Part shown: positions 1 through 64,000 of the stretch, in pieces
How the letters are laid out: each line of letters starts with the position of its first letter
Numbering within the stretch: position 1 is the stretch's first letter
Source of the DNA: Methanospirillum hungatei JF-1
GTDB taxonomy: Archaea; Halobacteriota; Methanomicrobia; Methanomicrobiales; Methanospirillaceae
Assembly (NCBI RefSeq): GCF_000013445.1
Contig: NC_007796.1
Span: 186,001-250,000, forward strand
Direction of reading: 5' to 3'
DNA length: 64,000 nt
Translations under genes and position numbers: made by a program
The notes under the pieces: generated by a model
What the model saw: the letters and a program-made list of their open reading frames with translations, nothing else
Told to the model about the DNA's origin: nothing
The model's database searches: none

Positions 1-197
1 TGCATATTGTCCCGCTCATTCCGGCACTCATCATCGGTCTGATATCTGCGATTTTCTCTGTCGGCGGTGTATATTCCGGGGGAAAGATAGGACATATACT
101 TGGAAAGCGGGTTGATATTCTTGGAGGTGTTATTCTGACTCTTATCGGGATCAGAATCCTCCTTGAACACCTGGTCTGGAACGGGGCCGGAGCATAA
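1..197 (+). CDS. mntP: MntP-family manganese efflux pump, C-terminal end
   Basis: This is a gene cut by the left edge of the window; about 64 codons remain, ending in TAA at 195-197. The visible part has two hydrophobic segments separated by a Gly-rich stretch (SVGGVYSGGKIG), followed by RVDILGGVILTLIGIRIL. That is the usual end of MntP/YebN proteins, six-helix membrane pumps that export Mn(II). The call rests on this motif only, because the N-terminal repeat lies outside the window. It converges on the permease gene that starts 14 bases further on. Confidence 0.75.
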   Translation, partial: HIVPLIPALIIGLISAIFSVGGVYSGGKIGHILGKRVDILGGVILTLIGIRILLEHLVWNGAGA

Positions 198-211
198 CCC
201 ATCCATTCTGA

Positions 212-1459
212 CTACAGATATCCGGAGAGGATTTGGATAATAACTCCTGAAAACCCGATAATGAGACCGATTCCAGCCAGAGGGAGGGTATAATTATTAA
301 TAACACCGGTTGTTTCATCTCCGGTGAATCGTTTCACCAGCCAGAAGTAGGGATCGCTTACAAACGACACCATACATGATCCCCCGGCGATCATCAGGAC
401 CAGGGCTGCCGGCTGAATATCAGGAAAATCTGAAGCTTTTGCCAGGATCTCTGCCGTTGTTGCAGCCGATACAACCCGTGATCCGGACGCTGCCTGGAGC
501 GCTGCAGCAAGAATAAAAGGAAGGAAAAGTGCAGGAATAGATCCGGATACGAACCAATAGATCTCCTGTGGGAAGGATCCGGCGGCGATAACCGCTCCAA
601 ATGCTCCGGCACCACAGAGATCAAACATGATCAGCCCGGCATATTTTGTCCCGTCATGAATACCGATATCCCGTGCCTCTTTCCCGACTGATACCATGGC
701 CACAAGCAGACCACAAAAGAGGGCTATGGAGATTATGGAAAAGAATGAGATGGCTGGAATCAGAAGTCCGAGTCCTGCCAGGAGAAAAGGGGTTATCACC
801 GGAGCCCATGCTTTCACCCGTGAGTGCTTTTTTAGTGGGATTCTTACCTCTGATTCAAGACCCCCTGTCTTTTTTCGTGCATACAAAAGCAGCAATACAA
901 GCATAATCACGGCAACAGGAATAAGGACCAGATCCAGAGCCCAGGGATCTGCAAGAGAGGGCAACAGGGTCACCATGACCGGGACCACTGCCGGAGAAGG
1001 GTATATGAGAACAAAGGATATTATCGAAGCAATTGCTGCAATATACAAGTATGGTGACGCTGATTTTTTACCGACTGTCTGCTCAATGACCGGCGCGATG
1101 AGAACAAAGGCAGTATTACAGCACATGAGCGGAAGAGACAGGATCCATCCCCCTATCCCTGCCGTATTCTCCGGGCTTTTCATGAATCGGGAGATATCAT
1201 CCACAATGGTGTCGATGTACCCTGACCGCCTGAGCATATGGGCGATACAGACTCCACAAAAGACCATGATCGCAAGAACCTGAAATATTTTCGCAGCCCC
1301 TGATACGATCCCCAGATACAAAACAACCGGGTCATTCCCATCAAGGATTCCATAGATGAATGCTGCAGAGATAAGGGTAATAAATGGAGAGATCCTGAAT
1401 CTGACAGTCAGAATGAGAATATATACAAGGATTCCTCCAAAGATGAGAATTGAGTTCAT
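212..1459 (-). CDS. GntP-family (gluconate-type) permease
   Basis: This 415-residue protein is almost wholly hydrophobic, with about 11-12 predicted membrane segments. The region near residues 295-345 has the GntP signature: a CGAGAFGAVI stretch, then a hydrophobic helix, then LQAASGSRVVSAATTAEIL, like the family's conserved GS-x-VA-TTAA motif. GntP proteins import gluconate or related hydroxy acids with protons. The true substrate in a methanogen cannot be read from sequence. A short 58-base gap separates it from the histidine kinase gene upstream on the same strand, so the dehydrogenase, kinase and permease may form one transcript. Confidence 0.7.
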   Translation of the reverse strand: MNSILIFGGILVYILILTVRFRISPFITLISAAFIYGILDGNDPVVLYLGIVSGAAKIFQVLAIMVFCGVCIAHMLRRSGYIDTIVDDISRFMKSPENTAGIGGWILSLPLMCCNTAFVLIAPVIEQTVGKKSASPYLYIAAIASIISFVLIYPSPAVVPVMVTLLPSLADPWALDLVLIPVAVIMLVLLLLYARKKTGGLESEVRIPLKKHSRVKAWAPVITPFLLAGLGLLIPAISFFSIISIALFCGLLVAMVSVGKEARDIGIHDGTKYAGLIMFDLCGAGAFGAVIAAGSFPQEIYWFVSGSIPALFLPFILAAALQAASGSRVVSAATTAEILAKASDFPDIQPAALVLMIAGGSCMVSFVSDPYFWLVKRFTGDETTGVINNYTLPLAGIGLIIGFSGVIIQILSGYL

Positions 1460-1517
1460 TCGAGCCGGTTGATAGAGGCATGTGTTCTAGAAGTCCTGGC
1501 CTGGTTATTACCTTGGA

Positions 1518-2396
1518 TCAGGATATCTTTTTTATCCGGAACACTCCCCGGGGGATGGATATCAAAAACCGGGCTCCCTTTCCCGGTTCTCCATTTTCAC
1601 AGATTTTCATATCGGTAATTGACAAAATCTCCCGCACCAGAAACAGTCCGATTCCTCCAACAAGCCCAGTTCTCCGCTCAAATATTTTTTCTTTCCGATC
1701 AGATTCGACCCCAATCCCGTTGTCCTCAAGGATCAGGGATACTTCGTTTTCAGAGGCTTTAAAATAAAACTGATACTTGGTTGCATGAACGCTGTGATAT
1801 TTGATATTTTCCAGCAGGTAAAAAAATGCATCTTCAAGTAATGGATCTGCGAAAATTTCCAGTCCTTCAAGCGTAATGCTTCGTTCATACTCCGACATGT
1901 CAAGATGAGAAACGGCAAAAACATAGACTTCCATGACATTCTGCCATTTTGGCGGATGAATACCCATGTTCAGGTACTGCTTTGCCAGGTGTAAAATCCG
2001 CTCAATTTTCTGCATCTGGGAGAGGGATTTCTCAAGATACATCTGGACCGGCTCATCGGATACTGCTTCTTTTGTCAGGGTCAGATACCCGCTTAAAGAG
2101 AAAAGAGCGTTTTGGATATCCTGAAAGGTGAGGGAGTTTAAAAGGTTTAATTTTTTCCTTGCAAGATCAAGAGCAGACTGGATATTTCTCAGTTCATCAT
2201 AATTCTCTCTCAGTTCCTCTTCCTTCTGCTGTATCTCTTCAATAGCATCAAGGAGGTCTGCATTGGTCTGCTCAAGCTCATGAAGACGCTGCTGAAGTTC
2301 GGGATAGTAACTTTTCCGAATCGACGACTCGCCAAGGCCGATGATCTTCATCCGCTGGTCATCCCAGTCGGGTGATTCTTCAGAGTGCTCCTTCAT
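1518..2396 (-). CDS. Histidine kinase-like protein lacking the phospho-acceptor histidine
   Basis: This 292-residue protein has a coiled coil (about residues 31-85), a dimerisation helix pair (about 88-160) and a C-terminal HATPase domain. The ATPase shows an N-box (LLENIKYHS), G1 (DNGIGV) and G2 (GGIGLFLV). In the related methanogen kinases known to me the dimerisation helix carries an HDI-x-N motif. Here it reads FQDIQNAL, with Gln92 where His is expected, so autophosphorylation looks lost. There is no membrane segment or PAS domain. The start overlaps the end of the upstream dehydrogenase gene by 17 bases, which indicates co-transcription. It may bind ATP and act as a scaffold or regulator. 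A degenerating kinase is the alternative. Confidence 0.75.
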   Translation of the reverse strand: MKEHSEESPDWDDQRMKIIGLGESSIRKSYYPELQQRLHELEQTNADLLDAIEEIQQKEEELRENYDELRNIQSALDLARKKLNLLNSLTFQDIQNALFSLSGYLTLTKEAVSDEPVQMYLEKSLSQMQKIERILHLAKQYLNMGIHPPKWQNVMEVYVFAVSHLDMSEYERSITLEGLEIFADPLLEDAFFYLLENIKYHSVHATKYQFYFKASENEVSLILEDNGIGVESDRKEKIFERRTGLVGGIGLFLVREILSITDMKICENGEPGKGARFLISIPRGVFRIKKIS

Positions 2397-3591
2397 ATAT
2401 GTGTTCCAGGTCGCTTACAGTCGGTTTTCGTGGATTTGTCGCCAGACAGGGATCCCGAATGGCGGATTTTGCAAGGTCTGCAATATCCTCTCTTGATACT
2501 CCAAGATCTCCAAGCCGTTCTGTAATACCTAGCTCAGTTCTCAGTGCCTGAAGAGCTGATAATAGCTTCTGTTTTATCTCCTGTGGATCATGGGATGAGC
2601 AGTCAACATTCATCGTCTGCGCAATGGTTTCGTACCGTTCAGGACAGACCTCAAAGTTGTAATCTATGACCGATTCAAGGAGCAGGGCATTGCATTCTCC
2701 ATGGGGAAGATCAGAGAGTCCGCCCAGGCTGTGTGCCATGGCATGGACTGCACCAAGGCTTGCATTAGAGAACGCAAGTCCGGCAAGCAGGCTGCCAAGC
2801 ATTGTTTTATACCGGTACCCGATATGGTCAGGATTATGATATGCAAGGGGCAGGTATGCACTGATGAGACGGATCGATTCAAGAGCCTGAATGTCTGTAA
2901 CCGGTGAAGATGCATTTGAAACATATGCCTCGATGCTGTGAACCAGGGCATCCATCCCGGTATGTGCCGTCAGATCCGAGGTGAGAGACGTGAGGGGGAC
3001 CGGATCACATAGTGAGATATCGGGAACGATTTTTTTACTGATGATTGCGATCTTTACTTTTCTTTTGGTATCATTGATAATTGCAAACTGTGAGACATCA
3101 GCAGCAGATCCGGATGTTGTCGGTATGCAGATAAGGGGAGGGGCCGGGATACTGACATTGTCCACTCCTTCAAATTCAAGGATGTGTTGTTCATTGGATA
3201 CGACAATCCCGATACCCTTGGCACAATCAATCGGACTTCCCCCGCCCACTGCAATAACGGCATCACATCCTTTCTTTTTATAGAGTTCTGCCCCGTTCAT
3301 GACCTCATAATCACGAGGGTTCGGGGAGACATCAGGGAAGATTGTATATTGTATTCCCTCACTCTCAAGGCTTTCTGTTACATCACCGACCCAGCCGGCT
3401 TTGATGAGTTTTGGTCCGGTAACGAGAAATACATGATTTGCACCAAAATTCTTTGCATACCGTCCTGCCAGTCTGCGGGCATCAACACCAATGATGAATT
3501 CAGGAGCTACAAATTTTCTCAGTTCAAATAAGGTATCTGTTATGTTCCTCCCCCCCCCCTGTACTTTTTTCCTAGTAGCAGTAATGCACAT
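2380..3591 (-). CDS. Iron-containing alcohol dehydrogenase (group III)
   Basis: This 403-residue protein has the two-domain group III fold. The N-terminal half binds NAD(P) through GGGSPID (about residues 116-122). The C-terminal half holds the metal ligands, seen here as Asp214 and His218 (TGMDALVHSIEAY), His283 (AVHAMAH) and His297 (LPHGE), with family spacing. It would interconvert an alcohol and an aldehyde or ketone; the substrate is unknown. The start is uncertain. The chosen ATG puts a run of ten G (3550-3559, read on the minus strand) inside the coding region, and homology begins only after it, near FELRKFVAPEFIIG. Its 3' end overlaps the kinase-like gene. Confidence 0.85.
   Translation of the reverse strand: MCITATRKKVQGGGRNITDTLFELRKFVAPEFIIGVDARRLAGRYAKNFGANHVFLVTGPKLIKAGWVGDVTESLESEGIQYTIFPDVSPNPRDYEVMNGAELYKKKGCDAVIAVGGGSPIDCAKGIGIVVSNEQHILEFEGVDNVSIPAPPLICIPTTSGSAADVSQFAIINDTKRKVKIAIISKKIVPDISLCDPVPLTSLTSDLTAHTGMDALVHSIEAYVSNASSPVTDIQALESIRLISAYLPLAYHNPDHIGYRYKTMLGSLLAGLAFSNASLGAVHAMAHSLGGLSDLPHGECNALLLESVIDYNFEVCPERYETIAQTMNVDCSSHDPQEIKQKLLSALQALRTELGITERLGDLGVSREDIADLAKSAIRDPCLATNPRKPTVSDLEHIYEGAL
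3550..3559 (-). repeat. G10 homopolymer at the dehydrogenase start
   Basis: There are ten consecutive C on the plus strand (G10 on the coding strand), followed in the coding direction by AGGAAC. The tract lies between the first possible ATG and the conserved protein core, so a change of one base would switch the reading frame from that ATG. Alternatively G-AGG is simply a ribosome binding site for an unusual downstream start, and the ATG is not used. Confidence 0.5.
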
Positions 3592-3844
3592 GCAGCTATT
3601 TATAGTCCACTGTACTGGTTTTCTCTGCTCAATGGTATCTTAACCTTTCTGAAACAGATGCCTCCATCAATCCGTAGGCAAATTTCTAGTAGTCCCGGTT
3701 AACGGAGATCAGGGATTCAAGTTCTCACAGCACGTGCACATTCCCGGGGTCAGGGTACCTGGATGGTGCGATATCTGAATCATGGAATTTGTCTTCCGGA
3801 TCTTCTGATGGTTTCTCCACGAAAGCTTCTCTTCATATGGAAAG

Positions 3845-4877
3845 TTAAAGACTTCCACAGATCGGTATTGATAAGGTGACTGACACGATGGGACAGGAAA
3901 TGGTGTTCATACTTTTTCGATATGACTGCCCAAATTCTGTATCTGAAAAAACCAGAATCATCATGTATGAGAACAATATCGAATCATAGAGATATTTGCG
4001 GATTAGAAGCCAAACCGGGATTGATCGATTAACATCTTTGTCTCTCCTCAAAACCCTTATAGCAGTAAATTTTATGTTTAGAAATTCCTCAATTGACTTC
4101 CTGATCCGGATTATTCTCCACCGAGTTATGGTCTTTTCAATCTCTTCCATACGAATGGGAACCATGTTTAGGACTTTTATTATCGATGGATTTCTGCCCA
4201 AAAGACTCTTTTTGGAGGAATGCCATATTCTGGTTTTTCGATAATTACGCGATCTTTACAACCAATGTCGGGCACATACGTGACTCCTTTGTTCTCAATG
4301 CGGGGTAATAACCAAGGGTGTTTTCCATAAAAAAATCCATTGCGACAAAAGAAAACTTGATCTTGGCTTCAATCACCTGACAGATTAATTCATATACCAA
4401 CTCGGCTTTGGTTTTAAAACATTGAAACTCTGGGGGAATGCCAGCAGCATCACAACGGCTGGGGTTTTTTGTCCGGATACCAGGAAGATACTGACGGAAG
4501 TCAGGCAATAACCGAAAACCATTCGTGACATAGGCCATAAAGACATCAGCCTGATAGTTCTCAACCGTACTCGAATTCCCACAATATTGGCTATTAACAC
4601 CAATGGAGTAATTCCCAGCCTTTGGGTTTCCACATTCATCGATAACTAATGCACCGTTTTTTCCTATAAGACGCCATCCATTCGTGATAATCCAATCTAT
4701 GAGCCGTCGGTGATCCCAAGGAGATTGAGAGAGGAAATGATTGAATGATTGATTATTTACCGAGCTGAAATTGTCCGAAATTACTGATATATGACATCTT
4801 GATGGGTTTTCTAAAAGCCCTTTATCATATTCCAGGGCGATTGCCCATCCGTTAAGGTTTTTTGCAGAAAACAGTTT
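3845..4877 (-). pseudogene. IS701-type (DDE_5) transposase remnant
   Basis: Read on the minus strand from about 4877, one frame gives a DDE_5/IS701-type transposase core. It contains SPWDHRRLIDWI, then the first catalytic region IDECGNPKAGNYSIGVNSQY, then an RLYLP-like block (RQYLPGIRT), and it ends at a TAA near 4245. The C-terminal part continues in other frames (VIIEKPEYGIPPKR, then the frame covering 3845-4201), so at least two frameshifts are present. No start codon exists after an in-frame stop at the N-terminal edge. I found no terminal inverted repeats. This is a dead insertion sequence. Confidence 0.75.
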
Positions 4878-5298
4878 TTAGGGCTTTAATTCTAATAAAT
4901 GCACAATTAAGGCAATATGAGTTACTATGGTCTTGCTGAGAGTTTCAGTCTCGTTTTCTCATCGTGATTTTGCACAGTCAAAATATTGTCCCTTTATATA
5001 TAAAGATCAATCGATATAATTTTGGATATGAGCCTTTCAAACTTGACATTTTAGCGATTTTCGGACATTTCAGGAGAAGATGGACAGAGAGAAGTTACAA
5101 AAGAACGCTGAATCTGATATGCCGGGATAATGTGAATGGACTGTGGATGGATGAGAACGGAGAGCCGGGCGAACGTGCATGGTTTGAGATTCGGGTAACT
5201 TACGGAAGATGGAGACGGACTATTACACCTTAATATGTAATCAGATCCATATAAGAGGCATTTCACCTGTTCAGGCGTAACTCCATTCATGAGGAATA
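4878..5298. other. Intergenic region, no supported gene
   Basis: This stretch of about 420 bases lies between the dead transposase and the phosphatase gene. Open frames exist on both strands (an 89-codon frame at 4964-5233 on plus, a 79-codon frame at 5051-5290 on minus), but neither resembles a family I know, and they overlap each other. The last bases (GAGGAATA before the ATG at 5299) supply the ribosome binding site of the phosphatase gene. The promoter probably lies here too. Confidence 0.5.
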
Positions 5299-6654
5299 AT
5301 GATCTTTGAATTAGAAAGACTCGTGCAGCTGTGTGACGGTGTTGCAGTACTCTCTCTTATTGCATATTTTCTCACCAGAACCAGGTATTCATCGGTTTTT
5401 GTATCAAAGACATTCTCTCCTTTTTCCGCTCTTTTCATGGCCCTGATTGGAGGTTTTTTTTATCTGTATGGGATGATGACTGGTGTTCAGATTGGACCCT
5501 ATGATATCAGTATCCAGATGCTCGGACCGGTGATTGCAGGGCTTGTTGCCGGGACGATCAGTGGTCTACTCGCCGGATCGCTTGGAATCCTGTTACATAT
5601 CGGACTCGGAGAACCCATCGGGCCATTTACTCTCATCATAACATTTCTCTCGGGAATAATGGGCGGGTTGTTCTGGTACCTGCACAAAGATGCCATAATC
5701 CGGATGTCACATGCCTTTCTCCTGGGATTTTTGGTGGCATCAGTTCAGTTTATTATTGGAAAAGATGGGATTAATCAGGATATTCTGCTACCCGGTGAGG
5801 TTATCGAAGGGACTATTGACATTTTCCTCCCCACAATCCTCGGATTATGCATCTTTGTCTTTATCATTAACAATCTCCGGCTGGAAGAAGAAAATAACCG
5901 GAAATCTTTTCAGATTGAGGGGGAGCTTACAGCAGCCCGTCAGATCCAGATCGGCTCTCTCCCTGAACAGAACCAGGAATGGGATCATGTATCCCTTTCA
6001 GCATCCCTTCTTCCCGCTTCATACATCGGAGGTGACCTGTATGATTACCTGAAACTCGATGATGAGGATCTGTATTTTGCATTAGGTGATGTATCTGGAA
6101 AAGGTGTCCCTGCAGCTCTTCTGATGTCATCCACCCGGATGATACTCAGATCAAAAATCCGTGAAACACGTGATCCCTGTGCCCTCGTTCGTGAGATTAA
6201 TCGTTCATTTCTGGAAGATGGTGACAGCAGACAGTTCATCACCCTGATTGTTGGAATAGTACATCTACAGACAGGTGAGGTCTGTTATTGTAATGCCGGC
6301 CATCCTCCGCCATATCTGATAACCCGTTCAGCAACAATCGAACTTGAATCAGACGGGAATCTCCCGGCTGGAGTTTTGGAAGATGAACAATACATCCCGC
6401 ATTTCGTCTCACTAAAACAGGGTGATCTGCTTGTACTCGTCAGTGATGGCGTTACTGAGGCAGAACGAGGTGAGGAATTGTATGGATCAGAACGGGTAGT
6501 CCGGATTTTATCAGAGCAATCTCCGAAAACACCCCTGGAGGTTGTCGATTTACTCAATCATGAAGTGAAAACCTGGACTGGTGACAATCCCCAGAGTGAT
6601 GACTGCACAATACTTGCGTTACGGTATTATTCCGCCTCTCCTTCGGAAAATTAA
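5299..6654 (+). CDS. Membrane PP2C-type phosphatase (5TMR_LYT sensor plus SpoIIE domain)
   Basis: This 451-residue protein has about five to six N-terminal membrane helices (residues 10-200) resembling the LytS-type 5TMR_LYT sensor. A short charged linker follows (LRLEEENNRKSFQ), then a SpoIIE/RsbU-type phosphatase domain. Metal-site motifs are GGDLYDY, LGDVSGKGVPAALLMS, NAGHPPPYL and VSDGVTEAE, all intact. Such enzymes remove phosphate from Ser/Thr of anti-sigma-antagonist-like partners. No STAS or anti-sigma gene is adjacent, so the partner is unknown. The start ATG follows GAGGAA at good spacing. It sits alone, 128 bases before PEP carboxylase. Confidence 0.85.
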   Translation: MIFELERLVQLCDGVAVLSLIAYFLTRTRYSSVFVSKTFSPFSALFMALIGGFFYLYGMMTGVQIGPYDISIQMLGPVIAGLVAGTISGLLAGSLGILLHIGLGEPIGPFTLIITFLSGIMGGLFWYLHKDAIIRMSHAFLLGFLVASVQFIIGKDGINQDILLPGEVIEGTIDIFLPTILGLCIFVFIINNLRLEEENNRKSFQIEGELTAARQIQIGSLPEQNQEWDHVSLSASLLPASYIGGDLYDYLKLDDEDLYFALGDVSGKGVPAALLMSSTRMILRSKIRETRDPCALVREINRSFLEDGDSRQFITLIVGIVHLQTGEVCYCNAGHPPPYLITRSATIELESDGNLPAGVLEDEQYIPHFVSLKQGDLLVLVSDGVTEAERGEELYGSERVVRILSEQSPKTPLEVVDLLNHEVKTWTGDNPQSDDCTILALRYYSASPSEN

Positions 6655-6782
6655 TGTATATGGTATTCCGGGTGTTTATGCTTGCCCACACTCCTGTATC
6701 GCTATTCCCGGGGGGTTTTACTCTCTCATGAGCACTCATACGAATACTATTGCATTATTACCTCCAATAATTACTGATAACC

Positions 6783-8261
6783 ATGAACGAGCAGTATGGA
6801 AAACCTTTGAAAATACCCCGAACGATGAGTACCCAGCACCCGGATAATGTCCATACTCCGTTTTTCACTGAGAATATTGAGCTCACCGGTGAAGATGAGG
6901 TAAAGGAAGCGTATTACGTGTATTCACACCTGGGATGCACTGAGCAGATGTGGGACTGTGAAGGGAAAGAAGTTGATAATTACGTTGTGAAGAAACTACT
7001 TTCCCGGTATGGCGATTATTTTAAAGAGCATCATCTGGGCCGTGATCTCTTCCTCACGCTTCGGGTACCAAACCCGGAGATAGAACGGACAGAAGCGAAG
7101 ATCCTACTGGAAACACTGGGGTCAATTCCCCGGTCCTATGATGTTGCACATCATTTCTATAACGACACCTATGCCCCGATCTTTGAGATTATCCTCCCGA
7201 TGACAACTTCATTTGCATCAATTGACAACATCTACCAGTACTATTGTGACTTTGTCATCGGTCAGCAATATAAACGGTTAGGTGGCCGTGATCTTACGAT
7301 TGCAGAGTGGATTGGGCCGTTCCATCCAGACAAGATCCGTGTCATTCCGCTCTTTGAGGATAAGGATGGTATGCTTGCCGCTGATACGATCCTCCGGCGG
7401 TATTTTCAGGATAAGGATCTTGATTACCAGCGGGTGTTCCTTGCACGATCTGATCCGGCGGTGAATTATGGACAGATTGGGGCAGTACTCCTGAATAAAA
7501 TTGCCCTCTGGCGTCTTCACCTTCTGTCGGAAGATACCGGGATTCCCGTCTATCCGATCATCGGGGCAGGATCAGCCCCTTTTAGAGGGAATTTACGGCC
7601 GGATACCGTTCGAAGGGTGACTGATGAGTATGCTGGGGCGTATACCTTTACTATCCAGTCGGCATTTAAGTACGATACCAATCTGGAAGAAGCGGTGTCT
7701 GCAATCCGGTATCTTGAGGAACGGGAGATCACTCCTGCACGGGAGATTGATGATACGTATGCGATATCACTCATCGAGCGATATGCTGCCGGGTATCAGA
7801 AACAGATACGGTCATTGGCTCCTCTTATTAATCGTGTGGCGGCATATATTCCAAGCCGACGGAAACGAAAGCTCCATGTGGGCTTATTCGGGTATTCCCG
7901 GAACATGGGTGGTGTTTCACTTCCCCGTGCGATTACCGTGACCGCTGCATTGTATTCAATCGGGATACCTCCGGAGGTCCTGGGATTATCTGCACTGACT
8001 GAGAACGATCGGGAGTTTGTCCTTGAGAATTACCGGTATGTGACTGAAGATCTCAGTGATGCATGCCGATATCTCAATCCTGACTCTTCATTTCTGCCGG
8101 ATGAGATCAAGAAGATCCTCCCTGACTGGATTGAGATTGATCCCCATTCTGAGCATAGAGTCCTCTCTGGTCAGATAGAGAAGGCCGTGACTGCCTGTCA
8201 GATAGATAGTGTACAGGATATGATCATCAGGGCTGGAGCAATCCGAAAGTTTCTCGGGTAA
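6783..8261 (+). CDS. ppcA: Phosphoenolpyruvate carboxylase, archaeal type
   Basis: This 492-residue protein has the length of the archaeal PEP carboxylase family, roughly half that of the bacterial and plant enzyme. The N-terminal block IPRTMSTQHPDNV is diagnostic, and the RKRKLHVGLFGYSRNMGG block near residue 360 fits the C-terminal active-site half. The enzyme carboxylates PEP to oxaloacetate and feeds the incomplete TCA pathway used by methanogens for glutamate and aspartate synthesis. The chosen ATG adds a few residues to the usual start; a TTG eight codons later (KIPRTM) is also possible. It is monocistronic, with a hairpin shortly after the stop. Confidence 0.95.
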   Translation: MNEQYGKPLKIPRTMSTQHPDNVHTPFFTENIELTGEDEVKEAYYVYSHLGCTEQMWDCEGKEVDNYVVKKLLSRYGDYFKEHHLGRDLFLTLRVPNPEIERTEAKILLETLGSIPRSYDVAHHFYNDTYAPIFEIILPMTTSFASIDNIYQYYCDFVIGQQYKRLGGRDLTIAEWIGPFHPDKIRVIPLFEDKDGMLAADTILRRYFQDKDLDYQRVFLARSDPAVNYGQIGAVLLNKIALWRLHLLSEDTGIPVYPIIGAGSAPFRGNLRPDTVRRVTDEYAGAYTFTIQSAFKYDTNLEEAVSAIRYLEEREITPAREIDDTYAISLIERYAAGYQKQIRSLAPLINRVAAYIPSRRKRKLHVGLFGYSRNMGGVSLPRAITVTAALYSIGIPPEVLGLSALTENDREFVLENYRYVTEDLSDACRYLNPDSSFLPDEIKKILPDWIEIDPHSEHRVLSGQIEKAVTACQIDSVQDMIIRAGAIRKFLG

Positions 8262-8303
8262 ACCCCGTTCCTTTTCTCTTACATCCGCGATTCAAGGTTG
8301 ATT

Positions 8304-8323
8304 TTTTACCTTATGTGGTAAAA
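8304..8323 (+). terminator. Hairpin after PEP carboxylase
   Basis: A perfect 7-bp stem (TTTTACC / GGTAAAA) with a 6-base loop lies about 40 bases after the ppcA stop. A T-rich stretch (TTATTGGTTTTTTAG) follows. It is plausible as a transcription terminator, but the stem is AT-rich and weak. Confidence 0.4.
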
Positions 8324-8672
8324 TTGGAGATTTATTGGTTTTTTAGCTCCAGATCACGGGCTTCACCAGAGCCCTGCTATTGTCAGATCGGAAATCAGCC
8401 AATACATTGTGTGGGTGGGTTTGACTGATGAATAGCGAGGCGCTATAAGAGTGTATTTTAGGGATATTTTCTGAATCAAAAGTTAATTTAGAACTTATTT
8501 TGATACGAGGATTACGGGGAGTGCCTGGTACATCAGTTCTCTCTTATTTCTCAAAAATACCTTCACATTGTTGATATTTTTTTCGGGGATTGGTCTATAT
8601 CCACACATCAATATATATAATTGTATTATAGGTGGACACATTCTCTATGGTTAATTTTCAAATAAAGACTTC
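8324..8672. other. Intergenic region downstream of ppcA
   Basis: This is the convergent gap between ppcA and the AAA ATPase gene. Beyond the hairpin above I see a short GGGCT/AGCCC inverted repeat near 8357-8374 and otherwise AT-rich sequence. No coding potential is convincing on either strand. Confidence 0.4.
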
Positions 8673-10082
8673 TCAATACGGAATATCCGAAAGATCATGC
8701 ACTTCATATCCTGCTTTGCGAATTTCATCCTTCCCTGATATTTTTTTTCCAACCAGAGCACAGATGGTCTTTCGGTTCTCATTCCTCCACCATATGTTCC
8801 GGCTCTTTTCTTCTAGTTTTTTGAGTATGCTCATCGCCTCATTCTTGGATAAATCTGTCCATTTACATTCTACACAGATCATCAGGTCTTCATCTTCACA
8901 GATGCTCACGAGGTCTATCTCCATCTCATTATGCCACCATCTTCCCAGCTGGTTTATGTGGATGTGTGGAAAAAGGACTCTTTCCCTGATGAGATGTTCT
9001 GTCAGAAGTTCAAAAAGTGCTCCGGAATAGAGAGAAAAATTCTTCTGGACCCTTGTGAGCACCTCTGGCGTCTGCCGAGCTTCAATAGCCGTCATCTCCG
9101 GATAGATGAATCTGAACCAGAAGGAGAGATAGGGATCTGAAATCCGGTATCGTCGTTTCCTGGATCCCGGAGAAGCAGTAACTGGCAGTTCTTCATGCAC
9201 AATATGAAGTTTCATCAGAACAGAAAGATATTTTGAGACCATACTCCGGTCAAGACCTGTCTGCTGAATGATCTCACCAAGTGAGGTATTTCGCTCAGCT
9301 ATTGCCTTCAGAATTGTCAGATAATTTGCAGGTTCTCTGAATTCATACTGGAGTAATAATTCAGCCTCCATCGTGAGGTAAGCACCTTTGGTAAGAAAGA
9401 GTCTGGTAATATTAGACCAGAAGTCAGTGGTGGGATCAAAGAGTTCAAGATATGCAGGAATCCCTCCGGTTGTAAACCATACCTGAGCCAGATCAACACA
9501 TGACCAGGGAAGGAATTCTTTCATATGAAGAAAAGACAATGGTTCCACCTGCCATTGACCTGTTCTTCTCCCATACAGGGGGCTTTTATATCCAAGGACC
9601 TCCTGTTCCATAATGCTGATACTTGAACCGGAGAGGACGAGCATCACCGGATTATCCCGCATATGCAGGTCCCAGATTCGCTGGAATTGGGATGGAACTG
9701 ATCGGTCTCTCTCGATAAGATATGGAAATTCATCAATAACGATAGGAATTTTCTGTTGTATCCTGACAATTTTCTGAACCTGATGGTGTGATAGGAAACT
9801 GGTCCAGAGTGCTTCGAATGACGGATACGATACACGTGCAAAATTGGGATCATTCAGGAAATCAGATATTTCTTGTGCAAAGATCCCGATATTGGTCTTT
9901 TCAGATTCTGTTGTTGCCAGAATGTAAATCCCTTGTTTATCCTTTAAAAACCGAATTAGCAGTTCAGTCTTCCCAACCCGACGCCTGCCATAGAGTATGA
10001 TAAGTTCAGACTTGTGTGAGCGATACCGGTCTTCAAGAAATGCGAGTTCATGAGTGCGGTTGATGAAGTTAATGTGAGACAT
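8673..10082 (-). CDS. Archaeal AAA ATPase with C-terminal DUF234 domain
   Basis: This 469-residue protein begins with an archaeal-type P-loop ATPase domain (ATPase_2 family). It has Walker A YGRRRVGKTELL, Walker B IPIVIDEF and sensor-like LVLSGSS. A winged-helix segment follows (about residues 255-315; TSLGEIIQQTGLDRSMVSKYLS), then the DUF234 region with a nuclease-like ending (MEIDLVSI...MICVECKWTD), where the D...E-x-K pattern resembles PD-(D/E)XK enzymes. Such proteins are abundant in archaea and often linked to mobile DNA; their role is not established. It stands alone. A nuclease activity is inference from the motif. Confidence 0.85.
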   Translation of the reverse strand: MSHINFINRTHELAFLEDRYRSHKSELIILYGRRRVGKTELLIRFLKDKQGIYILATTESEKTNIGIFAQEISDFLNDPNFARVSYPSFEALWTSFLSHHQVQKIVRIQQKIPIVIDEFPYLIERDRSVPSQFQRIWDLHMRDNPVMLVLSGSSISIMEQEVLGYKSPLYGRRTGQWQVEPLSFLHMKEFLPWSCVDLAQVWFTTGGIPAYLELFDPTTDFWSNITRLFLTKGAYLTMEAELLLQYEFREPANYLTILKAIAERNTSLGEIIQQTGLDRSMVSKYLSVLMKLHIVHEELPVTASPGSRKRRYRISDPYLSFWFRFIYPEMTAIEARQTPEVLTRVQKNFSLYSGALFELLTEHLIRERVLFPHIHINQLGRWWHNEMEIDLVSICEDEDLMICVECKWTDLSKNEAMSILKKLEEKSRNIWWRNENRKTICALVGKKISGKDEIRKAGYEVHDLSDIPY

Positions 10083-10182
10083 AAGTATATTACTTATCTC
10101 TCACGAAATGATGAATATATGGATCACATCTCTTCCTATTCAGGGTATTATGGGTCTGTATTTGAAATTTTCTGACTCCGGT

Positions 10183-10908
10183 TTATATTTTCACTTTTCT
10201 GAATACATGGATCGCAAGAGTGACAACACCGATACAAAGCAGGGATAATACACTGATCTGGGTCACTGGAATCTCACCGGTCTGGAGTATTCGGATGCCA
10301 TCGATTGCAAAACTGAGTGGATTCACTCTGGCGATGGGTTCCAGCCATGCGGGCATGACATCATAGGGCATCATAGCCGATGAGGTAAAGAAGAGTGGCA
10401 TTGAGATCATGGCATTTGCTGCTGCATACTGGTCATGATCATCCAGATAGATGGCAATTGTTGTTGCCGCAGCGGAGAGGAGTGCTCCGAAGATGAAGAG
10501 AATAATGTACGTTCCGATAAGCTGGGTCAGGGAGTATAACCTGGCTCCCAGAAGAAATGCAAAGATGAGAATGATTGTTGACTGGATGACTCCCCGGATG
10601 GTAATGACCAGTATCTTCCCAAACAGGATACTCTCCCGGGGAGGGGGGAGGGCAAGGAATTTATTGAAAAATCCCAGCATACGGTCAAGGATAAGAAGAC
10701 CTCCACCGGCTAGTGATGCAGAGAGGACGGTCATGGCCAGAATGCCCGGTGTTACAAAATCAATGTAATGTTCAGTGAACCGTATGGGAAGAGCAAGACC
10801 TACGAAGATTAGCCAGGCAGCCGGCATGGCCATTGCTGCAATAAACCCCCATTTTCCTCTAAACCACCGGACAAGGTCACGTTTACAGTACACCAGTATC
10901 GGATTCAT
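10183..10908 (-). CDS. ABC-2 type exporter permease (DrrB/NodJ-like)
   Basis: This 241-residue membrane protein has six predicted helices typical of ABC-2 permeases. The segments are near residues 20-40, 50-75, 100-125, 135-160, 165-185 and 215-235, and the conserved AIDGIRIL-type motif lies just before the last one. It would form the membrane channel of an exporter with the ATPase encoded immediately upstream, whose stop overlaps this start by four bases (ATGA). The substrate is unknown; relatives export drugs, lipids or polysaccharides. A second pair of the same kind lies at 62125-63869. Confidence 0.85.
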   Translation of the reverse strand: MNPILVYCKRDLVRWFRGKWGFIAAMAMPAAWLIFVGLALPIRFTEHYIDFVTPGILAMTVLSASLAGGGLLILDRMLGFFNKFLALPPPRESILFGKILVITIRGVIQSTIILIFAFLLGARLYSLTQLIGTYIILFIFGALLSAAATTIAIYLDDHDQYAAANAMISMPLFFTSSAMMPYDVMPAWLEPIARVNPLSFAIDGIRILQTGEIPVTQISVLSLLCIGVVTLAIHVFRKVKI

Positions 10909-11894
10909 CGTTTCCCCATCATATTCCGGAAGGTGCTTGATTTAAACGGACTTTTATCCTCCCCTGGTCCTACAAGATGAAGAAATACATCATCAAGGGA
11001 CGGCTGCCTGACTGACATGGATAAAACCTGATTTCCGGCATCGCTTAGGGCATCTTTCACCAGGGGGAGTGCTGCTGCTCCGTTTTCACAATGAAATATG
11101 AGGGTATCTTCCTCCTGATGTGCAAAGCTCACTCCCGGCACATCAATACCGGTGAATTTCCCTGATATAGAAACTGATATGATATCCTGAGAAATTATCC
11201 CTTTTAATCTTGCCGGGGTATCAACCGCCTGAATTCTGCCATGGTCAATGATGGCAACCCGGTCACAGTACCGGTCTGCTTCATCCATGTAATGGGTTGT
11301 GACAAAGACCGTCATCCCATCATTTCGAAGCGTTCTGATGTGCTCCCAGATCTTTTTCCTGGCAGCAACATCAAGGCCGACGGTTGGTTCATCAAGAAAC
11401 AGGATCTTCGGGTTATGCACCAGAGCCTGGGCAAGTTCAAGACGTCTTCTCATCCCTCCCGAATACACCTTTGCCCGTTCATCTGCCCGGTCCAAAAGAT
11501 CAAGAATTTTCAGAACCTCATTGGATCGTTCAACGGGATTTTTCACGCCATAGAGTTCGGCAAACATGATGACATTCTCCCTCCCACTCAGTCTGACATC
11601 GACTGCCATATCCTGCGGAACATAACTAATGGACTCCCGAACCCTTCGGGGGTTTTTCCGGATGTCATATCCACAGATGGTCGCATCTCCGCTGTCTGGG
11701 TCAAGAAGGGTTGTCAGCATCAGAACGGTTGTTGTTTTTCCGGAGCCGTTCGGCCCGACAAGACCGAATATTTCGGTTCCGACTGAAAGGGTCAGGTTAT
11801 CTACTGCCAGAAGATCACCAAATCCTTTGGTGAGGGAATGGGTTACCAGTGGGTATTCATGAACGGATTGATTGTGACGGTATGTGGTTGCCAT
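10905..11894 (-). CDS. ABC exporter ATPase (DrrA-type)
   Basis: This 329-residue ATPase has Walker A (GPNGSGKTT), a signature variant (YSGGMRRRLELAQAL), Walker B (ILFLDEPTVGLD) and an H-loop (VTTHYMDEADR). The YSGGMRRRLE signature and the roughly 100-residue C-terminal extension mark the DrrA/CcmA subfamily, which powers ABC-2 permeases. It is translationally coupled to the downstream permease gene. The substrate cannot be told from sequence. Confidence 0.9.
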   Translation of the reverse strand: MATTYRHNQSVHEYPLVTHSLTKGFGDLLAVDNLTLSVGTEIFGLVGPNGSGKTTTVLMLTTLLDPDSGDATICGYDIRKNPRRVRESISYVPQDMAVDVRLSGRENVIMFAELYGVKNPVERSNEVLKILDLLDRADERAKVYSGGMRRRLELAQALVHNPKILFLDEPTVGLDVAARKKIWEHIRTLRNDGMTVFVTTHYMDEADRYCDRVAIIDHGRIQAVDTPARLKGIISQDIISVSISGKFTGIDVPGVSFAHQEEDTLIFHCENGAAALPLVKDALSDAGNQVLSMSVRQPSLDDVFLHLVGPGEDKSPFKSSTFRNMMGKR

Positions 11895-12127
11895 AGGGTA
11901 TAAGGATTTCAGGGTTCTTTCCCTGTTTCGTATTACATTATATTCGAGTGAAAATAAAAAAGCGTTGAATTGTATTCATATCATTCACCGATACCGTTGG
12001 AAGTAATCAAGGGTGGTTCTGCACACACTCCTAATATTCCGGATTCTGATACCGTGATCATTATGAAATTATTATTTTTATATTATGGCTTTTTATCAGG
12101 TTCAGGGATGATTACATACATTTCATC

Positions 12128-13318
12128 TCATGATAATCTGCAATATATCTTCTCAAACTCTCGTATTTTTTTTGCGATTATTTTTTGAATCTGGGCATCA
12201 TTCAATTCATCCGTATATTTTTCTTCTTCCCTGATCATATCATCGATCTTCTGTAACTCATAATGATGCAACATCCAGATATATTCTTCACGAAGGGTTG
12301 GATTTTTCAGGACCGTATATGCAAGATTGACATCCGGTGTCCGTTCCAGTGTCCGGTACCGGGAACGAAGAAGAGATTCAATCTCACTTTTTGGAAGTGA
12401 GCTGATATGTTCATCGACACCAAAGATTGAAAAGAATGTTCTATCAGAGGGGGGGAGGAATTCTTTCCAGTCATGATTTGAGGATAAATTATTTCCTATC
12501 CGGTCAAAAATATCCAATATCTGCTCTGATACTGTAAGCGACATATACATAACTTTGCTGACGAATTGCGGATCAAAAACTTCCCATCTTTTTCGCAGTT
12601 TTTTTATCAGTTCCTTTGCATCTTCATTTGGACTATCCTGAATGAAATTCTTGCAGTTTATGAACTGTTCCCGCTTTATCGGGTCCTGCATTATCGCTGA
12701 TATTAAAACTGATAATTCATCACCGGATGACGCATATGCTATTGCCTCCTCCTCACTGCAATCCTGATTCAGTCCAGAAAATTCAAAAATATCTGGCATT
12801 CCTTTTGAGATAAGGAACATGTAATCGTGGTGATTTTGAGTAAAAGCTCCTAATTTTCGAATAGTAAGAGCATTTTTTAAATACTCATCATGGGCTTTTT
12901 TGAGATTCTCGATCAAATGAGCCGGGCTATATCTGGTAGCATGCTCAAACCTGATAAGAAATTCATCATATTTCACCCGGAGTTGCAGGTCTGAAAGCAC
13001 CCTGTAGGCCTCTTCGATAGAATCATCCGGATAGACCGATAATGTGCACTCCCGTTCATATGCTTTTTGAAGCGTCTCTTTTGAAAACCCTTTCAGTACT
13101 CCCAGAACAGCATAATAGGATGGAATACCTGAACTGATGTCTTCAACCCATTGAGGATACCGCGACTTGTAATTGAAAAACCGTTCAATATATTGCACTC
13201 CTTTTCGTGGATCGATATTCTCCGACGAGACTTTCCAGTACGGATCATCGTCAGGATTCAATGGTGGGGGCGATTGTTTTGGGCTTTTCTGTATTTGTGC
13301 TCTCTTTTTATTCCCCAT
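12128..13318 (-). CDS. Divergent protein with two degenerate J-domains
   Basis: This 396-residue protein has two segments that look like shortened J-domains. The first (about residues 67-120) reads SYYAVLGVLKGFSKETLQKA, then YPD at 96-98 where HPD is expected, then EAYRVLSD and RVKYDEF. The second (about 294-350) has FFSIFGVDE, then TPD at 327-329, then NLAYTVLKNP and REEYI. Loss of the HPD His normally abolishes stimulation of Hsp70 ATPase. There is no zinc finger, G/F region or membrane segment, and the C-terminus is a charged helix. The start overlaps the end of the Hsp70 gene by 11 bases. I infer a dedicated partner of that Hsp70. Confidence 0.65.
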   Translation of the reverse strand: MGNKKRAQIQKSPKQSPPPLNPDDDPYWKVSSENIDPRKGVQYIERFFNYKSRYPQWVEDISSGIPSYYAVLGVLKGFSKETLQKAYERECTLSVYPDDSIEEAYRVLSDLQLRVKYDEFLIRFEHATRYSPAHLIENLKKAHDEYLKNALTIRKLGAFTQNHHDYMFLISKGMPDIFEFSGLNQDCSEEEAIAYASSGDELSVLISAIMQDPIKREQFINCKNFIQDSPNEDAKELIKKLRKRWEVFDPQFVSKVMYMSLTVSEQILDIFDRIGNNLSSNHDWKEFLPPSDRTFFSIFGVDEHISSLPKSEIESLLRSRYRTLERTPDVNLAYTVLKNPTLREEYIWMLHHYELQKIDDMIREEEKYTDELNDAQIQKIIAKKIREFEKIYCRLS

Positions 13319-15053
13319 TGTTCCCCCGGATGGTAATAATACACCCGTCTTCCAGGTTTAAATCAGATATCCGCAGGTCATCACCCGGTGTCATCTCTCC
13401 GATCTCAATCATTTCATCTCCTGTCATAATCTGCCGGTCAATCAGCTCACGTTTCAGTGATTCGATAGAGGTTGCAGGATTGAGGTACATATCCAGGGTC
13501 GTCTTCCCTGACTCATCTCCGATGACGACATGAACACTCCTCTTCCCGACAAGTTTTTTCATCCACTTGCTCTTCTCTTTCTTTGAAAGACGGGAGCGTG
13601 ATTCAAATTTTACCGTCCGCTCGTTTCCTGAGTCAGTGTCATAGGCCCGGACATTGAGGATTCCGAACTCTTCACCTACCGCGAATGTGACTTCAATTTT
13701 ATTTTCTTCGGCTGGCATAGGTTCGACGCTGATATAAAACTGCCCAAGATATTCATTATCCTCCGCCATCTCCTCCTCTCCCTGATATACTGCGATGATG
13801 ACTTCAGGAACATAATCCCATGAATTTGTGTAAAGCCTTGTCCGGGAGATTGGGATTTTTGTGTTTCGTTCGATTACCCTGGACAGAGTTCCGTTCGTGA
13901 TTTTTACACCAAGAGAAGAAGATATTACATCACTGATCTCCACATTCTTCGCCATCCTGGATTTTTCTGGAACATAGGTACTTCCTGCCAGTGCTGCCCC
14001 TTCTGCAACTGCAGTGTATGGATCTCCTTCCAGCGGTTCTTTTCCAAAATATTCCGTAACAAACCTTCTGACCGCTGGTATCAGGGTTGTTCCCCCAACA
14101 AGGAGGATATCATCGATCTCATCTTTTTCAAGGGATGCATCGTGAAGGGCACGTTCCATTGGTGCACGGGTGCGTTCAATCAGATCCTGAATCAGGGATT
14201 CGAGTGTTTGCCTGGTCAGTTCCATCGTGAATGGAGGACGGTTCTCTGCAACAAACGGAATGGTAATTTGTGTACTCTCTTCTGTAGAAAGGGCTATCTT
14301 TGCCTCCTCGGCAGCCTCCTTGAGTGTAGCCTGCAATGCCAGGTCAATTTTATCGCTTTTTCCGAGTTCCTTTTGTAATGCTTTCGTGACATAAGCAATG
14401 ATCCGCGTATCCAAATCGTCTCCGCCAAGCCGGTGTTCTCCGGTACTTGCATCGACATCAAAAAAGCCGGATGAGACAGAAAGGATGGACACATCAAATG
14501 TTCCCCCACCAAAATCGTAAACCAGAACTTTTCGGTCCCTATCTTCCCTGATTCCATAGGCAAGTGCGGCAGCGGTCGGTTCGTTTATCAGCCGGACAAC
14601 ATTAATTCCTGCAATCTCTGCTGCATCCATGATCGCCTGCCTTTGGCTGTCAGAATAGTTTGCAGGGACGGATACGACGGCATCGTAGAAGGTTTTTCCT
14701 GTCCGTTCCCTGGCATCCTGGATGAGTTTTTGAAAGATGAGGGCCCCGATATATTCAGGGGGAAATTTGAACCTCCCCACCTGTTTCTTATAATCAGTTC
14801 CCATTTCACGCTTGATGGAACTGACAACTTTATCAGGGTGGATAATCTGATTATGCTTGGCCTGCTCCCCGATGGAGAACTCCTTTTCGTTTTTGAAATA
14901 TACAACCGATGGGGTAATTTTGCTGCCCTGGTCGTTCTCGATGACCACTGGTTCATCCAGAAGCATATATGCCATCTTGGAATTTGTTGTGCCAAAGTCT
15001 ATGCCGATTATATCTTTGTTCATTGTAGTGTCCAGTTTAAAATTTTCATTCAC
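13308..15053 (-). CDS. Hsp70 (DnaK family) with C-terminal ubiquitin-like domain
   Basis: This 581-residue protein has an intact Hsp70 nucleotide-binding domain: IGIDFGTTNS (16-25), SVPANYSDSQRQA, INEPTAAALAYG (156-167), VYDFGGGTFDVS and LLVGGTTLIPAVR. A short interdomain linker and beta-sandwich substrate domain follow (about 372-485). The alpha-helical lid of DnaK is absent. Residues about 506-577 instead match a ubiquitin/beta-grasp pattern: VHVVIGDE, KTTLDMYLNP, TSIESLKRELIDRQ, EMIEIGE and LRISDLNLEDGCIITIRG. DnaK is normally about 610-640 residues. It overlaps the GrpE-like gene (ATGA) and the J-like gene. A second in-frame ATG at 15023 is the likelier start by homology. Confidence 0.9.
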   Translation of the reverse strand: MNENFKLDTTMNKDIIGIDFGTTNSKMAYMLLDEPVVIENDQGSKITPSVVYFKNEKEFSIGEQAKHNQIIHPDKVVSSIKREMGTDYKKQVGRFKFPPEYIGALIFQKLIQDARERTGKTFYDAVVSVPANYSDSQRQAIMDAAEIAGINVVRLINEPTAAALAYGIREDRDRKVLVYDFGGGTFDVSILSVSSGFFDVDASTGEHRLGGDDLDTRIIAYVTKALQKELGKSDKIDLALQATLKEAAEEAKIALSTEESTQITIPFVAENRPPFTMELTRQTLESLIQDLIERTRAPMERALHDASLEKDEIDDILLVGGTTLIPAVRRFVTEYFGKEPLEGDPYTAVAEGAALAGSTYVPEKSRMAKNVEISDVISSSLGVKITNGTLSRVIERNTKIPISRTRLYTNSWDYVPEVIIAVYQGEEEMAEDNEYLGQFYISVEPMPAEENKIEVTFAVGEEFGILNVRAYDTDSGNERTVKFESRSRLSKKEKSKWMKKLVGKRSVHVVIGDESGKTTLDMYLNPATSIESLKRELIDRQIMTGDEMIEIGEMTPGDDLRISDLNLEDGCIITIRGNNGE

Positions 15054-16069
15054 TCACCGGGCTGGTATGGATCCTGGTATCGTGGCATCTGTTCAACCAG
15101 ATTCAGCGAGTTATTATGTAACCTTATCGAAATACATCTCTCAAATTCTCTGACATGGGTAGTTAATGTGCGAAGATCATCTTTCAGTTTTTGCATATCA
15201 TCTTCCAGTTGTCCCTGAATGTCAGCCTGTTCGGTAATAATCTGACTCAAATCATGAATCTCCTCTTCATTCTGTTCAATCTTCTTCTCCAGTTCTGCTA
15301 TCTCCTTTTCAAGCCTGGTGATATGTTCACTCTCTTTATGGGCCAGCTGGTCGATATCATGAGTGATTGCATCAAATTTCTGCCGGTTTGGAAATATCCG
15401 GTTAAAGATTGAAGTGACCATGCCTGGCTTTTGTAATGGTAGAGGCTCCCTTGGCTTTTTCGAGATGATGACTTCTGCCGGTCTGATAAGTTGAGACTCC
15501 CGCAGGTATCCGCGTCTTACTACTGAAAATATAGTGTCTTCCGGGTATTTGCTATTATATTCAAGTCCGACTGCCATATGCAGGGTATCATCAAATATGG
15601 CTCCGGGTTGTGGGTCGATGGGTGTCAGTTTGCCTGATGAGAGTACCTGCTGATACATCCCTTCAATATTGAGATGATAATTTTCATGGACCTCCCGCAC
15701 GGCATCACAGGTGGGATTTTTTGAGCTGTGCATCATGCGACATAACGAATCTGCAATAACCAGTAATTTTTTTGCTTGATCTGCCTGAAGGTCTTTCTTT
15801 TTCAATTCCTCATTTTTTCGTGTTGTCTCAATGAAATCTTTGAATTCTTTTTTAATGGCGTTATATTGAGATTCAAAATGTTCTGCTTTTTTCTGAAGAT
15901 CGGTGATATCCGGATCAACCATTGGTGACATGTTTGTCTTTGGGAGAATATAGCTTTTATTATATTGTCCCCCCTCATTGGTACAGGATGTACCTGGCAG
16001 GGAATGAGTCAGGTTTAAAAGATTTTGCGTCTGCCTTATCTTTAGATAATCCGCGATTGCTGCATTCAA
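15050..16069 (-). CDS. GrpE-like nucleotide exchange factor with coiled-coil tail
   Basis: The middle of this 339-residue protein matches GrpE. A long helix (about residues 54-100) is followed by a helix bundle and the beta-wing FDDTLHMAVGLE, YPEDTIFSVVRRGY and LIRPAEVIISK (about 159-204). GrpE proteins are normally near 180-210 residues; here a further 130 residues follow, with a strong coiled coil at about 235-310. It would exchange ADP on the Hsp70 encoded next. The long frame uses a TTG overlapping the toxin stop. The ATG at 15931 (MSPMVDPD) begins closer to the conserved part and may be the true start, with about 134 bases of possible promoter before it. Confidence 0.8.
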   Translation of the reverse strand: MNAAIADYLKIRQTQNLLNLTHSLPGTSCTNEGGQYNKSYILPKTNMSPMVDPDITDLQKKAEHFESQYNAIKKEFKDFIETTRKNEELKKKDLQADQAKKLLVIADSLCRMMHSSKNPTCDAVREVHENYHLNIEGMYQQVLSSGKLTPIDPQPGAIFDDTLHMAVGLEYNSKYPEDTIFSVVRRGYLRESQLIRPAEVIISKKPREPLPLQKPGMVTSIFNRIFPNRQKFDAITHDIDQLAHKESEHITRLEKEIAELEKKIEQNEEEIHDLSQIITEQADIQGQLEDDMQKLKDDLRTLTTHVREFERCISIRLHNNSLNLVEQMPRYQDPYQPGE

Positions 16070-16602
16070 GACCAGGATTCATCCTTCTTTCCCTGAAGCT
16101 GTTCCAGCAGATCAAGGATTAGTCCATATTGTTCAGATCCGATTCTGAAACCTTCACGGATCATTACCTGGAGAATCTTTTTTACTTTCTCTTTGGATAT
16201 GATTCTGTTTTTCACAAGAGTAAAAAGAATAAATGCAGATCCTCTCACTTCAATCTGAAACATTTCTCCGATCTCACGACTTATCCGGTCATCAACTATG
16301 GCGATGCCTTGTAGTTCGTCCGAGAGAGCCAGAACCTCCATCTCCCCTGGGTGAAGATCACGGTGCAAACCAGAGAATTTCTCTAAAAAATGCTCTTCTG
16401 GCGGTTTCAGGGTAAGAGATTCCTGCGTAATGAGATGAGCGGTAACTTCAGCATCAGGATGTCCCTGTACCCTCCCGATCGTAACAACCTCTGCATATAC
16501 CGCAGGGGGGATGTAATTTTCTGAATGTACCTCTAAAGCGAGATGGAGAGCTCCGGCCCTTGCAAAATAGATCAGTGGTGATGAATCAAATACCCGAATC
16601 AT
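16066..16602 (-). CDS. PIN-domain toxin, DUF3368 family
   Basis: This 178-residue protein begins IRVFDSSPLIYFA, the first acidic residue of a PIN nuclease. Further acidic motifs are HPGEMEVLALSDE and AIVDDRISREI, in the usual order and spacing of DUF3368 PIN proteins. Such proteins are RNases that act as toxins paired with UPF0175 antitoxins, and exactly such a gene precedes it with a 4-base overlap. The catalytic acids appear intact. The stop codon abuts the long GrpE-like reading frame. Because the antitoxin carries an early stop, the toxin may be poorly translated or tamed by other means. Confidence 0.85.
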   Translation of the reverse strand: MIRVFDSSPLIYFARAGALHLALEVHSENYIPPAVYAEVVTIGRVQGHPDAEVTAHLITQESLTLKPPEEHFLEKFSGLHRDLHPGEMEVLALSDELQGIAIVDDRISREIGEMFQIEVRGSAFILFTLVKNRIISKEKVKKILQVMIREGFRIGSEQYGLILDLLEQLQGKKDESWS

Positions 16603-16904
16603 ATCTTCATTGCTGCCTGATAATCATCCTGAATATCCTGAACTGATACATTAAGGATTACATTGTTCTTCTTCAGGAGATCTATCATTTCTCTCACAGA
16701 TATCTCACATATCTCTGCGGCTTTTCCGAGTGAAATACGTCCCTGCCTGTACTGATCCAAAGCATTTTTTCTGAGTTCTTCATCAAGACCTGAGGACAAG
16801 GCCATTCGAATCAGGGAAGAGCGATCTAATGCAGTAAGAAGAGACAGTGCTTCAATCTTTCGTGATATTTATGAGGTAGGGCGTATTGAAATGACAGAAA
16901 CCAT
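16599..16904 (-). pseudogene. UPF0175 antitoxin with premature stop in its DNA-binding part
   Basis: From the ATG at 16904 the frame reads MVSVISIRPTS, then TAA (16869-16871), then ISRKIEALSLLTALDRSS and on without interruption to 16599. The part after the stop matches the end of a ribbon-helix-helix domain followed by the UPF0175 body (YRQGRISLGKAAEICEISVREM). A shorter frame could restart at ATG 16805, giving 68 residues without the DNA-contacting strand. Either the antitoxin lost autoregulation but can still bind the toxin, or it is dead. It overlaps the PIN gene by 4 bases. A sequencing error is also possible. Confidence 0.7.
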
Positions 16905-16932
16905 GTATACACAATAAATATTTATATACATG
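16902..16932. promoter_or_regulatory. Palindromic operator over the antitoxin start
   Basis: A perfect 8-bp inverted repeat, CATGTATA then 15 bases then TATACATG, covers the antitoxin ATG (16902-16904) and an AT-rich TATA-like core. Ribbon-helix-helix antitoxins usually bind such a site to repress their own operon. Because nothing clearly separates the genes downstream, the site may also control the GrpE/Hsp70/J genes. Confidence 0.55.
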
Positions 16933-17175
16933 AACTTTTCTGCTCATTAAATACTCCTTAACCGGAATTAAACGCCCATATATATTCGTTTTATTCTGAT
17001 GAATTTGACAGGATGATCTCCAACATGACTTTTAAGGATAGGTGGGGGATTATGACATGAATCCTGTGAATCTTAAGAGATTGAAATCTTAACGAAATGA
17101 TAATTCCCATGAGGATGACGAGAGGAGATAATCAATTCGATTAGAAATTGGGACGATAATGTTTAAAAAAGAGGT
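16933..17175. other. Spacer between antitoxin promoter and His-rich gene
   Basis: AT-rich DNA with no convincing gene. It separates the promoter of the toxin-antitoxin/Hsp70 operon from the end of the His-rich peptide gene. Confidence 0.4.
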
Positions 17176-17304
17176 TTAGTCATGTCCATGGCAGCAGTTC
17201 TCATGAAAGTGATGGTGTTCACTATCGTGGATATGCTCATGGGTGTGTACTTTTCCATTATGCTCATGTGCATGTTCATGCTTATCTGAATCGTGACAAC
17301 ACAT
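17176..17304 (-). CDS. Small His/Cys-rich putative metal-binding peptide
   Basis: This 42-residue frame starts MCCHDSDKHEHAHEH and ends HENCCHGHD. It has 15 His and 4 Cys, the latter as two Cys-Cys pairs near the two ends. A strong ribosome binding site (GGTGGAGG) lies 8 bases before the ATG. The composition fits a nickel, zinc or cobalt storage or buffering peptide, like the His-rich tails of HypB or Hpn, but I know no family for it. It lies alone, between the toxin-antitoxin operon and an insertion sequence. The function is inferred from composition only. Confidence 0.7.
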   Translation of the reverse strand: MCCHDSDKHEHAHEHNGKVHTHEHIHDSEHHHFHENCCHGHD

Positions 17305-17675
17305 TCTTTTTGCCTCCACCTCATATTATTGAATAGCCATAGATAAGGTTTCTGTCGGTGTTACGAATTTTAAGTGTGTATTAAGCCATATATCCAGAAA
17401 ACATCTCAAATCATTGTTTTTTGTGTGGTAATAAAAAAAGTGTTACGTTTTTTCACTGATACATATGTAGCAGTTCATCGTTTATGAGTGGAATTTTTTA
17501 ATAGGAAACTTTTCTCGCCATGAGATCTGATATTTTAAAAAAATATTCTTAATTTGACCACCTTAATTTTGTTGCATGTTCTCATTGAATGGTCTGAAGT
17601 ATGGTTGATAATGAATTTAAGTTAATAATTTCATCATATTCAGGTAAGATCCTTTTTTATGGAATTCTGTTTGTT
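17305..17675. other. Intergenic region between His-rich gene and insertion sequence
   Basis: About 370 bases, strongly AT-rich. It presumably holds the promoter of the His-rich gene: an ACTTAAAAT-like element lies about 65 bases before its ATG, near 17369. Two stretches, GTGTTACGAATTTT near 17358 and GTGTTACGTTTTTT near 17448, loosely resemble the GTATTACGAAAT motif before the importer cassettes. No gene is supported. Confidence 0.4.
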
Positions 17676-17679
17676 ACAA

Positions 17680-19439
17680 GAGGGTGTTGCACCAATGATC
17701 AATATCATGCAGGATCACAAATGATCGATCTCTACCCCTTAAGCTATCAACCAAAATAGACTAATTGATGTATGAACCTGCATGTATCAATTCCCACTTT
17801 ACATACTGTGTTTGCAAAAATATAGGAAAAACCTGAACCTCTTGACGGTTTTATAATATTCGTAGCAAATTCTTTAATTTTAACTATACCCTCAAATCTG
17901 ATAAGTTTTTTTATATTATGCACTAATGCAGCTAAAAAGAATTCTCCCTCGCAATTCTCTTTCCCTTTTTGAGAGAAACTCCTAAACCTCATATTATGTT
18001 TCATATTACCAAAAACTGGTTCGACCATGTATTTTCGTTTTCGATATAACTCTCTACCAGTGGGGGATTTCACACGTACTTCCATAACTCGTTTACAAAT
18101 TTCCTGAGTTGTTGCTTGTTTCTCTCTGTTCATAAAAGATTGCCAAACAAACGTCCCGATACTTTGCAATTCCGGAAATGTGATTATTTCTCCCATACAA
18201 ATCGCCCGACATATCATTTCCATTCGTGAGATATACCCATCATTATCTGAATATTCTGGAATTTTTCTTTCTTTAGAAGGAGGGATGATGAGTTGAATGC
18301 CATAATCCAATTCTGCTAAAGAATTCGGGTATGAGAAATAACCTGCATCAGATAGTAGTATATTAGGCGAAATTGATGGATGAATACCCGTAAAAAGGTC
18401 TTCGAGTTCATTTAGCATAGGTATTAATAATTTTTTATCGTTTTGCTCATCTGATATCATTGCAGCGAGGATAAATTGATTTTCAGAAACGATAATCTGC
18501 CCATTATACCCTTGAATCCAGCCATTGGTGGTTGACATTATCTGACTTTCAGGATCAGTGAGATTTACTTTTGAATCTGAAGATGGCTCTTTTTTAGGCT
18601 CTAAAGGCTTTCTACCTCGTTTCTTTTTACCCGATTCTAATTCTTCTTTTTCGCGGTCCAGAATCTTTTCTTCTTGTTTTTTAGATTCGATATCATGTCG
18701 TTCAATTAATTTCTCTTTAGCCCGATTAAGAACTTCCTTTCGTTTTTCTTTTGTTGAAAGATGCTCAGGTAGTCGGTTAATCTCCATATCCTGAATATTT
18801 ATATCATCGTTTTCTAACTCATCAATTTCCTGTGATTCATCAAAAAGCCGACCTAGCTCTGCTTCAAGGTATTTTAATTTTTTATTGGCTGATAAAGAGG
18901 CATTACAGCCAAATTTTGATCCATCGAGGGCTAGGACACCGATTCTTGCTATCCCGGATTCTACGATAATTTGAGATAATTGTTTAAAAAGGGATTTGAT
19001 TTCTTTTGAATTATTCTTCTTGAAACGATAGATCGTTGTATGGTCAGGTGTAAGATTATTGGCGACGATCCGATATCCAATATCATAATGGCAGCACATC
19101 TCAATTTTTCTGCTAGATTTTTCTCCACGAATCATTGAATAAATTATTATTCCAAGCATTGAACGAGGATCAAAAAAGGCAGAACCGCGACCATCGTCAC
19201 GATATTTATTAATAAATGGACTAATATCGAGAATCGAAAGAATTTCTAATATGCCATAAGTAATATCATTTTCAGATAGCCAGTCCATCGCATTGACAGG
19301 GAGTAAAAATTGTTGTTCATTACCATATCCTCTAATCATGTTATAGCGATGAGACATATAATATATTGATCTTAATAATATATATAATTAAGCTTTAATA
19401 ATTTATATTAAGCTTTTTTTGTGTTTGTGCAACAGCCTC
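17680..19439. mobile_element. IS1182-family insertion sequence, apparently complete
   Basis: The element is about 1.76 kb and is bounded by imperfect 16-bp terminal inverted repeats that match at 14 positions (GAGGGTGTTGCACCAA on the left, GAGGCTGTTGCACAAA on the right when reversed). Directly outside both ends is the 4-base direct repeat ACAA (17676-17679 and 19440-19443), read as the target duplication. It holds one intact transposase gene on the minus strand. The intact frame and ends suggest recent insertion. Confidence 0.75.
17747..19357 (-). CDS. IS1182-family transposase
   Basis: This 536-residue protein has the DUF772-type N-terminal domain (about residues 40-115; DPRSMLGIIIYSMIRGEKSS, DHTTIYRFKK). 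A DDE domain follows, with LALDGSKFGCNAS for the first Asp and ILLSDAGYFSYPNS for the second, then a C-terminal part containing RKRKYMVEPVFGNMKHN for the Glu. A Lys/Glu-rich insertion lies between the first and second Asp (about residues 175-265). The order and the VEPVFGNMK motif are typical of IS1182 family members. Codon use is more AT-rich than in surrounding genes. Confidence 0.9.
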   Translation of the reverse strand: MSHRYNMIRGYGNEQQFLLPVNAMDWLSENDITYGILEILSILDISPFINKYRDDGRGSAFFDPRSMLGIIIYSMIRGEKSSRKIEMCCHYDIGYRIVANNLTPDHTTIYRFKKNNSKEIKSLFKQLSQIIVESGIARIGVLALDGSKFGCNASLSANKKLKYLEAELGRLFDESQEIDELENDDINIQDMEINRLPEHLSTKEKRKEVLNRAKEKLIERHDIESKKQEEKILDREKEELESGKKKRGRKPLEPKKEPSSDSKVNLTDPESQIMSTTNGWIQGYNGQIIVSENQFILAAMISDEQNDKKLLIPMLNELEDLFTGIHPSISPNILLSDAGYFSYPNSLAELDYGIQLIIPPSKERKIPEYSDNDGYISRMEMICRAICMGEIITFPELQSIGTFVWQSFMNREKQATTQEICKRVMEVRVKSPTGRELYRKRKYMVEPVFGNMKHNMRFRSFSQKGKENCEGEFFLAALVHNIKKLIRFEGIVKIKEFATNIIKPSRGSGFSYIFANTVCKVGIDTCRFIHQLVYFG

Positions 19440-19659
19440 ACAAATATTTCATAATTATCGGGTATTGGTACCACATGTATGTGGTGGGTTTTCATTATCA
19501 GAATGTGAATAGATCTCCAACGCGGACTGTAACCTGCAGTGATATGTCGGAAAGAAGAGATATGTTCTCCGTATATGGGATACGTTCATCTGAATACAGA
19601 TGCCTTGCTCCAGCGGAGATAATAGGATACCATTTTTGTGATGATCATGAGCAATACGT

Positions 19660-20865
19660 TCATTCAGGTAGGTCAGCATCCCTGCCTCGTATCCTTCTCT
19701 GATCCGGGTATCTGATGAACAACGCAAGAATCGGCGATAATGCGGTTGGAATTATCATGAGAAACATCGCATCCGGAAGGGAACCCATATTATCAGCAGC
19801 CCAGCCGATGATCGCGGCTCCGATACCCCCAACCCCCACACAAAGACCTAAGGTAAGACCTGAAGCAAACCCTACGGATTCGGGCAGAAGTTCCTGCATC
19901 ATAGTGACCGAGGTGACATAACAGAAACACGCAAAGAAGGAGTACATAAAGATACCACTATACATAAGCCATCCCTGACTTAGAAAGATAAGACAAAAAA
20001 AGGGAACTGCAGCTGCAAAGCCGAACACCAGCATATTTTTCCGCCCATATCTGTCTGAAAGATATCCTCCGGCAATCTGGCCGGCAACACCTATAAAAAG
20101 CATTATTGTGACGATAAGTGATGTGGTTATAGTGTCCATACCATGCTGTCCGAGCATTAAGAGAGCCGGGAGGTAGGTAATTATTCCAACATAAGTCCAG
20201 GCTCGAAGAGAACAGAGAAATACCACAAGACCGGCAGGAACCCACCAGTATCTCTCCTTTTTCTGCTTTGATACTGGCTTTTTCCTCTCATAATGAGCAG
20301 ATACTAAAGTATTGAATTTTTTATCAACAGAATAGATCCAAACTGCTCCCAATATCCCAGGAATTACCAGCCATGCGATGCTGGATAGCCCGAAGAAGGT
20401 TATCATTACTCCAGCGATGAGTGGGCCTATTGAGTAACTGATACTTCCACTTGTTGTAAAGATCGAGTTAAATATACCTCTCTTCTCTATTGGACTGAGC
20501 CGATATACTGATTCCATCGCTGCCGGGTGGAACAGTGCATTCCCAAGTGCTGCACCTGAAACCAGGGCCAGCATAAGAAGATAGTTATTTGTCAGGACTG
20601 CGAGAGATATCCCGGCACTTGATAGCAGTACGCATATCCATATGGGTACCTTTTTTCCAGTCCTGTCGCTGAACAGCCCTGCAACCGGCTGAACTAATGA
20701 TGATGTCACATTATAGGCAGTTACCATAAATCCTGCCAGAAAAAATGAGAGATTCATATTAGTAATCAGGACCGGAAGAATGATGGGCAGAAATGGTGAG
20801 TAGAGATCTACCAGGAAATGCCCCCCGATACTAGAATAAATCTTCTTTTTAGATTCTGTTACCAT
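19660..20865 (-). CDS. MFS exporter (fosmidomycin-resistance type)
   Basis: This 401-residue protein has about 12 predicted helices and the MFS loop motif GLFSDRTGKKVP after helix 2, with a second copy, YLSDRYGRKN, after helix 8. The N-terminal GGHFLVDLYSPFLPIILP and the FHPAAM segment (about residue 113) place it with the Fsr-like transporters. Those proteins pump out small molecules using protons. It lies just downstream of a siderophore-type binding protein on the same strand, 37 bases apart, so it may handle the same chelate or metal; that is inference. Confidence 0.85.
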   Translation of the reverse strand: MVTESKKKIYSSIGGHFLVDLYSPFLPIILPVLITNMNLSFFLAGFMVTAYNVTSSLVQPVAGLFSDRTGKKVPIWICVLLSSAGISLAVLTNNYLLMLALVSGAALGNALFHPAAMESVYRLSPIEKRGIFNSIFTTSGSISYSIGPLIAGVMITFFGLSSIAWLVIPGILGAVWIYSVDKKFNTLVSAHYERKKPVSKQKKERYWWVPAGLVVFLCSLRAWTYVGIITYLPALLMLGQHGMDTITTSLIVTIMLFIGVAGQIAGGYLSDRYGRKNMLVFGFAAAVPFFCLIFLSQGWLMYSGIFMYSFFACFCYVTSVTMMQELLPESVGFASGLTLGLCVGVGGIGAAIIGWAADNMGSLPDAMFLMIIPTALSPILALFIRYPDQRRIRGRDADLPE

Positions 20866-20902
20866 GGATGAAATCTCTCAAAAAAATAAGGGAAAAAGGA
20901 GA

Positions 20903-22183
20903 TTATGAGATTTGTGGGTAGATGAATATCCCGTCCTTCTTTACATCAAGACCCGGCACTTTCAGGAACCGATCTACATACTCCTGATGGATTGCATAAG
21001 GATCAATATCAGAAAGTTGATCCGGATAGAGAGCTTTTGCCATGTATAAGGCTCCAAGACAGTTGCTGTGTGAGACGATATTCACATCAAGGAGATAGAC
21101 TTTGTTATTCTTGACCGCATCAAGTTTATCAAATCCAGGTCTGCTCTTTATGCGATCAAGTTCTGCCTGGGCCGCATTCTTGTCAGTATACCCATATCCG
21201 AGTGCTTCATCAAAGTCTTCCATAACAATAGCTTCCGGATTCTTCGCTATGACCACTTCTGGATCAATCTCGAAGTAGGACGCAGTATCCATGATCTTTC
21301 CAGCGGTATCTTTCGTATTCTGGGTCATGGTATCTGCTCCGAGGAACTGTAATGTCTTGATTGTCGGACAATCATTGCCACCACTTCCAAGAGCTCCGTT
21401 CTTTCGTGGGTACAGATAAATGACTTTTGTCTTCTCATCTTCAGATAATCCTGCTACCTTGTCATGAATGCTTCCGAGAGTTCCTCCCATCCAGTTGACA
21501 TACTCTTCTGCAGTTGATGGAGAACCGGTCAGATATCCAAGCATCTTCGAATAACCAAGGCTGTTCTGAATATCACCATGGTAAATCATAGCCAACGGAG
21601 TCAGGCCTGATTCCTGTAATTTTTTCATCAGTCCTTCATCAAAATACTGATTATTCACAATCAGGTCAGGCTTGAGAGCAATAAGTGCTTCCATGTCCGG
21701 TTCTTCTGCAGAACCCAGATTCTTTTGCTTGCTGATAGTTGGAAGAATAATATCCCGGTTTACGGTATTCTCATCAATTCCTACGATCTTGTCCCCGACT
21801 CCGATAACCTGTGCATTTTCTGCGATCATCCGGTCAAGAGTAATGAGCCTTTGTACCGGGGTCTTTACTTTTACTGGTTGTTTGAAGGCATCCTGTACCC
21901 ACATTTCTGTCGCAGTTCCATCGATGATCTTCTGTACCTGCTCAGCGTCTGCACTATCTACTTTTCCATCCTGATTGGCATCTGCAAGTGGAGTGGATGC
22001 TGTTTTTCCAGCGGCAATTTCGTTGATAAGATCAATATCCTGCTGATCAATGTTCATATCTGAATTCGCATTTCCAAAAATATACAGGGTAAATTCCATC
22101 CCTGATGCAGATCCTGTAGTCGTCAGACAACAAAGAGTGAGGAGTGTTAAGAGCACTCCTCCATAGATACACCATTTTTTCAT
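20903..22183 (-). CDS. Iron-chelate ABC binding protein with N-terminal dockerin-like repeats
   Basis: This 426-residue exported protein has a signal peptide at about residues 1-27. Two EF-hand-like dockerin repeats follow: NANSDMNIDQQDIDLINEI (38-56) and DANQDGKVDSADAEQVQKII (68-87). Then comes a TroA-like periplasmic-binding domain (VQRLITLDRMIAENAQVIGV to the end), as in FecB/BtuF proteins that deliver iron chelates, cobalamin or heme. It is divergently transcribed from the FecCD-type permease, and together they form the importer. The dockerin part could bind calcium or tether the protein; no cohesin is visible here. Confidence 0.85.
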   Translation of the reverse strand: MKKWCIYGGVLLTLLTLCCLTTTGSASGMEFTLYIFGNANSDMNIDQQDIDLINEIAAGKTASTPLADANQDGKVDSADAEQVQKIIDGTATEMWVQDAFKQPVKVKTPVQRLITLDRMIAENAQVIGVGDKIVGIDENTVNRDIILPTISKQKNLGSAEEPDMEALIALKPDLIVNNQYFDEGLMKKLQESGLTPLAMIYHGDIQNSLGYSKMLGYLTGSPSTAEEYVNWMGGTLGSIHDKVAGLSEDEKTKVIYLYPRKNGALGSGGNDCPTIKTLQFLGADTMTQNTKDTAGKIMDTASYFEIDPEVVIAKNPEAIVMEDFDEALGYGYTDKNAAQAELDRIKSRPGFDKLDAVKNNKVYLLDVNIVSHSNCLGALYMAKALYPDQLSDIDPYAIHQEYVDRFLKVPGLDVKKDGIFIYPQIS

Positions 22184-22220
22184 ACTAAATCACTACCTAT
22201 CAATTTATGTTATGATCAAA

Positions 22221-22230
22221 TTTAAATATA
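22221..22230 (+). promoter_or_regulatory. TATA box for the FecCD-type operon
   Basis: TTTAAATATA fits the archaeal TATA consensus. It would start transcription near 22250, after the earliest possible start of the permease gene (22212) but before ATG 22287 and ATG 22329. It therefore argues for a later protein start. Confidence 0.45.
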
Positions 22231-22328
22231 GCACAATCATTCATACCTTATTTCAAAATAGTAATATTGCATCCCAACACATTTCTATGAACGATCATCA
22301 GGGGGTATCCCTGAGGTATTGTGAGGTC

Positions 22329-23417
22329 ATGAGTCAACATAACCCGGAAAATTCTCAAAGTAATGCTTCAATGTCTGAAATACAATCCTCGTATTATCGG
22401 TATCATTCTCGAAAGGTCCTGTTTCTTCTCTCCGTTTCATTTGGAATTCTATTTTTGGTTGGGATAGCGGCATCTTTTGGATCCTATGAGCTGGATCTTG
22501 TTTCGGTATACACCACAATATTTGCAGGCATTTTTCCCGGGATGGGAATACCAGAATCTGTTGCGAATACGATAATATGGGATATCCGACTCCCAAGAAT
22601 ATCCATGGCCATTGTATGCGGGGCAAGTCTTGGTGTAGCTGGTGCAATACTGCAGGGAGTGCTTCGAAACCCGCTTGCTGAACCATTTACCTTAGGGATA
22701 TCTTCAGCTGCCGCGATGGGCGCATCCCTTGCAATCATCGGGGGGCTTAAATTATTTGGAGCATACAGTGTGGTCCTCAATGCATTCATAAGTGCATTTC
22801 TTGCTACCATGGTCATTTACTCCATTGCAAAAAGTAAAGGAATGACCCCGGAAGCGATAATCCTTGCTGGTATTGCTATCATGTTCCTTTTGGATGCGGT
22901 TACGTCATTTATGCAATACCTCGGAACAGCCGAACAGGTACAGGCCGTGGTCTTCTGGATGATGGGAAGTGTATCGGTAGCCAATTGGGAGACTGTTTTT
23001 ATTGTTTTTTGCATTGCAGTCATAGCCATCCCGTATCTCATCTACAAGGCATCAGATCTCACCATTATAGGAGCCGGAGATGAAACCGCTCACAGCCTGG
23101 GAATAAATGTGGAGCATGTACGGATGCGAACACTTATATTTGCTGCTCTTCTCACCGCTTCAGTCACTGCTTTTTGTGGAATCATCGGATTTGTAGGGCT
23201 GGTTTCCCCGCATATCACAAGGATGGCTATCGGGGGAGATAACCGGTATGTGATTCCAGGATCTGCCCTTGTCGGAGGAATTCTCCTCCTGGGTGCTGAT
23301 ACCGTTGCTCGAACGATCCTTGCCCCTATGATTTTACCAGTGGGTATTATGACCGCCCTTGTGGGTGTTCCCTTCTTTATGTTTCTTTTTATGCGAAAGA
23401 GGAAAGAATTATGGTAA
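22329..23417 (+). CDS. FecCD-type iron-chelate/cobalamin ABC permease
   Basis: This membrane protein has about ten helices. FecCD motifs are RLPRISMAIVCGASLGVAGA, LRNPLAEPFTLGISSAA and, near the end, GFVGLVSPHITRM. It imports a metal chelate with the ATPase encoded next, which overlaps it by 7 bases. The reading frame is open from 22212, but the extra N-terminal residues are unlike the family. I prefer ATG 22329, which follows GAGGT sequences and lies well after the TATA box; ATG 22287 is also possible. Confidence 0.85.
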   Translation: MSQHNPENSQSNASMSEIQSSYYRYHSRKVLFLLSVSFGILFLVGIAASFGSYELDLVSVYTTIFAGIFPGMGIPESVANTIIWDIRLPRISMAIVCGASLGVAGAILQGVLRNPLAEPFTLGISSAAAMGASLAIIGGLKLFGAYSVVLNAFISAFLATMVIYSIAKSKGMTPEAIILAGIAIMFLLDAVTSFMQYLGTAEQVQAVVFWMMGSVSVANWETVFIVFCIAVIAIPYLIYKASDLTIIGAGDETAHSLGINVEHVRMRTLIFAALLTASVTAFCGIIGFVGLVSPHITRMAIGGDNRYVIPGSALVGGILLLGADTVARTILAPMILPVGIMTALVGVPFFMFLFMRKRKELW

Positions 23418-24238
23418 ACCTAGAAATTAACGATGTCAGTTTCAGTTATCCGGGTGCTGATATTCTCCACAATATCACCTTTTCTATCGGACCTGGAGAG
23501 ATGACCGGATTAATCGGACCAAATGGATCAGGGAAAAGTACCCTCATTAAATGCATTGATACCATATTAAAACCCAAAGGCTCGATTCTATTAAGCGGGA
23601 AGGACATTCTGACTATGCCCCGGGTTGATCTGGCAAAAAGTATCGGACTGGTTCCGCAGCATGGTACCAGTGCAATGGACTCAACTGTCTTTGAAACTGT
23701 TCTGATGGGCAGAAGGCCTCATGCTGCCTGGAGAATCAGTGAAGAGGACATTAACAAGGTTGCACATGCTCTCGAACGTCTGGGTATAGGGGATATGGCA
23801 ATGAGGGATTTTTCAAGTTTGTCCGGAGGACAGAAACAGATGGTCCTTCTGGCCCGGGCAATATGCCAGGAACCGGAAGTGCTCCTTCTTGATGAACCAA
23901 CATCAGCCCTAGATATCAGACACCAGCTCGAAGTTCTGGAAATTGTCAATCATCTCGTAAAAGAACGGAATATGTCAGCGATCATTGCGTTACATGACCT
24001 GAATCTTGGTGCCCGGTATACTGATTCAATGGTAATGCTTCGACAGGGTGTTATCTTTTCTGCTGGAAGCCCGGTGGACCTGTATACTCCGGAAATGATT
24101 GAAGAGGTGTATGGAGTAAAAGCAGAGATCATTTCAGTTCTTGGAAAACCTCACGTGGTTCCGATTCGACCGGTGGAATACGGGCATTTTCGTCCGGATG
24201 ATTTCAAAGCAGAAGTCAGCATGGAGATACCGGCCTGA
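23411..24238 (+). CDS. Iron-chelate/cobalamin ABC importer ATPase (FecE/BtuD type)
   Basis: This 275-residue ATPase has Walker A (GPNGSGKST), signature (LSGGQKQMVLLARA), Walker B (VLLLDEPTSALD) and an H-loop (ALHDLNLGARY). The latter two are typical of type II importers of the FecE/BtuD/HemV class. The C-terminal VYGVKAEIISVLGKPHVVP also fits. It energises the FecCD-type permease. The stop is directly followed by the start of an ABC exporter gene (TGAATG), so import and export functions share one transcript. Confidence 0.9.
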   Translation: MVNLEINDVSFSYPGADILHNITFSIGPGEMTGLIGPNGSGKSTLIKCIDTILKPKGSILLSGKDILTMPRVDLAKSIGLVPQHGTSAMDSTVFETVLMGRRPHAAWRISEEDINKVAHALERLGIGDMAMRDFSSLSGGQKQMVLLARAICQEPEVLLLDEPTSALDIRHQLEVLEIVNHLVKERNMSAIIALHDLNLGARYTDSMVMLRQGVIFSAGSPVDLYTPEMIEEVYGVKAEIISVLGKPHVVPIRPVEYGHFRPDDFKAEVSMEIPA

Positions 24239-26074
24239 ATGTCTCATGCAGAAAACCTCTGTCCCCGGGACATCGGGGATGAGTCACTCCTTTATCAGGT
24301 TGCATCACTCTGTATTGATTTCAGGTTTATCCGTCTGATACCCGGCCTGAAGATTCGGGTAGTCCGGACCTTCATTGCTGCTCTTTTGAGCTCTGTAGCC
24401 TCGATTCTGTTGCTGTTTTACGTAAGTATTTTCATTTCCGGACTTATTGAGGGGCAATCACCCGGTACCATGTCACCTGTTATCGTTGCAATGGGAGGTA
24501 TGCTCCTGCTCCGGGTCATATCTGAGGTCTATCGGGAACGTTCAGCTCACGATACCGCCGGTCTGATGAAGCGATCATTGCGATCACTGCTCTATCAGAA
24601 AATTCTCTCCTTAGGTCCAGCATACACAGATCAGAAAGATTCCGGATCAATAGCGGCTGTTTTTGTAGATGGAACAGAGCAGCTGGAGCAGTATGTTGCA
24701 TATTATATACCTTACATCCTGCTTTGCATGCTGGTCCCACTCTCCCTTTTTATTGCATTTGCATTGTTAATCGATACCATAACGGCATGTATTCTACTCG
24801 TCTTTGTACCTCTGGTTCCTCTCGCAATCATGATATCAAACCGGGAAAGCAGAGTGAAAAGAACCGATGTCTGGCAGGATTACAAGGCACTCAGTTCCTA
24901 TTATACCGAAAGCCTGCAGGGATTACCAACCCTGAAATTATTCAACCAGCATATTTCCCGTGCCGGTGAGATACGAAAAAAGGCAGAGCAGTTAAGCAGT
25001 ACCTATGTCAGGCGTCTTCGTATTGGTCTGCTGGTTAGTCTGGTAGCAGATATGATCCCGTATCTTGGGTATGGTGCTGCCATGCTCTATGTCTGCATAC
25101 AATTGAGTAGTGGATATATGCAGACCGGACAGGTCATGCTTGTTCTCTTACTCGGTCCGGTTTTTTATGAGCATGTCATTCATCTGGGCCAGTATTATCA
25201 TATCAGTGTGAATGCGAAAAGTACCATTCAATCCATCCTTTCACTCATCACAACCGACCCGACTATCGAAGAACCAGAGAATACAACGATACCATCCCTT
25301 CCCCGTCCCTGGTCGGTCCGGTTTTCTGATGTATCTTTTGCATATGAACCGGGCCGTCCGGTCCTGAATCACTGTTCGTTTTCCATACAGGAGGGTGAAA
25401 TGGTTGCCCTGGTCGGCGCCTCCGGAGCAGGAAAAAGTACGATTGTTGATTTACTCTTCCGGTATTATGATGCAGAACAGGGTGAGATCGAGATATGTGG
25501 TCTGCCGATTCGTTCAATTCCTCTTGATCTGCTCCGGAGTCATCTCTCCCTGGTCTCACAGGATACGTATTTGTTCCATGATACCGTGAGAAACAACCTT
25601 CTCTTTGGAAACCCTGATGCGAATGATGCTGATATTGAGAAGGCAGTCCAAATCTCCCGCCTTGATGATTTTATCCAATCGTTGCCCCAGGGGTTAGATA
25701 CTATTGCCGGGGAGCGTGGATTACGTTTTTCCGGAGGTGAGAGACAACGGATTGCAATCGGGCGGGCTATACTCAAAGATGCACCGATTCTGATTCTTGA
25801 TGAACCCACTGCAAGTGTGGATGCAGAGAGTGAACGGCATATCAGGGATGGTATCCGAACCCTCCAGTCAGGACGGACGATCCTGGTCATCGCTCACCGC
25901 CTGTCCACGATACGGGATGCAAACCGGATTCTGGTCATGGAAGGCGGAAGTATTGTTGAGTCAGGAACCCATGAGGAACTGATACAGCACCATGGCAGAT
26001 ATGCAGAACTGGTAAAGGCCCAAGATCTTGCCGGGGGAACAGCGATTTCACATCAGGGAGGGAGTGTATCATGA
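24239..26074 (+). CDS. CydD-like ABC exporter half-transporter, pair 1
   Basis: This 611-residue protein has six N-terminal membrane helices (about residues 35-320) followed by an ATPase with GASGAGKST, FSGGERQRIAIG, ILILDEPTAS and an H-loop (VIAHRLST). The segment LGPAYTDQKDSGSIAAVFVDGTEQLEQY resembles the CydD half of CydDC exporters. The gene overlaps the next half-transporter (ATGA), and the two should form a heterodimer. CydDC exports thiols or heme-related compounds in bacteria. Here, beside an iron-chelate importer, a metal-chelate or siderophore role is inferred. It is paralogous to 28096-29922. Confidence 0.85.
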   Translation: MSHAENLCPRDIGDESLLYQVASLCIDFRFIRLIPGLKIRVVRTFIAALLSSVASILLLFYVSIFISGLIEGQSPGTMSPVIVAMGGMLLLRVISEVYRERSAHDTAGLMKRSLRSLLYQKILSLGPAYTDQKDSGSIAAVFVDGTEQLEQYVAYYIPYILLCMLVPLSLFIAFALLIDTITACILLVFVPLVPLAIMISNRESRVKRTDVWQDYKALSSYYTESLQGLPTLKLFNQHISRAGEIRKKAEQLSSTYVRRLRIGLLVSLVADMIPYLGYGAAMLYVCIQLSSGYMQTGQVMLVLLLGPVFYEHVIHLGQYYHISVNAKSTIQSILSLITTDPTIEEPENTTIPSLPRPWSVRFSDVSFAYEPGRPVLNHCSFSIQEGEMVALVGASGAGKSTIVDLLFRYYDAEQGEIEICGLPIRSIPLDLLRSHLSLVSQDTYLFHDTVRNNLLFGNPDANDADIEKAVQISRLDDFIQSLPQGLDTIAGERGLRFSGGERQRIAIGRAILKDAPILILDEPTASVDAESERHIRDGIRTLQSGRTILVIAHRLSTIRDANRILVMEGGSIVESGTHEELIQHHGRYAELVKAQDLAGGTAISHQGGSVS

Positions 26075-27801
26075 GGGGAAGAACCGCATTTTTCCGGCTC
26101 TTCAAAGTTATTATCCCACAGATACCGATCATAAGTCTGGGAGTTCTCGCTGATATTCTGAAATACGGGGTAACCCTTCTTATCGGGTTATTGGGTGTCG
26201 ATCTGTTACGGATGGCACGGGAAGGAGCGGATGCTTCAGTTCTTATCCCCTGTGGGGTGCTCATCTGTATTCTGGCGGTTTCCAGAGGAGTGTTTGGATA
26301 CTTGAGCCCATATCTCTGCCATATCGGTGCATACCGGCTGCTTGCAGATCTTCGGGACCAGTTCTACCGCATCCTAGAACCACTTGCTCCTGCAATACTG
26401 ATGCATCGCCGAACCGGTGATATGGTTTCTGTTGCCGGGAATAATATTGAAACGCTTGAACTCTTCTTTGCTCATACTATCGCTCCGCTGATAACTGCAA
26501 TCGTCATCCCCATCCTGGTCTTTGTATCGCTCTTTTCTATCCATCCACATATCGCAGTAATATATGGAATCTTCACGATCCTGATACTTACTCTTCCAAG
26601 TCTTGCAATGTCTTTGAATAACGAACGGGGGGAGTGGCTTCGTGTGCTGGTTGGCGATATCCATGCATTTCTCATTGACAGTGTGCAGGGGATTCGGGAG
26701 ATCCTTGCATTCTCACGTTCATCATTCAGATATAATCAGGTAATGGACCTGAATGATGCCTACCAGGAAGAGTACGGCGTATATGTTCAAAAGAATTCGA
26801 TTATTACCGCGATATACATTCTGCTCCTTTCCGGAGGAATAATTTCACTCCTGGCAGACTCGTCACTCCTGACTGTTGCAGGATCTATCGATCCACTTTA
26901 CCTTCCGATTGTAGTCTTATTTGCTTCAGTAGGGTTCAGCTCGATGGCGAATGTCATTGAAATATCAAAACAACTCAGTCTGACCCTTGCCGGGGCAAAA
27001 CGACTCTATGACCTGATGGACTTAAAGCCCCATGTTACTGAACCTGAACAGCCTGTCTGTCCACACGAGTTTCAACCGTCTATCTCGGTTGATGGTGTTT
27101 CATTCCGGTATTCTGATACAGATGTTGATGTTTTACAGGATATCTCATTTGATGTTCCCATGGGAAAGACCGTTGCTCTCGTAGGCATGACAGGAGCAGG
27201 GAAGACAACGATTGCACATCTTATCATGCGATTCTGGGATCCTGTTCAGGGAATTATCCGGGTTGGAGGGTATGATATCCGTACCCTCTCCCTTTCATAT
27301 CTCCTGAATATGGTGGCGATGGTTACGCAGGATATTTTCCTCCTCAACACTTCTATCATGGAAAATATCAGGCTTGGCCGGGCTGATGCATCAGACGGAG
27401 AAGTGATGGCAGCCGCTTTGTTTGCCCGGATTCATGAGTTTATCTGTTCTCTTCCGAATGGATACCATACGATAGTCGGTGAACGGGGAATCAGACTATC
27501 CGGAGGTGAACGACAACGAATCGCCATAGCACGGGCTGTTTTGAAAAATGCACCCATATTGATCATGGATGAAGCAACTTCCGCCCTAGATACCTGTACA
27601 GAACTTGAGATACGAGAGGCTATGAAGGAATTAAGTATGGGAAGAACGGTGCTCATTATCGCCCACCGTCTTTCCACTATCATGCATGCCGACCAGATTC
27701 TGGTCCTCAGGGAAGGAAAGATAGTTGAACGAGGAACACATGAGGAATTAATCCGATTAAACCAGGTATATACCTCTTTGATCAAGGCACAGGAGATCTG
27801 A
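26071..27801 (+). CDS. CydC-like ABC exporter half-transporter, pair 1
   Basis: This 576-residue protein has a six-helix membrane domain and a C-terminal ATPase: GMTGAGKTT, LSGGERQRIAIAR, ILIMDEATSALD and IAHRLST. The coupling segment (LLADLRDQFYRILEPLAPA, RRTGDMVS) is CydC-like. Both ATPase halves of this pair have consensus motifs, so neither site looks degenerate. It follows its partner with a 4-base overlap and ends the first export pair. Nearly 300 bases separate it from the second pair. Confidence 0.85.
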   Translation: MRGRTAFFRLFKVIIPQIPIISLGVLADILKYGVTLLIGLLGVDLLRMAREGADASVLIPCGVLICILAVSRGVFGYLSPYLCHIGAYRLLADLRDQFYRILEPLAPAILMHRRTGDMVSVAGNNIETLELFFAHTIAPLITAIVIPILVFVSLFSIHPHIAVIYGIFTILILTLPSLAMSLNNERGEWLRVLVGDIHAFLIDSVQGIREILAFSRSSFRYNQVMDLNDAYQEEYGVYVQKNSIITAIYILLLSGGIISLLADSSLLTVAGSIDPLYLPIVVLFASVGFSSMANVIEISKQLSLTLAGAKRLYDLMDLKPHVTEPEQPVCPHEFQPSISVDGVSFRYSDTDVDVLQDISFDVPMGKTVALVGMTGAGKTTIAHLIMRFWDPVQGIIRVGGYDIRTLSLSYLLNMVAMVTQDIFLLNTSIMENIRLGRADASDGEVMAAALFARIHEFICSLPNGYHTIVGERGIRLSGGERQRIAIARAVLKNAPILIMDEATSALDTCTELEIREAMKELSMGRTVLIIAHRLSTIMHADQILVLREGKIVERGTHEELIRLNQVYTSLIKAQEI

Positions 27802-28095
27802 CATGATGCTTTTGTTTGAAACATACACCTGGTGCAATGGACGACCAAATGAGGGAGATGTGTGAGAATTGGGTATTCTGAAAAATGCGTTCAGCGATGT
27901 CTCATCACTGGAATATCCATTATGAGAAAGGAAAAGATGAAAAGAAATTGTAAATCTGATAACCAGGATCGGCATTCTGAAAAATTAATCCGAAATATTA
28001 GATATTGTCACCGGGACTGGCCTTTTCTTCTTTCATTATCCTTAAATGGAAACGAATGGAATTGCAGGTAAAATTTTTAAAGGAATTATTTAATT
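27802..28095. other. Gap between the two exporter pairs
   Basis: About 294 bases. Short frames occur but none looks real. The last bases (AAATTTTTAAAGGAATTATTTAATT) contain an AT-rich element and AAGGA before the ATG at 28096, so the second pair may have its own promoter. Confidence 0.35.
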
Positions 28096-29922
28096 ATGGT
28101 AGAATTACTGAAAGATGATAATATCTCATTGATATCTTGGCTCACCACTGCTCTTTTTGACCGGAGAATTTTCCATCTGGCAGAAGGGATGAGTCAGAGT
28201 ATGGCAGTTACAACCTTTGCCGGACTAATCAGTTCAGGAACGAATATTGGCATGCTCTTTCTGGTAAGTATGCTCATCGCCGGGGTTATGAATGGAGATC
28301 CTTTGATGAGCCTTGCTCCGGTCATCGGTGGTATGATCCTTCTTTTCATGATACGGGGCGGTGCAGAAGCCCTCCGGGATATTTCTGCACAAAGAACATC
28401 GGACCTGATGAAACTCTCGGTTCGCACACGAGTCTATGAACACCTGCTCAGGCTCGGGCCGGCATACACAGAACATAAAAGTTCCGGCTCTGTTGCTGCA
28501 ACAATAGCCGACGGGGTTGATACCCTTGAGCAATATGTCGGGTTTTTTATTCCCTGTCTGGTCCTGTGTTTTGTCGTGCCAGGTATTCTTTTTGTTGCAT
28601 TCTCCGTTATGCTGGACCTTCCGGTAGCACTCATCCTTCTCGTATTTGTTCCGCTTGTTCCCTTTTCGGTAGCCATGTCATATAAACTCTCATGGAATGA
28701 AAAACTGGACATCTGGCGGGATTACCATGACCTGAGTTCATATTATGCAGAAAGTCTGCAGGGACTGACCACTCTGAAGATGTTTGGTCTCAGTGACCAT
28801 CGTGCCGGATTACTGCATAAAAAAGCACAAAAATTGCAGGAAACATACATTAAAGCCCTTAAAATATTTTTTGGGGTTCATTATGTCTGTGATGTTGTTC
28901 CATACCTGGGGTATGGGCTTGCCCTTTTGTATGCCTGTATTCAGTTTTCATATGGAAAATTCGGCATTGAAGGGGTCATGACCGTACTCCTTGTCGGACC
29001 AATCTTTTATGAACATGTAATCGCACTTAGCCAGCATTTCCATAACAGCCTGTATGGAAAACGGGCACTTGATACCCTGGAGAAAATAATGGAAGAAGAA
29101 CCAGTGGTATCAGCTCCGGTTATCCCGGTTTCTGTTCACCGGACACCACCTCCGGCTGTCAGGTTCAATGACGTTTCGTTCTCATATGAAACGGGCCGTG
29201 AGGTTTTAAAAAATCTGACATTTGACGTAAAATCCGGTGAAACTGTTGCCCTGGTCGGAACTTCAGGAGTTGGGAAAAGTACGGTTATCGATCTTCTCTA
29301 CCGGTTTCATGATCCCCAGAAAGGGAGCATATATCTTGATGACACTCCGATTCATTCATTTCCACTTACCCAGCTTCGGGAACAGTTCTCCCTGGTATCA
29401 CAGGAGACGTACCTTTTTTATGATACTATCCGGAATAATCTCCTTATCGGAAATCCTGCAGCGGGGGAATCTGATATTATTGCAGCAGCAAATGCAGCCA
29501 ATATTCATGATTGGATAACCGGGCTTCCTGAAGGATATGATACCATAACCGGTGAGCGGGGAACCCGGCTCTCAGGTGGAGAAAAGCAACGGATTGCAAT
29601 AGCACGGGCAATTCTGAAGAATTCACCTGTTCTTCTCCTTGATGAGCCCACTTCCAGCATTGATGCCGGGAGCGAGAAACTAATCCAGAATGCTTTGGAT
29701 AAACTATGCAAAGACCGGACTGTTCTTGTCATTGCTCACCGGTTATCCACAATAAAAAGGGCAGATCGGATCATGGTTATGGATGAAGGACGAATTGTTG
29801 AGACCGGAACCCATGAAGAACTGCTCAAGTCTGGCGGTCATTATGCCCGACTGGTTCAGGCCCAGCTGCGAATGCTTGAATCTGCTCCTGTAGGGGGAGA
29901 TATTGTAGGGGGTGCAGAATGA
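28096..29922 (+). CDS. CydD-like ABC exporter half-transporter, pair 2
   Basis: This 608-residue protein has the same layout as the first CydD-like protein: six membrane helices, then GTSGVGKST, LSGGEKQRIAIAR, VLLLDEPTSSID and IAHRLST. The motif LGPAYTEHKSSGSVAATIADGVDTLEQYVG closely parallels that of its paralogue at 24239. The pair therefore arose by tandem duplication of two genes at once. It overlaps its partner gene by four bases. It may have a different substrate from pair 1; sequence alone does not say. Confidence 0.85.
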   Translation: MVELLKDDNISLISWLTTALFDRRIFHLAEGMSQSMAVTTFAGLISSGTNIGMLFLVSMLIAGVMNGDPLMSLAPVIGGMILLFMIRGGAEALRDISAQRTSDLMKLSVRTRVYEHLLRLGPAYTEHKSSGSVAATIADGVDTLEQYVGFFIPCLVLCFVVPGILFVAFSVMLDLPVALILLVFVPLVPFSVAMSYKLSWNEKLDIWRDYHDLSSYYAESLQGLTTLKMFGLSDHRAGLLHKKAQKLQETYIKALKIFFGVHYVCDVVPYLGYGLALLYACIQFSYGKFGIEGVMTVLLVGPIFYEHVIALSQHFHNSLYGKRALDTLEKIMEEEPVVSAPVIPVSVHRTPPPAVRFNDVSFSYETGREVLKNLTFDVKSGETVALVGTSGVGKSTVIDLLYRFHDPQKGSIYLDDTPIHSFPLTQLREQFSLVSQETYLFYDTIRNNLLIGNPAAGESDIIAAANAANIHDWITGLPEGYDTITGERGTRLSGGEKQRIAIARAILKNSPVLLLDEPTSSIDAGSEKLIQNALDKLCKDRTVLVIAHRLSTIKRADRIMVMDEGRIVETGTHEELLKSGGHYARLVQAQLRMLESAPVGGDIVGGAE

Positions 29923-31658
29923 CTCAAGCAACACCACTTCAGCAATTAATCAGGCTGAGCGGCCTTGTGAAATCCCATCTCCGCCTTCTTGCAGCGGGAA
30001 TGATCTGTGATGCGACAAAGCAACTGATTACGATCGGGATTGGTCTTTTGGGTGTTTTTCTCATCTATACTGCAAAAGAACAGAGCAACGCTTCCGCTCT
30101 TCTTCCAATAGGAGGAGCGATCCTGATTCTTGCCCTTGCACGGGGAGTTTGCGGGTACTTCGGGCCATATCTTAATCATATTGCAGCATTTCAGGTATTA
30201 TCAGATCTCCGGAATCAGTTATACCGGAAAGTAGATCCACTTGCTCCTGCTATCTTTATCTCCCGGAGAACCGGCGATCTTGTTTCGGTAGCGATTAATA
30301 ATATCGAAATACTGGAACTCTTTTTTGCTCATACGCTGACCCAGATTGTTGTTGCAGTTCTGGTGCCGTTGATTGTTCTCTGTGGCCTTTTGTTTATTCA
30401 TCCGTCACTTGCAGGAATTCTTCTGATATTCCTTATTATGACGGCTCTTATTCCGACTCTTGCTATCAGGATGAATGAAAAGAAAGGAGATCATCTCAGG
30501 CTGTTCCTTGCCAACATGGGGAGTTTTCTCATCGACAGTGTCCAGGGTATATGGGAAATCCTTGCATTTGGAAGAGGAAAAGACAGGCTTGAGGCAATAA
30601 TCCGAATGGTTCTGGAATACCGGAAAGAACAACGGTCATATGTCCAGGTAAATGCCTGTGCATCAGCTTCATACGCGGTTCTCGTATCCGGTGGTATTGT
30701 CATTGTTCTTGTGGCGGCTACTATTCTTACTCAGAATGGAGAGATCAATCCATTCTATCTTCCTATTACTGTCATATTGTCAGCCGGAGCATTTAGTGCT
30801 ACACGGGAAGTTGTTGAGGTGTCAAAACAACTGAGCATGACCATTGCCGGCGCAAAACGGTTCTTTGAAATCATGGATGACATTCCGGTAGTTCAGGAAA
30901 ATGGCTCACCGGCAGTAGCATTGTCAGCAGTTCCAGAAATTGAGGTATCTAATGTCTGGTTCAGATATGGAGAATCGGAGCCCTATGTTCTCAAAGGAGT
31001 ATCATTTACCATCCCTTCAGGATGCACAGCAGCAATAGTCGGCCTTACCGGAGCTGGGAAAACAACACTTACTCATCTTCTCATGCGGTTTTGGGATCCG
31101 GAGAAGGGCTCTATCAGGATTGACGGACATGATATCAGGGATCTGAACCTTAATTATCTCAGAAATACGGTTTCTATCGTTACCCAGGATATCTTTCTCT
31201 TTAATACCTCTATCCGGGAAAATATCCGGGTGGGGAAGGCATCAGCTACTGATCAGGAAGTGGAACAGGCTGCACGATTTGCCCGGATTCACGAGTTTAT
31301 CTCCGGACTTCCGGATGGATACGAAACAATTGTCGGAGAACGGGGGATTCGTCTTTCCGGTGGTGAACGTCAGAGGGTTGCAATTGCCAGGGCAATTCTT
31401 AAAAATTCTCCGGTCCTTATCATGGACGAGGCGACCAGTAATCTGGATACCGGAACTGAAATGATGATCCGGGATACCATTCGTGAACTGATGAAAGGAA
31501 AGACGGTATTTATGATCGCACACCGGCTCAGTACAGTGGTTCATGCTGATACGATCCTCGTGCTCAACCAGGGAGAGATAATTGAGCAGGGTACTCACCA
31601 TGAATTGTTACAGCATGATGGATTGTACGCTTCACTTATTGCAGCTCAGGAGATATAA
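29919..31658 (+). CDS. CydC-like ABC exporter half-transporter, pair 2
   Basis: This 579-residue partner of the preceding protein has a membrane domain with LRNQLYRKVDPLAPAIF and SRRTGDLVSVAINNIEILELF, then an ATPase with GLTGAGKTT, LSGGERQRVAIAR, VLIMDEATSNLD and IAHRLST. It is the paralogue of 26071-27801. It ends at a hairpin that overlaps the stop codon and probably closes the transcript that began with the FecCD-type permease. Confidence 0.85.
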   Translation: MTQATPLQQLIRLSGLVKSHLRLLAAGMICDATKQLITIGIGLLGVFLIYTAKEQSNASALLPIGGAILILALARGVCGYFGPYLNHIAAFQVLSDLRNQLYRKVDPLAPAIFISRRTGDLVSVAINNIEILELFFAHTLTQIVVAVLVPLIVLCGLLFIHPSLAGILLIFLIMTALIPTLAIRMNEKKGDHLRLFLANMGSFLIDSVQGIWEILAFGRGKDRLEAIIRMVLEYRKEQRSYVQVNACASASYAVLVSGGIVIVLVAATILTQNGEINPFYLPITVILSAGAFSATREVVEVSKQLSMTIAGAKRFFEIMDDIPVVQENGSPAVALSAVPEIEVSNVWFRYGESEPYVLKGVSFTIPSGCTAAIVGLTGAGKTTLTHLLMRFWDPEKGSIRIDGHDIRDLNLNYLRNTVSIVTQDIFLFNTSIRENIRVGKASATDQEVEQAARFARIHEFISGLPDGYETIVGERGIRLSGGERQRVAIARAILKNSPVLIMDEATSNLDTGTEMMIRDTIRELMKGKTVFMIAHRLSTVVHADTILVLNQGEIIEQGTHHELLQHDGLYASLIAAQEI

Positions 31659-31667
31659 GGTATCTCC
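31649..31667 (+). terminator. Terminator hairpin after exporter pair 2
   Basis: A perfect 7-bp stem (GGAGATA / TATCTCC) with a 5-base loop includes the stop codon. It is followed within 30 bases by a T-rich run (GATTTTTTC). Confidence 0.5.
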
Positions 31668-31810
31668 TCTTTGAATTCTTTGATTTTTTCTGGATTCATC
31701 AGATCTCATGAGATCGTTCATTATCTTGGGATTGTTCGTTTACTGATTCAATGGATATTCTTTAATGGGTAGTAAATTCTTTTCTCTTACCACTATTTAA
31801 TTAACATTAT

Positions 31811-31824
31811 GTATTACGAAATAC
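31811..31824. promoter_or_regulatory. Near-palindromic motif before cassette A
   Basis: GTATTACGAAATAC has arms GTATT and AATAC around ACGA and lies 18 bases before the ATG at 31843. Related sequences precede other Nik/Opp-type cassettes: GTATTACGAAATTT at 49140 and GTATTACCGAAAT at 58678. It may be the binding site of a metal-sensing regulator; no regulator gene is visible in the window. Confidence 0.4.
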
Positions 31825-31842
31825 AATAATTACATATTCATC

Positions 31843-32772
31843 ATGCTTCAGGTATCCAATTTAAAAACTTCATTCAGAACACCAGAAGGGATTGTAAAGG
31901 CTGTTGATTCTATTGATTTATCCCTTCGGAAAGGAGAGAAAGTTGGCCTGATTGGTGAGACTGGTTGCGGAAAAACGGTATTTGGCATGTCTGTTGTTCG
32001 TCTGCTTCCTCATAACACTTCAATCTCTGGAAAGGTATCATATAAAGGAAAGGATCTCATGACCGTTCCGGAGAGTCACATGCAGAATATCCGGGGGAGT
32101 GAAATCTCATTTATTCTTCAGAATCCAAGTGTCTCATTAAATCCGCTCATGCGAGTCGGCGGGCAGATTGAGGAAGCAGTCCGGAAAGGAAAGAATCTTT
32201 CAGCTCAGGAATCCAGGAAAGAGACGTTACGCCTGCTCAAAGAAGTAAACTTTCAGGATCCTGAATATATCATGAACCGGTATCCTCATGAACTAAGTGG
32301 CGGAATGAAGCAGAGGGTGATGATAGCTATTGGCATTGCAAGTGAGCCAGATCTGATCATTGCAGATGAACCGACAAAAGCCCTTGATAAGGGGAATAAG
32401 AAGGAGATACTAAGTCTCCTCTCAGATACTGCAGAGAGAAGTTCCATGATCATGATCACCCATGATCTGGCTGCTGCCTCAGAGTTATGTGACCGGATCC
32501 TCGTTATGTATGCCGGTGAGATTGTTGAGGATGGCCCCTGTGATGAGATACTCTCTGATCCCCTGCATCCGTATACGATAGCATTCATAAAGGCTCATCC
32601 AAAAAACGGGTGCAAGGCAATTCCTGGAAGTAGTCCTTCACTCATTGATCTCCCCTCCGGATGCAGGTTTCACCCACGATGCCCTGATGCCTGCGCCAAA
32701 TGCAGAACGAATCATCCCGATCTCTCAAATGGTCACTCACATCACAGGAAGAACAGATGTCATTGCCATTAA
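31843..32772 (+). CDS. Nickel/oligopeptide ABC importer ATPase (NikD/OppD type), cassette A
   Basis: This 309-residue ATPase has Walker A (GETGCGKT), signature (LSGGMKQRVMIA) and Walker B (LIIADEPTKALD). The C-terminal oligopeptide-transporter extension carries Cys residues (CRFHPRCPDACAKC), as in OppD/DppD, where they can hold an iron-sulfur cluster. It pairs with the NikE/OppF-type ATPase that begins inside its last 16 bases. It is the first gene of cassette A, which continues through a methyltransferase, binding protein and two permeases. The choice between nickel and peptide as substrate is not settled by sequence. Confidence 0.9.
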   Translation: MLQVSNLKTSFRTPEGIVKAVDSIDLSLRKGEKVGLIGETGCGKTVFGMSVVRLLPHNTSISGKVSYKGKDLMTVPESHMQNIRGSEISFILQNPSVSLNPLMRVGGQIEEAVRKGKNLSAQESRKETLRLLKEVNFQDPEYIMNRYPHELSGGMKQRVMIAIGIASEPDLIIADEPTKALDKGNKKEILSLLSDTAERSSMIMITHDLAAASELCDRILVMYAGEIVEDGPCDEILSDPLHPYTIAFIKAHPKNGCKAIPGSSPSLIDLPSGCRFHPRCPDACAKCRTNHPDLSNGHSHHRKNRCHCH

Positions 32773-33476
32773 TCGAAGTGAAGAACCTGACCAAGGTATA
32801 TCATTCCGGGTTATTTAAAAGGGAAGTTAAAGTTGCAGTCCATGATGTCTCATTCACGCTTCATACGGGGGAGACTCTTGGTCTTATTGGTGAATCCGGG
32901 AGTGGAAAGACAACAATCGGAAGGCTTGTACTCAGATTAATCGACCCGACTTCAGGGAGAATCAGCTACAAGGGTCGGGATATCACCCATGTAAGCAGGA
33001 AGGAGATGCGACCACTGCGAAGGGAAATGCAGATAATCTTTCAGGATCCTGAAAGTTCGTTAAATCCGAAGATGCGGATCTATCAGATAATTGAAGAACC
33101 TCTCCTATTGTATACGGAGTTATCCCCGAAAGAGAGGGATGAAAAGATTCGATCCATGGTATCCTATATCGGGCTCACTGAAGAGTACTTAAGCAGATAT
33201 CCGTATCAGCTCAGTGGGGGGCAGAACCAGCGTATTGTTCTGGCAAGAATTCTGATTCTGGAACCTGAGTTTTTGGTGGCTGATGAGCCGACAGCATCAC
33301 TTGATGTATCAGTTCAGGCTCAGATTATTGAAATATTGAAGCGATGGAAACAGGAGCATACTCTTAGCATTCTCTTTATATCTCATGATGAAGATCTGAT
33401 CAAAACCCTGTGTGATCGGGTTATTCAGATTCATGATGGTCGTATTCAGGATCTGCAAGACCGAAACACATCCTGA
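32757..33476 (+). CDS. Nickel/oligopeptide ABC importer ATPase (NikE/OppF type), cassette A
   Basis: This ATPase has [22 protein letters not shown] and [12 protein letters not shown]. The frame is open from 32700, but the preferred start is ATG 32757 ([17 protein letters not shown]): it begins where the family begins and follows AGGA. It lacks the long C-terminal extension of the partner ATPase. Together they would drive the two permeases at 35995 and 36978. Confidence 0.88.
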
Positions 33477-33607
33477 TTCTGAAGGTCAAAAAAGGGACAA
33501 TCTATTTTTTTCACCAATATGATAAGAAACGACATTCGGCGGTAATTTTTTACAATATTTCATACATAATTAAAAATATTCATAACTTATCTGATCATAC
33601 AATTATT

Positions 33608-34369
33608 ATGGCTCCTGATCCGTCTGGTATCAAAGAAATGATCCAATCTGCATGGGATGAGTCTGCAGAGCGGTACGACATGCAACATGCCCATGGAGTC
33701 CAGTCAGAAGAGGAGCATACAGCATGGGTAAACCTGTTTAAACAGTTTACCTCTGATACCCCGATCACGGTCCTTGACATTGGTTGTGGAACCGGTGAGA
33801 TGAGTCTTCTTCTTGCAGAGATGGGGCATTCGGTTCATGCAATCGATCTCTCTGAGAACATGCTGAAGAGAGCAGAGGATAAAGCCAGGAAAAAAGGCTA
33901 CTCTATTTCGTTTTCAATTGACGATGCAGAATCTCTCTCATATGATGATGAATCATTTGACTTGGTTATAAACCGCCACCTGCTCTGGACGTTACCGGAT
34001 CCTGAAAAAGCGCTGAGAGAGTGGAACCGGGTCCTGAAACCCCGTGGGATGATAGCAGTTATCGATGGACTCTGGTTCCCTGAATCACTCTCTGGTAAAT
34101 CCCGAAGGTTCCTCTCGAAACTTGGGATTCTTATTTCTGAACGCAGAAACCCGTTCAAGTCATATTATCCGGATGAACTGATCGATAACCTCCCTCATCC
34201 GAAAGGGATGGAGGCCTTCGAAGCAGTGAAATATGTAGAACGTGCAGGATTCCATAATGTCACCCTGCATTCCCTGGATGAAATTATGACCATTCAGAGG
34301 AAGTACATGCCTCTTTCAAACCGGATAGGGTATCAGATGCCTTATTATCTCGTACATGGTGTGAAATAG
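33608..34369 (+). CDS. Class I SAM-dependent methyltransferase, cassette A (first)
   Basis: This 253-residue Rossmann-fold methyltransferase has motif I VLDIGCGTGEMSLLLAE, an acidic motif II (HAIDLSENML) and the post-motif NRHLLWTLPDPEKALREWNR, which is shared with three other methyltransferases in this window. It is soluble, with no membrane segment. It sits between the ATPases and the binding protein of cassette A. The acceptor is unknown. Repeated linkage to importer cassettes suggests it acts on the imported ligand or a chelator. Confidence 0.88.
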   Translation: MAPDPSGIKEMIQSAWDESAERYDMQHAHGVQSEEEHTAWVNLFKQFTSDTPITVLDIGCGTGEMSLLLAEMGHSVHAIDLSENMLKRAEDKARKKGYSISFSIDDAESLSYDDESFDLVINRHLLWTLPDPEKALREWNRVLKPRGMIAVIDGLWFPESLSGKSRRFLSKLGILISERRNPFKSYYPDELIDNLPHPKGMEAFEAVKYVERAGFHNVTLHSLDEIMTIQRKYMPLSNRIGYQMPYYLVHGVK

Positions 34370-34407
34370 GTTAATGGGATAAGTAATTTTACATTTTGGT
34401 AGTTAGT

Positions 34408-35988
34408 ATGATAAAAAAAATTATTGCAGGAGTATTTCTCGTTCTCCTCCTTATCGGAACGTGCGGTCTGGTATATGCGGATGGGAAGACCGTGGTAATT
34501 GGGCTGAGTGAAGAACCAACGGATTTAAATCCAATCCGTTCTGCAGGTAATGCAGTCTTTTATGATGTAATTAAGGTTTTTAATGGACTTATCAAGTCAG
34601 ATAACAACCTTGAGATGATAGGAGATCTTGCAAGTTCATGGGAACAGCCGGATCCTACGACTATCATCTTTCATCTGAGAGATGGTGTAAAATGGCATGA
34701 TGGGACTGAATTCACCGCTGATGACGTCAAGTTCACGTATGATCTTATGACCAGCGGTGAAAATGTGGCAGTCTTTCCAACTTCGGGCGAATACAGTATA
34801 ATCTCTTCAGTTGATGTGGTCGATAAAAAAACCGTTAAGTTCACACTCAAGGAGGCAAGTGTCCCCTTTATGGAATGGCTTGCACTTCCCATTCTGCCAA
34901 AACATATCCTTGCCGGGCAGGATCTGAGTTCAACTGAATTCTGGCAAAAGCCTGTTGGAACCGGGCCTTATGTTTTTGACAGTTGGAATAAGGGAGAGGA
35001 GATCATCTTCAAAGCAAATCCTAATTACTTTGGAGATAAACCAAAGATTGAGACAGTTCGGTATATCATCCTTCCAGATGAGAATTCACGAATTAACCTT
35101 CTGAAAAGCGGTGATGTCCAGGCAATTAAGATACTCCCCAAATCTTCAAAGGCACTTGAAGGTCAGGCAGGAGTAAAAATCATTTCAAACCCGTCAGCAA
35201 ACTGGTATGGTATTAATCTTCCCTATATTCTTCCCCAGTTCAAGGATACTGCCGTTCACCAGGCTATTGCCTATGCTTTAAACAAAAAACTTATGGTTGA
35301 TACGATCTTCGCTGGTCATGCAGTGCCTGCCTATGGACCATATCGGAAAGAGAGCTGGGTGTATAATCCTGCAATAGAGTTTAACCAGGATGTAGAAAAA
35401 GCTAAAAAGCTTCTTGATGATGCCGGGTGGAAACCAGGAAAAGATGGTATAAGAGAAAAAGATGGTGTAAAATTAGAATTTGAACTTTTATATGTTGCAA
35501 CATCAGAGGAAAGGAAAGATTTAGCGGTTGCTGTTGCATCTGATCTTGAAAAGATCGGTATCAGGGCGATCCCAACATCCAAAGCCAACTGGGATGAGTT
35601 AAATCAGAATGTTTTCCATAATAATGCGGTGATTATGGCTTTTGGTTCACCCTTTGATCCTGACAATAACAATTACCAGATCTATCATAGTTCATACATC
35701 GGTAATGGTTGGAATAATCCGGCTGGATATTGTAATCCAGAAGTTGACCGGCTTTTAGAACAGGGGCGAACCACTTCAGATAGGGAGGAACGTAAAAAGA
35801 TCTATGGTCAGTATCAGAAGATTCTCTCCGAAGATCAGCCAACTCCGCAGATTCTCTTCTCAAACTACGTCTTTGCAGTGAGTGACAAACTTACTGGATT
35901 AGTTCCCCGGATGGGTCCACATGGATCTATGGGTGGAATTAACGGAGAATTATGGTGGAATATTGAAGAGTGGGATATAAGGAGTTAA
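34408..35988 (+). CDS. Nickel/peptide ABC binding protein (family 5), cassette A
   Basis: This exported binding protein of about 526 residues has a signal peptide (IIAGVFLVLLLIGTCGLVYA). Family 5 motifs follow, such as LASSWEQPDPTTIIFHLRDG, VKWHDGTEFTADDVKFTYD and VGTGPYVFDSW. The ATG at 34408 is preferred over the upstream TTG because the signal peptide starts there. It would deliver the ligand to the permeases that follow, beginning 6 bases after its stop. It is clearly less like the binding proteins of cassettes B, C and D than those are to one another. Confidence 0.9.
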   Translation: MIKKIIAGVFLVLLLIGTCGLVYADGKTVVIGLSEEPTDLNPIRSAGNAVFYDVIKVFNGLIKSDNNLEMIGDLASSWEQPDPTTIIFHLRDGVKWHDGTEFTADDVKFTYDLMTSGENVAVFPTSGEYSIISSVDVVDKKTVKFTLKEASVPFMEWLALPILPKHILAGQDLSSTEFWQKPVGTGPYVFDSWNKGEEIIFKANPNYFGDKPKIETVRYIILPDENSRINLLKSGDVQAIKILPKSSKALEGQAGVKIISNPSANWYGINLPYILPQFKDTAVHQAIAYALNKKLMVDTIFAGHAVPAYGPYRKESWVYNPAIEFNQDVEKAKKLLDDAGWKPGKDGIREKDGVKLEFELLYVATSEERKDLAVAVASDLEKIGIRAIPTSKANWDELNQNVFHNNAVIMAFGSPFDPDNNNYQIYHSSYIGNGWNNPAGYCNPEVDRLLEQGRTTSDREERKKIYGQYQKILSEDQPTPQILFSNYVFAVSDKLTGLVPRMGPHGSMGGINGELWWNIEEWDIRS

Positions 35989-35994
35989 ATACTC

Positions 35995-36981
35995 ATGGAT
36001 CAGGCTCTCCTTGGATATATTAGCCGGAGAGTTCTTCAAATCCCACTTCTTTTAGTTGGAATCAGCATCCTTACTTTTTTACTCATGTTTCTCTCTCCTG
36101 TTGACCCGGTAGTTGCTCATTTTGGCCTGCCGATCGTTCAGAAGATGTCAGATGAGGATATAATGAAAGTAAAGGATGAGTGGGGCTTGAATGAACCACT
36201 TCATGTCAGATATTTTTCATGGATTTCCCATCTCTTCCAGGGGGACTTTGGTCGTTCGCATATTTATAAACGCCCCATAATTGACATTATTATTGAAAAG
36301 CTCCCTGCTACTTTGTATCTGAGCTTTGTTGCATATGGAGTTGCGATTGTTCTTGCAATCCTTGCTGCGTTGATAGTCATCAGCCGGGAGGGAGGATTGA
36401 TCGATCGAATTATTACAAACACCAGTTTTCTCCTGTATGCAGCACCGAGTTTTTTCATTGCCCTGATTCTTATACTGGTCTTTTCAGTCTGGCTTGGATG
36501 GTTGCCTTCATCGAGAATGGTCTCAATTTCAGTGCCACCGGGTTTTTTTGCAGAATTAGCAGACCGAATCCGCCATATTATTCTCCCTGCTGCAGCTCTT
36601 GGGATGAGTCATTTTGCCCTGTTTTATGGATATCTTCGTTCCAGTCTTTCTGAATCAATAAAACAGGATTATATCATCACTGCACGTGCCAAAGGGATAG
36701 ACGAGCGTACGATTCTTATCAGACATGCATTTCGAAACTCCCTGCTTCCTTTTGTCACTCAGTTAGGTTTGGCAATTCCCTGGCTAATATCTGGAAGTGT
36801 TGTTATTGAGACTATTTTTGCATGGCCGGGAATTGGAAGACTGACATATGATGCAGCAATGAAGTCTGATTTTATGCTCCTTATAGGTCTGACACTCTTT
36901 ACCAGTATTCTCGTGATTATCGGCAATCTTCTGGCAGATATTGCATACGCAATTATCGATCCACGTGTCAGATACGAGTGA
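35995..36981 (+). CDS. Nickel/peptide ABC permease (NikB/DppB type), cassette A
   Basis: This 328-residue permease has six helices, the N-terminal SRRVLQIPLLLVGISILTFLLM typical of DppB/NikB, and the binding-protein-dependent EAA loop (TARAKGIDERTILIRHAFRNSLLP). It couples to the ATPases at the start of the cassette. The next permease gene begins at a GTG overlapping its stop, or at ATG 36987. Confidence 0.9.
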   Translation: MDQALLGYISRRVLQIPLLLVGISILTFLLMFLSPVDPVVAHFGLPIVQKMSDEDIMKVKDEWGLNEPLHVRYFSWISHLFQGDFGRSHIYKRPIIDIIIEKLPATLYLSFVAYGVAIVLAILAALIVISREGGLIDRIITNTSFLLYAAPSFFIALILILVFSVWLGWLPSSRMVSISVPPGFFAELADRIRHIILPAAALGMSHFALFYGYLRSSLSESIKQDYIITARAKGIDERTILIRHAFRNSLLPFVTQLGLAIPWLISGSVVIETIFAWPGIGRLTYDAAMKSDFMLLIGLTLFTSILVIIGNLLADIAYAIIDPRVRYE

Positions 36982-37814
36982 ACATAATGAAAGTAAGTAC
37001 GATACTCTGCATTCCTGGAATTAAAGTTCTCATAATCATCATATTGATCGCAGTTGCGGTTCCGTTTCTCCTTCCTCATGACCCAAACCGGGCTAACCTG
37101 GAAGAGGCTGAACAGCCACCTTCTCTTGATCACTGGTGTGGAACTGATAAACTTGGCCGGGATGTCTTTACCCGGACGATATATGGCACAAGAATATCAC
37201 TTATTGTTGGTTTGACTGCAGCCGTTTTGGCCGTCTCAATGGGAGCCGGTATAGGAATTACCGCAGGATTTATCGGGGGAAAAGTTGATGGTCTGCTTAT
37301 GAGAATTGTAGATACGATAAACTCTCCTCCTGAGGTTATCCTGCTTATTGTCCTTGCAACCATATTTCCCCGGAGTATATTGACTATAATTCTCATTATT
37401 TCCCTGACTCACTGGATGAGTACTTCACGATTGATTCGGGGAGAGACATTATCCATTAAAGAGCGACCCTTTGTTGAGGCTGCGATAGCTCTTGGGGCAG
37501 ATGACCGGTATATCATGAAAAGGCATATTCTTCCGAATCTGTATTCTATCCTGGTCATTTCAGTTACGCTTATGGCTGCTCATGCGATCATGATGGAGGC
37601 CATGCTGAGTTTTCTGGGGCTGGGGATTCCTGCACACATGGCCAGCTGGGGGAATATGCTCAACCAGGCACAAAGTGACGTCATGAGAGGAATATGGTGG
37701 ACTTCTATATTCCCTGGGATAATGCTTGTTGCTACGGTATGGTCAATATACCGCTTAGGTGAAGGATTAAAAGAGTATCTGACACCACACAGGGATTTTT
37801 TATCCAGAATTTAA
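36978..37814 (+). CDS. Nickel/peptide ABC permease (NikC/DppC type), cassette A
   Basis: This 278-residue permease has the NikC/DppC N-terminal FLLPHDPNRANLEEAEQPPS, then HWCGTDKLGRDVFTRTIYGTR, and the EAA loop EAAIALGADDRYIMKRHILPN. It completes the membrane pore of cassette A with the preceding gene. Either GTG 36978 (overlapping) or ATG 36987 may be used. A methyltransferase gene follows 50 bases on. Confidence 0.9.
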   Translation: MNIMKVSTILCIPGIKVLIIIILIAVAVPFLLPHDPNRANLEEAEQPPSLDHWCGTDKLGRDVFTRTIYGTRISLIVGLTAAVLAVSMGAGIGITAGFIGGKVDGLLMRIVDTINSPPEVILLIVLATIFPRSILTIILIISLTHWMSTSRLIRGETLSIKERPFVEAAIALGADDRYIMKRHILPNLYSILVISVTLMAAHAIMMEAMLSFLGLGIPAHMASWGNMLNQAQSDVMRGIWWTSIFPGIMLVATVWSIYRLGEGLKEYLTPHRDFLSRI

Positions 37815-37864
37815 TATTTTTTATGGAACAGAATCAAGAAGATTAAGATACACGTGAGTTTAAT

Positions 37865-38623
37865 ATGGAGATATCTCGAGAAAATCAGGATCCGGTCAAG
37901 AAAAATGTCCGGATATATTGGAACGAACGAAGCAAAACTTTTGACCAGGATGTTGGTCATGGTGCAGATCATCACGAATGCCAGTTATGGAAAAATCAGC
38001 TGAGAACAATCATAGGCGACGACAAAAAAGATGTCCTTGATTTTGGGACCGGAACGGGTATGATTGCTATCAACCTTGCTGAACTCGGTCATTCTGTCAC
38101 GGGTATCGATTTGTGTGAAGAGATGCTTGATATTGCGAATAGGAAAGCAGAATCAAAAGACCTATCAATACGGTTTTTACTTGGTGATGCTGAAAACCCG
38201 GAGTTTCCTGATCGGATGTTTGACGTGGTAATTTGCCGTCATCTGCTTTGGACACTTCCTCATCCAGATGTGGCTATCCGAGAATGGTCAAGGATTTGCA
38301 GACCTGGCGGGGTGATTATCGCGATAGATGGACACCAGGAGCCAAAAGACTACTTTCATCACTCAGATGAGAAGGATGAATCAGAGAAATCAGATCAGGA
38401 AAAACTATGGGAACAGACTTACTCAAAGGAGATTACTATGCAACTTCCAAATGGGGATCAGCTTACAATTGAGTCGTTAAAGGAACTCTTCACAACAAAT
38501 GGCCTTGGAGATGTTCAGTCAAAGAACCTAAAGGATATTGCTGAGTATCACCAGCGCCTGCATTCTGCGAGTGACCATGAACGCCAGCACGAAGTAAATA
38601 TCATCTGGGGCACAGTTCAGTAA
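37865..38623 (+). CDS. Class I SAM-dependent methyltransferase, cassette A (second)
   Basis: This 252-residue protein has VLDFGTGTGMIAINLAELGH, VTGIDLCEEMLDIA and CRHLLWTLPHPDVAIREWSR, so it belongs to the same subgroup as the methyltransferase at 33608. The middle is unusually charged and His-rich (DYFHHSDEKDESEKSDQEK), which could be a metal-binding loop. It lies directly after the permeases and 14 bases before an iron-sulfur protein gene, so it belongs to the same transcript. The acceptor is unknown. Confidence 0.88.
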   Translation: MEISRENQDPVKKNVRIYWNERSKTFDQDVGHGADHHECQLWKNQLRTIIGDDKKDVLDFGTGTGMIAINLAELGHSVTGIDLCEEMLDIANRKAESKDLSIRFLLGDAENPEFPDRMFDVVICRHLLWTLPHPDVAIREWSRICRPGGVIIAIDGHQEPKDYFHHSDEKDESEKSDQEKLWEQTYSKEITMQLPNGDQLTIESLKELFTTNGLGDVQSKNLKDIAEYHQRLHSASDHERQHEVNIIWGTVQ

Positions 38624-38637
38624 ATCACCACACATCC

Positions 38638-39369
38638 ATGCTTTTCACTAAGCCCGTTTTTGATACTGCCAGAAGAATGGGTGCATATTACTGTGGTTTT
38701 GCAGATATATCAGCCCTTACCTCATCCATTCCAGACCTTGAAGGATACCGGGTCCATGATTATCCTGCAGCAGTCTCGGTTGGAATTGCGCTCTCGGATC
38801 AGATAATCAACTCCCTTCCAAATCGTGACGATGTATCTGTATATCAGGCATACTGCCGTCATTATGACGAGACAAACCATCACCTTGATTCCATTGCTAC
38901 AGAGATATGTTCTATTATTGAGGATTTTGGATACAAGACTTATCACGTCCCAGCCTCATCACCACGAGGACCGGATGGACTGACTTCAGAGTTCTCCCAT
39001 AAGATAGCCGCTCACCAGGCAGGCCATGGATGGATTGGAAAGAGTGCTCTTCTTATCACCCCGGAACATGGTCCACGGGTCAGATGGGTTACCGTTCTAA
39101 TATCAGCCCCAATACCACAGGAGAAAGAGCCGATGGATGAGCAGTGCGGACGATGTAAGGCTTGCACACAGATCTGCCCGGTGCATGCGATATCAGGAGA
39201 TCCCTTCGGTACAAAGGAACCAGGATCATTCCGGTTCGATAGAGCTGCCTGTAGTAAAGGGTTTTCAGATAGGAAAAAGATGGGACTTTTGGCAATCTGT
39301 GGCCTCTGTGTATATGTCTGTCCATATGGAAAAAGAACTACTAATAATGAGGCGTACACAAGCAAGTAA
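38638..39369 (+). CDS. QueG-like iron-sulfur protein (two 4Fe-4S clusters)
   Basis: This 243-residue protein has a QueG-like N-terminal part (AAHQAGHGWIGKSALLITPE). The ferredoxin-like end has one CxxCxxxCP motif (CGRCKACTQICPVHA), a separate Cys (AACSKGF) and a second CxxCxxxCP (ICGLCVYVCPYGK). It is about 100 residues shorter than bacterial epoxyqueuosine reductase and lacks its HEAT-repeat tail. Relatives reduce substrates with a corrinoid cofactor. In this context an electron donor or corrinoid/metal-related reductase for the cassette is plausible; a true QueG role is not shown. Confidence 0.75.
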   Translation: MLFTKPVFDTARRMGAYYCGFADISALTSSIPDLEGYRVHDYPAAVSVGIALSDQIINSLPNRDDVSVYQAYCRHYDETNHHLDSIATEICSIIEDFGYKTYHVPASSPRGPDGLTSEFSHKIAAHQAGHGWIGKSALLITPEHGPRVRWVTVLISAPIPQEKEPMDEQCGRCKACTQICPVHAISGDPFGTKEPGSFRFDRAACSKGFSDRKKMGLLAICGLCVYVCPYGKRTTNNEAYTSK

Positions 39370-39404
39370 GGAATATATCATTACACTGCCAATAAACTCA
39401 TACT

Positions 39405-39635
39405 ATGGATGTTGTTACTCTCTCATCTAATGGAAAGATAACTCTTCCTTCAAAAAGATGTGAGACGTTCTCTTTGTCTGATGGTGATTCTCTAGTAATA
39501 GTTGAGGAGAAGGATAGCATACACCTAAAACCCCTCATAAATATCTCACATCTCTGGGGAGTAGATTCTATGGTAGATACGAAAAGTGCGCTAAAAGAAT
39601 TTAGAGACGAATGGAATAAAGATCTTGTAGAATAA
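39405..39635 (+). CDS. AbrB/SpoVT-type antitoxin
   Basis: This 76-residue protein begins with a swapped-hairpin AbrB/MazE domain (VVTLSSNGKITLPSKRCETFSLSDGDSLVIVEEKD, about residues 3-37). A short acidic tail (ALKEFRDEWNKDLVE) would bind a toxin. It is followed at once, in the same frame, by a broken PIN toxin gene. The antitoxin may remain active as a DNA-binding protein. Confidence 0.75.
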   Translation: MDVVTLSSNGKITLPSKRCETFSLSDGDSLVIVEEKDSIHLKPLINISHLWGVDSMVDTKSALKEFRDEWNKDLVE

Positions 39636-40022
39636 GTTCTCTTTGACACTCATGCATTTCTTGCATTTTTCAACCGTGAATATGGGTCTGAAATAATCAA
39701 AACATTAATGGATGAGATTCAGAATGATGATAATGAGGGGTATGTTGCGACTATTACCCAGACCGAACTTGTATGTCTCTATAAAAGAAATATAAATGAT
39801 TCTATCGCCTGACTACGAGTTACACAGATTCAACATTCTAAACTTATTATTCTCCCCCTGAATGATGAAATTGCAATTAATGCAGGTTTTTTGTAACTTC
39901 ATGGGATTTCTGTTGCTGATACCCTAATTGCTGGATCGGCACTTGCAATTGATGCCCCTGTTGTCTCTAACGGTCCCCACTTTTTGAATATGGGGGTTCC
40001 CGTGATCGTGTACCAGTCCTGA
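39636..40022 (+). pseudogene. PIN-domain toxin, broken
   Basis: Translation from 39636 gives VLFDTHAFLAFFNRE, a PIN start. Later come ATITQTELVCLYKRN and the C-terminal VADTLIAGSALAIDAPVVSN, which are typical PIN motifs. There is no start codon in frame after the antitoxin stop, and in-frame stops occur at 39810-39812 (TGA) and 39894-39896 (TAA). The toxin is therefore dead, or the sequence carries errors. It ends 3 bases before the convergent cassette B permease. Confidence 0.8.
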
Positions 40023-40025
40023 CCC

Positions 40026-40904
40026 TCATATCTTAACCGAATCGCTCATCGGATCCATCAGATCCCGTATCTCTGACCCGATAAGATTTGTTGCCAGCAC
40101 AAACGCCATGATCAGAGCACCTGCTGAGAGGGCTATTAAGGGTGCTTTATAGAGGAGCGGAAGCCCCTGGTTCAGTATATTCCCCCATTCAGGGGTTGGT
40201 ACCTGAATACCAAGACCTAAAAACCCAAGTCCGGCAATCATGATGATCTTACTCCCAAGCCCTAGCGTTGCGATCTCCATAACCGGAGCAAGGACGTCTG
40301 GTAAGATGTGTCTGAAGAGAATATACCTGTTTTTTGCGCCAAGAGCCCGTGCACTCTCAACAAATCCTCTGTTTTTGATTGACATGGTTGAGGAGCGTAC
40401 AACCCGTGCATATTTGGCCCAGCCGGGAAGTGCCAATGCCAGGATAATTGAGGGAACTCCCGGCCCCATAATCCCTACGAGAGCCAACGTCACCACCATA
40501 CTCGGGAATGCAAGCATAATGTCGGTGATCCTCATCAGTAATCCATCTACTCTTCGGTAATATCCCGCACATAAGCCGACCAGTAATCCGATGATAACTA
40601 CCAGTATGGTAGAGACGACAGCGATTATAAGCGAAGGCTGAGAACCATAGATCGCCCGGCTTAGCACACATCTCCCGAACTGGTCGGTTCCAAGTGGGTA
40701 TTCGGTCGATGGAGGCAGAAACCGGTTCTCAAGCGATTGCTCGTAGGGATCATGCGGAGCGATATATGGAGCGAATACTGCCATCAGACACATAAGGATA
40801 AGAATTATCAGTCCGAAAACCAATAGCGGTCGTTTTTTCAGAACCCTCATCCCTAAGGCACAAAACCCCTGATCTGATATCGGGATATACACCGTACTAC
40901 TCAT
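40026..40904 (-). CDS. Nickel/peptide ABC permease (NikC/DppC type), cassette B
   Basis: This 292-residue permease has APYIAPHDPYEQSLENRFLP, YPLGTDQFGRCVLSRAIYGS and an EAA loop (SARALGAKNRYILFRHILPD). It overlaps the preceding NikB-type gene by 8 bases. It is strongly similar in protein sequence to the cassette C permease at 51686, but the DNA here is visibly more GC-rich. Confidence 0.9.
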   Translation of the reverse strand: MSSTVYIPISDQGFCALGMRVLKKRPLLVFGLIILILMCLMAVFAPYIAPHDPYEQSLENRFLPPSTEYPLGTDQFGRCVLSRAIYGSQPSLIIAVVSTILVVIIGLLVGLCAGYYRRVDGLLMRITDIMLAFPSMVVTLALVGIMGPGVPSIILALALPGWAKYARVVRSSTMSIKNRGFVESARALGAKNRYILFRHILPDVLAPVMEIATLGLGSKIIMIAGLGFLGLGIQVPTPEWGNILNQGLPLLYKAPLIALSAGALIMAFVLATNLIGSEIRDLMDPMSDSVKI

Positions 40905-41847
40905 GAGTATCCCTCATCCTCGGGTCAAGCAGGTAGTATGAGATATCGATACAGAGATTGATTATGATGAAAATAATAGCAAAAACCATGATACACGCCT
41001 GCATCACCATGATGTCCCGGGAAGCAGCTGCATCAACAAATAGACGTCCCATTCCGGGCAATGCAAAGAGTGATTCGATGATCATCGCTCCCCCAAACAG
41101 CCATCCGTACTGCGTTCCCATGTAGGTCAGGACCGGGACAATGGCGTTTTTCAATGCATGACGCCTGATTATTGTGCCCCGGTCCAGACCCTTCGAGATC
41201 GCCGTCGTGATATACTCCTGTTCCAGCTCCTCAGCCATACTCGTCCTCATAAGTCGCATGGTAACAGCAAAGAGACTGATAGAGAGGGCAAAGGCAGGCA
41301 GGATAAGGTATTCAGGGCCTTTGTAACCGGCTACCGGCAGGATCTTCAATGTTATCGAGAAGATGAGAATGTCAAGGATACCAAGAAAGAAATCAGGAAT
41401 AGACAGGCCAATGATAGATATCGCCCGTGAGAGATGATCCAGTCTTCCATTCGGATGTATCCCTGCAAGAATACCTATCGGGATTGCGATGATAATCGAA
41501 AAAAGCATTGCAATAGATGAGAGCAGGAAGGTCACTGGAAAGGCCCGTAGTATCTCATCCGTAGTGCTCTTTCGAGTCTGGTACGAGTACCCGAGATCCC
41601 CCTTTAGAACCCTTGACAGCCAGGAGAAGTACTGGATATACCAGGGCTTGTCAAGATCCATCTGCTCCCGCATGATTGCAACAGCCTCTTTTGGGGGGAA
41701 ATCGGTGTTCATCATCGCCCGCAGGTTAATCTCAGCCGGGTCACCCGGGGTTACCATCATGAGCAGAAACGCGATGAAGGTGATACCAATCAGTACCGGG
41801 ATGGTCTGCAGGAGTCTGACCAGAATGAACTGCTTCATTGGATTCAC
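40897..41847 (-). CDS. Nickel/peptide ABC permease (NikB/DppB type), cassette B
   Basis: This 316-residue permease starts KQFILVRLLQTIPVLIGITF and has the EAA loop TAISKGLDRGTIIRRHALKN and the conserved IESLFALPGMGRLF. It is nearly the same protein, position by position, as the cassette C permease at 50754. It lies 21 bases after the broken binding-protein gene on the same strand. ATPases for the cassette are at 43429-45268. Confidence 0.9.
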   Translation of the reverse strand: MNPMKQFILVRLLQTIPVLIGITFIAFLLMMVTPGDPAEINLRAMMNTDFPPKEAVAIMREQMDLDKPWYIQYFSWLSRVLKGDLGYSYQTRKSTTDEILRAFPVTFLLSSIAMLFSIIIAIPIGILAGIHPNGRLDHLSRAISIIGLSIPDFFLGILDILIFSITLKILPVAGYKGPEYLILPAFALSISLFAVTMRLMRTSMAEELEQEYITTAISKGLDRGTIIRRHALKNAIVPVLTYMGTQYGWLFGGAMIIESLFALPGMGRLFVDAAASRDIMVMQACIMVFAIIFIIINLCIDISYYLLDPRMRDTHE

Positions 41848-41868
41848 GGATTAAGTATGTGAAAAAAG

Positions 41869-43345
41869 TTAGGAGAGGGATACCTCTTCCAGGTGATACG
41901 AGAGTTCGGTCGGATGCATCCGGTACCCTTTCACCTTGTCAGAGTAGATATCCTGGTTGACATAATAGTTCAGGAACGAGACCGGTGCTTCATCAACAAC
42001 GATCTGCTGTACCCGGTCATAGAGTGACTTACGTGCAGACGGATCAATGATACCTCGTGCCTTCTCAATCAGTTCATCAACCTCTGCATTACTCCACCGG
42101 TATGCACCCCATCCCTCGCCAGAGGTCCCTGATGAATGGTAGTCGGTCATCATAACCTCGTCTGGATCCGGTACAAACAAGAGACCTCTTCCGATAAGGT
42201 TGATATCAAACTCTCCCTTGTTACGGCGAGCATTGGATGAGTCGGTATCGATTACAACCAGCTCTACCTCGATTCCAACCTTCTTCAGCTGGTTCTGGAT
42301 AACCTCAGCCGTTGGTGGCAACTCTGCTCGTTCCGGATAGGTTAAGAGGGTTATCGAGAACTTCTCCCCATTCTTGTCAAGGATACCATCATTATTACTG
42401 TCGGTCCATCCTGCCTGTGCCAGGAGTGACTTTGCTTGGTCAGGGTTGTATGGGAACGGCTGAATATCCTTGTTTGCCCAGTAAAACTCCGGTGGGAATA
42501 TGCTGGCTGCGGGAGATCCGACCCCTTCCATTACATAGGTGACGAGTGCCTACCGGTCAATGGCGTAGTTCATCGCCTGCCTGATAAGCTTATCGGTAAA
42601 TGGTCCTTCATCACAGTTATAGGCCAGGATTCTCACCCGGTGAATCGGCTGATCCTTCACGGTAAATCCGCCCATAGCCTGGAACTTTTCTGTAATCTCC
42701 GGGGGGTTGATAAGACTGATGTCGATCTCTCCACTCTGGAGCATCATGGATCTGGTCACCGCATCAGGAATTGAGGTATATACTACTCCATCCACCGATG
42801 GAACCTTTCCCCAATAATTTGGATTTTTAACCGTCCGAATCTCTTCTTTTGGTGTAAATGATTCAAAAATGAAAGGTCCGGTACCGATTGGCCGGGTTAT
42901 ATCTCCCTGGTCGATACAGTCAGGTGACAGGGCGCCGCTCTCTCCCTTGGCCATATATGCAGGAAGTCCTGAAAACGGGGTTGAAAGTACAATCTCAAGG
43001 ACGTTATCACTGGGTGCTTTTATCTCTTTTATTGGAACATTAGCGAACGTTTTGGATTTCACTAAGGAGTCTTCAAGTGATTTCTTCATCGCAGCTGCGC
43101 TAAATGGAGTTTTGTCATGGAATACCACCCCGTCACGGAGGGTAAATGTCCAGGTGAGTTGATCTCCGGATACCTGCCAGTTGGTTGCAAGCCCGGGAAT
43201 AAGCGCTGCATCCTGGTTAACATCAACTAATGTATTTTCCCTAACAATGGTATGAGTACCTGTCTATATGCGGGTCTGTTGTCTTTGGACTCCATAGCCC
43301 GCCTACGTTCAGAATGTTCGAACTCACTGCAGTAAAGGATGTGAG
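41869..43345 (-). pseudogene. Family 5 ABC binding protein, cassette B, broken
   Basis: The minus strand encodes a protein close to the cassette C binding protein at 49195, with three defects. No start codon precedes the signal-peptide-like LLLLISLTSFTAVSS near 43340. The frame changes near 43250, between PKTTDPHID and TIVRENTLVDVNQD. An in-frame TAG follows NYAIDR near 42553, where the paralogue has a Gln codon (NYAINRQDL), so one C-to-T change explains it. The rest (VMEGVGSPAASIFPPEFYW to HLEEVSLS) is intact. The cassette has probably lost its own receptor. Confidence 0.85.
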
Positions 43346-43428
43346 ACTAATCAGAAGAAGAAGTCTCCTTTAATAAATTTATTCATATCTTTTATTTAAT
43401 TATTTTAATATGTGTTACATAATTGTAT

Positions 43429-44352
43429 CTAATCATACTTAAATGGATGATGACATCGTATTTTTCTTCCTGAGCAATCTGTTACAGACGGAATTGTTTG
43501 GCATTTTTCTGTTTTATTCGGACATTGTAGGACAAATGGGCAGGATTCATGAGATGGTATTGACTGATCGGGTCTTTGATGTTTGTGTCCGCGAACGATA
43601 GACTGTGAATAGGGGTGCATAGGGGATTTGAGTATGCCACTTCCTTCCTCTATAATATGTCCATTATACATTACTCCGACTCGGTCTGCAATATGGTCTG
43701 CAAGTTTTAAATCATGGGTGATGAAAAGGAGAGAGATGGTACTTCTCTTCTGAAGTGAAAGGAGGAGCTGGATTATTGCCGCCTGCACAGAAACATCAAG
43801 CATCGAGGTAGGTTCATCACAGAGGATAAAGTCCGGCTTTAATGCAAGGGCACGTGCAATGGCTGCCCGCTGAAGTTCACCGCCTGAGAGTTGATGTGGA
43901 TACCGCTCTGCATAATCTGGGTTCAAACCGGTTTCGGCAAGAAGCTCTAAGAGAACATTCTTTAATCCCCCCTTTTCCTGAGCCTGACCATGTATTAAAA
44001 AAGGCTCCATTATTGACCGTGATAATCTCCACCGTGGATTAAATGCATCCTCAGGGTGCTGTGGTATTATCTGCATCTTTCGTCGGATTGGAATGAGTTC
44101 TGGACCTTGAAGATCAGTAATATCCTCGTTATGATAGAAAATTCTGCCAGTGGTAGGTGAGATTAGTTTGAGCAGAATTTTTCCCAGAGTGGTTTTTCCA
44201 CTCCCGCTCTCTCCAACAAGAGCATAGGTCTCTCCGGCTTTAATCTCAATATCTACATCCTGCACTGCGAAAGTCTTCTGGTGACTGAAAAACCCGGATT
44301 GGTAGATTTTACCAAGCCCAGTTCCGGTTATGATACTGGATACACCTGACAT
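43429..44352 (-). CDS. Nickel/oligopeptide ABC importer ATPase (NikE/OppF type), cassette B
   Basis: This ATPase has [23 protein letters not shown] and FILCDEPTSMLD, and a C-terminal extension with Cys residues (CPFVLQCPNKTEKC). The frame is open to 44448, but the family begins at about TGTGLGKIYQSGFFSH, so ATG 44352 or 44358 is preferred. Either lies inside the end of the partner ATPase gene. These ATPases may serve cassettes B and C. Confidence 0.88.
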   Translation of the reverse strand: MSGVSSIITGTGLGKIYQSGFFSHQKTFAVQDVDIEIKAGETYALVGESGSGKTTLGKILLKLISPTTGRIFYHNEDITDLQGPELIPIRRKMQIIPQHPEDAFNPRWRLSRSIMEPFLIHGQAQEKGGLKNVLLELLAETGLNPDYAERYPHQLSGGELQRAAIARALALKPDFILCDEPTSMLDVSVQAAIIQLLLSLQKRSTISLLFITHDLKLADHIADRVGVMYNGHIIEEGSGILKSPMHPYSQSIVRGHKHQRPDQSIPSHESCPFVLQCPNKTEKCQTIPSVTDCSGRKIRCHHPFKYD

Positions 44353-45268
44353 TGTCATACCCAACAGGGAAAAGGGGGATCTCTTCTGAGCAGACCCTAC
44401 TACAGAGAGAGCATCGTGACTTGAATCTGCATCCCGCCTGTTTTTCATGCATTGCCGGAGAAGTACCGGGAATCGGTGATAATCCCCGCTGAGGAAGTGA
44501 GTTTACTAGCCCTACTGAATAGGGGTGAAGTGGAGTAGTAAAAAACCTTTCAACACTGGTGAGCTCCACTATCTGCCCGCAGTACATCACCGCTATCCGG
44601 TCAGCAACCTCTGAAGCAAAATCAAGATCATGGGTGATGATAATCTGGGTGATGCCCCTCTCTTTCTGTGTGTTAAACATCTCAATGACATCTTTTTTGT
44701 TAATCGCATCAATCCCTTTTGTTGGTTCGTCAGCTATTAACACCGATGGAATGGTCGAGGTTCCCATGGCAAGCATCGCCCGCTGGAGCATTCCACCACT
44801 ATATGCAACGGGGTACTCCTCGGCCCACTTCTCCGGAGGTACGATACTGTACTGACGAAGAAGTCTAATCGCCTGTTTCTTTGCTTCTGACCATGAACTA
44901 TCTGTGTGGAGAACTATCGGTTCAGAAACCTGTTTCCAGATCTTCATCGAGGGATTAAACCCAAGTTTTGGATTTTGCGGGATCCAAGCAATTTTCCCTC
45001 CCCTGATCTTTTCCATCATCCCTTCACTGAGTGTGAGGATGTCCTGGGTCTGAAAAATAATTGAACCTGAAATGGCAGCAGTATCAGGCAGTAGTCTTAG
45101 TATAGCAAGACCAAGGACGGACTTTCCACTCCCGCTCTCCCCAATGATAGCAAGGGTCTCACCATGTATCACGGAGAGCGAAAGATTATCAACTGCAGTG
45201 AGCAGATATCCCTCGCCTTTAAATGATACAGTAAGATCAGAGATCTCAATAATGTTATTCATCTTCAT
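44309..45268 (-). CDS. Nickel/oligopeptide ABC importer ATPase (NikD/OppD type), cassette B
   Basis: This 319-residue ATPase has GESGSGKSV, YSGGMLQRAMLA and VLIADEPTKGID. The C-terminal extension has paired Cys (CRFKSRCSLCSRVC). It heads the minus-strand transcript of cassette B and is divergent from three methyltransferase genes. About 110 bases between the two starts hold AT-rich promoter sequence, including GTATTATTAAATTT at 45299. Confidence 0.9.
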   Translation of the reverse strand: MKMNNIIEISDLTVSFKGEGYLLTAVDNLSLSVIHGETLAIIGESGSGKSVLGLAILRLLPDTAAISGSIIFQTQDILTLSEGMMEKIRGGKIAWIPQNPKLGFNPSMKIWKQVSEPIVLHTDSSWSEAKKQAIRLLRQYSIVPPEKWAEEYPVAYSGGMLQRAMLAMGTSTIPSVLIADEPTKGIDAINKKDVIEMFNTQKERGITQIIITHDLDFASEVADRIAVMYCGQIVELTSVERFFTTPLHPYSVGLVNSLPQRGLSPIPGTSPAMHEKQAGCRFKSRCSLCSRVCSEEIPLFPVGYDNVRCIQYHNRNWAW

Positions 45269-45377
45269 ATTCTAATTAGTGCTACAAAATAAATAAAAGT
45301 ATTATTAAATTTATTGCAGTGAATATTTAATAATCAAATGTAGGGCGAGAGACGGGCCCTTGTACATGAGGTATAGT

Positions 45378-46184
45378 ATGACAGTATCAATAAACTGGGA
45401 AGAGATATGGGAGAGAAATATTCAGGATATTGCCTCCAGGACAACGGTGGATTACTGGGAATCCAGGGCAGAGGATTACTCGGATATGGTCCTGAACAGT
45501 GCGTTTCATCATGGAGAACAGATACGGCAGTTCTGCTTTTCAGAGGGCCTTGCAGATTCGGAATCTCAGGTCATAGATATCGGATCTGGTCCTGGTGCTC
45601 TGACGATTCCCTTTGCACGAAATGTTCAGTCGGTAACTGCAATAGAGCCTGCAGCACAGATGATTCAGAAACTGGAAGAGAATGCAAAAGGGGAGAATCT
45701 GAAGAATATTTATCCGCTTCAGAAGACATGGCAGGAAGTTAATACGAGGCAATTTGAAAAATCCTTTGATCTTGTCCTCTGTTGCCACTCGCTCTGGCAT
45801 TTTCCTGATATTATGGTCCAGTTAAAGCGTATGGATATGGTCTCCCGTGGATACTGCTGTATTGCAGGGGGATTTGGAACTAGTGAGGACTCTGCCTATC
45901 TTTATAAAACGCTTAGAATCAGGGAGATGGAGTTTGACCAGTTTCACTGCCTCTTTAATCTGCTTAATTCGAAAGGGATGAGACCGAATGTAACGGTCCT
46001 ACCCTATGAGACTCATCGATCAGAGCGATCTGCAATCTCTTCGATGGAGCAGGTGGTGCAGAAGTATCGCCCGCTTACGAGCAAGGATACGGAGATCATT
46101 CGTGATTATGTAAAAAGTCGATTAAAAGACGGAATTGTCTCAAGTAACGGGTTGATGGGCCTATTATGGTGGAGGGTAGCATGA
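45378..46184 (+). CDS. Class I SAM-dependent methyltransferase (IDWEEIWE type, first)
   Basis: This protein starts with INWEEIWERNIQ and has motif I VIDIGSGPGALTIPFAR, VTAIEPAAQMIQKL and a post-motif CCHSLWHFPDIMVQLKRMD. It thus differs from the NRHLLWTLP subgroup. ATG 45378 is preferred because AGGT lies 5 bases upstream; the frame extends to 45360. It overlaps the next methyltransferase gene, a paralogue. Both are divergent from cassette B. The substrate is unknown. Confidence 0.85.
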   Translation: MTVSINWEEIWERNIQDIASRTTVDYWESRAEDYSDMVLNSAFHHGEQIRQFCFSEGLADSESQVIDIGSGPGALTIPFARNVQSVTAIEPAAQMIQKLEENAKGENLKNIYPLQKTWQEVNTRQFEKSFDLVLCCHSLWHFPDIMVQLKRMDMVSRGYCCIAGGFGTSEDSAYLYKTLRIREMEFDQFHCLFNLLNSKGMRPNVTVLPYETHRSERSAISSMEQVVQKYRPLTSKDTEIIRDYVKSRLKDGIVSSNGLMGLLWWRVA

Positions 46185-47044
46185 TGGACGGGAAGATTGA
46201 CTGGGAAGAGATCTGGGAGAAGATCTATGATGATCGGATGACCATCATGAAACGCGACTATGCGGTTGACGACTGGACAACCCGGTCACAGGATTACTCC
46301 GAATCAAGGCGGTCCAATAATTATGAGTATGGTAATAAAGTTCTTGAAGTGCTCAGGAAACGACATCTCGTGTCATCTGACTCCCAGGTGATTGAAGTAG
46401 GTTCAGGACCTGGAACATTCGTAATTCCGTTCGCCCCTCACGTTGGGCATTATACTGCTGTTGAACCTGCAAAAGGGATGATAGAACGGATCCGTGAGAA
46501 TGCGAATGAATCAGGGATAACCAATTATACAATTATCCCAAAGATATGGCAGGAAGTTGATGTCTCTGCCAGCCGGGAGAAATTTGACCTTTTACTCTCT
46601 TCTACGGTCATCTGGATGTTTCGTGATATTATGGAACAGGTTAAGAGAATGGAAGAGGTCTGTAGAGGAACTTGTTGTATTGCAGCAGGGTTCGGATCAG
46701 TCAGTGGACCTGAGCTGGATCTCTGGGAGAGTATTATGGGTGACATTCCCTACCCCCAGTATCCGGAATACCCGTACATCTATAATATCCTGTACCAGAA
46801 TGGCAGAGTCCCTAATGTTGAAGTGATATCTTCTTCAAGTATTAGAACTGCTGAACGGCTTCGGACGATGTACAAGGTTTTTTATTCGCTGTATACCGAT
46901 TATACTCCGGAAGTCGAGGAGAAGATAACCCGGTATCTGGAGGATCACAGCCAGGACCTTCCGGAAGGAAAACGGGTTGTCAGGGAGTATCAGACTGCAG
47001 TGGTCTGGTGGAATCCAAAGCAGAGACAGGCGGGGAGTAACTGA
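46181..47044 (+). CDS. Class I SAM-dependent methyltransferase (IDWEEIWE type, second)
   Basis: This protein starts MDGKIDWEEIWEKIYDD and has VIEVGSGPGTFVIPFAP, YTAVEPAKGMIERI and SSTVIWMFRDIMEQVKRME. It is a tandem paralogue of the preceding gene. The ATG at 46181 follows GGAGGG at ideal spacing and overlaps the previous stop (ATGATGA-like junction), which indicates translational coupling. A third methyltransferase gene starts 20 bases after its stop. Confidence 0.87.
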   Translation: MMDGKIDWEEIWEKIYDDRMTIMKRDYAVDDWTTRSQDYSESRRSNNYEYGNKVLEVLRKRHLVSSDSQVIEVGSGPGTFVIPFAPHVGHYTAVEPAKGMIERIRENANESGITNYTIIPKIWQEVDVSASREKFDLLLSSTVIWMFRDIMEQVKRMEEVCRGTCCIAAGFGSVSGPELDLWESIMGDIPYPQYPEYPYIYNILYQNGRVPNVEVISSSSIRTAERLRTMYKVFYSLYTDYTPEVEEKITRYLEDHSQDLPEGKRVVREYQTAVVWWNPKQRQAGSN

Positions 47045-47063
47045 AAAAAAGAGTTGTATCTTC

Positions 47064-47816
47064 ATGAAAGAATCGATCGTATCATACTGGAACTCCGGAG
47101 CATTTCGGTATAACTCCGGTGTTGAACGTTTTTTAAAATCAGAGAAAGGAACCGCCGGCTGGAAATCTCTCTTCTCTGAATACCTTGGGACAGCCCCGTT
47201 AAAGATTCTCGATGTTGGCACTGGTCCTGGATCTATCTCCATACCGCTTGCGAGTATGGGACACATGGTTACTGCTGTTGATTTATCAGATAATATGCTG
47301 GATCTTGCCAGGAAAAATGCAGTAGCATCTAACGTTATTGTCGATTTCCGCAAAGGAGATGCGGAAAATTTACCGTTTGATGATAACACTTTTGATGCGG
47401 TTGTAAACCGGTGGGTGCTCTGGACCGTGCCTGATCCAACATCAGCTCTTCGTGAATGGACACGGGTTGTAAAACCTGGAGGCAGAGTCTGTATCATCGA
47501 TGGTAACTGGTACAGTGGAAGAAAAACCTTCGTTCAAAAGGTTTGGAAACAGGCATCACGGCTTTATATTTCGATTCGGGAGAGAAGAAATGCATGGAAG
47601 AATATTGATCCTGAAGTTATTCAGGACCTCTGGTCTACCCATGCAAATCGACCGGAAGATGATATGGTTCTGTTTCAAAACGCCGGCCTTTCAGATGTGC
47701 AGGTCTTTATGGATGTAAATCAGAGAGCATTTACTCTTGGGGATCATCTCCGGATGGGTCATTGGGGGCCAACGTTCCTGGTAATGGGGGTAAAACCTCA
47801 AATACTGAAAGAATGA
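47064..47816 (+). CDS. Class I SAM-dependent methyltransferase (NRHLLWTLP subgroup)
   Basis: This protein of about 250 residues has VLDVGTGPGSISIPLAS-like motif I (read as ILDVGTGPGSI), VTAVDLSDNMLDLARK and NRWVLWTVPDPTSALREWTR. It belongs to the same subgroup as the methyltransferases of cassettes A and D. The frame is open from 46977, but that part overlaps the previous gene, and ATG 47064 begins at the natural protein start (KESIVSYWNSGA). The acceptor is unknown. Confidence 0.87.
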   Translation: MKESIVSYWNSGAFRYNSGVERFLKSEKGTAGWKSLFSEYLGTAPLKILDVGTGPGSISIPLASMGHMVTAVDLSDNMLDLARKNAVASNVIVDFRKGDAENLPFDDNTFDAVVNRWVLWTVPDPTSALREWTRVVKPGGRVCIIDGNWYSGRKTFVQKVWKQASRLYISIRERRNAWKNIDPEVIQDLWSTHANRPEDDMVLFQNAGLSDVQVFMDVNQRAFTLGDHLRMGHWGPTFLVMGVKPQILKE

Positions 47817-48153
47817 GGTGTTTTCGTCACGTTCAGATTGCTTAGAGTATATAACCTAAATTCCCGGAATTCATGACGAGATGAAAACTTTAACCAGTTA
47901 ATATTGATTAGATTGTATCGATGAGAGGTAATATATGTAGTAAATAATATGCCTCGTTAGGTGTATGGGCATCAGACAATGATTTTATTCAATTTTCATA
48001 ATATATGATTTCTTTATTGCAAAATTAACTACGAATTGGGTTTTATTTTTCGGTATTGTTATGAGTGTCCGGGACATTAGGCTGTAAACAAACGCCACAA
48101 ATCATTGACCTCCACCTTTTCGGTAGTTGTCGACATTCCCATTTAAGGCTAAA
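47817..48153. other. AT-rich gap before IS21 remnant
   Basis: About 337 bases without a supported gene. The sequence TGTCCGGGACATTAGGC near 48066 could be the left end of the IS21-type element, since it lies 90 bases before the istA-like start, but no matching right end was found. Confidence 0.35.
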
Positions 48154-49090
48154 ATGATTTTGGTTAATGAAATTCAACGACTTTACGGTGAGTATGGTTC
48201 AATATCTCGAGTTTCGCATGAATTTAAAAATTTCCCATAATCTGGTGAGAAAGTATTTACACTACATTCAGGAAGTAAGGAAAGGTTTCAGGAGGAACTG
48301 GTATAAGATCCATAAAAACCTATTCGACCTAAACGGATATTAACACCGCAGTTAATTGAATTTCTGCACAGAAAATTAGACGGGAAAAACCTAAACCGAG
48401 AAAGCAAGGATTATCCGCTCTTGATATCCCCCAGCTTGCGCAAGCCAGTGGCCATCAAGTCGGATATTCTAATGTGAAGAAGGTCGTTTATGAATGGAAG
48501 CATTCTAATGATAAACGTAATATATGTGCTCTTTAAGATCCCCCTAAAGGACATTGAACTGAATTTGACTGGGCATACGCTTATGTTGTAATTCATGGTT
48601 CATTACGAAAGATCCCTCTGGCAATCTTCATTTTGAATTTTAGTCCGTATCGATTTGGAAAACTCTATCCCTCACAAACCACTTTTGACGTTATTCAGGC
48701 ACACGTCGGTTTTTTTCATTTGTTGGAGCAGTACCACAGACAATCCTCTGTGACAATGCCATAACCATTTATGGTAGACGGACAGATCGATATAATTCTT
48801 CCTTTCTTTTATGTGCTACTCATTATGGATTTGAACCTAAAGTCTGTGTTTGTGCGAGTCAGCATGAGATAGGTAGTTGTGAGAAATCGATCTCTGTTAT
48901 TCGTAGAACAGAATTATGTGAAAAAATGCAGTTTGAACCACTCGATGAAGATAAGCTCCATCTGATAAGCAGTCTTAATAGTCTTAATCGCTACCCGGTC
49001 TATCGTCGAACAAAGATGTCGATTCAACTTTTAGAAGATGAGGGCCTATCTGCTACCTCTGCCGGCATTACTATAATATTCGAATTATGA
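48154..49090 (+). pseudogene. IS21-family istA transposase remnant
   Basis: Translation in shifting frames gives LVNEIQRLYGEYGSISRVSH, then KYLHYIQEVRKGF, then KQGLSALDI, LAQASGHQVGYSNVKKVVYE, FDWAYAYVVIHGSLRKIPLA and TILCDNAITIYGRRTDRYNS. These are the helix-turn-helix and DDE core of IS21 IstA. Several stops and frameshifts interrupt it, and the istB ATPase gene is absent. This is an old, dead element between cassettes B and C. Confidence 0.75.
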
Positions 49091-49139
49091 GCTTCGGAAT
49101 TCATCAATTAACCGGTAAGGATTTGTTATTGGTGAAATA

Positions 49140-49172
49140 GTATTACGAAATTTAAATAAATATATTTATATG
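49140..49172 (+). promoter_or_regulatory. Promoter region of cassette C
   Basis: GTATTACGAAATTT at 49140-49153 overlaps a TATA-like AT stretch (TTTAAATAAATATATTTATA, 49151-49170), with the ATG at 49195. The GTATTACGAAA half matches the sequence before cassette A. Confidence 0.45.
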
Positions 49173-49194
49173 TGATCTATTCAGAAATTATTTT

Positions 49195-50733
49195 ATGAAG
49201 TGGGTAAAACTCTTCATTTTTTATGGGTGTATTCTACTCTTGTTATGTAACGTACTAGTAATTGCAGATAACGGAGTAACGGTGCTTGATATCGCTGCTC
49301 CATGGGATGCAAAAACCAGTGATCCACATGTCAATGGAGCAATTGCCCAACGTATGGGAACAACCGAAACTCTTGTAGATATTAATGATGAAGCAATGAT
49401 TTCTCCAGGACTTGCAACATCATGGGAGGTTTCAGGCGATAAAAAAACATGGACGTTTCATCTTCGTGAAGGAGTTAAGTTTCATGATGGAACTCCCTTT
49501 ACAGCACAGGCTATGAAAAAATCCCTCGAAGATTCCCTTAAAAAATCAAAAACATTCTCTAGTGTTCCGATTCAGGAGATAAAAGCAGTAAATGATAATA
49601 CTCTAGAAATTGTTCTCACTCAATCATTCCCATCTCTCCCTGCATACATGGCAAAAGGAGAAAGTGCAGCATTATCTGAATCATCAATTGACCAGGGTGA
49701 CATTTCAATCCCATACTCCACCGGGCCTTTTATCTTTAGTTCTTATTCACCCAACGAAAAATTTGTGGCAATAAAGAATCCGGATTACTGGGGAAAAGTA
49801 CCTTCAGTTGACGAAGTAGTTTATCACGTTGTCCCTGAAGCTGAAACCAGGTCCCTGATGCTCCGAGGAGGAGATGTGGACATAGCACAGATTCTTACAC
49901 CTACTATCACTGAAGGTTATTCATCCGATAGTTCATATACCATTAATACCGAGCCGATTTCACGTGTCAGACTCATTTCGTACAATTGCGAAGAGGGGCC
50001 CTTTGCTGATACAACCGTTCGACAGGCAATGAATTATGCAATCAACCGTCAGGATCTCATAGATTATGTTCTTGAAGGAGTCGGAGAACCAGCAACAAGT
50101 CTTTTCCCACCCACTATGTTCTGGGGTAATAAAAAAATTCAGCCATTTTCATATAATCCCGAAAAAGCAAAAACCATGCTTTCTGATGCAGGCTGGACAG
50201 ATAGTAATAATGATGGTATCCTGGATAAGGATGGAGAAAAATTCTCAATTTCACTTGTAACATATACTGAACGTGCTGAACTCCCACCAATGGCTGAAAT
50301 TATTCAGGATCAGTTGAAGAAAATTGGTATTGATGTTGAAGTCAAGGCTGTGGATATTGATACATCTGAAAATTTAAAAAACAGTGGCGATTTTGATATG
50401 TACCTCGGGGGACGTTCTTTGTTAAACGCTCCAGATCCAGACTGGATCCTAATGGCAGATTATCATTCATCAGGTTCATTCAATAATGGATATGGCCCGT
50501 ACCATTGGAAAAATGAGGAACTTGACGATTTATTAACTCAGGCAAGAGAACTTACCGATTCAGCGGCCAGAAAAGAAATTTATGATAAAGTACAGCAGAT
50601 CATCAATGATGAAGCTCCTGTTTCAGTCCTTAGTTATTATGTGAATCAGGATGTAACCTCTAAAAATGTGAAAGGATATCGCATGCATCCAACGGAATTT
50701 GCATTCCATCTTGAAGATGTATCTCTATCCTAA
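49195..50733 (+). CDS. Nickel/peptide ABC binding protein (family 5), cassette C
   Basis: This 512-residue exported protein has a signal peptide (LFIFYGCILLLLCNVLVIA). Family 5 motifs are LATSWEVSGDKKTWTFHLRE, VKFHDGTPFTAQAMKKSLED and STGPFIFSSY. It also contains a calcium-loop-like DSNNDGILDKDGE. It is the intact counterpart of the broken cassette B receptor and could replace it. Codon use is AT-rich compared with cassette B. Two permease genes follow, 21 bases on. Confidence 0.9.
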   Translation: MKWVKLFIFYGCILLLLCNVLVIADNGVTVLDIAAPWDAKTSDPHVNGAIAQRMGTTETLVDINDEAMISPGLATSWEVSGDKKTWTFHLREGVKFHDGTPFTAQAMKKSLEDSLKKSKTFSSVPIQEIKAVNDNTLEIVLTQSFPSLPAYMAKGESAALSESSIDQGDISIPYSTGPFIFSSYSPNEKFVAIKNPDYWGKVPSVDEVVYHVVPEAETRSLMLRGGDVDIAQILTPTITEGYSSDSSYTINTEPISRVRLISYNCEEGPFADTTVRQAMNYAINRQDLIDYVLEGVGEPATSLFPPTMFWGNKKIQPFSYNPEKAKTMLSDAGWTDSNNDGILDKDGEKFSISLVTYTERAELPPMAEIIQDQLKKIGIDVEVKAVDIDTSENLKNSGDFDMYLGGRSLLNAPDPDWILMADYHSSGSFNNGYGPYHWKNEELDDLLTQARELTDSAARKEIYDKVQQIINDEAPVSVLSYYVNQDVTSKNVKGYRMHPTEFAFHLEDVSLS

Positions 50734-50753
50734 TTCTCTTTTTCATCTGTATT

Positions 50754-51689
50754 ATGCCTTCATTTATTCTTATTCGATTTCTTCAGACAATTCCTGTTTT
50801 AATTGGTATTACTTTTATTGTCTTTACTTTACTTCTTTTCTCTCCTGGTGATCCTGCAGTAATTAATCTTCGAGCCGTTATGAATACCGAGCACCCACCA
50901 CAAGAAGCCATTACAGCGATGAGAATTGAAATGAACCTAGATAAACCCTGGTATATCCAGTACTGGTCCTGGATTTCACGAGTGATGTCCGGAGATATGG
51001 GCTATTCTTATCAAAGTCGGAGAAGTACAATTGAAGAGATTGGACGTGCATTTCCGGTAACACTAATTTTATCAACGATGGCAATGGTTTTTTCCTGTGT
51101 TATTGCTATCCCCCTTGGAATTTTATCCGGAATGAGACAAAATTCCATTATAGATCATTTTTCCAGGGCTCTTTCAATAATAGGTTTGTCAATTCCGGAT
51201 TTTTTTATTGGCATTCTTGGGATAATGGTTTTTTCAATATATCTGCACTGGCTTCCCGTCGCAGGATACCAGGGACTTAATTATCTCATTCTTCCGGCTT
51301 TTGCCCTTTCAGTTGGCTTGTGTGCCATTTCTATGAGATTGATGAGAACCAGTATGGCTGAAGTACTCGAGGAAGATTATATCAGGACAGCGATATCGAA
51401 AGGCCTTTCAAAACATCTGGTTATCCAAAGACATGCAATTAAAAATGCAATAATACCTGTGATAACCTATATGGGAACGCAATATGGATGGTTATTTGGT
51501 AGTTCTATGATTATCGAATCACTATTTGCTATTCCCGGTCTTGGAAGACTTTTTGTTGAATCTGCTTCTACCCGTGATATTATGGTACTCCAGGGGTGTG
51601 TGTTGATTTTCGCTCTTGTTTTTGTTTTTATCAATCTTGGAATTGATATTCTGCAATATCTTTGTGATCCCCAGGGGAGAGTAGAATGA
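50754..51689 (+). CDS. Nickel/peptide ABC permease (NikB/DppB type), cassette C
   Basis: This 311-residue permease has the N-terminal FILIRFLQTIPVLIGITF, the EAA loop TAISKGLSKHLVIQRHAIKN and IESLFAIPGLGRLF. Protein sequence closely follows the cassette B permease, while synonymous positions are much richer in A and T. It overlaps the next gene (ATGA). Confidence 0.9.
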   Translation: MPSFILIRFLQTIPVLIGITFIVFTLLLFSPGDPAVINLRAVMNTEHPPQEAITAMRIEMNLDKPWYIQYWSWISRVMSGDMGYSYQSRRSTIEEIGRAFPVTLILSTMAMVFSCVIAIPLGILSGMRQNSIIDHFSRALSIIGLSIPDFFIGILGIMVFSIYLHWLPVAGYQGLNYLILPAFALSVGLCAISMRLMRTSMAEVLEEDYIRTAISKGLSKHLVIQRHAIKNAIIPVITYMGTQYGWLFGSSMIIESLFAIPGLGRLFVESASTRDIMVLQGCVLIFALVFVFINLGIDILQYLCDPQGRVE

Positions 51690-52564
51690 GTTACTTGGAT
51701 AATTATTTCAGTTCATGTTATGAATTATACCAGGAATATAACAATAAAATTAGAAAAAAGCCATTACTCTTAATTGGATTTACCATCTTGGTTATGATGT
51801 GTCTGATTGCAATTTTTGCTCCGATTATTGCTCCTCATGATCCAAATGATCAATCATTAAAAGACCGGTTCAAGAGTCCCTGTCTTGAATATCCACTTGG
51901 TACTGATCAATTTGGAAGATGTATTTTTAGTCGGATTGTGTATGGATCCCAGACTTCTCTTGCCGTAGCAGTGATAACAACAATTATTGTTGTATTTATC
52001 GGACTATTGGTGGGGTTATATGCCGGATATTATCGAAAACTTGACGGTCTGTTGATGAGGGTTACTGATATTATGTTGGCATTTCCATCAATGGTAATTA
52101 CTCTTGCACTGGTTGGTATATTCGGACCTAGTATTCCGACCATTATTTCAGCTCTTGCAATTCCCGGGTGGGCAAAATATGCCAGGGTTACCAGATCCAC
52201 AACCTTATCAATCAAAAACCGAGGGTATGTTCAAAGTGCCAGGGCACTTGGGGCGAAAGATAGATACATTATCTTTAAACATATTCTTCCCAATTCTCTT
52301 GCCCCGATCATGGAAATTGCAACATTAGGGTTGGGAGGAAAAATTATTTCCATTGCAGGACTTGGGTTTTTAGGGCTTGGAATTCAACCTCCCACACCGG
52401 AGTGGGGAACTATCATGAATCAAGGTCTCCCGTATTTAGGAAAGGCCCCCCTGATTACTCTTTCTGCTGGAGCGATGATTCTGGTATTTGTTCTCTCATC
52501 AAACCTTATCGGGAGTGAAATCCGGGATGTTATGGATCCAAAAACAGATTCTATCATCCTGTAA
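51686..52564 (+). CDS. Nickel/peptide ABC permease (NikC/DppC type), cassette C
   Basis: This 292-residue permease has APIIAPHDPNDQSLKDRF, YPLGTDQFGRCIFSRIVYGS and the EAA loop SARALGAKDRYIIFKHILPN. It ends cassette C, which has no ATPase genes of its own. The nearest suitable ATPases are those of cassette B (43429-45268) or the convergent cassette D (52619-54306). Confidence 0.9.
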   Translation: MSYLDNYFSSCYELYQEYNNKIRKKPLLLIGFTILVMMCLIAIFAPIIAPHDPNDQSLKDRFKSPCLEYPLGTDQFGRCIFSRIVYGSQTSLAVAVITTIIVVFIGLLVGLYAGYYRKLDGLLMRVTDIMLAFPSMVITLALVGIFGPSIPTIISALAIPGWAKYARVTRSTTLSIKNRGYVQSARALGAKDRYIIFKHILPNSLAPIMEIATLGLGGKIISIAGLGFLGLGIQPPTPEWGTIMNQGLPYLGKAPLITLSAGAMILVFVLSSNLIGSEIRDVMDPKTDSIIL

Positions 52565-52618
52565 TTCTTTTTCCGAAGAAATATTTTGACGTATACCAGG
52601 ATTATCAGGCTAACCTTT

Positions 52619-53383
52619 TTAAGAAGTTAAAAGACACTCATAATGATCCTTTTCCATTGTGTCCATCACCAATAACGGCTGTATCCATTCTGAAAAGTAA
52701 TTTTTATTCATTATTTCACACTTTCCCTCTGACATCACACCGATCCGATCACACATCACCTGCATGACCTCCGGATCATGGGAGATGAAAATACATGCCG
52801 TAGAGTTTTTCTTCTGCATCTCTTTCATGAGATTCAAAATTTGTGCCTGAACTGACATGTCCAGCATGGATGTTGGTTCATCTGCAATAAGAAGGTGGGG
52901 AGAGAGTGAATAAATTCTGACCATCATCGCTCGTTGGAGTTCACCACCGGAGAGTTGTCCGGGATATTTATCCAGGATACCCGGATGAAGACCGACTGCA
53001 TGGATTAATGGGAGAAGGGAGTGTAATACATCTTCGGATTCGCCCTTTTCATGATACACTAGTGGTTCAGTCACACTATAGATCAAGCGTCGGCGAGGAT
53101 CAAATGATACCTCCGGGTGCTGGAATACCATCTGCATTTTTGCCTGCAGACAAGATCGCTCCTTTCGGTCCAGTCTGAAAATGTCCTTCCCTTCAAAGAG
53201 TACTGAGCCTTTTGTCAATTTTTCAAGGCCCAATATACACCGTCCCAAAGTTGACTTTCCACATCCGCTTGGACCGAACAGACCGATAGTTTCTCCGGCA
53301 TTCAGAGTGAATGACACATCACGGAAGATATCTCCATGGCCGAAGGTTTTCGAGAGATTTGTTACCTGGAGAACCGATGACAT
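52619..53383 (-). CDS. Nickel/oligopeptide ABC importer ATPase (NikE/OppF type), cassette D
   Basis: This 254-residue ATPase has GPSGCGKST, LSGGELQRAMMV and LLIADEPTSMLD. It is shorter than the cassette B counterpart and lacks the Cys-containing C-terminal extension. It overlaps the partner ATPase gene by 22 bases and ends the cassette D transcript, converging on cassette C. Confidence 0.9.
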   Translation of the reverse strand: MSSVLQVTNLSKTFGHGDIFRDVSFTLNAGETIGLFGPSGCGKSTLGRCILGLEKLTKGSVLFEGKDIFRLDRKERSCLQAKMQMVFQHPEVSFDPRRRLIYSVTEPLVYHEKGESEDVLHSLLPLIHAVGLHPGILDKYPGQLSGGELQRAMMVRIYSLSPHLLIADEPTSMLDMSVQAQILNLMKEMQKKNSTACIFISHDPEVMQVMCDRIGVMSEGKCEIMNKNYFSEWIQPLLVMDTMEKDHYECLLTS

Positions 53384-54306
53384 CTCACACTCCTTCTCCC
53401 ATTTACAGGGATAATTGCCGGATGGATTGTTTTTCCTTGTTCACACTGATACGGACACCTGCTGTAAAAGTAGCACCCCGAAGGAAGATCGATAAGACCT
53501 GGACACATACCTGGCATTGCTTTCATTCCGTTCCGGGGCAGAGCGGCGATAAGTCCCTCTGTATAGGGATGATGGGGGTCAGAAAAGATCTCATCAACCG
53601 GGCCTGATTCTATTATCTCCCCGGAATACAGGACATGAATAGTATCTCCAATCATTCGAGCTAGATCAAGATCATGAGTAATAAGCAGATGTGTATCTTT
53701 CCTGATATGTTTCAGGTGCAGAAACATCTTCATCGAGGTTTTTCTGGATGAATAATCCAGTCCTTTGGTTGGTTCGTCTGATACGAGAAGTTTGGGTTCG
53801 GAGGCCAGGGCAATCCCTGTTGTCACTCTCTGACGCATTCCGCCGGATAATTCATGAGGAAATGAAGCAGCAGTCAGTTTCGGATCTGAAAATTGAAGAT
53901 TAGAAAGGATATTCTCTACTTCTGTACTCTGCTTTAAGTTCGAAATCCCACGTATTTCAAGTGATTCTGATATTTGTTTCCCACATCTCATAAGGGGGTC
54001 TAATGATCCTGACGGGTTTTGTGGTACCAGGGAGATATCTCTTCCGCGGAACCTGGAAAATTCTTTTTCTGACATTGAGAGAATTTCTCTCCCATTGTAG
54101 TTGATTTTGCCGGATATAATCGCAGCCTCAGGGAGCAGATGAAGAACTGCCAGCCCGATAACAGATTTTCCTGAACCAGTCTCACCAATGAGAACTGATA
54201 TCTCTCCTTTCTGCATCCGAAAACTCACCTGTTGAGAGGCTCTGATTGCTCCTGCTCTTGTAGGAAAGGTCACGTTAAGATCCATTACTTCAAGAACGGT
54301 ATTCAC
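53362..54306 (-). CDS. Nickel/oligopeptide ABC importer ATPase (NikD/OppD type), cassette D
   Basis: This 314-residue ATPase has GETGSGKSV, LSGGMRQRVTTG and LLVSDEPTKGLD, and a C-terminal extension with GCYFYSRCPYQCEQG. It starts inside the last codons of the NikC-type permease gene (ATGA). Confidence 0.9.
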   Translation of the reverse strand: MNTVLEVMDLNVTFPTRAGAIRASQQVSFRMQKGEISVLIGETGSGKSVIGLAVLHLLPEAAIISGKINYNGREILSMSEKEFSRFRGRDISLVPQNPSGSLDPLMRCGKQISESLEIRGISNLKQSTEVENILSNLQFSDPKLTAASFPHELSGGMRQRVTTGIALASEPKLLVSDEPTKGLDYSSRKTSMKMFLHLKHIRKDTHLLITHDLDLARMIGDTIHVLYSGEIIESGPVDEIFSDPHHPYTEGLIAALPRNGMKAMPGMCPGLIDLPSGCYFYSRCPYQCEQGKTIHPAIIPVNGRRSVRCHRFSR

Positions 54307-55199
54307 AAAGATCCCTCATTGTCTGTCTTTGGATCGGTGATATCACGAATTCCTTCGCCCGTGATATTAAAGAGAAGAGTAACGCACGTAATTGCAAGTC
54401 CGGGAACTATTACATTCAGAGGAGCAATACGCATATATGGCAGCCCAGAATTAATCATTGAGCCCCACTCCGGAATAGCCGGGGGAATCCCGACACCAAG
54501 GAATGAGAGGGTTGCAATGGTGAGAATTGCATGACCGATATCAATCGTTGCAAGTACGATAACGGGCATGATACAATTTGGAAGGATATGCTTTGTCATA
54601 GTCCACCATCCGGGAAGGGCTGCAGCTTTGGCTGATAATACATATTCCTGATTTTTTTCTGCGAGGACCTGGCCACGCGTTAGTCTGGCAAACGATGCCC
54701 ACTGAACGATGGACAGCATAATTATCATGTTTAAGACTCCGCTTCCCAGAAGCATCATCAGAGCCAGAGCGAGGATTACGGATGGAAATGCTAAAAATAC
54801 GTCAATTATTCGGGCGATGACATTATCAATCCACCCACTTTGGTATCCGGAGAAACTACCAATAGTAACTCCAATAATAAATGAGATCACAATTGTAGCG
54901 AGTGCTATCTCAAGTGAGGTTTGTAACCCACAGATGACACGTGAGAAGAGATCTCTTCCCAGGTAATCAGTACCGAGAATGTGATCTGCAGAAGGGCCTT
55001 GATTTTTTCCCTCCAGATCTGTAATATTCGGGTTTTGGGGGGCAATATCAGGAGCAAAAAACCCCATTATAAGGATGATGACAATTAATACGCATGCTAC
55101 CTGCAGATCACGTCTCATCTTAAACCTATAGAGCCAGTCTGACTTTTGAATGGATATGGAGATTTTTCTGACCTGTGTGGATAATGTACATTCACTCAT
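54303..55199 (-). CDS. Nickel/peptide ABC permease (NikC/DppC type), cassette D
   Basis: This 298-residue permease has APDIAPQNPNITDLEGKNQG, HILGTDYLGRDLFSRVICG and an EAA loop variant (SAKAAALPGWWTMTKHILPN). It overlaps the NikB-type gene by 8 bases and the ATPase gene by 4, a tightly packed operon. Confidence 0.9.
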   Translation of the reverse strand: MSECTLSTQVRKISISIQKSDWLYRFKMRRDLQVACVLIVIILIMGFFAPDIAPQNPNITDLEGKNQGPSADHILGTDYLGRDLFSRVICGLQTSLEIALATIVISFIIGVTIGSFSGYQSGWIDNVIARIIDVFLAFPSVILALALMMLLGSGVLNMIIMLSIVQWASFARLTRGQVLAEKNQEYVLSAKAAALPGWWTMTKHILPNCIMPVIVLATIDIGHAILTIATLSFLGVGIPPAIPEWGSMINSGLPYMRIAPLNVIVPGLAITCVTLLFNITGEGIRDITDPKTDNEGSL

Positions 55200-56133
55200 A
55201 GGTTATCCTCGGGTCAATCACGTGGTATAGAATGTCTATGACGAAATTCACGATGAGAAACATGAACACAATCACCATGATTGTGCTTTCAATCACCACG
55301 AGATCACGGGCTGAAATTGCTTTCATTAATAGGGCTCCGATCCCTGGCCATGTAAATATTGTTTCGATGATGACAGAACCGGCAAGGAGTGAACCAAATG
55401 ACATGCCAATCACGGTAAGAACTGGTAAAAACGCGTTTTTAAAAGCATGAGAGAAGAGAATTTTCTTTCTTGAAAGGCCTTTAGCTTTTGAAAATATTAT
55501 AAACGGTTTTTCCATAGTATCCAGCATACTTGTCCTCATAATACGAGCAATTGACGCCATCGAATGAAGTCCGAGTGCTATTAATGGTAAAATTATGTAT
55601 TTTGGCTCACCATATCCGGCAACAGGTGTGAGATTAAGCCAGAGGGAAAAAATGAGGATAAGCATAACAGCGACCCAGAATGAAGGCATGGAAATTGAAA
55701 AGATAGTAATGAACCGTATGAGATGATCTGCTGTTTTATTCTGATGAAGAGCAGAGGCAATTCCAAGAGCTATACCGGTGATTATTGCAAAGGTCATGGC
55801 AAAGGAGGTAAGGAGAATCGTCGGCGGAAGATACAGTTCAAGGAGTTTCCCGACTGATTTATTATAAATTATGGAATTTCCCAGGTTTCCAGATAATATA
55901 CCCCGTATCCATTCAGAGTACTGTTCTATCAAAGGTTTATTCAGATCATATCGTGCAGAGACTTCTGCGATCAGTTCTGGTGGTGCTGATTCCTCAAGAC
56001 CAAGAAACAGATGTTTTGCCAATACTTCAGCAGGTTCTCCTGGAATAGCATTGACAACACAAAAGGTGAAGACCGACGCGATAAATAAGGTCAGGATCAG
56101 GTATCCGGTTCTCATCACAATGTACTGGTGCAT
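55192..56133 (-). CDS. Nickel/peptide ABC permease (NikB/DppB type), cassette D
   Basis: This 313-residue permease begins YIVMRTGYLILTLFIASVFT and has an EAA loop (FSKAKGLSRKKILFSHAFKN) and IETIFTWPGIGALL. Its start lies only 3 bases after the methyltransferase stop, so the two are coupled. Confidence 0.9.
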   Translation of the reverse strand: MHQYIVMRTGYLILTLFIASVFTFCVVNAIPGEPAEVLAKHLFLGLEESAPPELIAEVSARYDLNKPLIEQYSEWIRGILSGNLGNSIIYNKSVGKLLELYLPPTILLTSFAMTFAIITGIALGIASALHQNKTADHLIRFITIFSISMPSFWVAVMLILIFSLWLNLTPVAGYGEPKYIILPLIALGLHSMASIARIMRTSMLDTMEKPFIIFSKAKGLSRKKILFSHAFKNAFLPVLTVIGMSFGSLLAGSVIIETIFTWPGIGALLMKAISARDLVVIESTIMVIVFMFLIVNFVIDILYHVIDPRITYE

Positions 56134-56136
56134 CTC

Positions 56137-56904
56137 TCACGCTCGTTTTGTGCCGGAAATGAGATAGTACGTCCCCATCGGTTTAATTTTCTGATACCAC
56201 ATAAGCCGGTGATGCTGGTTTTTCCTGATATGCATGAGATTTTCTGTTATTATATCTTCAAATCCGGCATTTTTGAAATAAATGACCGCTTTTGCTTCAG
56301 AGATACCACCGATGTGAGGAAGGTTTTGTTGTAATTGTGGAGAATAATCAAGGTTCTCTGCAGTATCAGGATCTAAAATCCTTCCCAGATATTCACTACA
56401 TCTCCGGCAGATTAGCGATTTCAATCTTTTATCATTCCATAATCCATCGATGATTATTACTCTTCCTCCGGGTTTTATAATTCGTTTCCATGACTTGAGG
56501 GCCGTTTCAGGATTTGGTAACGTCCAAAGCAGATGACGGTTTATGACCACATCAAAGTGGTTATCTGGGAAAGGAGGATTTTCGGCATCACCATGGAGAA
56601 ATGTCATCGACAGTGCTCTCTCTTTTGTTTTTTTCCGACCTTCATCCATCATCTTCTCAGATAAATCAAGGCCGGTCACCTGATGCCCCATCTCTGCAAA
56701 TATAAGTCCGATTGCACCTGTTCCACATCCCACATCAAGAACAGACAGCGGTTTGTTTCCTTCTGGCAGTACCTTTGCAAAAGCATGTATCCAGAGTTTC
56801 TTCTCATCATCCGTATGAATGCCATGTGATACAAAGGTATCATACCGGGAGGCACTCTCATTCCATCTTTCTGAAATTTCGGTTTTTATCTGTTCTTCAT
56901 CCAT
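56137..56904 (-). CDS. Class I SAM-dependent methyltransferase, cassette D
   Basis: This protein of about 255 residues begins MDEEQIKTEISERWNESASR. It has VLDVGCGTGAIGLIFAEMGH, VTGLDLSEKMMDEGR and NRHLLWTLPNPETALKSWKR, so it belongs to the same subgroup as those at 33608, 37865 and 47064. ATG 56904 is preferred because GAGAG precedes it and the upstream part of the frame has no homology. It lies between the binding protein and the permeases of the cassette. Confidence 0.88.
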   Translation of the reverse strand: MDEEQIKTEISERWNESASRYDTFVSHGIHTDDEKKLWIHAFAKVLPEGNKPLSVLDVGCGTGAIGLIFAEMGHQVTGLDLSEKMMDEGRKKTKERALSMTFLHGDAENPPFPDNHFDVVINRHLLWTLPNPETALKSWKRIIKPGGRVIIIDGLWNDKRLKSLICRRCSEYLGRILDPDTAENLDYSPQLQQNLPHIGGISEAKAVIYFKNAGFEDIITENLMHIRKNQHHRLMWYQKIKPMGTYYLISGTKRA

Positions 56905-57027
56905 AATTTCTCTCACATAAAAAAACCAATGTTCTTCCAGCTTTTTCACACAATGCATTATAAAATGAATAATGAGTCTCTGTAGAACATGGCCAGATTA
57001 CCTGAAATGCCACCAAAAAAGTGATGA

Positions 57028-58641
57028 TTATGAGATAGACATCCCTGGGTCAATCCGGTAATCATGAGCCGTTGGATCGAAAGTATATCCGGTCACATTG
57101 TCTTTCATGACAATGGCAACGCCATAATATGCAACATTGATAGTTGGCAGATCATCATATACAATGGCCTCAATCTTACGGAAATGATCATACCGCTCGG
57201 TTTCATTCACGATACGGTGTCCATCGATGATCATGCGATCAACAACAGGATTGCTGTATTTTGCCTTGTTACTTACTCCATTGGTTGAATACCAGCCTTT
57301 GAGCACATACTCCGGGTCTGGGACCATGGCAAGGTTGGTTGCTGAAAGATACAGATCCCAGTCATCTCCCATTGCTTTGGAAAGAACAGCGTTCTCCATG
57401 GCTACCTGCTCAACTTTTATCCCGATATTTTCCAGATTTGCAGAAATTGCTTCCTGCATCGGCGGAAGTCCAGGACGTTCGGTATAGGTGAAGAATTTCA
57501 ATGTGAGTGGTTCACCCTTTTTGTCAACATATCCATCATTATTCGTATCAGTCCAGCCTGATTCGGCTAGATATTGTTTTGCCAGGGATACATTGTACTC
57601 ATATGGCTGAAGAGTTGTATTCTTCCATTTCATGCTTGGAATAAATACGCCACCGGCAGGAGAACCAACGCCATAGAGTACATTCTTTGCAATACCGGTC
57701 CGGTCGATTGCATGAGAAATCGCTTTTCTAACATTTTTATCTGCCATAACCGGGTTATTCAGATTACAATCGATCTTATAGAGTCGTGGGGTGTTGTATT
57801 TTTCAACCCGGATTCCATCAATAGCATCAAGACGATCGACTTCGCTGTATGGTGGATCACAGGTAAATTCAAGATCTCCGTTTTCAATCATCATAGCACG
57901 GGTCGCCGGACTCTCATATCCGCGGATTATCATCTTGTCAAAATTTGCCTGCCCTTTCCACCAGTCGGTGTTTTTGACGACAGTAAGTGTTCCGGTCTGT
58001 TCATCAAAGGATTCAACCTTCATAGGCCCTGTCCCTATCGGATGAGTAAATGTACCATCCGCTGCGTATGAATCACCGCTTACAATCGCTGTATCCGGAT
58101 AGTGTAGAATTCCTGGCACAAGGGGATTGAGTTCTTTTGTGTGAATGCGGATGGTGTAATCATCAACAACTTCACATCTGTCATACGACATGAGTGTTGC
58201 AGTACTTGGAGACAGGTTGGCAGTTCTGTCAAGAGAGGCCTTCACATCTGCAGCTTTCATCTCTTTGCCATTATGGAAATGAACACCGGGACGGATCTTG
58301 AACTCCCATGTGGTATCATCTACCTGATACCACGAAAGAGCGAGATTAGGCGTTAATTCAAACTTATCATTTGCGCCGATTAATGTTTCAGTTACGATTG
58401 CTTTTTCAGTAACAAAGGTTCCCCCGTCATGTCCGTCTCCCGGATTAATAGAAGAGACAGCCCATAGATCTCCGACACGAAGAACTTTTTCGGATGGGGC
58501 CTCTGTTGGTGTGATCGTAACAGCAGGTTTTTCAGATGCTGTATCAACAGGTTTTTGGGTTGTATCTGTTGAGGTACATCCGGCTCCGAGCAGGAATCCT
58601 GCCATGAGGAGTACCAGAAGCAGTCCATAAATCTTTTTCAT
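57028..58641 (-). CDS. Nickel/peptide ABC binding lipoprotein (family 5), cassette D
   Basis: This 537-residue protein has a lipoprotein signal (LLLVLLMAGFLLGAGCTSTD, lipobox Cys at residue 22). A Thr/Pro-rich linker follows, then the family 5 domain (LALSWYQVDDTTWEFKIRPG, VHFHNGKEMKAADVKASLD, IGTGPMKVESF). It also has a loop like DTNNDGYVDKKGE. It is the receptor of cassette D. A motif GTATTACCGAAAT lies 36 bases before its start. It is the only receptor here with a clear lipid anchor. Confidence 0.9.
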   Translation of the reverse strand: MKKIYGLLLVLLMAGFLLGAGCTSTDTTQKPVDTASEKPAVTITPTEAPSEKVLRVGDLWAVSSINPGDGHDGGTFVTEKAIVTETLIGANDKFELTPNLALSWYQVDDTTWEFKIRPGVHFHNGKEMKAADVKASLDRTANLSPSTATLMSYDRCEVVDDYTIRIHTKELNPLVPGILHYPDTAIVSGDSYAADGTFTHPIGTGPMKVESFDEQTGTLTVVKNTDWWKGQANFDKMIIRGYESPATRAMMIENGDLEFTCDPPYSEVDRLDAIDGIRVEKYNTPRLYKIDCNLNNPVMADKNVRKAISHAIDRTGIAKNVLYGVGSPAGGVFIPSMKWKNTTLQPYEYNVSLAKQYLAESGWTDTNNDGYVDKKGEPLTLKFFTYTERPGLPPMQEAISANLENIGIKVEQVAMENAVLSKAMGDDWDLYLSATNLAMVPDPEYVLKGWYSTNGVSNKAKYSNPVVDRMIIDGHRIVNETERYDHFRKIEAIVYDDLPTINVAYYGVAIVMKDNVTGYTFDPTAHDYRIDPGMSIS

Positions 58642-58677
58642 ACCTATTCTATATAAAATTAAATTTTAATATAGATA

Positions 58678-58690
58678 GTATTACCGAAAT
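58678..58690. promoter_or_regulatory. GTATTACCGAAAT motif before cassette D
   Basis: This sequence is close to those before cassettes A and C, with one extra base in the centre. It lies 36 bases upstream of the minus-strand receptor start. Confidence 0.35.
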
Positions 58691-58806
58691 TATTTTTTTA
58701 GTTACTTGTATGAATGAATCTCTAATTATTATTTTTCCTTGTTTATTCATTCATAATAATACATTAAATGGCATATCCTGCAATCGAGATATTTGGATTT
58801 CCCTGA

Positions 58807-59073
58807 TATACCATTGCACTGGAGACCTCCAATCTAATTCTTATGCAGGGTAGTCTTTCAGCACTCCCTGACTTTTTCAGACTTGGAAGACGGACCAGCA
58901 GAATTATCCTGATAAATGTGGTACTGTCCCTTCTGCTTAATTTTTTACTGATAGTGTTAGCCGGAACAGGGGTTATATCCCCAGCACTCGGTGCAGTTGG
59001 CCATCAGGTTGCCCTCGCGATAGCCCTTAAAAATTCTGCACGGCTTGCGAATACAAAGGTGGAGTCAGATTAA
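58807..59073 (+). pseudogene. C-terminal fragment of a metal P-type ATPase
   Basis: The frame after the stop at 58804-58806 reads TIALETSNLILMQGSLSALP, then FFRLGRRTSRIILINVVLS, a hydrophobic segment and GVISPALGAVGHQVALAIAL. This order (ALET, LM, LP, RRT, IxxN, two final helices) is that of the end of Cd/Zn/Cu P-type ATPases. No ATP-binding or phosphorylation part precedes it. It is a 3' remnant of a deleted pump gene. A short product from ATG 58843 (76 residues) could be made but should not pump. Confidence 0.65.
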
Positions 59074-59157
59074 GTATTAGCCAATAAAAAATAATTATAT
59101 TAAAATATTAACAATTCAAAAAACGTAATAATAAATACAACCTAAACGTACATCTGT

Positions 59158-60270
59158 ATGTTTCGTTCATTCTCGAAAACCTTTTTTCTCGGGTTTATGA
59201 TAGTTTCTCTCCTCGCAGGAATATGTGTATTTCCTGTTTCAGGAGAAGAGACAACGATTACTGACGGTCTCGGAAGAGAGGTCACGGTCCCTCTCAATCC
59301 AGATTCGGTAATCTGTTCAGGAGCCGGGTGTCTGCGATACCTGACCTACCTGCAGGCACAGGATAAGGTAATTGCAGTAGATGCCCTGGAGGTTAACATC
59401 TCTCCGGACGATTCACGTGCGTACCGACTTGCAAATCCACAGTTTGGCGATCTCCCCATCTTTGGTGAGTTCAGGAAGGATGATCCGGAAAAGATCACAA
59501 ATATTGGTCCACAGGTTATCTTCAAAACATACACAAACAAGGATGAGGCAAATCAGCTTCAGGAAAAGACCGGAATCCCGGTAGTTGCATTACAATATGG
59601 GGACCTGGTTGATGAGTATGAGGATATGCAGAAAACCCTTCGTCTCATGGGAAAAATCCTCAATAAGGAGAACCGTGCAGAAGAGGTAATATCTTTCTTC
59701 AACGAACGGAAGAAGGATCTCTCTGATCGGACGAAAGATGTACCTGATGCAGACAAAATATCTGCATATGTCGGTGGAGTGGGATGTGCCGGATCACATG
59801 GTCTGCAGGGGACGTCATTTGCATATACTCCGTTCCAGCTGGTAGCAGTCAAAAATGTTGCAGCAGAATCAGCAAAACCTGATATGGATTGTGGTGATGT
59901 TGCGAAGGAATCTATCATCGGGTGGGATCCGGACATGGTATTCATTGACCTTGGTTCACAACAACTCAAGTCCCAGGGTGCAGATGCACTGAGTGAACTG
60001 AAGAAACCAGAATTTGAGGATATGAAGGCGGTAAAGAACGGGGATGTATATGGATTGCTCTCCTTTAACTGGTATACCACAAATCAGGAGAGCGTTCTTG
60101 CAGATGCCTATTACATCGGAAAATTACTCTATCCTGAAAAATTCTCCGATATTGATCCGGTCAGTGAGGCTGATGAAATCTATGAATTCCTTGTTGGGAA
60201 GAAGTTATTCTCACAGATCAACAGGGATGGATTTGAAAATTTGGCATTTACAAAGCTGAGTATGCAATAA
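59158..60270 (+). CDS. Iron-chelate ABC binding protein (TroA-like)
   Basis: This 370-residue exported protein has a signal peptide (about residues 1-29). Its periplasmic-binding domain begins ITDGLGREVTVPLNPDSVI and includes CSGAGCLRYLTYLQAQDKVI and later VGGVGCAGSHGLQGTSFAY. Unlike the protein at 20903 it has no dockerin repeats. It heads a five-gene run with permease, ATPase and an exporter pair. The ligand could be an iron chelate, cobalamin, or a molybdate-like oxyanion; only the family is clear. Confidence 0.85.
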   Translation: MFRSFSKTFFLGFMIVSLLAGICVFPVSGEETTITDGLGREVTVPLNPDSVICSGAGCLRYLTYLQAQDKVIAVDALEVNISPDDSRAYRLANPQFGDLPIFGEFRKDDPEKITNIGPQVIFKTYTNKDEANQLQEKTGIPVVALQYGDLVDEYEDMQKTLRLMGKILNKENRAEEVISFFNERKKDLSDRTKDVPDADKISAYVGGVGCAGSHGLQGTSFAYTPFQLVAVKNVAAESAKPDMDCGDVAKESIIGWDPDMVFIDLGSQQLKSQGADALSELKKPEFEDMKAVKNGDVYGLLSFNWYTTNQESVLADAYYIGKLLYPEKFSDIDPVSEADEIYEFLVGKKLFSQINRDGFENLAFTKLSMQ

Positions 60271-60291
60271 GGAGAGAGGAAGTAGTAATTC

Positions 60292-61362
60292 ATGCATTTT
60301 GACAATGAAGAATTACCAGCAGCTTATCTCCAGTATACCCGGACGAAGATCATTATCCTCTGTATCGGGGTAATTATTCTCTTTTTTCTCCTGATATTGT
60401 CAATTTCAAGCGGTGCGGTCTCGATACCCCCGATTGAAGTGTTTCAGACATTAATAGGGGAGTCTGTATCGCCAAAATGGAATAAGATCATCCTGAGCAT
60501 CAGACTTCCTCAGGCATTGACTGCTATCGTAGCCGGTGCCGGGCTTGGATGTGCGGGTCTTGCGATGCAGTCGATCTTACGAAATCCTCTTGCTTCACCA
60601 TTTACCTTTGGGATTGCTCATGCAGCAGCGTTTGGAGCAGCATTCTCAATAATTATCCTTGGTTCTGGTGTGATGCAGAATAGCTCCATCAATCCGTATG
60701 TCATTGATAATCCCTTCGCGACTACATTTGTCGCATTTATCTCCTGCCTGTTGGCTACCGCAGTAATCTTATTGATTTCCCACCTGAAACGTGCGACACC
60801 TGAAGTTACTGTTCTTGCCGGAGTTGCAATCGGTTCATTATGTACTGCCGCGACCATGTTTCTCCAGCTTTTTGCAGATGATACTCAGCTTGCAGCAGTC
60901 GTATTCTGGACCTTTGGGGATGTGAGCAGGGCAGACTGGGGAGAACTTGCAATTATGGCAGTTGTTACTGTTTTATCCCTGGTATATTTTTACTATCACC
61001 GGTGGGACTACAATGCTATCGATGCCGGTGATGAGACTGCATCAAGTCTTGGGGTTCATGTACCAAGGATTCGGATTGTAGGAATGATCGTTGTTTCTGT
61101 GATAACTGCGGTGATAATGTCATTTTTAGGAATTATTGGATTTGTGGGTCTCATCTCTCCTCATATCATCCGGAGGATAGTAGGTGATGACCATCGGTTT
61201 ACTATCCCGGGGACGATTATCATGGGGGCAATTTTACTTCTGGCATCAGATACCATCGGAAGGGTGATAATAGTCCCACATGTTGTACCCGTTGCTGTGG
61301 TCACCTCATTCCTTGGTGCACCCATGTTTCTCTATCTCCTGATCAGGGGGTATAATCGATGA
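60292..61362 (+). CDS. FecCD-type iron-chelate/cobalamin ABC permease, second system
   Basis: This 356-residue permease has about ten helices. FecCD motifs are RLPQALTAIVAGAGLGCAGL, LRNPLASPFTFGIAHAA and GFVGLISPHIIRR. It follows the binding-protein gene by 21 bases and overlaps the ATPase gene (ATGA). Confidence 0.92.
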   Translation: MHFDNEELPAAYLQYTRTKIIILCIGVIILFFLLILSISSGAVSIPPIEVFQTLIGESVSPKWNKIILSIRLPQALTAIVAGAGLGCAGLAMQSILRNPLASPFTFGIAHAAAFGAAFSIIILGSGVMQNSSINPYVIDNPFATTFVAFISCLLATAVILLISHLKRATPEVTVLAGVAIGSLCTAATMFLQLFADDTQLAAVVFWTFGDVSRADWGELAIMAVVTVLSLVYFYYHRWDYNAIDAGDETASSLGVHVPRIRIVGMIVVSVITAVIMSFLGIIGFVGLISPHIIRRIVGDDHRFTIPGTIIMGAILLLASDTIGRVIIVPHVVPVAVVTSFLGAPMFLYLLIRGYNR

Positions 61363-62117
61363 TTCTTACCGTCGGTGGTTTATCGTTTCAGTATAAAAGC
61401 AGGGAAATTTTTAATGATGTGACATTCGACCTGGGACGAAATGAAGTTCTTGCTATAATGGGACCGAATGGGGTTGGGAAAACTACCTTACTTAGATGTC
61501 TGAATCTTATCCTCAAACCAACCGGGGGAACGATTATGGTAGAAGAACAGAATATCATGCATCTTGCAAAGCGTGACGTGGCAAAACGGCTCGGGTATGT
61601 CCCTCAGAAACAAGAAAGTGGAAGAATGACGGCATTTGATGCTATTCTTCTTGGGCGGCGGCCTCATATCACCTGGGATATTTCAGAAAAAGATCTGAAG
61701 ATTGTTCATGGAGTTATAAAGCGGTTAAACCTGGAACATCTCTCCCTTCAGTATATTGATCAGATGAGCGGAGGGGAACTTCAAAAAGTATCTATTGCAA
61801 GAGCTCTTGTCCAGGAGCCTGATTTACTTCTCCTTGATGAGCCAACATCAAGCCTGGATCTTAAAAACCAGCTTGAGATACTCTCCGAGATCCGTAATAT
61901 TACCCGGTTTCATTCTGTCTCTGTCATCATGACCATGCATGATCTCAACCTTGCATTACGATTCCTTGATAAGTTCATCTTTCTCAAATCAGGGATGATT
62001 TATTCTGCAGGAACCTGTAAGGATGTTACTCCGGAGATGATCCATGATGTCTATGGTGTTCAGACAGCAATTAATGAGATGTATGGATATCCGGTTGTTA
62101 TCCCGTTAACTGGATAA
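61359..62117 (+). CDS. Iron-chelate/cobalamin ABC importer ATPase, second system
   Basis: This 252-residue FecE/BtuD-type ATPase has GPNGVGKTT, MSGGELQKVSIARA, LLLLDEPTSSLD and TMHDLNLALRF. It shares a run of genes with the exporter pair that begins 7 bases after its stop. Confidence 0.92.
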   Translation: MILTVGGLSFQYKSREIFNDVTFDLGRNEVLAIMGPNGVGKTTLLRCLNLILKPTGGTIMVEEQNIMHLAKRDVAKRLGYVPQKQESGRMTAFDAILLGRRPHITWDISEKDLKIVHGVIKRLNLEHLSLQYIDQMSGGELQKVSIARALVQEPDLLLLDEPTSSLDLKNQLEILSEIRNITRFHSVSVIMTMHDLNLALRFLDKFIFLKSGMIYSAGTCKDVTPEMIHDVYGVQTAINEMYGYPVVIPLTG

Positions 62118-62124
62118 ATGATAT

Positions 62125-63117
62125 ATGGCATCTATTATTGAAACACACGATCTTACCAAACGATTCGGTTCACACACTGCCGTGAACAATATATCTCTGA
62201 CTATCCAGAAAGGAGAGGTTTTCGGACTACTCGGACCGAATGGTGCGGGCAAAACCACTTTTTTATCTATGCTCTGTACCATCCTGAAACCCTCCTCCGG
62301 TTCTGCACAAATAAACGGGTTTGATATTATTCGTGAATCGGCTCAGGTCCGCAAGTCAATAGGTATTGTTTTTCAGGATCCAAGTGTTGATTCTGATATG
62401 ACATCCCGTGAAAACCTCCAGATGCATGCTGATCTCTATGGGGTTCCGATTTCTGAGCAGAATGTGCGGATTTACGAGGTTCTAGAACTCGTCGGATTAT
62501 CTGATCGGGCTGATGATTTCATGTATACCTATTCCGGAGGGATGCGAAGAAGACTGGAAATCGCCCGTGGCCTGCTCCATTATCCCCGTGTTTTGTTTCT
62601 TGATGAACCCACCATCGGTCTGGATCCCAGGAGCCGTGAACATATCTGGGATTATATCAGAAAATTGCGAAAAAGAGAAGAGATGACCATTATTCTGACC
62701 ACTCATTACATGGAGGAGGCAGACCGGCTTTGTGATAGAGTTGCAATTATTGATAAGGGAAGCATAGTTGCGATGGACACGCCTTCATTATTAAAACAGG
62801 AAGTAGCAGGAGATACTATCATAATGGGTTCTGATCAGATCCAGAATCTGTCAGACGTGCTGATACGGGATAATATTGTACAAGATGTGTCCTTTCAGGG
62901 GTCAGAAATTAAAATTTTTGTGCAGAATGCTCAATTCCTCCTTCCCCGAATTGTCGAATCAGCAGTTCATGCAGGGATACGGATTGACCATATTACCATC
63001 ACCCATCCGGATATGAATGACGTCTTCATCCATTATACAGGAAAAGACCTGGGTGGGGGAGAGGTACGGGAGCAGACCGGCAGGGTTGCCATGATGAAGA
63101 GGCGGAGAGCCAGATGA
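62125..63117 (+). CDS. ABC exporter ATPase (DrrA-type), second copy
   Basis: This 330-residue ATPase has GPNGAGKTT, YSGGMRRRLEIARG, VLFLDEPTIGLD and TTHYMEEADR, with a C-terminal extension as in the DrrA subfamily. It is similar to the gene at 10905. It overlaps the permease gene (ATGA), and linkage to an iron-chelate importer suggests it exports a compound related to that uptake. Confidence 0.9.
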   Translation: MASIIETHDLTKRFGSHTAVNNISLTIQKGEVFGLLGPNGAGKTTFLSMLCTILKPSSGSAQINGFDIIRESAQVRKSIGIVFQDPSVDSDMTSRENLQMHADLYGVPISEQNVRIYEVLELVGLSDRADDFMYTYSGGMRRRLEIARGLLHYPRVLFLDEPTIGLDPRSREHIWDYIRKLRKREEMTIILTTHYMEEADRLCDRVAIIDKGSIVAMDTPSLLKQEVAGDTIIMGSDQIQNLSDVLIRDNIVQDVSFQGSEIKIFVQNAQFLLPRIVESAVHAGIRIDHITITHPDMNDVFIHYTGKDLGGGEVREQTGRVAMMKRRRAR

Positions 63118-63869
63118 GTGAACTTCGGGGAATTTACACCCTGTGGCTTCGGGAAGTCAAGAAATTCCTGCGGGAAAAACCCAGGCTATTAAACGCCATC
63201 TGTCAGCCTCTGTTATGGCTTTTTATCTTTGGAACCGGGATGCGATTTTCATCTGGTATGCCTGGAATAAATTACCAGGAGTTTATCTTCCCCGGACTGG
63301 TTGTCCAGGCAATGTTGTTTACTGCTATGTTCATGGGAGTGTCGGTCATATGGGACCGGGAATTCGGGTTTCTAAAAGAGATCCTCGTCTCTCCTATCTC
63401 AAGAACGTCAGTCTTTCTGGGGAAAATGCTTGGCGTCAGTACAGATGTAATGATCCAGGGGATTATCATATTTCCTTTTGCGTATCTGATTGGAATACCG
63501 GTTACTGTGTTCATGGTTTTCGAGGCTCTGCCACTTATGATCCTGATAACAACCGGTCTTGTGTGTATTGGCCTTACCTTTGCAAGCCTGATGAAAAGTT
63601 TTGAGGGATTCGGGCTAATTCAGACGTTTATCAATCTCCCGATGTTCTTTTTAAGCGGGGCACTCTTTCCGCTTGCCAATGTTCCAATCTGGCTTCAATG
63701 GGCGAGTTATCTAAATCCTCTCACCTATGGTGTTGATGCCCTCCGGACGGTTATGATGGGAGATACCTGGGTGCAGCTCTTTCCGATGGAACTGGATATC
63801 CTGGTCCTGGTTTGTTTTGACATCATTATGTTCATCATCGGAAAAACAGCATTCTGCAGGACAGAATAG
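63114..63869 (+). CDS. ABC-2 type exporter permease, second copy
   Basis: This 251-residue membrane protein has six helices, a FIFPGLVVQAMLFTAMFMGV segment and the conserved end (LNPLTYGVDALRTVMMGD) of ABC-2 permeases. It pairs with the preceding DrrA-type ATPase and is the last gene before a strong hairpin. Confidence 0.9.
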   Translation: MSELRGIYTLWLREVKKFLREKPRLLNAICQPLLWLFIFGTGMRFSSGMPGINYQEFIFPGLVVQAMLFTAMFMGVSVIWDREFGFLKEILVSPISRTSVFLGKMLGVSTDVMIQGIIIFPFAYLIGIPVTVFMVFEALPLMILITTGLVCIGLTFASLMKSFEGFGLIQTFINLPMFFLSGALFPLANVPIWLQWASYLNPLTYGVDALRTVMMGDTWVQLFPMELDILVLVCFDIIMFIIGKTAFCRTE

Positions 63870-63897
63870 TCCAACTTGGTCACACAATCTGGTTGAA

Positions 63898-63926
63898 ACC
63901 AGGATTTAATCATCCTGGTATTTTTT
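63898..63926 (+). terminator. Terminator after the second importer/exporter operon
   Basis: A perfect 8-bp stem (ACCAGGAT / ATCCTGGT) with a 6-base loop is followed by ATTTTTT. It lies about 30 bases after the permease stop and overlaps the end of the convergent gene. Confidence 0.65.
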
Positions 63927-64000
63927 CGCGATGGGATCGACATTATGCGGGAACATCGCACTGAATGGATCCGAACGTCCAGTGTCAGTTACGGTGCAAT
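63906..64000 (-). CDS. C-terminal end of an unidentified gene
   Basis: The minus strand encodes a short C-terminus (GRSDPFSAMFPHNVDPIAKK and a few more residues) ending with TAA at 63906-63908. Only about 31 codons are in the window. The order of charged and Pro residues looks coding and not random, but the family cannot be named. Confidence 0.4.
   Translation of the reverse strand, partial: CTVTDTGRSDPFSAMFPHNVDPIAKKYQDD

Follow-up and report, generated by a model that had tools for sequence, protein, structure and literature searches.

A 42-residue, histidine- and cysteine-rich peptide is encoded on the minus strand of the Methanospirillum hungatei JF-1 genome by a short frame that, judged by its conservation, is a real gene under protein-level selection. 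The gene, conserved in Methanospirillum and Methanothrix, is often located beside nickel/cobalt import genes and, in Methanospirillum, has a promoter element in common with one of them, for which reason its product probably carries or buffers metal for the nickel supply of methanogenesis. It is predicted to act as a cytosolic nickel (or cobalt) buffer or relay, encoded by a stand-alone gene and co-expressed with import (probability about 0.6). The window, i.e. the whole stretch of 64,000 nucleotides that was analyzed, corresponds to bases 186001-250000 of the single-contig genome of 3,544,738 bases.

The microprotein gene and its coding evidence

The following features were assigned to the gene (positions in the window):

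17176..17304, minus strand: open reading frame of the microprotein (42 residues, rich in His and Cys), from ATG to TAA; relatives start at the identical position and stop at almost the same one, and pN is far below pS
17313..17320, minus strand: ribosome-binding site GGTGGAGG, 8 nt 5′ of the ATG; in relatives, GGAGGTGA is found about as far from the start codon
17163..17175, minus strand: T-rich tract CCTCTTTTTT directly 3′ of the stop codon, a possible archaeal terminator
17359..17384, minus strand: element TTAATA-N14-GTAACA upstream of the gene, a match to KTAAYA-N14-GTAMYA

The product is MCCHDSDKHEHAHEHNGKVHTHEHIHDSEHHHFHENCCHGHD, and the coordinates include the stop codon. Translation of the minus-strand frame confirmed the 15 His and 4 Cys counted in the initial annotation, and the strong, well-placed ribosome-binding site and the clean start and stop described there were also recovered. 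Upstream, the frame is open as far as a GTG at 17319 (47 aa); the ATG was taken as the start codon because the relatives begin there. A stem-loop terminator was not found for the gene. With 19 His and Cys residues, compared to at most 12 in the richest 42-residue stretch of 60 Markov-simulated 64-kb sequences, the composition is far above chance.

The initial annotation had made its proposal depend on conservation of the frame, which proved to be strong. In 200 of 200 same-length pairs pN was lower than pS, with medians of 0.13 and 0.91, respectively. The pooled base differences at codon positions 1, 2 and 3 amount to 1184, 775 and 3262, and the comparison of JF-1 with the Methanospirillum genome G007 gave 6, 9 and 21 changes. 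Length changes among the relatives comprise whole codons, and the ribosome-binding site and the start codon are conserved. The frame might be suspected to be open by chance, or the sequence to be non-coding, since serial His codons are CAT/CAC repeats and several frames are therefore open, but the uniformly low pN, the third-position bias, the whole-codon length changes and the retained translation signals refute this reading for practical purposes.

Distribution, layout and comparison with known proteins

Close relatives of 38-42 residues were identified in 3 of 12 Methanospirillum genomes and in 28 of 50 genomes of the Methanothrix family; about 515 further genomes from the phylum were also searched and contained none. 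When 393 genomes were sampled evenly across the phylum, the peptide family was present only in the JF-1 genome and in the Methanothrix family. Among 232 genomes of Methanomicrobiales, the three Methanospirillum genomes are the only clear positives; weak His-rich matches in other members of this order were rejected due to poor scores, and most are located within longer frames. A search of 84,980 species genomes for the pattern MCCH...CCHxH resulted in 15 stretches, of which nine are chance frames, such as those in Phocaeicola, Neobacillus and other bacteria. The six real ones belong to the M. hungatei isolate M59 and to five contigs of Methanothrix or related Methanosarcinales, whose peptides have 41 residues and whose start codons are preceded by a GGAGGTGA-type site. 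The viral contigs searched contained no relative, and plasmid matches were discarded as weak, low-complexity hits to His-rich segments, which belong for the most part to annotated transporters.

The M59 copy has the identical 42 residues with one synonymous change, on a contig that is nearly identical to JF-1, and the most divergent Methanospirillum copy (G007) is 71% identical. In the Methanothrix family, the profile search revealed 38- and 41-residue forms with up to three matches per genome, including one copy lacking one Cys (L145) and two weaker matches of partial or decayed appearance (L153, L154). The Methanospirillum copies resemble the 41-residue form more closely. Together with the patchy presence in Methanospirillum, this suggests that the gene was passed between the two groups, the peptide being too short for a tree.

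The relatives follow the consensus MCCHxxDKHxHxHxHxGxxHxHEHxHDxxHxHxHxCCH(xH), or, in a form with Lys after the Gly, GKxHxHEH in its middle part. The plan is fixed and consists of a CC-H start, a His ladder with Glu/Asp spacers (HxHxHxH...HxHEHxHD) and a CCH(xH) end. Of the 28 complete copies listed, 27 have retained all four Cys, and each of the 28 has at least 12 His. No hydrophobic or membrane segment and no signal peptide is apparent in the peptide, and profile searches of Pfam, NCBIfam and PDB gave no match to it. Based on its composition, the peptide very likely binds metal; its plan suggests that several divalent ions would be bound by the Cys-Cys pairs together with the 12-15 His, while the rest of the chain would be flexible. 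AlphaFold modeling yielded a pLDDT of 63 and a pTM of 0.27, a low confidence from which no fold is claimed and which would not be surprising if the chain became ordered only around metal.

Several known proteins resemble the peptide in part. The His-rich tails of SlyD and HspA and the His-rich N-terminal region of some HypB proteins are metal-holding stretches serving nickel enzymes, and metallothioneins are characterized by a high Cys content in CxC/CxxC arrays. The peptide has a comparable His/Cys-rich, presumably metal-holding stretch, but is free-standing and lacks the isomerase, chaperonin and GTPase domains of SlyD, HspA and HypB. It was rejected as a HypB fragment (MCCH instead of a CxxCGC-type start, no GTPase domain, 42 aa in total, no Pfam match) and as a SlyD/HspA tail (free-standing frame, no PPIase or GroES domain, no Pfam or NCBIfam match). 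Bacterial metallothioneins are small metal-binding proteins, as predicted for the peptide, which is instead dominated by His, with 4 Cys in 42 residues arranged in two CC pairs and no CxC/CxxC arrays. NikN/CbiN-type subunits (e.g., PDGLE, PF13190) are also small proteins of nickel/cobalt import loci, but are membrane proteins, whereas the peptide has no hydrophobic segment.

The closest likeness is to Hpn and Hpn-2 of gastric Helicobacter, which are very small, His-rich, lineage-specific proteins of nickel traffic, with Cys-Cys pairs in Hpn (PMC4671568). With about 60-70 residues they are longer than the archaeal peptide of 38-42, whose layout, a regular series of HxH units spaced by Glu/Asp between two terminal CC pairs, is different; furthermore, they are linked to urease, the peptide to importers and mcrD paralogues. 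The peptide may work like Hpn, which it resembles in composition but not in layout, and no kinship is claimed. Literature searches for a protein of this type in Methanospirillum and Methanothrix yielded no paper, nor was a family model describing it found. It appears to form a new family within a kind already known.

Genomic context and promoter elements

In JF-1, the gene is located between an IS-type transposase upstream (17747-19357) and a toxin-antitoxin-like UPF0175/DUF3368 pair downstream (16066-16805). The similarity of M59 to JF-1 ends further upstream of the gene, consistent with a local rearrangement. The metal-import-rich surroundings of about 40 kb given in the initial annotation are real, but extend on one side only, from about 20.9 to 63.9 kb, where a long series of metal-importer-type genes is located (BtuF/FecB-FecCD, ABC pairs, Opp/Nik sets). 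The region 20903-63869 resembles a metallophore import island with FecB/BtuF-FecCD sets, several Opp/Nik-type ABC sets, two pairs of fused ABC exporter-type proteins and interleaved class-I SAM methyltransferases; similar methyltransferases occur with Opp/FecB genes again in Methanothrix regions.

In G007, the peptide gene is located between an alpha/beta-hydrolase gene and an mcrD paralogue, followed by a DUF4198 gene, and mcrBDCGA, nikR and a CbiM/NikM-type importer are found within 9 kb. The metal-related neighbours in Methanothrix genomes are:

NikMNQO-type importers: G480, G568, G563, G552, G542
CbiMQO: G573 (with a His-rich CDF gene), G560
NikR: G556
ZnuAB/ZnuABC-type importers with FmdE: G572, G461, G557
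FecB/FecCD: G552, G565
Opp/Nik-type binding proteins: G374, G461, G556

Such genes are more common near the relatives than in control regions, and the linkage of the peptide gene to nickel/cobalt import genes is recurrent. A CbiM-family gene is located within 8 kb of 8 of 33 peptide loci (about 0.55 expected), which corresponds to about four independent cases when shared arrangements are grouped (P about 0.0025). Windows of up to 16 kb contained core nickel/cobalt/zinc genes in 8 of 20 cases around the peptide gene, compared to 2 of 40 among the controls (Fisher p = 0.0014); for a broader metal gene set, the numbers were 13 of 20 versus 8 of 40 (p = 0.0008). The reference proteins had been taken from the peptide regions, and related genomes are not independent. 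At G410/G549, G532, G546 and G553/G571, no recognised metal gene was found within about 8 kb. The zinc- and iron/cobalamin-type importers among the neighbours count against a settled nickel/cobalt identity, as does the affinity of His-rich chains for many metals. In several Methanothrix genomes (L161, L168, L169, L170), a conserved gene of about 122 aa without a Pfam match is located upstream of the peptide gene; one copy ends with HHCCQLCSLDD, and in two genomes it is visible only via an apparent antisense frame.

The Methanospirillum peptide genes are preceded by the direct repeat KTAAYA-N14-GTAMYA about 55-80 nt 5′ of the ATG (JF-1, M59 and G007). The element is also present before the nikM-type gene of JF-1, M59 and G009 and before stand-alone mcrD paralogues in G007 (L020:8293-8817), G002 (L104) and M59 (L106), which points to a function of these McrD copies in connection with nickel. 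The pattern was derived from the peptide, nikM and G007 sites, which are therefore discounted as independent occurrences, while the mcrD-paralogue sites of M59 and G002 are independent. At the N14 spacing, nine distinct matches were found versus 0-4 at other spacings, nearly all of them in promoters of the genes for which the loci had been fetched (nikR, cbiM, mcrD, DUF4198), a choice that favours such matches. The whole 3.54-Mb JF-1 genome contains five matches: one each at the peptide gene, at nikM and at a znuA-type start, the other two being located within unrelated genes. The znuA-type match (G000:C1:2364067-2364092, L229) is located directly 5′ of the start inside a znu-type operon and is due to chance or marks a second regulated promoter.

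The A/T-rich spacer CTTAAAATT of the JF-1 element may hold the TATA box, as at a repressor site, and NikR is the obvious candidate regulator. The nikR promoters themselves do not contain the element. The delta-proteobacterial NikR site type, GTGTTAC-N13/14-GTAACAC (PMC545781), was rejected for the peptide gene, where it agrees in spacing and in its right half but not in its left; the nikR and cbiM promoters did not match it either, and the direct-repeat form emerged instead. Sigma-70 scans were set aside as not apt for archaea. In Methanothrix, 2.07 Mb searched on both strands contained no match to the Methanospirillum element. The Methanothrix peptide genes (e.g., L168, L169, L176) carry another conserved block about 150 nt upstream, TTATGC-N17/18-TGCTACAA, a possible operator that was not seen before the neighbouring nik genes and whose exact matches are rare or absent elsewhere in the fetched regions. 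A promoter element common to peptide and importer was found in Methanospirillum and none in Methanothrix.

Proposed role and alternatives

From its context and promoter, the peptide would be produced together with nickel/cobalt import, capture the metal on entry, keep it soluble and pass it to the nickel users of the methanogen, namely F430 synthesis and MCR assembly, hydrogenase and CODH. The initial annotation had guessed at a nickel, cobalt or zinc buffer or chaperone, which gains support from the recurrent linkage to such importers in other genomes and from the element common to the nikM-type gene and the mcrD paralogues. The importer promoter and the context point to nickel/cobalt as the metal, and to a relay or buffer over a store.

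A zinc or mixed-metal buffer is an unlikely assignment: ZnuABC-type genes near the peptide gene in three Methanothrix genomes (G572, G461, G557), the element match at the znuA-type gene of JF-1 and the combination of Cys with His favour it, but the NikR, NikMNQO and CbiMQO neighbours and the promoter matches at nikM and the mcrD paralogues point to nickel/cobalt. A sink for excess nickel/cobalt, induced by high metal and serving storage or detoxification like Hpn or a metallothionein, would suit the His/Cys composition and the one copy near a His-rich CDF exporter-type gene (G573). Its nearest analogue would be Hpn, a nickel-sequestering protein whose expression NikR raises in response to nickel (PMC4671568). 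Such a sink is nevertheless rather unlikely, as the promoter element is shared with an importer gene and not with an exporter, and importers make up most of the metal-related neighbours. If the element is a NikR repressor site, the peptide would be produced under nickel shortage, a pattern more in keeping with a relay tied to import than with storage of surplus metal.

The tiny size of the gene and its frequent proximity to importers would also be compatible with a metal-sensing leader or regulatory peptide, or with a partner subunit of a transporter, in place of a carrier. This is very improbable, since the gene is usually neither directly upstream of an importer nor in its operon, importers are found on both sides at offsets of 0.7 to 9 kb, and the gene has its own promoter-like region and start.

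The nickel/cobalt relay may be extended to a more specific proposal, which is tentative. In Methanospirillum, the peptide could be a dedicated nickel relay within a nickel-limitation regulon, together with nikM-type importers and stand-alone mcrD paralogues, that steers imported nickel to F430 and MCR assembly at scarcity, the gene having been exchanged by transfer with Methanothrix sharing its habitat.

Methanogens have a heavy nickel demand for F430, hydrogenase and CODH, and we know of no settled account of the route by which imported nickel reaches F430 synthesis. The peptide would be a concrete candidate for the nickel carrier on this route, being conserved in two major methanogen groups and, in one of them, having a promoter element in common with an importer gene and an mcrD paralogue; its small size would allow direct synthesis and titration.
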